Part shown: positions 1 through 38,484 of the stretch, piece by piece
Layout: every line of letters starts with the position of its first letter
Numbering within the stretch: the first letter of the stretch is position 1
Assembly (NCBI GenBank): GCA_007135645.1
Contig: SLIL01000158.1
Location: forward strand, 1-38,484
Reading direction: 5' to 3'
DNA length: 38,484 bases
From: Bacteroidales bacterium
Lineage (GTDB): Bacteria > Bacteroidota > Bacteroidia > Bacteroidales > UBA7960
The notes under the pieces: generated by a model
Databases searched by the model: none
Seen by the model: only the letters and a program-made list of their open reading frames with translations
What the model was told of the DNA's origin: nothing
Position numbers and translations under genes: made by a program

Positions 1-1413
1 ATCGTTATTCTGCCTGAGGATGTCACTGAACCTGGCCAGACCTTCAGTAGTCCAGTTGCGTTTTTTGTCCTCTTCCTTTCTTTTCTGATCTTCGGCCTCA
101 GCTTTTTTAAGGCTTTCCCGCATTTGGATGAGCGCATTACCTAACACATCTTCATCACTCAAAGGGGTAAATGCATAATCAAAATTCTTTTTCTCTATCT
201 CGTTGGCAAACTCTGCTGTTGCTTTCAGACCATCAATCAGTTTATTGAGTGATTGAGAGATCCCACCAATTTCATCTTTGCGTGTAGTAATAAAATGATC
301 CAATTGTTTACCCATGGCAAGCCCTTGCAGGATCTCCGATGTTTGATTGATAGGGGTAGTTATCTGCCGCATAATAAATCGTAAGGAAATCAACAGGAAA
401 ATAATACCGAAAACTATTGCACCATAAACAAGGTTACGTGCATTTCTTGTGGCCTGCTGATAAAAATCATATTCTGTAACTGTAACGGCTACAAAGGTTT
501 GATAGGGCTCAAAAAACCTGAAAAACAACCTTCTTTCGGGAGCATTTCGCTGATCCTCCGGCCAGCGATATACCAATGAACCTTCTCTTGCAGCTACCAT
601 GTGTTGAAATACATGGGAGCCGGCAATATTATTCCCCTGTTCGGTTGGGTGGATCATTACATTTCCTTCACTATCCACGAGAAAAGGGTAACCGGTGCTA
701 AAGTACCTGATGTCGGCATAGGTGTCTGCAAGAAAACCAAGATCTTTTTCGGGCACACCCACAAAGATTGCGCCTGCTAACTCACCGTCAACATACAAGG
801 GCTGGTAGGCGGTAATAAAGTATTCATCAAGGATTACTGCCCTGCCCTGAAAAACCTCGCCATTTAGTAAGCTATTGGCGACCGGGGAGTTATCAGGGAT
901 GTAGGTTCCTGTGCCCCGTTGCCCCTGCCTGTCTCTTATATTGGTTGAGATCCTCAGAAATCCACCATCAACCCGTTGAAAGATTGTGGAAGCAACGTCT
1001 GCACCATCCTGAATTCTATCAACAATCCGGGTGTTGTTCCACAATGGAGAATTATTGATCATTAAAGGGAGGATATCCATGGTTCGGGATACATTCGTTT
1101 CCTGGTTGGTAACCTGAATACTGATCAAACTGGTATCCAGGGATAATTCTCCGGCTGAGCTTACTACTTCATCAGCATAGGTTAGAGCAATAGAAACGAG
1201 ATCGGTTTTTGTGCGATAATTGAGCTCAAGCATGCGGTAAAGGTCATTGACATGGGCCGTCATACGATCACTGTTTCCTTCAATCTGCATGGACTGACGG
1301 GTTATTACCACGACTGTACCAAGGGTAACCAGAACCACAAAAACCATGAAGGAGATGATTACAGAAACTTTTGTGCCAATTGATAACTGGCTCCATCTAT
1401 CTTTTATTTTCAT
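1..1413 (-). CDS. Transmembrane sensor protein, N-terminal part (periplasmic Cache-type domain, second TM, HAMP domain); runs off the left edge
   Basis: Not in the ORF track because there is no stop inside the window. Manual reverse translation from ATG at 1413 gives an open frame: MKIKDRWSQLSIGTKVSVIISFMVFVVLVTLGTVVV... then a Cache-like region (FFITAYQPLYVDGELAGAIFVGVPEKDLGFLADTYADIRYFSTGYPFLVDSEGNVMIHP), a TM (NLVYGAIVFGIIFLLISLRFII) and HAMP (ITTPINQTSEILQGLAMG...RKDEIGGISQSLNKLI). Confidence 0.8.
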   Translation of the reverse strand, partial: MKIKDRWSQLSIGTKVSVIISFMVFVVLVTLGTVVVITRQSMQIEGNSDRMTAHVNDLYRMLELNYRTKTDLVSIALTYADEVVSSAGELSLDTSLISIQVTNQETNVSRTMDILPLMINNSPLWNNTRIVDRIQDGADVASTIFQRVDGGFLRISTNIRDRQGQRGTGTYIPDNSPVANSLLNGEVFQGRAVILDEYFITAYQPLYVDGELAGAIFVGVPEKDLGFLADTYADIRYFSTGYPFLVDSEGNVMIHPTEQGNNIAGSHVFQHMVAAREGSLVYRWPEDQRNAPERRLFFRFFEPYQTFVAVTVTEYDFYQQATRNARNLVYGAIVFGIIFLLISLRFIMRQITTPINQTSEILQGLAMGKQLDHFITTRKDEIGGISQSLNKLIDGLKATAEFANEIEKKNFDYAFTPLSDEDVLGNALIQMRESLKKAEAEDQKRKEEDKKRNWTTEGLARFSDILRQNND

Positions 1414-1453
1414 AACCTATCAATTGGAGTTAAAACTGTGTAAATTATAACTA

Positions 1454-2308
1454 TCAGTTCTCGTTGAGAGATTCAAAGTATTGCCTGATCTCCATCTGGG
1501 CAAAACCATAATCCTGGGCAGAAGTACCCGTATTGTCGGTAATAAACCTGTCTGCGCCATTCTGAATAAGTATTCTGATCATCTCGAGGTTTCCTTCCAT
1601 TACTGCTTTGATAATGGGAGTGCGCCCCTGATGATCCTGGATATTTACATCTGCCCCCTGGTTAATGAGTTCCTGGTGTACAGGAATTCTCCCCTGGTAT
1701 CGATGCACCATTATTGTAGGAATACCTGCCGGGTTTCTGGCATTAACATCCGCACCATGCTCAACCAGCATTTGAACAGCCTCCGTATTGGTTCCGGATT
1801 CAAGGGACCTCATCAAAATGGTATTACCATCAAGGTCTGAGATATTGGGATTGGCCCCTGCTTCGAGCAACTGTATGGCTCCTCTGTTATTTCCGGCATT
1901 AATAGCAACCATGAGGGCAGTTGCACCATTGTTGGCCCTGATTTCCAGGTTTGCGCCATTGTAAATAAGGTAGTTCAATATCCGGTTGTTTCGTTGAATA
2001 GCTGCTTCCATTAGAGCCGTAAACCCAATATGGTTCTGAATATTAACATTGGCCTGGTGTTCCAGCAGGGTCACAAGGATCCGGTAATGGTTGGCTTCTG
2101 CAGCGCCAATCAGGGGCACGAACTGGGGATTGCCGTCACCATTTGGGTTGTCGCCCCGGGCAAGAAAACGATTGACCCTGGATTGGTTGTTATCCATGAC
2201 CGCGTTGTAAAGCCGTGACTGGGCTGAAAGTTCAGCACTTAAAAGAACCAATACAAATGTAATTACCGGGAAAAGGGTACTAAAATTTGAATAACGCCTG
2301 TTGATCAT
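1454..2308 (-). CDS. Exported ankyrin-repeat protein
   Basis: N-terminal hydrophobic signal followed by about seven ankyrin repeats (e.g. GFTALMEAAIQRNNRILNYLIYNGANLEIRANNGATALMVAINAGNNRGAIQLLEAGANPNISDLDGNT). Lies 41 bp upstream of the sensor start on the same strand. Confidence 0.9.
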   Translation of the reverse strand: MINRRYSNFSTLFPVITFVLVLLSAELSAQSRLYNAVMDNNQSRVNRFLARGDNPNGDGNPQFVPLIGAAEANHYRILVTLLEHQANVNIQNHIGFTALMEAAIQRNNRILNYLIYNGANLEIRANNGATALMVAINAGNNRGAIQLLEAGANPNISDLDGNTILMRSLESGTNTEAVQMLVEHGADVNARNPAGIPTIMVHRYQGRIPVHQELINQGADVNIQDHQGRTPIIKAVMEGNLEMIRILIQNGADRFITDNTGTSAQDYGFAQMEIRQYFESLNEN

Positions 2309-2441
2309 AAAATGAGAGGTTAAGTTGTAAAGAATGTTTTTTTGTTCTTTTATTACAACCTGAAAACATCAAACTTTATCAGGAGAATAAAATTACACAA
2401 TTTTAAAATTAAATGCTTAACAAGCAACTATTATTCCAAAA

Positions 2442-2891
2442 TTAAGACAAAAGTCTTTTCACAACTTCAGACACCAGCTTATTATCAGCTTTCCCTGCCA
2501 TTTCCTTTGAAGCTCGTCCCATTACTTTGCCCATGTCTTTCATATCAGATGCACCGGTTTCCAGGATCACTTTTTTCACCTGTTTTTCAATCTCCTTCTC
2601 ACTCAGTTGCTCAGGCAAATACTCTTCAATAACACCCGCCTGATTGATTTCTACATCTGCCAGATCCTTTCTACCCTGGTCAACATACATTTCGGCTGCT
2701 TCTTTTCTTTGCTTCACCAAACGCTTCAGAAGCATTATTTCCACTTCCGGTTTAATTTCAGCAGTACCCCCTTTATCTGTTCGTTGTACCAGCAGCGCAT
2801 TTTTTACTGCTCTCAAAGCTTCCAATCTTTCTTTCTCCTTGGCAAGCATAGCTTTTTTAATGTCCTGGTCAATTTTTTCAAGTAGCCTCAT
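2442..2891 (-). CDS. GatB/YqeY domain-containing protein
   Basis: 149 aa; MRLLEKIDQDIKKAMLAKEKERLEALRAVKNALL ... EEYLPEQLSEKEIEKQVKKVI ... DMGKVMGRASKEMAGKADNKLVSEVVKRLL is typical of the YqeY family. Confidence 0.92.
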   Translation of the reverse strand: MRLLEKIDQDIKKAMLAKEKERLEALRAVKNALLVQRTDKGGTAEIKPEVEIMLLKRLVKQRKEAAEMYVDQGRKDLADVEINQAGVIEEYLPEQLSEKEIEKQVKKVILETGASDMKDMGKVMGRASKEMAGKADNKLVSEVVKRLLS

Positions 2892-2940
2892 GGTTTTTTA
2901 ATTGGTTTAGGTTTATGCAAATTTAGCAAAACAGTTGCAA

Positions 2941-2967
2941 TAAAAAAGCCCTGCTTTTCAACAGGGC
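2941..2967 (-). terminator. Rho-independent terminator downstream of ftsZ
   Basis: GCCCTG(cttttcaa)CAGGGC stem-loop flanked on + by AAAAAA, i.e. U-tract on the minus transcript; 27 bp past the ftsZ stop. Confidence 0.75.
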
Positions 2968-2993
2968 CATTTGAAGGGGATGCGTATCCGTTC

Positions 2994-4541
2994 TTAATCA
3001 ACGTTATCGTGTAAAAATGAATTGTTGGATTTGATCTGGGTTTTCCCGTCACCATCAAAGAGGGTGTATCTCGACACTTGCGATTCGTGGCTTGCAGGAA
3101 CTTTATTCAGCGCAACATTTCTTCTCAGGTATGCAGGTTCTTTTTCAAGATCACTCAGCCCTTCGGGGGTTTTGATTTTAAGGCTGAGTTCGCGCAGACG
3201 CGATTCTCTTTCGCGGGCTTTATCCTTAAGTCCAAAAGGATCTTCGGTTTTTGGTTCAGCGGGTTCCTGCTCCTTTCTTTTTATATCAGTAAGTGGATTT
3301 CTTTCCCGGGTATCCTGATCTTTGTTATCGGTGCTGAACAGCGATGCCTGATCCCTGGAGCTATCTACGTCAATTTGTACCTGACGATGATCCTTGTCTG
3401 CTTTATGCTTGTCCGGGTCAGAACCTTCCTGCTGTGATGCTTTTCGTGATATTACAGTAAAGCCATGCTCATTTTCCTGGCGGGGCTCTTCATTCTTCTG
3501 CACATTGCCTTCAAGGGGAATCACTTTTTTCTTAGGCACTGCCGCTTCCATATTGTATCCGAGATCGGAATTTTCGCCAAATCCGGTGGCAACAATAATA
3601 ACATTGATCTTATTGCCCAGGCTTTCATCTTTGCCATAGCCCCAGATGATATCGGCCGTAGAGCCAGCCTCCATTTGGATATAATCAGTTATCTCGGTGA
3701 TTTCGTCCATAAGGATCTCTTCCTTTCCGCTGATGATATTGAGCAACACATTGCTGGCACCCTTGATATTGTTGTCATTGAGCAAGGGTGATGCCAGAGC
3801 TGTTTCTACTGCTTTTATTGCACGGTTGTCGCCTTCGGCACTTCCACTTCCCATAATGGCTACTCCACTATTGGACATAACAGTTTTTACATCTGCAAAA
3901 TCCACATTCACACCTCCGGTAAGGGTGATGATCTCAGCAATACCTTTGGCAGCTGTGGTGAGGACATTATCTGCCTTGGAAAAAGCATCTGTAACAGACA
4001 AGTTTCCGTAAAGCTCCCTTAATTTATCGTTGCAGATCACAATGAGAGCATCCACATTTTCTTTCATCTCTTTAAGGCCTTCTTCAGCCTGCATTCTTCT
4101 TTTGCGGCCTTCAAAAGCAAAAGGAATGGTAACAATTCCTACAGTGAGGATGTCCATCTCTTTTGAAGCCTTGGCAATCACCGGAGCTGCGCCGGTACCT
4201 GTTCCTCCGCCCATACCGGCGGTAATGAACAGCATCTTGGTGTTTTTTTCAAGGATCTCTTTGATCCGGTCCATGTCTTCTATGGCGGCGTTTTTCCCAA
4301 CTGCGGGGATGCTTCCGGCACCTCTGCCATCGGTAAGGCTTACTCCCAGCTGGATTTTATTGGGTACAGGGCTACAGTCAAGGGCTTGCGAATCGGTATT
4401 GCAAACCACAAAATCTACTCCTTCAATTCCCTGCTTAAACATGTAGTTTACTGCATTACTACCTCCGCCCCCAACACCCAGGACTTTAATATCGGACGAT
4501 TGGTTTTTTGGTAAGTCGAAATTTATCATGTCTGTGTTCAT
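2994..4541 (-). CDS. ftsZ: Cell division protein FtsZ
   Basis: Tubulin signature GGGTGTGAAP, N-terminal KVLGVGGGGSNAVNYM; long charged C-terminal linker and conserved C-terminal NSFLHDNVD. Confidence 0.98.
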   Translation of the reverse strand: MNTDMINFDLPKNQSSDIKVLGVGGGGSNAVNYMFKQGIEGVDFVVCNTDSQALDCSPVPNKIQLGVSLTDGRGAGSIPAVGKNAAIEDMDRIKEILEKNTKMLFITAGMGGGTGTGAAPVIAKASKEMDILTVGIVTIPFAFEGRKRRMQAEEGLKEMKENVDALIVICNDKLRELYGNLSVTDAFSKADNVLTTAAKGIAEIITLTGGVNVDFADVKTVMSNSGVAIMGSGSAEGDNRAIKAVETALASPLLNDNNIKGASNVLLNIISGKEEILMDEITEITDYIQMEAGSTADIIWGYGKDESLGNKINVIIVATGFGENSDLGYNMEAAVPKKKVIPLEGNVQKNEEPRQENEHGFTVISRKASQQEGSDPDKHKADKDHRQVQIDVDSSRDQASLFSTDNKDQDTRERNPLTDIKRKEQEPAEPKTEDPFGLKDKARERESRLRELSLKIKTPEGLSDLEKEPAYLRRNVALNKVPASHESQVSRYTLFDGDGKTQIKSNNSFLHDNVD

Positions 4542-4639
4542 ATTTTCCGGGTCTAAAGTAGTTATTATAAAATTTATTTATTTCTTAACACACAGGTTTT
4601 TATCAACAGATTTCCCAATGAAATTGTTAATAAAACCGA

Positions 4640-5935
4640 TCAATCTGGGGTATCATTCTCAAAAAATTGCCTTCCTTTTTTGAGGATGACATCAAAAAAG
4701 TTTCCTCTATTCTTTTTGGAGTGGGTAGATACCCTTGGCTCCTTCTTTTTTCTCTGCTTCTCCGAATTGTTAAACCCCTGGATTACAAGGCCAACACCGG
4801 TGGCATGCATGGGTTTGGATACTTCATCGGAAGGGGCTTTGGCAAGGTGCTCACTGGGATAGCCGATCCGGGTATCCATGCCGGTAATAAATGATGTGAG
4901 CTGTGCGATATGCTTCAGCTGGCTGCCTCCACCAGTAAGTACGATCCCTGCAATAAGCTTGTTTTCAAAACCGGAGTTGCGGATCTCATAATACACATGC
5001 TCAATGATCTCTTCAGAGCGTGCCTGGATAATATTAGCCAGGTTTTTCAGAGAGATCTCCTTGGGATCACGCCCTTTTAATCCGGGAATGGAAACGATCT
5101 CTTCGTCGCGGTTTTCACTGGCCAGCGCCGAACCAAAGTTTACCTTCAATGCTTCGGCCTGTATCTTTATGATGGAACACCCTTCCTTGATATCTTCGGT
5201 GATCACGTTGCCACCCAGAGGAATTACCGCGGTATGCCGGATGATGTTGTCCTGAAAGATCGCAATATCGGTAGTGCCGCCACCAATATCCACCAGAACC
5301 ACCCCGGCCTCTTTTTCTTCTGCACTCAGCACTGCCTCGGAAGATGCCAATGGCTCCAGGATAAGGTCGTCGATCTCAAGCCCTGCCTTGGTAACACATT
5401 TCTCAATATTCCGTGCTGCTGCCAGTTGCCCGGTAATAATGTGAAAGTTTGCCTCCAGGCATCTGCCCGACATTCCGATGGGGGCTCTTATTCCCTGCTC
5501 ATTGTCAATAATGTAGTCTTGCGGGATTACATGAATAATATCCTCTCCCGGAGGAAGCACCAGCTTATACATATTTTCGATCAGATCGTCCACATCCTGC
5601 TGATCCACTTCCTCGTCAATGGAGTTTCGCATAATGCTACCACGATGCTGCAAACTGCGGATATGCTGGCCGGCAATTCCCACATTCACCACCCTGATCT
5701 CAACCCCCGATCGTTGCTCAGCTTCGGTTACAGCCGAACGGATAGAATCAACCGTGTGTTGTATATTGGCAACAACACCTCGGCTTACTCCCAGCGAGGG
5801 GCTTTTTCCCAGCCCGAGTATTTCTATTTTGCCATATTCATTTTTACGTCCAACGATACAAGCAATTTTTGTTGAACCAATATCTAAACCTACAATAATT
5901 TCAGATGGTACCATAGCAGCATTTATTTTGAACAA
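4640..5935 (-). CDS. ftsA: Cell division protein FtsA
   Basis: Actin-like ATPase motifs IVGLDIGSTKIACIVG, VVLVDIGGGTTDIAIF, GIVLTGGGSQLKHI; adjacent to ftsZ. True start may be the internal MVPSEI (about 5914). Confidence 0.97.
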   Translation of the reverse strand: MFKINAAMVPSEIIVGLDIGSTKIACIVGRKNEYGKIEILGLGKSPSLGVSRGVVANIQHTVDSIRSAVTEAEQRSGVEIRVVNVGIAGQHIRSLQHRGSIMRNSIDEEVDQQDVDDLIENMYKLVLPPGEDIIHVIPQDYIIDNEQGIRAPIGMSGRCLEANFHIITGQLAAARNIEKCVTKAGLEIDDLILEPLASSEAVLSAEEKEAGVVLVDIGGGTTDIAIFQDNIIRHTAVIPLGGNVITEDIKEGCSIIKIQAEALKVNFGSALASENRDEEIVSIPGLKGRDPKEISLKNLANIIQARSEEIIEHVYYEIRNSGFENKLIAGIVLTGGGSQLKHIAQLTSFITGMDTRIGYPSEHLAKAPSDEVSKPMHATGVGLVIQGFNNSEKQRKKKEPRVSTHSKKNRGNFFDVILKKGRQFFENDTPD

Positions 5936-6711
5936 ACAACCTGATTTTTATACTTTAAATTTATTGTTGAATAGCTTGCCCAACCAACGTGGGTAAGCCC
6001 GTTTCTGTAAAACTTTAATAATTTCTCAAATTTTTCTTCCATATCCTCTACTCCTCCCAGCTTCACCACATGCACCCCGTTGCGCGGGATCAACTCAAAC
6101 TCTCCATGGCTGGTTACATATACCTGATCGATCCATGCACTCCAGAAAGGATCGTTCCCCATGTATCGGATCAACTCATTCAAATCCTTCATTACCCTTT
6201 CTGAGCGACTCAACTTATTTTCATCTGCTAGCTCATTAAGGGAAAAATCATGGGCATACCTGGTATGGATAAACCCCGTTGCAACAGGAACCCTGGCAGT
6301 AAACTTATCGCTGGTCCTCATCAAACGGCCCGATTCATCCAGGTAATAGGTCTCGTTCAGTGTATTCACGATCCTTACAATGGGTATCCTCTGTTTAATA
6401 TCTGCCATAACATGGCCGTCAATACTCCTGTAAACCCGGCTATCCTGCACATAATACATGGCATTGATCCTTTCTGAAATGCGGTTGAGCGATATATCCT
6501 TCATAACCCGCCCTTCCAGGGTGTCCATCAATGCATATACTTTTTTAACCACTTCCGCCGAATCAACAAACCTCATCCCATGAGGCTGATCAATGTTTAC
6601 ACTGAAGCTGCGGCAGGGCATAGTCTTATTGCTTTCAACGGCAAAGCTCAGCAACAGAAAAACTCCTGCAGGTATCAGAATATACAGTATGATGACCAGA
6701 ACCTTTTTCAT
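5923..6711 (-). CDS. ftsQ: Cell division protein FtsQ/DivIB
   Basis: Single N-terminal TM, POTRA-like region (VYRSIDGHVMADIKQRIPIVRIVNTLNETYYLDESGRLM), position between murC and ftsA; 13-bp overlap with ftsA. Confidence 0.9.
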   Translation of the reverse strand: MKKVLVIILYILIPAGVFLLLSFAVESNKTMPCRSFSVNIDQPHGMRFVDSAEVVKKVYALMDTLEGRVMKDISLNRISERINAMYYVQDSRVYRSIDGHVMADIKQRIPIVRIVNTLNETYYLDESGRLMRTSDKFTARVPVATGFIHTRYAHDFSLNELADENKLSRSERVMKDLNELIRYMGNDPFWSAWIDQVYVTSHGEFELIPRNGVHVVKLGGVEDMEEKFEKLLKFYRNGLTHVGWASYSTINLKYKNQVVCSK

Positions 6712-8060
6712 GATTTATCCAGCAATGCTTTAATGGGTTTAACAAACTTGTCTATATTTCCGGCCCCCATGGTAATCAATACTTCAAACCGGTTGGCGTT
6801 CACAAACTCCAGCAGGTCCTTGTCAGGGACAAAGTATTTCTCGGGCAGATCGATCTTATCAAGAATGGAATGGGCACTTACCCCTTCAATGGGCAATTCC
6901 CTGGCCGGATAAATATCCATTACAACAACCTGGTCGAGCATGCCCAGTGCCTCACCAAAACCATCAGCCAGATCGCGGGTGCGCGAATACAGGTGCGGCT
7001 GAAAAATGCCGGTGATCTTTTTCTTCGGAAACAGTGCCCTGGCTGATCTTACACAGGCTGCAATCTCCTCAGGATGATGTGCATAATCATCAATAAACAC
7101 CGATTTTCCTCCCGCACAAATTATTTCAAAACGCCTTTTCACTCCTTTAAAAGTCCCCAACGCCTGTTGAATATTCTCCCATGAAATGCCTGCCATGCGT
7201 GATGCAGCAGCTGCAGCAAGGGCATTTTCGAGATTATGCAACCCGGCTCCACCAAATTTTACCGGGTATTCCTGGTTACCTTCAGTAAATGCACAATGGT
7301 ATTTCCCTTCTTCAATTACCGGGTTCAGCATCCTGAATCGGGCCTGGTTAGCGGTACCATATTTTTCAATCATCACATTTTCCGGGGCAGTCATTCCCAG
7401 TTTATCTTTCATGATAAGATGTCCGCCGGGTTCAACCTTTTGGGTAAACAACGTGAAGGACTCTTTTAACTGATCCATGGTTCCATACACATCAAGGTGG
7501 TCGGCATCCATAGAAGTGATCACTGCCACCCGTGGTTTAAGCTGCAGGAATGACCGGTCAAACTCATCTGCCTCAACGATAGCCCAACGGGGTTTGCCCG
7601 ACACAATAAAATTCGTATCATAATTGGCGCTGATCCCTCCTACGAAACTCACAAAGTCCATTTTTGCAGTTTTGAAAATATGGGCAATAATGCTTGCTAC
7701 AGTAGTTTTTCCATGGGTTCCGGCAACAGCTATCGTGGGAATGCCGGCAGCAATTTGTCCCAGCATTTCAGATCGCTTCATCATTTTAACCGGGCTGTTT
7801 TTGAAGAAAACAAACTGCCTGTTTTCTTTGGGTATGGCCGGTGTATAAATTACCAGGTCCGTTTCTGCAGGCAGCACCTCTTCAGTATCGGTGTAATTAA
7901 TCACAGCTCCTTCCTTTTCAAGCTGCATGGTAAGATCGGTTGATGTACGGTCATACCCGTAAACCTGCTTGCCAAGCCACAGGAAATACCGGGCAAGGGC
8001 ACTCATGCCAATGCCGCCGATTCCAAGAAAGTAAATCCTATGTGCCTGATTAATATCCAT
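6708..8060 (-). CDS. murC: UDP-N-acetylmuramate--L-alanine ligase
   Basis: IYFLGIGGIGMSALARYF, AGTHGKTTVASII, FIDDYAHHPEEI motifs; ATGA overlap with ftsQ. Confidence 0.97.
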   Translation of the reverse strand: MDINQAHRIYFLGIGGIGMSALARYFLWLGKQVYGYDRTSTDLTMQLEKEGAVINYTDTEEVLPAETDLVIYTPAIPKENRQFVFFKNSPVKMMKRSEMLGQIAAGIPTIAVAGTHGKTTVASIIAHIFKTAKMDFVSFVGGISANYDTNFIVSGKPRWAIVEADEFDRSFLQLKPRVAVITSMDADHLDVYGTMDQLKESFTLFTQKVEPGGHLIMKDKLGMTAPENVMIEKYGTANQARFRMLNPVIEEGKYHCAFTEGNQEYPVKFGGAGLHNLENALAAAAASRMAGISWENIQQALGTFKGVKRRFEIICAGGKSVFIDDYAHHPEEIAACVRSARALFPKKKITGIFQPHLYSRTRDLADGFGEALGMLDQVVVMDIYPARELPIEGVSAHSILDKIDLPEKYFVPDKDLLEFVNANRFEVLITMGAGNIDKFVKPIKALLDKS

Positions 8061-8066
8061 ATTTTT

Positions 8067-9176
8067 TTATTTCACTAGTCCAAGGGCCACTCCTGCAATA
8101 TTTTTTGCCGAGTCGCGGTAAAAGAATCCAGCTATGTTTTGTTTTAGTTTGTGTAGTTTATCTTCATCATGAATCAGATCAGAAACGGCACTTCCCAGTT
8201 TTTCACGCACCTCATTGTCGCGCACCAGCACGGCAGCATGCATGTTTACCAGGGCCATGGCATTCTTGGTTTGATGATCTTCGGCCACATTGGGCGAAGG
8301 CACCAGCACCGAAGGGCGTTGCAGGGCGCATATCTCGCTGATGGCAATGGCACCAGCCCTTGAAACCACCACATCACTCACTGCAAAGGCCAGGTCCATT
8401 CTGTTAATGAATGCATTTACCCACAAAGACTTTGTCTTCAATCTGCCGGCCAGCAGCATGGCATTGTCAATGTAGTGCTTCCCTGTTTGCCAGATTACCT
8501 GCAACCCTTCTGACAACATCCCTTCCACATGCCTGTTCATGGCTTCGTTGATGCTTAAGGCACCCAGGCTACCTCCCACAATAAGTACTACTTTTTTATC
8601 AGGGCTGAATCCAAAATACTCAAGGCCTTCTTCCTTTCTGCTGTTGGCATCCAGGATATCATTCCTGACCGGATTTCCGGTCAGGAATATTTTCTCTTTG
8701 GGGAAAAAGCGTTCCATTCCTTCATAAGCCACACAGATCTTATCTGCCTTGCGCGCAAGGATTTTATTAGTGATACCCGGATAAGAATTCTGCTCCTGTA
8801 TGAGAGTGGGAATTCCGTATTTGGCAGCCGCCCTTACCACCGGGCCACTGGCATACCCTCCCACACCAATAACAATCTGAGGCCTGAATCTTTTTACTAT
8901 GTTTTTAGACCGCACCATGCTGTCGCACAACTTAAAGGGCACCAGGAAGTTTTTCCATGTGAGTCGCCTTTGCAGTCCGGAAATATTGAGACCGATAATG
9001 TGATAGCCGGCAGCCGGTACCTTTTCCATTTCCATGCGCCCTTTTGCTCCCACAAACAGGATACGTGCATTGAACACCTTCTCCTTTATGGCATTGGCAA
9101 TGGCTATGGCAGGGAAAACATGGCCTCCGGTGCCACCTCCGGCAATGATTACTTTGATCTGGTCAGGCATAGGCAC
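8067..9176 (-). CDS. murG: UDP-GlcNAc:undecaprenyl-PP-MurNAc-pentapeptide GlcNAc transferase
   Basis: VIIAGGGTGGHVFPAIAIA, IGVGGYASGPVV, LTGNPVR, GGSLGALSIN, VVSRAGAIAISEI. Confidence 0.97.
   Translation of the reverse strand: MPMPDQIKVIIAGGGTGGHVFPAIAIANAIKEKVFNARILFVGAKGRMEMEKVPAAGYHIIGLNISGLQRRLTWKNFLVPFKLCDSMVRSKNIVKRFRPQIVIGVGGYASGPVVRAAAKYGIPTLIQEQNSYPGITNKILARKADKICVAYEGMERFFPKEKIFLTGNPVRNDILDANSRKEEGLEYFGFSPDKKVVLIVGGSLGALSINEAMNRHVEGMLSEGLQVIWQTGKHYIDNAMLLAGRLKTKSLWVNAFINRMDLAFAVSDVVVSRAGAIAISEICALQRPSVLVPSPNVAEDHQTKNAMALVNMHAAVLVRDNEVREKLGSAVSDLIHDEDKLHKLKQNIAGFFYRDSAKNIAGVALGLVK
8661..8688. repeat. Perfect 13-bp inverted repeat with 2-nt spacer inside murG
   Basis: ATTCCTGACCGGA-tt-TCCGGTCAGGAAT. 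Confidence 0.9.
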
Positions 9177-10314
9177 CTCCTTCCTGTTGTTCGGCTTCTT
9201 CTACTTTCCGGCTAACGCTCAGTATTATTCCAATGGCCAGGCTGGTAAACCACAATGAGGTACCACCCATACTCAACAGGGGTAATGGCTGACCGGTAAC
9301 CGGCAGCAGATCTACAGTAACGGCCATGTTGATCATGGCCTGAAAAACAAGGCTAAAAGTAAGCCCTGCGGCCAGAAATGCCCCAAAAGTACCGGGGCTT
9401 CGATGGGCAATGCGCACCCCTCTGAACAGCAGTATCAGGTAAAGCATCAGCACTACAAAACCACCGATCAATCCGTATTCCTCTATAATGATGGCATAAA
9501 TAAAATCAGAAAAGGCCTGTGGCAGAAAGTTCCTCTGGGATGAATTGCCGGGCATTTTTCCGGTAATGCCTCCAGTTGCAATGGCAATCTTTGCCTGGTC
9601 AGACTGATAGGTATCAGAATTTTCCTTGTCCATGAACCGGTCGATACGGGCTTTCCAGGTATACAACCGTCCTGTTTCGGGTGAATTGAAAAGGATCAGC
9701 AGGAAAATACTGAGAAAGAATACCCCGATGCCACTCATGGCTAGAATATACTTAAGGCTGATACGCCCGATAAACATCAGTACCATGGAGGTGGCGAACA
9801 GAATAACCGCGGTTGAAAGGTTGGCCGGTAAAATTAGTCCACAAACAATGATCACCGGAAGGATGACCGGCAGAAATGCCGATTTGAAATCTTTTATCTG
9901 ATCCTGCTTCTTGGTAAGGACCCTTGCAATATACATTATCAAAGCCAGCTTGGCAAAGTCAGAACTCTGGAAGGTAATATTGATTACAGGCAGGGTAAGC
10001 CAGCGATTGGCCTCGTTGATACTGGTTCCCATAACCAGAGTAAACACAAGCAAAGGGATAGCCAGGAACAACGCCAGTTGCGAAAGCCGCGAGTAATAAG
10101 TATATTTTATTTTGTGGGCCACATACATCAGCAGCAACCCAGACACAAGGATAATAAAATGCTTGATAAGATAATACTCCGTATTTCCGGCCTGGAAACG
10201 ATAGGCAAGGGTGCCGGTTGAGCTGTACACCGCCAGGATGGAGAACAGTGACAAGAATGCCACCACAAACCATATCACCTTGTCTCCCTGTAAACGTGCG
10301 AGTATTGCCTTCAT
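9163..10314 (-). CDS. ftsW: Lipid II polymerase / cell division protein FtsW (SEDS family)
   Basis: Polytopic SEDS protein; QSDFAKLALIMYIARVL, GEYGLIGG-like EEYGLIGGFVVLMLY, PVTGQPLPLLSMGGTS. Confidence 0.96.
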   Translation of the reverse strand: MKAILARLQGDKVIWFVVAFLSLFSILAVYSSTGTLAYRFQAGNTEYYLIKHFIILVSGLLLMYVAHKIKYTYYSRLSQLALFLAIPLLVFTLVMGTSINEANRWLTLPVINITFQSSDFAKLALIMYIARVLTKKQDQIKDFKSAFLPVILPVIIVCGLILPANLSTAVILFATSMVLMFIGRISLKYILAMSGIGVFFLSIFLLILFNSPETGRLYTWKARIDRFMDKENSDTYQSDQAKIAIATGGITGKMPGNSSQRNFLPQAFSDFIYAIIIEEYGLIGGFVVLMLYLILLFRGVRIAHRSPGTFGAFLAAGLTFSLVFQAMINMAVTVDLLPVTGQPLPLLSMGGTSLWFTSLAIGIILSVSRKVEEAEQQEGGAYA

Positions 10315-10352
10315 TAATTTCTGCTTAACTGTATGATAGAATCCTTTAAATG

Positions 10353-11699
10353 TTACAAATCATAAACCTGCTGTTTGAACTGCCTGCCGCGGTCTTCATA
10401 GTTTTCAAAAAGATCAAAACTGGCACAGGCCGGCGACAGCAGCACTGCATCTCCCGGCTTTCCTATAAAATATGCTGCTTTTACGGCATCTTCTGCACTT
10501 TCAGCCTCCAGGATTACCGGCACCAGAAGCTCAAACGTATTCATGATACGGCTGTTGTCCTTACCAAGGCACACAATGGCTTTTACTTTTTCTTTTACCA
10601 GTGGGATCAATGGCTCGTAGTCATTGCCCTTGTCAATACCCCCTGCAATCCAGATCAGCGGCTTTTTGATGCTTTCAAGGGCATACCAGGTAGAGTTGAC
10701 ATTGGTAGCCTTTGAATCATTGATAAACTCAATTCCTCTCACCATGGCAACATGCTCGAGCCGGTGCTCAATATTCTCAAATTCCGAAAGGCTCTGCTTG
10801 ATCACCTCTTTTCTGATATCCACAAGCCTGGCTGCAATCCCTGAAGCCATGGAATTATAAACATTGTGCTTACCTGTTAAAGACAAATCTTTGATTTCCA
10901 TTTCTATTGTGTCCGCGTTAATATTGATAATAAAAGTTGAATCATTTTTTATGTATGCTCCGCAATGGGAGTCATTTTTACCTGTAAAAGGGATCAGTCG
11001 TGCTCCGATCTTGTTTTTTTCAAGATAACTGCTGATCACCGGATCATCCCTGAAATAAACAAAGGCATCCCGGGGCGTCTGGTTTCGGGCAATGCGAAAC
11101 TTGGATTCTACATAATCCTCAAACCGGTTATTGTAGCGATCCAGGTGATCCGGGGTGATGTTTAACAAAACAGCCACATCGGCTTTGAAGTCAAACATCC
11201 CGTCCAGTTGAAAGCTTGAGATCTCCAGCACATAGTAATCAAAGTCGTTTTCGGCCACCTGCCATGCAAAACTTTTTCCCACGTTTCCTGCCAACCCCAC
11301 ATTGAATCCTGCACTCTTCAGGATATGATAGGTAAGCAGGGTGGTAGTGGTTTTGCCGTTGCTTCCCGTGATGCAAATCTTCCTTGCATTGGTATAGCGG
11401 GCTGCAAATTCAATCTCCGAGACAACGGCAATTCTTCTGCCCAGAGCTTTCTGCACAATGGCTACCCTTTCGGGGATGCCAGGGCTTTTGATGATCTGGC
11501 CTGCATTGAGAATAAGCTCTTCGCTGTGCTTTCCCTCTTCCCAGGTTATTTCATGATCTGAAAGAACGTTTTTGTATTTCTGGTTGATCTGTCCGGCATC
11601 AGAAACAAAAGCCTTCAACCCTTTTTTCTTTGCCAGCATTGCTGCACCCACCCCACTTTCGCCTGCACCCAGTATAGCAATATCATATCTGACAGACAT
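10353..11699 (-). CDS. murD: UDP-N-acetylmuramoylalanine--D-glutamate ligase
   Basis: ILGAGESGVGAAMLAKKKG, ITGSNGKTTTTLLTYHIL, NDSKATNVNSTWYALES, LLSPACASFDLFENYEDRGRQFKQQV. Confidence 0.97.
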   Translation of the reverse strand: MSVRYDIAILGAGESGVGAAMLAKKKGLKAFVSDAGQINQKYKNVLSDHEITWEEGKHSEELILNAGQIIKSPGIPERVAIVQKALGRRIAVVSEIEFAARYTNARKICITGSNGKTTTTLLTYHILKSAGFNVGLAGNVGKSFAWQVAENDFDYYVLEISSFQLDGMFDFKADVAVLLNITPDHLDRYNNRFEDYVESKFRIARNQTPRDAFVYFRDDPVISSYLEKNKIGARLIPFTGKNDSHCGAYIKNDSTFIININADTIEMEIKDLSLTGKHNVYNSMASGIAARLVDIRKEVIKQSLSEFENIEHRLEHVAMVRGIEFINDSKATNVNSTWYALESIKKPLIWIAGGIDKGNDYEPLIPLVKEKVKAIVCLGKDNSRIMNTFELLVPVILEAESAEDAVKAAYFIGKPGDAVLLSPACASFDLFENYEDRGRQFKQQVYDL

Positions 11700-11705
11700 C
11701 TCTTT

Positions 11706-12962
11706 TTATCTTACTTTCAGGGTAATGATAGAAATTACCGCAAGCAGGATCCCCACGATGAGGAACCGCTGTACAATCTTCGCTTCATGGTATCCAAGCA
11801 TCTGGTAGTGATGATGCAGGGGAGCCATTTTAAAGATCCTCCTTCCTTCGCCAAACCTCATCCGTGTAAACTTGAACCATCCTACCTGCAACATTACCGA
11901 AACACTCTCAACCAGGAATATCCCGCACATTATGGGAATAAGAAGCTCTTTACGAATACTTATGGCAAAAACGGCAATAATCCCTCCCAGTGCCAGACTG
12001 CCGGTATCGCCCATAAACACCTGTGCCGGGTAGGAATTGTACCACATAAAGCCAATACATGCCCCCACGAAAGCCGCGATAAACACTACCATTTCTCCAG
12101 TGTTGGGGATATACATAATGTTGAGATAGTCAGAAAAGATCACGTTGCCCGATACATAGGCCAGCACACCCAGCGCCACACCAATGATTGCCGAGGTGCC
12201 TGTTGCCAGGCCATCCAGGCCATCGGTCATGTTGGCCCCGTTGGATACCGCCGTAATGATCAGGATTACGATAGGGATAAATATCAGGTAGGTCCACCGT
12301 TCGTATCCATTGCCCATCCAGCTGATCAGAACAGAATAGTCAAATTCATTATCTTTAAAAAATGGAATTGTTGTTTTGGTAGATTTTACTGTCTCTTTTA
12401 TGGATGCATCCCTTTCGCGCATCATGCCATCAAGCTCAAGCAACTCCGTGCTGGTTACAAACTGAAAATCGGGTACCACTGTTTCCCTGATCACTACTGA
12501 ATCATTGAAATACAAAATACTCCCTACGATGATCCCAAGACCGATCTGCCCAAGGATCTTAAACTTTCCATGCAATCCCTTCTTATCTTTCCGGAACACT
12601 TTGATGTAATCATCAAGAAAACCGATGGCGCCAAGCCACAAGGTTGAAAACAGGAGTAACAGCACATATACATTTTTCAGGTTGGCAAACAGAACACCGG
12701 GAATAACGATGGATGCAATAATAATGATCCCTCCCATGGTTGGGGTTCCCTGTTTCTGCATCTGACCTTCGAGGCCAAGGTTGCGAATGGTTTCTCCCAC
12801 CTGCTTTTTCTGAAGATACCCGATGATCCTCTTGCCAAAGATCATGGAGATAAAAAGCGATAAGATCATGGCCATACCGGCCCTGAAAGAGATGTACTGA
12901 AACAACCCTGTTCCGGGAATATCAAACGCTTGATCGAGATATGCAAAAATATGATACAGCAT
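11706..12962 (-). CDS. mraY: Phospho-N-acetylmuramoyl-pentapeptide-transferase
   Basis: [59 protein letters not shown]; 418 aa. Confidence 0.97.
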
Positions 12963-12977
12963 GTTTTTATATTTTTA

Positions 12978-14429
12978 TCAGGCCAGGGCCTCTTTAAGTT
13001 CAAGTTTATCATCAAAGGAATATCTTACCCCTTTTATCTCCTGGTACTTCTCGTGGCCTTTACCGGCCACAAGTATCAGGTCTCCTTCTCCTGCAAGGGC
13101 TGCTGCTGTTTTAATGGCCTCTTTCCTGTTTTCAATCACCAGGGTTTTTTTTGCAGCGGTAAACTCAATCCCCTTTTTCATATCCTCGATAATTGCGCCA
13201 GGCTCCTCAAACCGCGGGTTGTCGCTGGTAAGGATCACTGTATCGCTGTAATTGGCCGCAATGGCTGCCATGGCAGGACGTTTTTCTGCATCGCGGTTAC
13301 CGCCACACCCCACCACCGTGATCACCTTCTCCTTGCCTGTTCGCAGGCCCGAAATGGTTTTCAGTACATTTTCCAGGGCATCGGGCGTGTGGGCATAATC
13401 CACAATTCCCGTTACATTATGATCATTGATAAAATAGTCAAAACGCCCTTCAACCGGTGCCAGATGGCTTACGGCTGTAAGTGCCTCATCGGCTTCCAGA
13501 CCCAGCAAACGGCTGCATGCGTAAATAGCCATCAGATTGCTTGCATTGAACTCGCCCACCAGTCTGCAAAAAACTTCCCGCCCCTCAATCTGCATCACCA
13601 GGCCGCTAAGCAGGTTCTCTGTAACCTTTCCTTTGTAATCAGCCATGTTTTTTAATCCGTAGGAATATTTTCTGGCTACCGTATTCTGAAGCATTACAGC
13701 ACCATTCTTATCATCGCTGTTGGTAAGGGCAAATGCCTTTTTACCAAGGGTATCAAAAAATGCTTTTTTTGTATTGAGATACTCCCTGAACGTTTTGTGA
13801 TAGTCAAGATGATCGTGGGTAAGGTTGGTGAAGATCCCTCCGTAAAAACGAACACCCTCCACTCTTTTCTGGTGGATGGCATGCGAACTCACCTCCATGA
13901 AACAGTACTCACATCCTTTTTCAAGCATGGAGGCAAAAAGCCGGTTGAGCTCAATAGAATCAGGCGTAGTATAGGCTGCCGGAATCACCTCATCATCTGT
14001 TTTATTCAAAATGGTAGATATGAGACCACATTTATACCCTGCATTCATAAACAACTGATAGAGTAATGTCGCAATGGTTGTTTTGCCATTGGTACCTGTA
14101 ACACCTATTACTTTTAACCGCTCAGAAGGATTATCGTAAAAATTGGCCGCAATTTGTGCCATGGCAATAGCCGTATCGGCAACTTTTACATAGGTTACCC
14201 CATCCTGCTTCTGATCAGGGATATTGTTGCAGACAACTGCCACAGCTCCTGCTTCTGCTGCAACAGGGATGAAGGTATGACCATCGCTGGTGAGTCCTTT
14301 CAAAGCAACAAACAAGGATCCCTTGCTCACTTTTCGTGAGTCGTGAATAATGTCTTTTACCTCAATAACAGTTGAACCGCTTATCTCCTGCAGTTCACAC
14401 TTATATAATATGTCGGTTAACAGTTTCAA
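12978..14429 (-). CDS. murE: UDP-N-acetylmuramoyl-tripeptide synthetase
   Basis: VIGVTGTNGKTTIATLLYQL, FMEVSSHAIHQKRVEGV, VDYAHTPDALENVLKT, LTSDNPRFEEP (DNPR meso-DAP-type motif). Confidence 0.97.
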   Translation of the reverse strand: MKLLTDILYKCELQEISGSTVIEVKDIIHDSRKVSKGSLFVALKGLTSDGHTFIPVAAEAGAVAVVCNNIPDQKQDGVTYVKVADTAIAMAQIAANFYDNPSERLKVIGVTGTNGKTTIATLLYQLFMNAGYKCGLISTILNKTDDEVIPAAYTTPDSIELNRLFASMLEKGCEYCFMEVSSHAIHQKRVEGVRFYGGIFTNLTHDHLDYHKTFREYLNTKKAFFDTLGKKAFALTNSDDKNGAVMLQNTVARKYSYGLKNMADYKGKVTENLLSGLVMQIEGREVFCRLVGEFNASNLMAIYACSRLLGLEADEALTAVSHLAPVEGRFDYFINDHNVTGIVDYAHTPDALENVLKTISGLRTGKEKVITVVGCGGNRDAEKRPAMAAIAANYSDTVILTSDNPRFEEPGAIIEDMKKGIEFTAAKKTLVIENRKEAIKTAAALAGEGDLILVAGKGHEKYQEIKGVRYSFDDKLELKEALA

Positions 14430-14445
14430 GATTCTGTTGTAGATT

Positions 14446-16557
14446 TTAAGATAACTGAATTACAATAACATTGCCCGGCACTATACGTGTACCCGGCCTT
14501 ATACTCTGTGATCTTACCATGCCTCTGCCAGTAAATCTGACCCTCAACCCTGAATTCTCAAGAAGGTACAAGGCGTCTCTCAGCCCCATTCCCACCACGT
14601 CAGGAACCAGGTTGGGAATCATTTCACGGTCGGCAATCCTGATGGTATCACCAGTTAGAGCCCTTGCATTCACCCAGTCTGTCTGTTGCTCACCTTCCCA
14701 ATGGATACGGCGGTTAAACACGGAGTAAATATTTTTTAATTCGCTCATCTGGCCGGCCATTCTGTCGGGCAGTGAAGCCATAACCGGAGCTTCCAGGTAA
14801 TTATCATTGACATTGAGTTGAGTGGCGTAGATCTTATCGGCTATCTCCCTGAAAACGGGTGCCGCCACCTGGCTTCCGGTAAATACCCACCCTTTAGGGT
14901 CGTGCACCACTACAATCATGGAATACACGGGATTATCGGCCGGGAAATACCCTGCAAAAGAAGCCCTGTACCTTACCCGGTCTCCAGAACGGTATCCTCC
15001 GGTAGGGTTGGCTACCAGGGCGGTACCGGTTTTTCCTGCGATTTTGTATACCGGAGTATGGATGCGTGATGCCGTGCCGGTATCCACCACCATTTCGAGC
15101 ATTTTTTTCACCTGCTCCAGGGTAGACTGCGAGCAAATGGAGCGTTTCAGCACCTTCGGTTCAAATCGCTCAATAGTGCGCCCTGTTTGCCTGATCTCCT
15201 CCACAAACATGGGTTTCATCATCCGGCCATTGTTGGCAACGGCGTTGTACAATGTAAGTAACTGCAGAGGAGTAACCGAAACATTGTATCCAATAGACAT
15301 GGATGGTAGCGTTACCCCTGACCAGGCCGATGATTCGGGCTCGGGGATAAATGGTCTGCCTTCGCCCCTGATCTCAATACCCAGCGTCTGGTCCAGCCTC
15401 ATATTTTTAAGATGCTGCACAAAGCGTTGCGGGTTGCGGCGATAGGTATCATGCACCAGCATCGCGGTACCCACATTGGAAGAAAGGGCAAATACCTCTG
15501 CAACGCTAATGGTTCCGAACCCCCCTTCGCGGGCATCGCGCATAACCCTGTCAGCAAAGGTTACCCTGCCATCTCCAGTATGCACAAGCTCATCGGGGGT
15601 CACTGCTCCGTCTTCCAGCAGGGCAATCATGCTGGCAAGTTTAAAGGTTGAACCAGGCTCGGCACTCTCGCCAATGGCATAATTGAAGGTTTCTTCATAC
15701 CTGCCATGCTGATTACGGGTAAGATTGCTGATGGCTTTCACCTTGCCGGTGGCAACCTCCATAACCACTGCTGTACCATGCTGTGCCTGTGATCGTTCCA
15801 GTTGCTTCTTCAGGGCACTTTCCACGATATCCTGCATATGGATATTCAGGGTGGTGATAACATCCTTTCCGTTTTGGGTCCTGATCTCATTTTCATCATT
15901 TACGGGCATCCAGTTGCCACCACTGATTCGCTGCATGAGCCGCTTGCCCTGTACTCCTTCAAGGTACTCCCTGTAGGCTCCTTCAAGTCCCACGTACACC
16001 CCTTCGCGCTCATAGCCAATGGTGCGTGCAGCAAGGCTCTGGAAAGGTGTTTCGCGCCGGTTGCGCTCCACCACCACCAAACCGCCCCTGAACCGGCCCA
16101 GCCGGAATATGGGGAACTCCCTCAGTTCAACCAGCTGATGATACGATACATTTCGTTTTACCAGAAAGTACCTCTCCTGATTGCGCCGGGCCTGCGTAAG
16201 CATGCGACGATAGTCGGCCTGCGACCGATCGCGGAATAAACGCGAGAGCATGAGTGAGAGAGAGTCGATGCCCTGGTTGAATACCTGATCCGAGACCACA
16301 CTTCTGTGCATATCCATCCTGACCTCATAAACCGGCACACTGGTGGCCAGCAAGCGCCCATCATCAGCCAGGATATCACCCCTTACCGCATCAATGCTTA
16401 CATATCGCATAGTACTGCTGCGGGCGAGCTCTTTCCATTGCTCCCCCTCAACAAACTGAATGTAGGCCACACGCACGAGGATAATAATCCCAAAGGTTAC
16501 TGTAAGAAAGTAAACCAGGTAAATTCTCCACAATATGTCGCTTTTCTTATTGGTCAT
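14446..16557 (-). CDS. ftsI: Penicillin-binding protein 3-type transpeptidase with C-terminal PASTA domain
   Basis: SxxK (GSTFK), SxN (SSN), KTG (AGKTGTA) motifs; C-terminal PASTA-like NLVPDVVGMGLRDALYLLENSGLRVRFTGRG. Confidence 0.96.
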   Translation of the reverse strand: MTNKKSDILWRIYLVYFLTVTFGIIILVRVAYIQFVEGEQWKELARSSTMRYVSIDAVRGDILADDGRLLATSVPVYEVRMDMHRSVVSDQVFNQGIDSLSLMLSRLFRDRSQADYRRMLTQARRNQERYFLVKRNVSYHQLVELREFPIFRLGRFRGGLVVVERNRRETPFQSLAARTIGYEREGVYVGLEGAYREYLEGVQGKRLMQRISGGNWMPVNDENEIRTQNGKDVITTLNIHMQDIVESALKKQLERSQAQHGTAVVMEVATGKVKAISNLTRNQHGRYEETFNYAIGESAEPGSTFKLASMIALLEDGAVTPDELVHTGDGRVTFADRVMRDAREGGFGTISVAEVFALSSNVGTAMLVHDTYRRNPQRFVQHLKNMRLDQTLGIEIRGEGRPFIPEPESSAWSGVTLPSMSIGYNVSVTPLQLLTLYNAVANNGRMMKPMFVEEIRQTGRTIERFEPKVLKRSICSQSTLEQVKKMLEMVVDTGTASRIHTPVYKIAGKTGTALVANPTGGYRSGDRVRYRASFAGYFPADNPVYSMIVVVHDPKGWVFTGSQVAAPVFREIADKIYATQLNVNDNYLEAPVMASLPDRMAGQMSELKNIYSVFNRRIHWEGEQQTDWVNARALTGDTIRIADREMIPNLVPDVVGMGLRDALYLLENSGLRVRFTGRGMVRSQSIRPGTRIVPGNVIVIQLS

Positions 16558-16594
16558 TGAAGGTTATTATCCTTAAGCTTGTTTCATCAATTAA

Positions 16595-17008
16595 TTAATG
16601 TCGTCCTCTGAATATCCTGAGCAGAAAGCTTCTTTGCCTTTTTTCTTCCTGCACGATACGCGGAGGCACAGTTGATTCAATATATCCTTTGCTGGCCAGC
16701 CTGCGGGCTATCTCCGACTGATTGCTTAAATGCATCAGCTCAGCCTTGTTGGAAATATAAATAATACGCAGCTCCGTTACTTCATTTCGCATCGCTTCAA
16801 TCTGCCTTACCTTTTTCTCTGCATAATAGGTGTTGGCAATGAGCAATACCGAAAGAAAGGTCAGGAAAATAACAAAGGGAAACAGTCCGGGCGATTTCTC
16901 AAAGGTGAGATAACTTCCGTTGAGCATGGACTGGAAAACACTGTTTCCTTTGCTCTCCTTATTGGAAGAAGGCTCCTTAACAGGTTCTTTATATGTGTTT
17001 TCGGCCAT
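16595..17008 (-). CDS. FtsL-like cell division protein
   Basis: 137 aa, one TM followed by a coiled coil (YYAEKKVRQIEAMRNEVTELRIIYISNKAELMHLSNQSEIARRLASKGY), located between ftsI and rsmH. Confidence 0.85.
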   Translation of the reverse strand: MAENTYKEPVKEPSSNKESKGNSVFQSMLNGSYLTFEKSPGLFPFVIFLTFLSVLLIANTYYAEKKVRQIEAMRNEVTELRIIYISNKAELMHLSNQSEIARRLASKGYIESTVPPRIVQEEKRQRSFLLRIFRGRH

Positions 17009-17010
17009 AA

Positions 17011-17907
17011 TCAGTTTATTTTTTCTGCAATTCTTAGTTTCGCACTCCTGGATCTTGGATTCCGTTCCTGCTCTTCTTCATCCGGTACAATCAGTTTCCC
17101 AACTGGTTTTACCGGAGATAATACATTCCCGAAAAAGTCTTTTTCCACTTCACCAAGAAAATTACCTGATCTCATAAAGTTTTTCACCAACCGGTCCTCA
17201 AGGGAATGGTAAGAGATCACTACCAGTCTCCCTCCGGGCTTCAATACCTCGAGGCTATTTTCCAGAAGCTCTTTGAGCGATTCCAGCTCATTGTTTACCT
17301 CAATCCTGAGGGCCTGAAAAACCTGCGCAAAGAACTTATTTTCCTTACCCCTCGCGGCAAACTTTTGCAGCACATTTTTTAATTCGCCGGTTGTGGTCAG
17401 AGGTACGTTTTTTCTCTGAAAAACAATCTCTGATGCAATCCGCCGTGCACTTTTCAACTCGCCATACAACCGGAAGACTTCGGTAAGCTTTTCCTGGTCA
17501 TACTCATTGAGTACCCTCTCTGCCGTGAGGTCATTCTTTTTATCCATCCGCATATCCAGCGGACCATCAAAGCGTGTGGAAAAACCTCTTTCGGCCTGAT
17601 CGATCTGCCAGGATGAGATCCCCAGATCAGCAAGGATCCCGTCAACAGGTATTACCTTGTACAACTTCAGGAAGTTTTTGATGTACCTGAAGTTTTCATT
17701 GATAAAGATCAGGCTATCAGATTTGGGCAGATTCTTCCGTACATCAGGATCCTGATCAAATGCTATCAACTGGCCGGATCCTAACTTTTCGAGAATTTTT
17801 GCAGAATGACCCCCTCCACCATAAGTTACGTCAACATATACACCATCGGGGTTTATTTCCAGACCATCAATGCATTCATTCAGCAATACCGGTACATGAT
17901 AAGTCAT
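17011..17907 (-). CDS. rsmH: 16S rRNA (cytosine1402-N4)-methyltransferase
   Basis: HVPVLLNECIDGLEI, YVDVTYGGGGHSAKIL, ILADLGISSWQID, VISYHSLEDRLVKNFM. Confidence 0.97.
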   Translation of the reverse strand: MTYHVPVLLNECIDGLEINPDGVYVDVTYGGGGHSAKILEKLGSGQLIAFDQDPDVRKNLPKSDSLIFINENFRYIKNFLKLYKVIPVDGILADLGISSWQIDQAERGFSTRFDGPLDMRMDKKNDLTAERVLNEYDQEKLTEVFRLYGELKSARRIASEIVFQRKNVPLTTTGELKNVLQKFAARGKENKFFAQVFQALRIEVNNELESLKELLENSLEVLKPGGRLVVISYHSLEDRLVKNFMRSGNFLGEVEKDFFGNVLSPVKPVGKLIVPDEEEQERNPRSRSAKLRIAEKIN

Positions 17908-18377
17908 GGTGTTTCCGGTTTTTCATTGATCCGCCCCATCACTTCCTCTGCAAGATCAGAAAATGCTTCTGGTTCTGCATCGGCGTCAAGGGCACTTTCA
18001 TACAATTCTTTCGACCAGATCTCTATCCGGTTGGCAAAGGCAAACAGTACCAGCTCTTTGTCAATAGCTGCGTAGTCAAGGAGCGTTTTGGGCAATAGCA
18101 AACGGTTGGCCGAGTCGCAAACAAGCTCCGAGGCCCCCCGGTAAAAATATCTTACAAATTCACGGTTTTTCTTGCTGTACAGGTTCAGTGAATTGATCTC
18201 CCGTGTGATTTTTTGCCATTCACTATCGGGATAAAGGGTAAGATTTTTTTCAAACCCACGATTGATGACAAACCGGTCCCTGTCAGCTTCCTGAAGCTGC
18301 TTCTTGAGCCCGGCCGGTAACATAAACCGGCCTTTAGCGTCAATCTTGCATATATATTCGCCAAAGAGGTTTGCCAT
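17904..18377 (-). CDS. mraZ: Transcriptional regulator / division protein MraZ
   Basis: MANLFGEYICKIDAKGRFMLPAGLKKQL... SpoVT-AbrB-like repeats; first gene of the dcw cluster, 4-bp overlap with rsmH. Confidence 0.96.
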   Translation of the reverse strand: MANLFGEYICKIDAKGRFMLPAGLKKQLQEADRDRFVINRGFEKNLTLYPDSEWQKITREINSLNLYSKKNREFVRYFYRGASELVCDSANRLLLPKTLLDYAAIDKELVLFAFANRIEIWSKELYESALDADAEPEAFSDLAEEVMGRINEKPETP

Positions 18378-18420
18378 TTCGACTTACACTGTACAGTTTG
18401 AAAGTGTAAATATAAAGCAT

Positions 18421-18450
18421 TTTTTCCCACTTTTTACCACTTTTTACCAC
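18421..18450 (-). promoter_or_regulatory. Putative MraZ operator: three 10-bp direct repeats upstream of mraZ
   Basis: + strand TTTTTCCCAC TTTTTACCAC TTTTTACCAC; minus strand GTGGTAAAAAGTGGTAAAAAGTGGGAAAAA, matching the AAAGTGG / TGGG-type repeats described for MraZ; 44-73 bp upstream of the mraZ ATG. Confidence 0.85.
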
Positions 18451-18809
18451 ATTGTTAATAACTTTTCCGCAATTGAAGGGTATTGCAGGCAGCGCCAATT
18501 ATTTACTACATTGTTTTTCAGAGCTTTAGCTACAGTGGAGAAAAAATAGCTTCATCGAATTTTCTACATAACCCATTTCCCATTGCGCTGCTAATGCCCT
18601 TTATATCCGGAAAAAAACATTTTGCGGGCGCTATGGAGCTGTATTTTAACACTTTGCTAATGAATTTTAAAAACAGGAATCAGAAAGGATTTGCCAAACA
18701 ATAATACCTTCCGGTAATTAGTTCGAATTAAAGAAATATGCCATATGGATTGAAATAGCCTCTTTGGGCTATTATTGATCAAAAACAAACTATGGTAAAA
18801 AAAAATGGT

Positions 18810-18817
18810 TAATTTTG
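18810..18817 (+). promoter_or_regulatory. Candidate Bacteroidetes -7 element upstream of the plsC-like gene
   Basis: TAATTTTG matches TAnnTTTG; no well-spaced -33 element seen. Confidence 0.4.
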
Positions 18818-18845
18818 TTTCCTTAGGCAGAAATGAATTAAACAT

Positions 18846-19712
18846 ATGGATGATACCCCAATGGTGGCAACAGAAACGCCGGCAAAAAAGAACTTTATTG
18901 ATCTTGACGAGGTTTTCAGAAAAAAAGGCAGAAAACTCTACCCCATTATCCCTAAATTTTTAATCAATTATCTGAAAAGGGTTATTCATGAGGATGAATT
19001 GAATGAAGCATTGAATAAATATGAAAGCAAGATGGGGCTCGATTTCATTGAATCCATTCTAACGGAACGCTTTACAGTAGATATTGAAGTCAAAAATCTT
19101 GAAAACCTTCCGGCCACGGGGCGCTATATCATCGCGTCCAACCACCCCCTTGGCGGACTGGATGGTATGGCCCTGATGCATGTTGTTGGCAAGAAAAGAA
19201 AAGACATTAAGTTTATTGTAAATGACATCCTTCTTGAATTAAAAAACCTGAATGAGTTGTTTGTGCCGGTAAACAAGCATGGACGCAACAGCATTGAAAG
19301 CGTAAAAATTATTGAGAGTTTATATGAATCAGACGACCTGGTACTGATCTTTCCGGCAGGGCTTGTTTCCAGGAAACAAAAAGGGGGCATCATTAAAGAT
19401 CTGCACTGGAAGAAAAGCTTTATCAGCAAGGCCATAAAGCATAAGAGAGACATCATTCCGGTATATATTGAAGGGAAAAACTCAGCCTTTTTTTACAACC
19501 TGGCCCGCATTCGCAAAATGATCGGGATAAAAGGGAACATTGAAATGCTTTATCTTCCTGACGAGATGTTTAAACAGGCTGATAAAAGCATGACCATTAC
19601 TTTTGGCAAGCCTCTGCCTTACAACATATTTACCAAAAGCCAGACCCACGATCAATGGGCACAGTGGGTAAAAGAAAAGGTTTATGAACTTGCCCATGAG
19701 CCAACCATCTGA
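18846..19712 (+). CDS. PlsC-family acyltransferase, probable O-acyltransferase of glycine/ornithine-type aminolipid synthesis (GlsA-like)
   Basis: Lysophospholipid acyltransferase features SNHPLGGLDG and LIFPAGLVSRKQKG; followed at once by a hemolysin-like GNAT N-acyltransferase, the glsA/glsB arrangement known in Bacteroides. Confidence 0.85.
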   Translation: MDDTPMVATETPAKKNFIDLDEVFRKKGRKLYPIIPKFLINYLKRVIHEDELNEALNKYESKMGLDFIESILTERFTVDIEVKNLENLPATGRYIIASNHPLGGLDGMALMHVVGKKRKDIKFIVNDILLELKNLNELFVPVNKHGRNSIESVKIIESLYESDDLVLIFPAGLVSRKQKGGIIKDLHWKKSFISKAIKHKRDIIPVYIEGKNSAFFYNLARIRKMIGIKGNIEMLYLPDEMFKQADKSMTITFGKPLPYNIFTKSQTHDQWAQWVKEKVYELAHEPTI

Positions 19713-19774
19713 ATCCATTAACAATCCGTATAACAGAAAAAACAAAACAACCCATAAAACTTAAAACTACTATT

Positions 19775-20710
19775 ATGCAAAAAGAGATCATCGACCCCAT
19801 AAGACGTGAGATATTAAAGAAGGAGCTTAGCAGAGATAAATTTTTGCGCACCACCAATTATGGAAACAATGAGATCTATGTAATAACGCACCACGATTCG
19901 CCCAACACTATGCTTGAGGTGGGTCGCCTGCGGGAGATCTCATTCAGGGCGGCCGGTGGCGGTACCGGTAAAGAAACCGATGTGGATGAATTTGATACCG
20001 GCAAGGTACCTTACAAGCAATTGATTGTTTGGGATCCGGCAGAAAATGAAATCGTAGGAGGATACCGTTTTATCCTCGGGTATGAAGTGGAAAAATCTGC
20101 CGATGGCAAACCCATGCTGGCAACCTCCGGGTTGCTGGAATATTCGGATAAGTTCGTCAACGAGTATTTACCTTATACCATTGAGCTGGGCAGATCTTTT
20201 GTTCAGCCCAAATACCAGCCCTCCAAAGAGAGCCGTAGGGGGCTTTTCTCCCTGGACAACCTATGGGACGGGCTTGGTGCACTGGTGGTTGATCATCCTG
20301 AAATCAAATACTTCTTTGGCAAAGTAACCATGTATGATCATTTTAATCCAATAGCCAGGGATATGATCCTGTATTTCCTGCACAAATTTTTCCCGGACAC
20401 CGAGGATCTTACAAGCCCGAAAGAACCTCTCACTTACAAGACGGATGTTTCAGGATTTGATGCCCTTTTCAATGGCAACACCTTTGAGGAAAATCATAAA
20501 ATCCTTTTCCAGGAAGTGCGCAAGCATGGCGAGAATATCCCCCCGCTGGTGAACTCCTACATGGTACTCAGCCCCACGATGAAAACCTTCGGTACCGCAT
20601 GGAACGAAGAGTTTGGCGGGGTAGAAGAGACTGCTATTCTGATCCGGATTGAAGATATTTATGAAAACAAGAAAGACAGGCACATCAGCACATACACCAA
20701 AGGTCAATAA
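19775..20710 (+). CDS. GNAT-fold N-acyltransferase (GlsB / OlsB-like, 'hemolysin' family)
   Basis: 311 aa; VGRLREISFRAAGGGTGKETDVDEFD, YRFILGYEV, LPYTIELGRSFVQPKYQ..., LDNLWDGLGALVVDHPEIKYFFGKVTMYDHF typical of acyl-ACP-dependent aminolipid N-acyltransferases. Confidence 0.87.
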   Translation: MQKEIIDPIRREILKKELSRDKFLRTTNYGNNEIYVITHHDSPNTMLEVGRLREISFRAAGGGTGKETDVDEFDTGKVPYKQLIVWDPAENEIVGGYRFILGYEVEKSADGKPMLATSGLLEYSDKFVNEYLPYTIELGRSFVQPKYQPSKESRRGLFSLDNLWDGLGALVVDHPEIKYFFGKVTMYDHFNPIARDMILYFLHKFFPDTEDLTSPKEPLTYKTDVSGFDALFNGNTFEENHKILFQEVRKHGENIPPLVNSYMVLSPTMKTFGTAWNEEFGGVEETAILIRIEDIYENKKDRHISTYTKGQ

Positions 20711-20719
20711 ACAAAAGCA

Positions 20720-21337
20720 ATGGATATAAAAAGTGCCGAATTTATCATCAGTTCGGTCAGTCATAAAGGATGCCCTCCACCAGCATTTCCCGAATATGCA
20801 TTTATAGGGAGATCCAACGTGGGGAAGTCCTCCCTGATCAATATGCTTACAGGTTTTGGCAAGCTTGCCAAAACCTCAGCTACCCCGGGAAAAACCCAGT
20901 TGATCAATCATTTTCTCATCAACAATCAATGGTACCTGGCCGATCTGCCGGGATTTGGTTTCGCCAAAGTATCCAAAGTTCAGCGCAGAAAATGGGAAGG
21001 GATGATCCGTGAATATCTTCTTAACAGAGAAAACCTCCTTTGCACCTTTCTGCTTGTCGACAGCCGGCATGAGCCCCAGAAAAATGACCTGGAAAACATG
21101 GAATGGTTCGGATCGAAAGGACTCCCTTTTGTAATCGTGTTTACAAAAACCGACAAGCTCAGTTCCACAGCCCTGCAAGCTTCCGTGGCTCGTTATCAGA
21201 AAAAGCTTCAGGAATCGTGGGATCCGCTGCCAGATATGTTTTTGACCTCGGCAGAAAAAAAAGATGGCAGGGATGAACTCCTATCCTTTATCAACCATTA
21301 CAACCAGGAATACAAAAAGACCCAGCATCAGCGTTGA
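20720..21337 (+). CDS. engB: Ribosome biogenesis GTP-binding protein EngB/YsxC
   Basis: GRSNVGKSSLINML (G1), SATPGKTQLINHFL, DLPGFGFAKV (G3), FTKTDKLS (G4). Confidence 0.96.
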   Translation: MDIKSAEFIISSVSHKGCPPPAFPEYAFIGRSNVGKSSLINMLTGFGKLAKTSATPGKTQLINHFLINNQWYLADLPGFGFAKVSKVQRRKWEGMIREYLLNRENLLCTFLLVDSRHEPQKNDLENMEWFGSKGLPFVIVFTKTDKLSSTALQASVARYQKKLQESWDPLPDMFLTSAEKKDGRDELLSFINHYNQEYKKTQHQR

Positions 21338-21412
21338 TTCTAAACCACTACTGATTGCACTCATTATCGACCTTATGTGAATTACAGGGAATAATCAACC
21401 TTTTGAACTCCT

Positions 21413-22447
21413 TTATGGCCTGTACCGGGCCCCTTGCAGAATGGCACGGGAATCGTTTCTCTGAAAAATAAGTTCATTGAGAGAAACATTATCATTGCGC
21501 CGCATATACTCCCTCACAATCTGCCAGCCGATGTAAACACCCATTCGAGGAGCTGATTGATTGGAAAAAGGAGCTGTGAATGGAGCATCGCCGGTAAATT
21601 TCTGGATCATTTGCCGATCGGTTTGATACAGCATCTCGTTGTTTACCAGGAAACTCCAGCTATGCCCTTCATTGTTTCGGGCCCAGTTGATATGATCTGT
21701 AGAGTAAAAAATCTTTAGTGAATCGGCAAAGGCCGGGAACATGGAATCCAGGAAATACAGCAGTTTCCCCTCAAAGATCATAAAGTCGAGAAGTGTTTCG
21801 GGCCTGAAAGGGCTACGTGCCAGTATATATTGCCCGATCTCACGCATTACCTCAACGGGGGCTGCTTCCGGGGAGAACCTTACCCGCTTGAATGCCGGCA
21901 CACCTACTTTGTCATAGTTGTCATAATGCCTTCCAAGAAACATATCCAGAGCGATGACCACTACATCATCCTGATAAAAAACAGGGTATTCAAAGTCCAG
22001 CCCTGACACATAGGTGTAGATTTCAGGAATGTTGTGATCGGGGAAATGATAGTGAAAATAGCGAAAGGCCAGATTGAGTTGTTCCTGTAGGCCTTCCGTG
22101 GTGGGCCATATTTCTGCAACATCTTCGTAAATCTCCCTTATAAATGCATCTGTAATATAATCGAAGAGTTGCTGCTGCCCCATGGGAGTATTGATCTCCT
22201 CGCCAAGAAACAGGTAAAAGTCGTTGATATAAGGCTCTATTTCTTCCCTGAGGTTGTGGGGGTCAATAGTAAAAAGGGCTTTCTCGTAGCGTTTAATCTC
22301 AACAGGATCTATATCAATGTGCGAAATATTGGCCTCGTAATGAGGTTTTCGTTTACAGGCTGAAAGATTAAACAGCAGAAACACAGCAAAACATAAAACA
22401 AAAAGAGATCCTGAAACATTTTTGAAAGCAAAAGCACGATAAGGCAT
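21413..22447 (-). CDS. GldB-like gliding-motility-associated lipoprotein
   Basis: Lipobox-like FNLSACKRK; HIDIDPVEIKRYEKALFTID start, and VNNEMLYQTDRQMIQKFTGDAPFT...SAPRMGVYIGWQIVREYM typical of the GldB family. Confidence 0.82.
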   Translation of the reverse strand: MPYRAFAFKNVSGSLFVLCFAVFLLFNLSACKRKPHYEANISHIDIDPVEIKRYEKALFTIDPHNLREEIEPYINDFYLFLGEEINTPMGQQQLFDYITDAFIREIYEDVAEIWPTTEGLQEQLNLAFRYFHYHFPDHNIPEIYTYVSGLDFEYPVFYQDDVVVIALDMFLGRHYDNYDKVGVPAFKRVRFSPEAAPVEVMREIGQYILARSPFRPETLLDFMIFEGKLLYFLDSMFPAFADSLKIFYSTDHINWARNNEGHSWSFLVNNEMLYQTDRQMIQKFTGDAPFTAPFSNQSAPRMGVYIGWQIVREYMRRNDNVSLNELIFQRNDSRAILQGARYRP

Positions 22448-22484
22448 GGTTTATGCGTTTTGTGAAAACAACTTAGTTATTTGG

Positions 22485-22516
22485 TTGTTAAAAATCAATA
22501 TTTATAGCTAATATTG
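22485..22516 (+). promoter_or_regulatory. Candidate Bacteroidetes promoter for the PorT-like gene
   Basis: TTG (22485-22487), 21-bp spacer, TAATATTG (22509-22516), one mismatch to TAnnTTTG; 25 bp upstream of ATG 22541. Confidence 0.6.
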
Positions 22517-22540
22517 CAGCATATTTTAAAACTCAAAAGT

Positions 22541-23233
22541 ATGAAAAAAATTGCATTAATCCTTTCCGTAGTTTTGTCATCATTACTAATCAACCAGGTA
22601 AATGCACAGGGTTTCAGACTTGGTCTGGCGGCCTCTCCCTCCATGGCCTGGTTTAAAAGTGAAACAGAAAATTATGAGTCAGAAGGATTGCGGTTTGGTT
22701 TTTCCTACGGCCTGATATCAGAATTTATCCTCGCCGAACAATATACTTTTGCAACAGGTGTAAACATCAGCTATTTTGGGGGTAAGCTGAGCTTTCCTTA
22801 TGGAACTGACCAGGCTAACGGCCCTGCTGTAGCATCCAAAGAACGAACATACCGGTTGCAAAACCTTGAAGTTCCCTTTACCCTGAAAATGAAAACCCGT
22901 GAAATAGGATACAACACCTACTTTGCCCGGTTTGGATTTGGAGGATCAGTAAACCTTAGGGCAAAGGGCGATGACAAGTTTCTGGATGCCGGTGGTAATC
23001 AAACCCACTCCCTTACTGATATTGACATTAAGAATGATATCCCCTTATTCCGTATTTCCATGATTGTGGGAATTGGGTTTGAGCATTCCCTTGGAGGTAC
23101 CACGGCAATTGTTACCGGGGTAAACTTCAACAATGGCTTTACTAATATTCTTAAGGGTAAAGACTGGCTGGAAGAAAGAAACCAGCAGGCCAGAGCCAAT
23201 TTTATTGAGCTGTCCGTGGGAATTATTTTCTAA
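22541..23233 (+). CDS. PorT-family outer membrane beta-barrel protein
   Basis: Start at ATG 22541 (MKKIALILSVVLSSLLINQVNAQGFRLGLAASPSMAWF) rather than the ORF-track start 22514; signal peptide and alternating beta-strand C-terminus ending in aromatic/hydrophobic ...FIELSVGIIF. Confidence 0.8.
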   Translation: MKKIALILSVVLSSLLINQVNAQGFRLGLAASPSMAWFKSETENYESEGLRFGFSYGLISEFILAEQYTFATGVNISYFGGKLSFPYGTDQANGPAVASKERTYRLQNLEVPFTLKMKTREIGYNTYFARFGFGGSVNLRAKGDDKFLDAGGNQTHSLTDIDIKNDIPLFRISMIVGIGFEHSLGGTTAIVTGVNFNNGFTNILKGKDWLEERNQQARANFIELSVGIIF

Positions 23234-23245
23234 ACAGATGTACCA

Positions 23246-23557
23246 TTGAATCCCTATTCAGTATATATTGATTGCATCAATTGTGGAAATGAGCTAAGCA
23301 ACATCAGTGAGCTTACATTTCGCACTCCCGATTTAATAGAATGCGATTTTTGCGGACAGCGGTACTCCGGACTTGCCCAAAAGATCAAAAGACGCAAAAG
23401 GACTGCAGGGTTGATCTTCCTGCTGATTGCCATCCTTATTTTCTGGCAGGGTTTGTTGCTGGCTGGGTTTACTACAGCATTGTTTTCGTTGTTCCCGGTT
23501 CTGATCATCTATTATTTTACCCTTGGACACCTGGTAAAGCAGATTGTAAAATTCTGA
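23246..23557 (+). CDS. Small zinc-ribbon membrane protein
   Basis: TTG start 13 bp after the preceding stop; CINCGN...CDFCGQ zinc-ribbon pairs followed by two TM segments. Confidence 0.65.
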   Translation: MNPYSVYIDCINCGNELSNISELTFRTPDLIECDFCGQRYSGLAQKIKRRKRTAGLIFLLIAILIFWQGLLLAGFTTALFSLFPVLIIYYFTLGHLVKQIVKF

Positions 23558-23582
23558 CAATTTACAAACCATTATAAAAGTT

Positions 23583-23615
23583 AAAGCCCGCTAAACGATT
23601 TGTTCCGCGGGCTTT
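23583..23615. terminator. Stem-loop between convergent genes (possible bidirectional terminator)
   Basis: AAAGCCCGC(taaacgatttgttcc)GCGGGCTTT. Confidence 0.7.
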
Positions 23616-23665
23616 GTTACCGAATTCCAATTATCTGGAATTATAATCATGGATTCTCTACTGAT

Positions 23666-24958
23666 TTACCATGTAGTAGAATACCTCTGGTTAAACATCC
23701 TGAAGGTTTTCATCTCCCCGGTCCGGTCTGACTTGTAGTGAATATGACCCGAGAGCATGCTTACCGCGCTGCGGGAAGACGAAAGATTCTCAATATTCAG
23801 GGGCTGATCAACTTCCAGGGTAAAGGTGTGATTGCCCTTGCCCGAGAAACTTTTACCAATGTTGCGTACCACAACCGGAGAGTGTCCCTGCCACTCCAGT
23901 GATACCTGGTCTATGGTAAAGGGAGCCTCATACCTGGATACTACCGTAATGGTTATGGTTGATTTGTCAATATGATCTCCGGATCTTGATACCTCTGCAA
24001 ACTGCAAGGGCTCATTGACAAATATGGATGCCTTGTCGGCGGTAATGTCAAAATAGAAACGATTCTGAACATTGGTGTTGCCAAACCTGTACCTTACCAT
24101 CAAATGGTTTTCGGGATCTTCATAGCAGTTGTAGTAATCGTAGGTAACGGTGACCACATGTCCCTCTGTGGAAGTTCCTGTTACCCTGGCGCAGTCAGAG
24201 GTGATCTGGGGTCTTTGGGCTGTGGTGGCAAAATCATTCCTGAACCGCAAGGCATATTTCAGTTCTCCGGGTTTGCTGTCAATCTCCACCAGTTCAATGG
24301 TATTATACAGATTTCGGAGCCTTGTCATTCCCATTCTTGCCTGTTCTCTGCGACCATCCACAAAATAATCCTGCAGGATACGCAATTCAGCAATGCCTTT
24401 TTCAATGTCTTCAATCGTATGCACCCTGTCGATACTGGCCAGGATCTCCTCCAGTTGTCCGGTAAGTTCACGATCCCTCATCCTGAATTCCATAACCAGT
24501 TTCTGAAGTTCAAAATTGGAAAATGGATATTTGATGTGGTAGTTATACGTGGCAACCCTGGTTCTGCGGTCCTCAATCTTTTCCCAGTAATATTCATCCA
24601 CATTTGACAGGGAAACACCCTGCAAATAAGGCACCGGCCCTGAAGTAGTGGTTATGGTTGTGGCGTGCTTCTCCAGAAAAACAGATACATTGTTGTTGAA
24701 ATTTGCCTCTTCAATGGTCATTTCTGAGGTAGCCTGCACATTCTGGGCAACAGCATTTACAATGTTCTCCCTGACCATATTAAGGGCATTTCTCTGGGCA
24801 TCCTGTATGGAAGAACCAGTGCCTACCACGATGATATAATCTGCTTCCAGACCATTAACCCATGATGGCTTTCTTCCGCTCCGGTCTGCGACCCTTGTTT
24901 GAGCAAAAAGGGATGCGCCAAATGAGAAAAGAAAAAAGACTACCAGCAATTTCTTCAT
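23666..24958 (-). CDS. Secreted LPP20/FlgT-N-like protein of unknown function
   Basis: Signal peptide (LFAQ), then GRKPSWVNGLEADYIIVVGTGSSIQDAQRNALNMVRENIVNAVAQNVQATSE, an LPP20-like pattern. Confidence 0.75.
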   Translation of the reverse strand: MKKLLVVFFLFSFGASLFAQTRVADRSGRKPSWVNGLEADYIIVVGTGSSIQDAQRNALNMVRENIVNAVAQNVQATSEMTIEEANFNNNVSVFLEKHATTITTTSGPVPYLQGVSLSNVDEYYWEKIEDRRTRVATYNYHIKYPFSNFELQKLVMEFRMRDRELTGQLEEILASIDRVHTIEDIEKGIAELRILQDYFVDGRREQARMGMTRLRNLYNTIELVEIDSKPGELKYALRFRNDFATTAQRPQITSDCARVTGTSTEGHVVTVTYDYYNCYEDPENHLMVRYRFGNTNVQNRFYFDITADKASIFVNEPLQFAEVSRSGDHIDKSTITITVVSRYEAPFTIDQVSLEWQGHSPVVVRNIGKSFSGKGNHTFTLEVDQPLNIENLSSSRSAVSMLSGHIHYKSDRTGEMKTFRMFNQRYSTTW

Positions 24959-24990
24959 AAGACAATAGTTTTGTTTAATATAAGGTAAAG

Positions 24991-25016
24991 TACGGCCGGT
25001 TTTAAAACCGGCCGTA
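24991..25016. repeat. Perfect 26-bp palindrome between two LPP20-like genes
   Basis: TACGGCCGGTTTTAAAACCGGCCGTA is identical to its reverse complement. Confidence 0.95.
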
Positions 25017-25046
25017 AACCAAAAAATTAACAGTAGTGTTTAAAGA

Positions 25047-25634
25047 TCAGGGGCGCTCTTGTTCAAGACGCTCCATTTCTTCGTTGAATATCCGCTCAAA
25101 CTGCATGCGGTCATAGTCCAGGCGCAACCTGTCATCGCGGCTGATGCGGGAAGAGATATTGTTCAACAGCTCATCCTTATCCACTTCCACTGCCATATAT
25201 ACCGAATACTGGCCACCTCTTTCAAACACCTGGTTACAGGTAATACTTACGTTGTTAAGCACCTGGTTTACAACCTGACGTGTCATATCCTCAAAACGCT
25301 CAGCAAATTCATTGGCATCACCCACGGTTATATCCTGGGTATAACGGTCTGTAACCGCTCTGATGGTACTGTTGATACTTGCAGCCAGGCTTGAATTGGC
25401 ATCAAGGTTGGCCCTGCGCCTGGTGGAAGCCAGATTGGTTCCTTCTGCCATTCCTGTTCCCCTGAAATGCGTAGCATCGGTAAAATAGTCGTTATCGCTG
25501 CATGGGATCGCAACTTCAGTACCATGAGCACTGTAATCCGGGGCCTGTTGTTTGCTTCTGCAACCGGTTATAGCGCCTGCCACAAAAATCAATGACAACA
25601 GAAGGATCATTTTGTTAAATAGTTGTTTTTTCAT
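25047..25634 (-). CDS. LPP20-like lipoprotein
   Basis: Lipobox GAITGCRSKQ; FRGTGMAEGTNLASTRRRANLDANSSLAASINSTIRAV ... QYSVYMAVEVDKDELL resembles LPP20 lipoproteins. Confidence 0.78.
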   Translation of the reverse strand: MKKQLFNKMILLLSLIFVAGAITGCRSKQQAPDYSAHGTEVAIPCSDNDYFTDATHFRGTGMAEGTNLASTRRRANLDANSSLAASINSTIRAVTDRYTQDITVGDANEFAERFEDMTRQVVNQVLNNVSITCNQVFERGGQYSVYMAVEVDKDELLNNISSRISRDDRLRLDYDRMQFERIFNEEMERLEQERP

Positions 25635-25736
25635 AGTTGATTGTTTTAATGATTAAACATAAATGTGCCATTCTAAACATCCACGTCTCACGCAGGCTAC
25701 AGTATGGCTTCTAAAGTAATTAAACTGATTTTCAAC

Positions 25737-25873
25737 AAAAGTACCACTTCGAACAACGCAATACCCCCCCGACCCCCTAAAAGGGGGAGCTCGCAATGAA
25801 TTGCATTCAGGGCTGTTGAAAAATATGATTGTGTTCTCAATAACATAAAAAACGCTTTTCGAAGTAAACTTTT
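25737..25873. repeat. MITE/REP-like intergenic element, copy A
   Basis: Imperfect terminal inverted repeats (AAAAGTACCACTTCGAACAACGC ... ACGCTTTTCGAAGTAAACTTTT) around CCCCCTAAAAGGGGG-AGCTCGCAA; internal core shared with copy B at 28491-28610. Confidence 0.7.
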
Positions 25874-25911
25874 AACAATATCCAAAGGTAAATCAAAAAC
25901 AGCACCAAAAA

Positions 25912-26871
25912 TCAATTGCGGTACAACCAGCTCCAGTCGAAGTATCTGTGCGCGCCGTAGTAAGCCCATCTTTTGGCAACATCCCTTCCTGCTTCCACCT
26001 TAAGTCTTTGCATATCCACATCATCCTCGTAGCGGGTCATTCTGAACTGCCATGAACTGGCTCCTTCGGCCTCAACAGCCTGTGTAACGGTTTGCACCAG
26101 TTGTTGTGCCTCTTCATAACAATCCATATCAGGGGTGATCTGTCCAAGGTTTTCTTCAACCTTTATCAGATCTTTCCCTGCCCATGCAGCCCTTGCAGCA
26201 GCAAGATGCTGATTGCATTTGTCGTTGGCATAAAGCTGGTAAATATCAGCAGTAAGATTCATGGCCATATGGAAGCACTCCCTGCTCACATCAGGAACCG
26301 ACATCAGTAAAAAGAGCGCTTCACCAAACTGCTTCTGGTTGGCAAGGGCCTGCGAGCCTGTAATGATCACATCGCACTGGGAATTGTAATATTCCACAAT
26401 ACGCTCTTTGCCCCGCTCCACAAAACCCCTGAACTGGCCATGCCGTGGGTTTACATTTCGCAGTGCCTGGGAATAGGCCCGCTCCTCGGTATTGCCCACC
26501 CCTCTCAGTTCTATGCTGGTCTGGCTGAAAATATTCTGACTGACAACATCCACAATATAAAGACTAAGCTCAACGGTGAGCGCAACCTGCGGAGGTGCAG
26601 TGGGTGTAACATCGTGTGTAATGATCGATACCATGGGCACCATGGCAAACTGTGCCTGCCCTTCGATAGCTCCCAGTCCATTCTGGGTTGCAATCTGCAT
26701 CATTCTGTTTTGAAGCATATTTTGTGTCCCGGCAGGCAAGCCCGCTTCATCAGGAACAATAGCTGCAATACCGATACGACCAAGGTCATCGGTGCGGCCC
26801 AGGTTGCTCTGTGCAACCAGGCTTGTAGCTGCAAACAGGATGATTACAATGATTCCGGTTATTTTCTTCAT
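25912..26871 (-). CDS. Secreted protein with possible CsgG-like N-terminal domain
   Basis: Signal peptide ending LVAQ; RIGIAAIVPDEAGLPAGTQNMLQNRMMQIATQNGLG ... VALTVELSLYIVDVVSQNIFSQTSIELRGVGNTEERAYSQAL resembles a CsgG-type pattern by eye. Confidence 0.6.
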   Translation of the reverse strand: MKKITGIIVIILFAATSLVAQSNLGRTDDLGRIGIAAIVPDEAGLPAGTQNMLQNRMMQIATQNGLGAIEGQAQFAMVPMVSIITHDVTPTAPPQVALTVELSLYIVDVVSQNIFSQTSIELRGVGNTEERAYSQALRNVNPRHGQFRGFVERGKERIVEYYNSQCDVIITGSQALANQKQFGEALFLLMSVPDVSRECFHMAMNLTADIYQLYANDKCNQHLAAARAAWAGKDLIKVEENLGQITPDMDCYEEAQQLVQTVTQAVEAEGASSWQFRMTRYEDDVDMQRLKVEAGRDVAKRWAYYGAHRYFDWSWLYRN

Positions 26872-26895
26872 AAAATATGGTTTTGTAAAATTAGG

Positions 26896-27867
26896 TTATC
26901 TTTCTCCTACAATCAGCCAGGCTTCTCCCAGGCCTCTCATATAGATCTGCGAATCAATTCCCAGGTTTTGCCTCAGGTGTCTTCTGAGGTCACTCACAAA
27001 GCCCCTGGTATCCACTGCCCTTTCCCTGCCGCGGTTGTCTACCCTCATCATGGGAATACGCACCTGCTCAAGCCTCATCAGTGTATGGGAAGCATCAGCC
27101 AGGCTGAATCTTCCTTGCACAGTATTGTCAAAGAACCAATCTTCAATATGCTCAAGCAATTCTTTTTCTTCTCCATCAAAGTCAAAATAAGTTTCCAGGT
27201 CACCGTCATACCAGTTGTCCCAAACCCTTACCATTACATTCACTTCACGGCCATTCTCAAACATATCTTCAAAATGTCTCATGAGTCCGGCATTGAAACC
27301 GTCCATGTGGCTAAGCACTGCTTCTTCAAGCAGAAGCTCGGGAGTAGCAGATGAAGAAGGTGCTCCGGAGCCGGCTGCACCGGCCACTTGTTTTGAGGTA
27401 TAAGCGTCCAGACCGCGAAGGTTAAAGGTTATATACCTGTGTGGCCCCTGCCTTCTGATATCAAAACTAAGATCGAGAATTATATCAGCACCTGCAGTTC
27501 TTTTTAGAACATCAATGGGGGTTTCGGCAACCTGTGAGCCGGAGGAGGAAGAGGCCAGCATAGCTATTTCTGCTGCTTCACGCTGCATATTACGCAGTTC
27601 CATTTCCAGGTCTTTCAAAGGAAAGCCCCTGTTAGCCATAATTTCTCCCATTTTGGTGATGACCATACGAAGATCCGGGTCGTTTTGCATTGCTGCGGTA
27701 TAGTCAGGAAGGGTCTGGGTGCGTCCCATAGATTCAAATTCCATGCTGTACCCGTTGCTGATACAATACTGATCACTGGGTACTACCATGATGGTGGGAC
27801 GGCGTGCCTGAGAAAATACACTGAAACAGATTAAACTGATTAAAAGGATAATAAAAACTTTTTTCAT
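26896..27867 (-). CDS. Secreted DUF6175-like protein
   Basis: Signal peptide; TIMVVPSDQYCISNGYSMEFESMGRTQTLPDYTAAMQNDPDLRMVITKMGEIMANRGFPLKDLEMELR; family name from memory. Confidence 0.65.
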   Translation of the reverse strand: MKKVFIILLISLICFSVFSQARRPTIMVVPSDQYCISNGYSMEFESMGRTQTLPDYTAAMQNDPDLRMVITKMGEIMANRGFPLKDLEMELRNMQREAAEIAMLASSSSGSQVAETPIDVLKRTAGADIILDLSFDIRRQGPHRYITFNLRGLDAYTSKQVAGAAGSGAPSSSATPELLLEEAVLSHMDGFNAGLMRHFEDMFENGREVNVMVRVWDNWYDGDLETYFDFDGEEKELLEHIEDWFFDNTVQGRFSLADASHTLMRLEQVRIPMMRVDNRGRERAVDTRGFVSDLRRHLRQNLGIDSQIYMRGLGEAWLIVGER

Positions 27868-27922
27868 AGACCATTGATCTTTTTAGGTTTATAAATAAAT
27901 GATGGATGCTGCCTGGTAGAGG

Positions 27923-28465
27923 TTAAAACCCATGATCCAGGCGTCGTGCAATTCCGTCGGCCTCAAGCTGTCTGCGAAGGTTATCATACATTACCTGGGC
28001 ATAAATAGCTACCTTGTACCCCCTGGGCCGGCTCATCCTCAGCCTGTCCTGCCCGCTGGGCATGCCGTCGGTTGTAAGGTTGATAAAATTAATGTATTTG
28101 CCGCTGGCAGAAAAGAATTCATCAAAATAGTCAGCATGTTTTTCGCCTGCATTGGGATCGCGCAAAATGGCTGGAGTGGCCGCTGCACCATGACCGGCGG
28201 GTATTCCCCTGAAGATCACCGATGCCACGGCATTCATTTTTGCCTGAATGATGGCATCCTCCACGCGGCGACCATAACCCCATACTTTCATAGTTTTGGT
28301 ACCGTCACTTCCTACGCCGGTTATTTCAACTTCATAGTTATAGCTACTACTGTAATGAGCTCTCCTGTCGCTTCTTGAGTGCCTTGCCTGTGAGCAGGCA
28401 ATTTCTGAAAAAGCAAACATTATTAGCATGAACAATAAAATTCGAGGTGAGACTTTCATAAACAT
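27923..28465 (-). CDS. Exported hypothetical protein, possibly LPP20-related
   Basis: Signal/lipobox-like FSEIACSQA; VWGYGRRVEDAIIQAKMNAVASVIFRGI resembles the LPP20 'A..nA' helix. Confidence 0.55.
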   Translation of the reverse strand: MFMKVSPRILLFMLIMFAFSEIACSQARHSRSDRRAHYSSSYNYEVEITGVGSDGTKTMKVWGYGRRVEDAIIQAKMNAVASVIFRGIPAGHGAAATPAILRDPNAGEKHADYFDEFFSASGKYINFINLTTDGMPSGQDRLRMSRPRGYKVAIYAQVMYDNLRRQLEADGIARRLDHGF

Positions 28466-28490
28466 TGGTTTTTTTAGTTAATATTTGAAT

Positions 28491-28610
28491 CGCTTCAGAA
28501 AAGTATAATACCCTCATTCCCCCAGAAAGGGGAGCTCGCAAAATAATTGAATTTGCACGAGCTGGTAAAAGGTGTTTTTTATTAACATAAAAAATACTTT
28601 TCGGAGTGAC
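28491..28610. repeat. MITE/REP-like intergenic element, copy B
   Basis: Inverted GAAAAGTAT (28498-28506) / ATACTTTTC (28594-28602); shares ATACCC..C, AAAGGGG(G)AGCTCGCAA, AACATAAAAAA and CTTTTCG(A/G)AGT blocks with copy A in the same order. Confidence 0.7.
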
Positions 28611-28651
28611 TTATTTTTTCTTTCTGTATAGTTTAGAATTAAATGGTTTTT

Positions 28652-30292
28652 TCAAAACATAAATTTGGTGCCCACCATTATTGAACTTCCGGTACGGCCT
28701 GTAAAGATGTCGTCCCATGGGCGCGGAGCGAAATTAGCTCCTTCGCTTTCGGCATCTGTAACAAAAACATAATTCCCAATACCCATGATCAACTGGAAGT
28801 TATGGGTCAGATTCATTGCCAGATTAACTCCTGGTTTCACATAGTAAGCTCTTATGGCATTATCTTCGGAAAAGTCATCGTTGGAAGCACTTTCCAGGCC
28901 AAACCCCGCATAGGGCCGCAACTCCATATTACGGGTAAGCTGCATCCCTTTGGCAAGCCCACCGGAAACACTGAGTAAAGTAAAGTTTTTATCGGAAACA
29001 AACCTGTTATATCCACTGCCAACGCCCAGATCAACATACACAAACAACGCCCTGATGCCGGTAAGCCTTCCTGTGCGGTAATCAAGCCTTGAGTAGAAGC
29101 CTTCCAGCCCGCCAACTTCACCTCCCAGGGTAATCTCAAACCCCATGTCGTTGCGTTGCACAATGGTATATCCCTGCTCCAGCCTTCGCCCTGCAACCTG
29201 GTAGAACTGCGAAGTACCCATATCGCCGTATGCTTCATGGCGGTTATCGTGAATCCTGGAGCTACGTCCTGCCCTTATCACACCTCTTCTCACTGGCTCA
29301 ACAGTATTGGTCCGCCGGTTGTAAACATGCTCATAAACAAAGAAGCGATAGTCCGTTCTTAATCCTTCCTTTAGTCCAATTTTAGCCCTGGGCGGTCTGC
29401 GTTCATAGAGTGGAGTTACCACTTTAAATGCTTCTACCCTTCTCTCCAGCTCAAAGATCACATCCTCATAAGCTTTCTGAACCAGCTCCTGCAAAAGCTG
29501 ATCTTCTGATTTGGTGCCTAAGCGGCGTGTCTGGGTGCTGTTTACTGTAGAGGGCAGCACCAGGGATACATTAGCCACGTGCTCCAGGGGAAACTCCATA
29601 GAATCAAAGGCTTCCCGTTTCTGCCGTTTCACTTCCGGGCTGTCGTCTTCATAGATCCAAGTTTCATACAAGGCATAGCGCACCTCATCATTAAAATCTA
29701 CCCGGTACAGGTGGGCTGACATTTGGGCTGTCCATCCGCGTAGGGTGCTTGCGTTCTCGGTTTCACTCATGTTTCTGATATTGCGCAGATCAATAATCAG
29801 CACAAAACTTTTATTTACCAGTTCATTGCCCATATCCTGCAGAGCCGCATCACCCCTGCTGGTGGAAGAGGCAGCAAAATAATCGGCATCTGTGGCTGCA
29901 AACCGCCCTCTCTGGTGCACAAGCTCCATGTCCATGGTCCCGTCAGCCTGGCGGTTGTACCATTTTGCAATCACCTTTCTGCCAACATCCAGTTTCTTCA
30001 GATCATTCAGGAAAGCATCCTCCACATCGGCGGGCATCCTGAGGTTATCCCTGGAGAAACCCGGCCGTAAAAAGAGGGTCTCCAGGTTATGATTGTCAAA
30101 TTTATCAGAGAATTCAATTTGGGAGATCTTTTCCCGGGTTCGCGACCAGTGATTCGCACCGGGATAGTCCACAAAGAAAACAGTTACCGAATTACGGGTA
30201 TAAGATTCAGGCAGTACCGATGAAAAAAGCTTTTGGGAGAAGGTCGGATAACATAACAATACAATAATGATGAAAAGTTTAAAATTCTTCAT
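28652..30292 (-). CDS. Exported protein with C-terminal outer-membrane beta-barrel-like region
   Basis: Signal peptide (CYPTFSQ), soluble N-terminal half, then alternating strands LRPYAGFGLESASNDD...AIRAYYVKPGVNLAMNLTHNFQLIMGIGNYVFV...SSIMVGTKFMF with terminal Phe. Confidence 0.65.
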   Translation of the reverse strand: MKNFKLFIIIVLLCYPTFSQKLFSSVLPESYTRNSVTVFFVDYPGANHWSRTREKISQIEFSDKFDNHNLETLFLRPGFSRDNLRMPADVEDAFLNDLKKLDVGRKVIAKWYNRQADGTMDMELVHQRGRFAATDADYFAASSTSRGDAALQDMGNELVNKSFVLIIDLRNIRNMSETENASTLRGWTAQMSAHLYRVDFNDEVRYALYETWIYEDDSPEVKRQKREAFDSMEFPLEHVANVSLVLPSTVNSTQTRRLGTKSEDQLLQELVQKAYEDVIFELERRVEAFKVVTPLYERRPPRAKIGLKEGLRTDYRFFVYEHVYNRRTNTVEPVRRGVIRAGRSSRIHDNRHEAYGDMGTSQFYQVAGRRLEQGYTIVQRNDMGFEITLGGEVGGLEGFYSRLDYRTGRLTGIRALFVYVDLGVGSGYNRFVSDKNFTLLSVSGGLAKGMQLTRNMELRPYAGFGLESASNDDFSEDNAIRAYYVKPGVNLAMNLTHNFQLIMGIGNYVFVTDAESEGANFAPRPWDDIFTGRTGSSIMVGTKFMF

Positions 30293-30396
30293 AATTAGTC
30301 CTTTTGTTTTGGTAGTTGAAGCAGTAAAATTAACAAACTCATCATATATAAGCTGGATGTTTATCTAAATAAACACTCCATTTACAGATGACCGAA

Positions 30397-30404
30397 CAAA
30401 TATA
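30397..30404 (-). promoter_or_regulatory. Candidate -7 element for the six-gene cluster
   Basis: CAAATATA = reverse complement of TATATTTG (TAnnTTTG), about 105 bp upstream of ATG 30292; -33 spacing not ideal. Confidence 0.4.
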
Positions 30405-30665
30405 TAAAAAAACGTTAACGAAACAGCCCCAAATCTGATTTTTTTTGTCATTTTTCAATAATTTTTTTTCAAAATTAACCAGACGTGACCGATAAATTTG
30501 CTGGGATTTAGCATAATTGCTTCTTTAGGGTCTGTTTTGAAAATCTGTGATATTTCAAAACACTGGCAGGAAAATTGTAAAGTAAGGCATGAGAATAAAA
30601 TGAGCTATTTCAGAACAATAACTCTGACCTGCAGCAACAAACCAACAATAAGAATAAAAAAAACG

Positions 30666-30673
30666 TAATTTTG
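30666..30673 (+). promoter_or_regulatory. Candidate -7 element for the divergent TPR-like gene
   Basis: TAATTTTG matches TAnnTTTG; no clear -33 TTG found. Confidence 0.35.
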
Positions 30674-30681
30674 TTTTTCTT

Positions 30682-30713
30682 TAAAAGTAAGCATCCATAA
30701 AAGTAAGCATCCA
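30682..30713. repeat. Exact 16-bp tandem duplication
   Basis: TAAAAGTAAGCATCCA x2, immediately downstream of the TAATTTTG element. Confidence 0.95.
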
Positions 30714-30795
30714 AAAGACAAAGAATACTTTCATAGGATAACCGAATAATATACAGACAACCATTTAAAATGCGCAAATCTTAAAAAAACAAGAC

Positions 30796-31275
30796 ATGAA
30801 GAAAAAATCTTTTTTATCAGTATTGATGATGCTATTGATAGTGTCAGCCGGAATAGCCCAGGATTCAAGAGCTTTGCGTGCCGCAAGAATGAGCTTTAAC
30901 TCCGCTGAAAGGAACTACAGCAGAGGCAATTACCAGGAAGCAGCCCGTGAGTATGAGATCGTTATTAATACCATACCAGCCAATACAGACTCCAGAAGGC
31001 ACCTGGAAATGCGTCTTGAAAGCCTGATAGCCATGGTGGACATCCATTTTTACCGTTTTATCAATATTTCTAATGCCTGCCAGTACATGCATATGTATTT
31101 TGAGAACATGAACACAATCCGCAACAGTGGTACCTTACGCGCCTCTTCCCTCAGAGATTTCCAGAGAAAAGAACAGGAGTTCAGATCGGAACATGCTACC
31201 AAGTGCGACAGTTATCAAAACATCCATAGAGACATGGAGGAGTTCAGAAAGCGGTTTGAAGAGGAATTTGAATAA
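30796..31275 (+). CDS. Secreted TPR-like hypothetical protein
   Basis: Signal peptide (SAGIAQ); ARMSFNSAERNYSRGNYQEAAREYEIVINTIP resembles a tetratricopeptide repeat. Confidence 0.65.
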   Translation: MKKKSFLSVLMMLLIVSAGIAQDSRALRAARMSFNSAERNYSRGNYQEAAREYEIVINTIPANTDSRRHLEMRLESLIAMVDIHFYRFINISNACQYMHMYFENMNTIRNSGTLRASSLRDFQRKEQEFRSEHATKCDSYQNIHRDMEEFRKRFEEEFE

Positions 31276-31325
31276 GCAAAATCGAGGTAACCAGCCAAAT
31301 ACATTTTTTAAAATACCCTGCGAAT

Positions 31326-32972
31326 ATGAAGATAGCACTGGCACAAAACAACTATCATATTGGAAATTTTGAATACAATACAGAAAAAATAATCAACAGA
31401 ATACAACGTGCAAAGGAGCAGGGTGCAGACCTGGTGGTCTTTTCAGAACTCAGTGTATGTGGCTATCCTTCGGGCGACTTTCTGGAGTTTACAGACTATA
31501 TCAACCAGTGTTATGCCTCACTGGACAAAATCAAAGCGCACTGCAGTGGCATTGCTGCCATTGTTGGTGCACCCGACCGTAATGTATCCCCAAAGGGGAA
31601 GCCCCTTTACAATGCAGCCTTCTTTCTTGAAAACCAGGAAATAAAGCAGGTATACCGAAAAGGGCTTTTACCCAATTACGACATCTTTGATGAGTACCGT
31701 TATTTTGAACCTGCTACGGAGTTCAGTATCCTGGAGTTTAAGGGAAAGAAGATTGCCCTTACCATTTGCGAAGACCTGTGGAACCTCAACGATAATCCGC
31801 TTTATACCGGTAACCCCATGGAAACTCTTGCCCGCCAGGGGGCCAGCCTGATGATCAACATTGCCGCATCGCCCTTTGCCTGGAATCATGGCAATGAACG
31901 GAAAAAGATGCTCAGCGAAAATTCAAGGACCTATCATCTGCCCATGATCTATGTAAACCAGGTAGGGGCGCAAACCGAGCTGGTCTTCGACGGGGGTTCA
32001 ATGGTTTTTAACCAAAACGGGCAAATTGTTGAGGAGATGAACTACTTCGAAGAAGATTTCCTGATCACCGATCTGGAGCTAATTGGAAGAAAAAGCGGAT
32101 ATACCCCTGCATACCAGGAAGAAAACCCTGACAAGATCCATGATATCTATGAAGCAGTAAAGCTGGGCATAAAAGACTATTTCAGCAAAATGGGATTCAG
32201 CAAAGCCATTCTTGGTTTGTCGGGGGGAATTGATTCAGCTGTAACCATGGCCATTGCAGCAGATGCACTGGGAGCTGAAAATGTACTGGGTGTTTTGATG
32301 CCATCTGCATTCAGCTCTGATCATTCGGTGAATGATGCCCGCGAACTTGCGGAAAACCTTAACTGCCCGTACAAGATCATTCCCATAAAAGAAACCACTG
32401 AACTATTTGAAAAGAGTCTCGCACCCTGGTTTAAGGGGCTGGAATTTGATGTGACAGAAGAAAACATACAGGCCCGTGCCCGCGCTGTTTATCTGATGGC
32501 GCTCTCCAATAAATTCGGTTATGTGTTGATGAATACTTCCAACAAAAGTGAGGCTGCCGTTGGATATGGAACCCTTTACGGAGACATGTGTGGCGGCCTT
32601 TCGGTACTGGGAGATGTGTATAAAACAGATGTGTTTGCGCTGGCCAGGTACATCAACAGAAATAAGGAAATAATCCCCGTAAATTCTATCCTTAAGCCGC
32701 CATCGGCAGAATTGAGACCCAACCAGAAAGACTCAGACTCATTACCCGAATATGATATCCTTGACAAAATTCTTTATCAATACATTGAGTTGAGAAAAGG
32801 AGCGAAAGAAATCATTGCCATGGGTTTTGACAGCGCACTCACCCAGCGAACCCTCAAGCTGGTGAATACCAGCGAATATAAACGACACCAGACGGCGCCG
32901 GTGATCCGGGTCAGCAGTAAAGCTTTTGGTATGGGCCGAAAAATGCCCATTGTTGCAAAGTATCCGGGTTGA
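31326..32972 (+). CDS. nadE: Glutamine-dependent NAD+ synthetase
   Basis: Nitrilase-type N-terminus (VVFSELSVCGYPSGDFLE, LTICEDLWN) and synthetase LGLSGGIDSAVTMAIAADALG; ends RKMPIVAKYPG. Confidence 0.97.
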   Translation: MKIALAQNNYHIGNFEYNTEKIINRIQRAKEQGADLVVFSELSVCGYPSGDFLEFTDYINQCYASLDKIKAHCSGIAAIVGAPDRNVSPKGKPLYNAAFFLENQEIKQVYRKGLLPNYDIFDEYRYFEPATEFSILEFKGKKIALTICEDLWNLNDNPLYTGNPMETLARQGASLMINIAASPFAWNHGNERKKMLSENSRTYHLPMIYVNQVGAQTELVFDGGSMVFNQNGQIVEEMNYFEEDFLITDLELIGRKSGYTPAYQEENPDKIHDIYEAVKLGIKDYFSKMGFSKAILGLSGGIDSAVTMAIAADALGAENVLGVLMPSAFSSDHSVNDARELAENLNCPYKIIPIKETTELFEKSLAPWFKGLEFDVTEENIQARARAVYLMALSNKFGYVLMNTSNKSEAAVGYGTLYGDMCGGLSVLGDVYKTDVFALARYINRNKEIIPVNSILKPPSAELRPNQKDSDSLPEYDILDKILYQYIELRKGAKEIIAMGFDSALTQRTLKLVNTSEYKRHQTAPVIRVSSKAFGMGRKMPIVAKYPG

Positions 32973-33033
32973 AGCCGGAAGTCGAAGGTCGGGAGCCGAA
33001 AGCCTGAAGTTGAAACCCGGAAACTGGAAGTAA
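32971..33033. repeat. Degenerate heptamer tandem repeat directly after the nadE stop
   Basis: Nine 7-bp units: gaagccg gaagtcg aaggtcg ggagccg aaagcct gaagttg aaacccg gaaactg gaagtaa. Confidence 0.75.
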
Positions 33034-33126
33034 TTCCACACTGGATTCAAGTCACTGGCATACCTTTTAGTTCTCAGAATCCAAAAACACCCATACAAAT
33101 GAATTAATTGTCGACTAATACATAAA

Positions 33127-33159
33127 TTTTGCAAGCCAATTTATTTTTTGTTATTTTTG
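33127..33159 (+). promoter_or_regulatory. Bacteroidetes-type promoter
   Basis: TTTTG (33127-33131), 20-bp spacer, TATTTTTG (33152-33159), perfect to TAnnTTTG; 75 bp upstream of ATG 33234. Confidence 0.75.
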
Positions 33160-33233
33160 CAAAATATTTTGAATACCGACCCCGGTTCAGGGTCAATATC
33201 TTAACTATTTTTTTTTAACCAAAACGTAATAAC

Positions 33234-34640
33234 ATGACTAAAAAAACAAAAGGGGGATTTTTAGGCATAATGATGCCTTTAATCCTTGCAATGGCAGTTT
33301 TCGTTTCCTGCGACGATGACAGCTCCAAACCCAAAGAAGTGGATATCAAAGGGGTAGCTTTTGATGCCATTAGTTTTTCTAACCTTACAGGTGCACTGGT
33401 AACCCTGGAACCTGCAGAGGGTACCAAAGCAGATGCATCGGTTACCGGAGGCATTCAAACAACTGTAGATGACAACGGGGAGTACATCTTCAAAGATGTT
33501 AAAATTGGAACCTACAACCTCTACATTGAAATGGACGGGTATAAATCAATGTTTTCCAACAATGTAGATCTTGGTTACGGAGAAGCTTATGTTGCTTTTT
33601 TGCCGGTAACCAATGACATCACAACCCCTGTGGGAGGCATTACCGGGGTGGTACTGGATAAGGACGGGAAAGTTGTACCCAATGCCAACATTGCTATCAG
33701 TGCCCAGAACGAAGCCATCACCAATGGTTATTTCTCATCTGCAACCACCAACCAGTATGGTCAGTTTTTCATTGGTGCTGTTCCTCTCCAGAGCACGCAG
33801 GAATTTAAAGTAAGATGCATGGCCAGTGGTTTTGACACACAGGTTATCCAGAATATCAATATGCTCCAGAACGAAATGGTTGTGGTTTATTTCCAGCTAA
33901 ACAAGGCTACCCCTGCAACTGTGATCTTCAGTGAAGGGTTTGAAAGCAGTACTTCTGACTGGGAAATGACCGGTTTCTGGCATGTGCAGCAGAATGCCGA
34001 CATTTACAACCAGGCCTATCCTGACTATGTAAACCTTGCCCCCAATGATGCTTCTGAGGGACGGATACCCAATGCTTTTGAAGGAAGCAGAATGGCATGG
34101 TATGGTGAAGCTGAAACGGGCAATTTTATGGGAACACAAAGCCCTGGCGACAGCCCCGGATCGGGAGGTACCAGCACGACCTTTAATTACGGAAGTATGA
34201 TCTCACCAGAGATAAACCTTTCAGGCCAGAATGTGGCAAGCGTCAATTTCTGGTCGTGGTTTGAGATTGAAAGTGTCAATCCCAACCAGTATGGTTATGA
34301 CCTGATGGAGATATACGTGCTGGACAACGATGGCGATGATCATCTTCTGGGCAAACTTAACCCCTACACTGACCCCTTACTGCCTGATAGAAAGGCAATT
34401 CCATTCACATCAGGAGGATTTAACCAGGCCCCGGTATGGAAGTATGAAGAATTTGACCTTTCAGCGTTTGTGGGAACGACCATACGGCTGGAGTTCAGGT
34501 TTGACACACGTGATCATCTTTACAATGGGTTCAGGGGATGGTTTGTGGACGAGATCAATGTAGTGGATAAAGCCGCATCGGAAGAAACCAAGTCATCATT
34601 TGATGCCACAAGACCTTTGATGCAAAGGGGACAAAACTAA
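33234..34640 (+). CDS. Lipoprotein with carboxypeptidase-regulatory-like domains and a C-terminal MAM/immune-inhibitor-A-like domain
   Basis: Lipobox AVFVSCDDD; VDIKGVAFDAISFSNLTGALVTLEP and GGITGVVLDKDGKVVPNANIAISAQ beta-sandwich repeats; IFSEGFESSTSDWEMTGFWHVQ ... WKYEEFDLSAFVGTTIRLEFRFDTRD...GWFVDEINVVD. Confidence 0.8.
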   Translation: MTKKTKGGFLGIMMPLILAMAVFVSCDDDSSKPKEVDIKGVAFDAISFSNLTGALVTLEPAEGTKADASVTGGIQTTVDDNGEYIFKDVKIGTYNLYIEMDGYKSMFSNNVDLGYGEAYVAFLPVTNDITTPVGGITGVVLDKDGKVVPNANIAISAQNEAITNGYFSSATTNQYGQFFIGAVPLQSTQEFKVRCMASGFDTQVIQNINMLQNEMVVVYFQLNKATPATVIFSEGFESSTSDWEMTGFWHVQQNADIYNQAYPDYVNLAPNDASEGRIPNAFEGSRMAWYGEAETGNFMGTQSPGDSPGSGGTSTTFNYGSMISPEINLSGQNVASVNFWSWFEIESVNPNQYGYDLMEIYVLDNDGDDHLLGKLNPYTDPLLPDRKAIPFTSGGFNQAPVWKYEEFDLSAFVGTTIRLEFRFDTRDHLYNGFRGWFVDEINVVDKAASEETKSSFDATRPLMQRGQN

Positions 34641-34666
34641 AAGATCCGGTTAAAGTATAAATTACA

Positions 34667-34706
34667 AGAGGCTGTCTCAGGCATTCATGAGACAGCCTCT
34701 GTTTTT
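34667..34706 (+). terminator. Strong Rho-independent terminator
   Basis: 13-bp perfect stem AGAGGCTGTCTCA(ggcattca)TGAGACAGCCTCT followed by GTTTTT. Confidence 0.92.
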
Positions 34707-34775
34707 AAATTATCTATTCCTGCCTGTTTGTAACTAAGGCCTACAAGGCTATAAGGCTGGAATAGCAGCCAGGTG

Positions 34776-35036
34776 TTATTGCATATTCATATTGATGGCC
34801 TCCACTGATTTTACCTCAGGGATAGCTTTTTTCATGGCTTGTTCAACACCAGCCTTAAGGGTCATAGTACTCATGGGGCATGATCCACAGGCACCCAGTA
34901 GTTCTACATTAACAACATTCTCTTCAGTGATATCCACAAAGCGAATGTTTCCGCCGTCAGCCTGAAGGTAGGGGCGAATCTGATCGATAACACCTTCAAC
35001 TCTGCGAATTAAATCAGCATTTTGATCATTGGTCAT
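34776..35036 (-). CDS. NifU C-terminal-domain Fe-S scaffold protein
   Basis: 86 aa; VIDQIRPYLQADGGNIRFVDI, GACGSCPMSTMTLKAGVE (CxxC). Confidence 0.94.
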   Translation of the reverse strand: MTNDQNADLIRRVEGVIDQIRPYLQADGGNIRFVDITEENVVNVELLGACGSCPMSTMTLKAGVEQAMKKAIPEVKSVEAINMNMQ

Positions 35037-35079
35037 AGGAAATCGGATTTAAGAATTCATATAAAAGGTTAACTGTTCT

Positions 35080-36174
35080 CTAATTGTTTAACAAGGCTTT
35101 CTTTTTATCTTTTTTGATCCATTCAATTTCATGGATAAGGTTCTCAGCAATTCCCTCAAAGAACTTTCCAGCAGGGTTATTGCTGTTCAATACAGCAGGA
35201 TGTCCTTTGTCTCCTGATTCACGAACTCCCTGTATAAGTGGAATTTCTCCAAGGAAAGGAACATCCATTTCTTCAGCCAGTTTCCGGCATCCTCCCTGCC
35301 CGAAAATATAGTAACGATTCTCTGGTAGCTCAGCCGGGGTAAACCACGCCATATTTTCAATCATTCCCAGAATCTTCACCCCTACTTTGGGGTTGTCGAA
35401 CATGGAAACCGCTTTTCTTGCATCAGCAAGAGCCACTTCCTGGGGAGTACTTACTACTACAATCCCCGACAATTTAAGGGTTTGCACAATAGACAGGTGA
35501 ATATCACCGGTGCCTGGCGGGAGGTCAATTATAAGATAGTCAAGCGCACCCCATTTCACATCTGTAAACAGCTGCTTCAATGCCCCGGATGCCATGGGTC
35601 CGCGCCATATCAATGCCCGTGAAGCATCTACAAAAAAGCCAATAGACATAATAGAAATGCCATATTGCTTAAGGGGCAACACTGTTACTTTGCCATTCTC
35701 TTCTACAGATGTTAATTCTTTATCAGCTGCATCAAACATCAGGGGTATGGATGGGCCGTAAATATCGGCATCAACGAGCCCTACGCTGGCTCCTTTTGCA
35801 GCAAGGGATAGAGCCAGATTGGATGCAACGGTGGATTTTCCCACCCCACCCTTGCCGCTGGCAACAGCAATCACATGCTGCACGTCAGGCAACAAATCAT
35901 TCTTTACGCCAACTTCTACCTTACGGCTGGGCGACTGGAAAACTATTTCTGATTCTGTCTGATCCCCGAAATGCTCCTTTATGGCCTTTATACATGCCCT
36001 GCGCAGTCCTTCCTTATATGGACAATTGGGAGAGGGTAGCACCAGTGTAAAAGAGACCTTGTTTGCTTCCACCTGCAGTTCTTTGATCATTTCAAGGGTA
36101 ACCAGATCCTTCTTTTTTTCCGGCTCAATTACCTTTGAAAGCGCAACAAGCACATTATCAATACTTAAGGTCAT
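35080..36174 (-). CDS. Mrp/NBP35 (ApbC) family ATP-binding Fe-S protein
   Basis: VIAVASGKGGVGKSTVASNLALSLA, LVDADIYGPSIPLMF, YLIIDLPPGTGDIHLS, N-terminal MIP18/DUF59-like domain. Confidence 0.96.
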   Translation of the reverse strand: MTLSIDNVLVALSKVIEPEKKKDLVTLEMIKELQVEANKVSFTLVLPSPNCPYKEGLRRACIKAIKEHFGDQTESEIVFQSPSRKVEVGVKNDLLPDVQHVIAVASGKGGVGKSTVASNLALSLAAKGASVGLVDADIYGPSIPLMFDAADKELTSVEENGKVTVLPLKQYGISIMSIGFFVDASRALIWRGPMASGALKQLFTDVKWGALDYLIIDLPPGTGDIHLSIVQTLKLSGIVVVSTPQEVALADARKAVSMFDNPKVGVKILGMIENMAWFTPAELPENRYYIFGQGGCRKLAEEMDVPFLGEIPLIQGVRESGDKGHPAVLNSNNPAGKFFEGIAENLIHEIEWIKKDKKKALLNN

Positions 36175-36331
36175 TATCTTTATTTAGATTAAATACAGGT
36201 AAAGGTACAACTTTTTTAAGTTGTAACAAAATAAACAATATGGTTTAACGATTCATGGGGATTTTGCACATAGCAATCAACCTCTGGAAATCAGAAGGAG
36301 GAAAAGTAAGAAACTGCTGCTGGTCTGATGA

Positions 36332-36664
36332 TCAGATGCGCAATTCAACGGAAGGGTCCCAGAATATTCCGGAGAAGTTTTTTACACAATCATCCACCAC
36401 TTCTATCCCCTCATTCTCCAGCAGCTGCTGCATAATATCGGGGGATCCGAAATGATGTTTCCCGGTTAACATCCCTTTGCGGTTTACTACCCTGTGGGCA
36501 GGAATGGAAGGATCGTAGGAGTGTGAATTGTTCATTGCCCAGCCTACCATGCGTGATGAGCCGGCAGCACCAAGGTACCGTGCAACAGCACCATAGGAGG
36601 TTACCCTGCCATAGGGTATTTTCTTTACCACTTCGTATACACGCACAAAAAAAGACTCTTCCAT
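36332..36664 (-). CDS. MGMT-family DNA-binding protein (alkyltransferase-like, Cys replaced by Ala)
   Basis: VYEVVKKIPYGRVTSYGAVARYLGAAGSSRMVGWAMNN...IPAHRVVNRKGMLTGKHHFG; PAHR at the usual PCHR site. Confidence 0.93.
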   Translation of the reverse strand: MEESFFVRVYEVVKKIPYGRVTSYGAVARYLGAAGSSRMVGWAMNNSHSYDPSIPAHRVVNRKGMLTGKHHFGSPDIMQQLLENEGIEVVDDCVKNFSGIFWDPSVELRI

Positions 36665-36680
36665 AAGATCGGGCTACTTA

Positions 36681-37361
36681 TTAATCTATTGGCTTAAGAG
36701 AAAACTGCACAAAGCAGATCTTGTCGCCCTGCTCCAGAAATATCTTTTCATAATAGGTTTGAATACTGAGTATAGTGGGATCAATCTGCGAAGGATTGCC
36801 ATACAGATCATCGGTAGCAAAGATAAGCTGGTATCCTTCCTGCTCTATGATGCTGAGTGTGTAATCGTATAAAAGCCTGTTGTCTGTTTTCAGATAAACG
36901 GGAGCACCTGACTTGAGGAATGTTCTGTACATATTGAGAAAGCGAGGAGATGTTAATCGCTTTCGTTCTCTTCGCTTGCTTGGATGAGGATCAGGGAAGG
37001 TGATCCAGATGCCGTTTACCTCATCTTTGCCAAAGAAGCAATCCAGCTGCTCTGCCTGAATCCTGAGAAACCCTGCATTATTGAGAGCATTTTCCAATGC
37101 ATACTTTGCACCTGTCCAGATGCGGTTGCCTTTGATGTCAATTCCGATAAAGTTTTTGTCGGGCCAGGCAGTGGCCATTCCGGTGGTGTACTCTCCCTTG
37201 CCGCATCCTATTTCGAGAATAACAGGACAGGCATTATAAAAAAACTTTTGCCGCCATTGTCCCTTGATCGGATGATCCGTTGCCGGATAGCGATACCCGG
37301 GTTGAACAACGTTGGCAAAAGAATTTATCTCAGAAAACTTTCGTTGTTTGTTTTTTGGCAC
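36681..37361 (-). CDS. trmB: tRNA (guanine-N7-)-methyltransferase
   Basis: VILEIGCGKGEYTTGMA, NFIGIDIKGNRIWTGAK, GIWITFPDPHPSKRRERKRLTSPRFLNMYRTFLK. Confidence 0.96.
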   Translation of the reverse strand: MPKNKQRKFSEINSFANVVQPGYRYPATDHPIKGQWRQKFFYNACPVILEIGCGKGEYTTGMATAWPDKNFIGIDIKGNRIWTGAKYALENALNNAGFLRIQAEQLDCFFGKDEVNGIWITFPDPHPSKRRERKRLTSPRFLNMYRTFLKSGAPVYLKTDNRLLYDYTLSIIEQEGYQLIFATDDLYGNPSQIDPTILSIQTYYEKIFLEQGDKICFVQFSLKPID

Positions 37362-37397
37362 CTGTAAAACCTCAGATTAGCAATAAACATTTAACAA

Positions 37398-38484
37398 TTA
37401 CCGGTGCAGGATCCAGGCATCAGGGTTAACCTGTTTAGCTTGCTCGAGATCGCGTTCGGCTTGCTGCAGATCATAATAGTAGCCGTAAGATACCCTGTAG
37501 AATCCCAGGCGGTTGATGGGGAAAACACTGGCTGTACGGGCTCCTTTCATACGAAGCTCTTCGGCAAGGATCTCGGCGCTGTGCTCCTCTTCAAAACTAC
37601 CTACGATAATGTAAAATACGGGTCTGCCTCTTTCGGGAGCAGGAGGTGCAACCGTGGGATCAAACACTTCTTCGGGTTCATCCTGGACTACCTCTTCCAC
37701 CTCAGGCTCAGTAACTACAGGTGCTGGTGTATGGGTTACCACTGGTTCTTTAGATCTGAATACTGACTTCTCCCCAAAAATATATTCAAAATTAAAAGCA
37801 AGAATAATAATGATAATGAGTAATGGAACCACGGTAAATGCGACCCACTTCAGCGCAGGGGGTAAACCGGCTGGTTTTTTATCCGTGTGCCTGTCATCAA
37901 AATGATCATCATCATGCTCCTGATCAGATGTGGAAGGAGTAAATTCTTTCTTTGCAAACGGATGAACGGGCCTGGGTACTTCCTTTTTCTCTTCCTCAGG
38001 AGCTTTATCTTTTGGTGGTTCCGGTACCGGTGGTGAAACAGGAGGAATTTCTTTCTTTTCCGGTTCCTGAACAGGAGGAGGTGTTTCTTTTTTTACATCT
38101 TCAAGCACTTTGTCCAGTTCGGTTTTGGCATCCTCTTCACGCTTCTTGGAAGGCTCCTTTACACTGGTCATTCCAATGGAGTCGTTCAGGTAATTGATGG
38201 ATGTGTCGGGCTCAAAAGCAATTATACCACTCTGATCAAGGGAAAATACACCGATACTTTCCAGCTCAACCTTTTTGCCAGACTTGAGTGAATTCTGCAT
38301 CTCGGCAACAAAATCAGTTACAAAATCTTTGGCTTGCTGGCTGCCGATACCTTCCTTCTTGGCAATATATTCAATCAGCAAACCGCCGCCGGTTTTGTTT
38401 TTCTCATTGAATGTAACCACTTTGGATGGTGATTCTACCTTTTTTAATTCCGGGATAAATTTTGCCGGAATGTATTTTGTAGAA
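37398..38484 (-). CDS. HU-like (CCDC81-type) N-terminal region / TM / SPOR-domain protein; runs off the right edge
   Basis: C-terminal SPOR (FYIIVGSFEEEHSAEILAEELRMKGA...), one TM (LKWVAFTVVPLLIIIIILAFNF), N-terminal HU-like region. The frame stays open past the GTG at 38420 to the edge (STKYIPAKFIPELKKVESPSKVVTFNEKN), so the annotated start is probably internal. Confidence 0.85.
   Translation of the reverse strand, partial: STKYIPAKFIPELKKVESPSKVVTFNEKNKTGGGLLIEYIAKKEGIGSQQAKDFVTDFVAEMQNSLKSGKKVELESIGVFSLDQSGIIAFEPDTSINYLNDSIGMTSVKEPSKKREEDAKTELDKVLEDVKKETPPPVQEPEKKEIPPVSPPVPEPPKDKAPEEEKKEVPRPVHPFAKKEFTPSTSDQEHDDDHFDDRHTDKKPAGLPPALKWVAFTVVPLLIIIIILAFNFEYIFGEKSVFRSKEPVVTHTPAPVVTEPEVEEVVQDEPEEVFDPTVAPPAPERGRPVFYIIVGSFEEEHSAEILAEELRMKGARTASVFPINRLGFYRVSYGYYYDLQQAERDLEQAKQVNPDAWILHR

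Follow-up and report, generated by a model that had tools for sequence, protein, structure and literature searches.

Six consecutive genes on the minus strand of the window, the whole 38,484-nt stretch of DNA analysed here, constitute a conserved and co-inherited unit of exported proteins. On our best reading, the gene set is apparently undescribed, and its closest structural relatives, as judged from predicted models, are flagellar H-ring proteins. We see an even chance that the operon specifies a scaffold that resembles the H ring, works independently of flagella and lies on the inner side of the outer membrane. The papers that we searched contain no description of such an assembly, and none of them joins LPP20 and CsgG in Bacteroidota.

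A conserved unit of six exported proteins

The window corresponds to contig 67 in a genome of 4.1 Mb (92% complete) whose close relatives are Bacteroidales genomes from metagenomes. In order of transcription, the six genes (23666-30292) encode the barrel protein, P180, DUF6175, P319, LPP20 and P430, which are listed here with two neighbouring features.

28652..30292, minus strand: barrel protein, exported, 546 aa; predicted soluble FlgT-like part (residues 21-394, 29111-30232) and putative C-terminal outer-membrane barrel (residues 395-546)
27923..28465, minus strand: P180, exported, 180 aa; FlgT-N/LPP20-like domain predicted from a fusion model
26896..27867, minus strand: DUF6175 (PF19672), exported, 323 aa; predicted CsgG/GNA1162/PelC-like core and C-terminal alpha/beta domain
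25912..26871, minus strand: P319, exported, 319 aa; alpha/beta N-terminal half, TPR-like middle
25047..25634, minus strand: LPP20, predicted lipoprotein with lipobox ITGC, 195 aa
24991..25016, minus strand: perfect 11-bp inverted repeat in the LPP20-P430 gap, without a poly-T tail
23666..24958, minus strand: P430, exported, 430 aa; N-terminal LPP20 domain, long C-terminal region
30796..31275, plus strand: exported TPR-like protein of a divergent gene, at most an accessory part in this genus

The ORFs of these six consecutive genes, described as encoding exported proteins in the initial annotation, were confirmed, and strong hydrophobic N-termini resembling signal peptides were found in all six products and in the divergent 30796 protein. 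A canonical lipobox occurs among these proteins in the 25047 product alone (ITGC25), and the control protein NadE has neither feature. The inverted repeat at 24991-25016 might form an RNA hairpin or an attenuator; the inverted-repeat scan as a whole was at chance level, and no promoter motif for the operon rose above chance level. A dispersed intergenic repeat with the core GGGGAGCTCGCAA, present in 43 exact copies genome-wide (reversed control, 0), has two copies in the operon, at 25784-25796 and 28529-28541, which occupy its two longest gaps. Elsewhere in the window, the glycine-lipid synthesis genes glsA and glsB lie at 18846-20710.

GTDB genomes were scanned with a DUF6175 alignment, which yielded at least 549 candidates; the best 80 loci and the window together make up the 81 Bacteroidales loci compared here. 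The order barrel protein, P180, DUF6175, P319 is near-invariant among them. Of the 76 loci that could be judged, 74 have P180 either beside DUF6175 or fused with it (median gap of 30 bp over the 81 loci), and P319 directly follows DUF6175 in 79 of the 81, with a median gap of 28 bp. The barrel protein is encoded upstream in 63 of 67 loci and P430 nearby in 48 of 63, the loci lacking P430 including many from Salinivirgaceae. Two loci, L020 and L093, were scored as lacking P180, the ORF caller having placed an overlapping ORF there; the P180 of the L020 genome was recovered by tblastn (L008). Five of the 81 loci carry a natural fusion with P180 at the N-terminus of DUF6175. DUF6175 is rare elsewhere in the phylum (12 of 297 genomes, a count that includes the genome of the window), yet P180, DUF6175 and P319 remain together there, and one distant group has a one-piece P180-DUF6175 protein next to an LPP20-type protein whose tail is weakly P319-like. 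Such fusions argue for a physical association between P180 and DUF6175.

Co-occurrence was assessed in 197 Bacteroidales genomes sampled evenly across the order, most of which carry either the whole set of DUF6175, P319 and the barrel protein or none of it. DUF6175 was found above the cut-off in 48 genomes, P319 in 44 and the barrel protein in 37; DUF6175 shares 43 genomes with P319 (p = 1.4e-36) and 36 with the barrel protein (p = 6.7e-28), both values treating the 197 genomes as independent, uncorrected for phylogeny. Among 40 relatives, P430 was found in DUF6175-positive genomes only. Within the window's genus, 5 of 12 genomes carry the set, and searches of the other seven yielded no gene for DUF6175, P430 or the TPR-like protein. 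A lack of co-occurrence in other genomes, which the initial annotation had named as evidence against a complex, is not what these data show: given the order kept in 81 loci and the co-occurrence of the genes, the arrangement is far beyond chance.

We also considered whether adjacent genes belong to the system. The divergent TPR-like gene at 30796, which had been counted with the complex, is present in all five cluster-positive and none of the seven cluster-negative genomes of the genus; it is absent from the cluster-positive genome G014, and because it is confined to the window's genus we rejected it as a general part. An 883-aa exported protein lies beside the cluster in 10 loci and a 353-aa protein, LPP20-like by eye, in eight (L031:12983-16671, L032, L038 and L073; also L028, L046, L048 and L061). 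They directly follow the LPP20 gene in several loci, none of the members that were tested falls into a Pfam family, and they are possible further parts. In 10 loci (L022, L023, L024, L030, L033, L036, L040, L041, L056 and L058), an ExbB-ExbD-ExbD operon precedes the cluster in the same direction, with an alkaline phosphatase gene between; we judged this arrangement to be synteny, probably of housekeeping genes, and not part of the system. In the window's genus, gldB is located close downstream of the cluster.

Predicted folds of the cluster proteins

The gene at 26896-27867, initially annotated as DUF6175-like, encodes a full-length member of PF19672 (E = 1.5e-105; 352.9 bits against a cut-off of 23; model positions 2-292 of 293). 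PF19672 is a family of unknown function, and none of the papers searched mentions DUF6175. An AlphaFold (AF2) model was made of the natural P180-DUF6175 fusion from locus L090, not of the window proteins (pLDDT 84.6). In a joint alignment of P180 and DUF6175, the P180 rows were placed correctly with signal peptides cut off and the DUF6175 rows thinned. In a Foldseek search against 350,542 solved PDB chains, its best match was 8z5n_0, which belongs to the flagellar LPHT ring (E = 3.9e-5), then FlgT 3w1e (1.3e-4), followed by GNA1162 (2.2e-4), CsgG 4uv2 (1.7e-3) and PelC 5t11 (6.5e-3); PelB-PelC 9h80 was also matched, after FlgT. From its length and its ranking beside 3w1e, we take 8z5n_0 to be FlgT. 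The model supports a CsgG/GNA1162/PelC-like fold for the DUF6175 core, and P180 is modelled as a beta-beta-alpha-beta-beta-alpha domain. P180, suggested as a possible third LPP20-like protein, has no Pfam match, but its fusion with DUF6175 models as FlgT-like.

The second AF2 model comprised the window's barrel protein minus its signal peptide and barrel (pLDDT 89.9, pTM 0.88). Its sole matches below E = 0.001 were FlgT 3w1e (1.5e-6) and 8z5n_0 (1.7e-6), and there were weak matches to F1-ATPase subunits and to 9h80; the C-terminal domain of FlgT has been compared with the barrel at the N-terminus of F1-ATPase subunits. Two models unrelated in sequence have, by E-value, the same top pair, and structure prediction, which the initial annotation had recommended, has not shown unrelated folds. 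Whole-chain TM-scores against FlgT are low in both models (0.18-0.24) despite E-values of 1e-4 to 1e-6, indicating that the domain arrangement differs from that of FlgT and that the agreement lies in local structure and its order. By sequence, single and profile queries with the cluster proteins gave no FlgT match in Pfam or the PDB, and P180 and the soluble half of the barrel protein had no convincing match.

The view of 28652 as a soluble N-terminus joined to a barrel is sustained for the soluble half, for which the model supports a FlgT-like fold, whereas the signals for the barrel are weak: 7 of 62 orthologues gave an OMP_b-brl match, none better than 2e-4, and the last residue is aromatic in 54 of 65. 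Many orthologues stop after the FlgT-like part and have no barrel, which suggests that the protein has this part as its core, with the barrel added as an optional anchor. The FlgT-like part is also found within proteins of approximately 860-916 aa encoded away from the cluster (G110:C77 and G178:C47, L124:7072-9660).

The LPP20 likeness proposed for 25047 and 23666 is supported through their orthologues. The window copy of 25047 matches PF02169 at E = 0.0017 (19.2 bits), under the curated cut-off of 25.9, and 17 of 27 orthologues match the family, with E-values down to 1.9e-6; there is also a weak match to Helicobacter pylori Lpp20 5ok8 (E = 0.23). For P430 (23666), 18 of 45 orthologues match PF02169, which is placed as an N-terminal domain, with E-values down to 4e-5. 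Profile comparison of P430 with the 25047 family gave a probability of 90%, which fell to 72% once signal peptides were removed, and this pair alone remained among the between-family comparisons made in that way; most of the earlier weak matches between families were caused by signal peptides and were rejected.

Of 63 P319 orthologues, 27 match ARM_TT21 or are otherwise TPR-like, the strongest at 9.9e-6. P319 had been considered CsgG-like, but CsgG (PF03783) was found in none of these 63 orthologues, in no other cluster family and nowhere in the genome, and profile comparison of 24 Bacteroidota CsgG proteins with the cluster families gave no match. With negative results from Pfam, from sequence searches of the PDB and from the comparison of profiles, we rejected CsgG membership for 25912 and every other cluster protein. 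DUF6175 is CsgG-like by predicted fold; for 25912, a CsgG-like identity finds no support by sequence.

A proposed flagellum-independent scaffold and its alternatives

What might such an assembly do? No FlgI was found in the window's genome, a 92%-complete draft, although the control search detected it in Escherichia coli and others, and no flagellar genes were seen near the cluster. The absence of FlgI indicates that the operon is probably not part of a flagellum, as the initial annotation had proposed, and the host appears to lack flagella, judging from this one marker in one draft genome and from general knowledge of Bacteroidota.

In Vibrio, the H ring, which reinforces the flagellar motor, contains FlgT and FlgO, has FlgP associated with it and is connected with the outer membrane (PMC6504787). 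By analogy, the assembly would be built from the same domain types, and its FlgT-like and LPP20-like domains might oligomerise in the periplasm to give a ring or disc, or several of them. With the fused barrel and the lipid anchor of LPP20 as attachments to the outer membrane, these could act as a scaffold or bushing, bracing a trans-envelope machine or the envelope itself. FlgP, Lpp20 and FlgT share an SHS2-like fold, in which ring formation goes with an insert after the helix (PMC12222027); in the P180 part of the L090 fusion model, the region after the SHS2 helix is mostly coil and helix and not a beta-hairpin, which weakens the argument for a ring. The general direction of the initial annotation has held, with FlgT- and LPP20-like proteins that co-occur in a genome where no FlgI was found, but the CsgG-like assignment of 25912 has not.

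We consider it unlikely that the operon instead encodes an export channel, in which a CsgG- or PelC-like oligomer of DUF6175, P319 or both would secrete protein or polysaccharide and the barrel protein would form the membrane exit. The fusion model does match CsgG, PelC and PelB-PelC, the soluble half of the barrel protein weakly matches 9h80, and the barrel is fused in many orthologues; however, FlgT outscores every pore protein in both models, PF03783 is absent from the P319 orthologues and the genome, some barrel-protein orthologues have no barrel, and the recurrent neighbours include no recognised secretion substrate or polysaccharide synthase. A lipoprotein system for envelope maintenance or peptidoglycan regulation, of a GNA1162-, LpoB- or Tol-like kind and without large rings, is rather improbable. 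It would accommodate GNA1162 as the third match of the fusion model, and LPP20 and CsgG-like folds occur in non-ring lipoproteins too, but the patchy spread of the cluster (about a quarter of Bacteroidales genomes and 5 of 12 in its own genus) would be unusual for a core envelope function, and no consistent link to a recognised murein enzyme was found.

The neighbouring genes bear on a different proposal, namely a support ring for another proton-driven machine, either ExbB-ExbD or the gliding/type IX motor, comparable to the H ring for the Vibrio stator. The ExbB-ExbD-ExbD operon upstream in 10 loci and gldB close downstream in the window's genus are suggestive only as pointers to a client machine. 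We regard this proposal as very unlikely. The former neighbourhood probably reflects synteny of housekeeping genes, an alkaline phosphatase gene lying in between, and G144 carries the cluster but not the type IX protein SprA; SprA is near-universal (187 of 197 genomes), so no correlation with type IX secretion is visible.

Taking the H-ring-like scaffold as the preferred reading, we speculate, with little confidence, that this assembly of Bacteroidota stabilises another energised trans-envelope machine and that rings of the FlgT/FlgP type serve the envelope in general as bushings, which flagella adopted in some lineages. Flagellar accessory rings are commonly regarded as flagellar inventions. 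If the scaffold reading is correct, two FlgT-like and two LPP20-like proteins in bacteria that seem to lack flagella would widen the role of these domains, the operon would provide a simple system for studying outer-membrane ring assembly, and a function would be suggested for DUF6175 and several unannotated families present in about a quarter of the sampled Bacteroidales genomes.

Comparison with known ring and pore proteins

The cluster resembles the Vibrio H ring in that two modelled proteins have FlgT at or near the top of their structural matches, LPP20-type domains occur in two more, and the proteins are exported, at least one being a predicted lipoprotein. It differs in that no FlgI was found in its genome, its proteins show no FlgT-type sequence signature, the FlgT-like part is fused to a putative outer-membrane barrel, P180-DUF6175 is split in two in most genomes, and several FlgT/LPP20-like proteins are encoded within one operon. 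With FlgP and Lpp20 of Campylobacter and Helicobacter, the cluster shares the LPP20 domain and, in 25047, a predicted lipid anchor, whereas no flagellar genes were seen nearby. DUF6175 is similar to GNA1162 and to CsgG and PelC, which are oligomeric lipoproteins for secretion across the outer membrane, in its predicted core fold as matched by Foldseek; in contrast to these proteins, the window's DUF6175 has no lipobox and no PF03783 match and carries an extra C-terminal domain.
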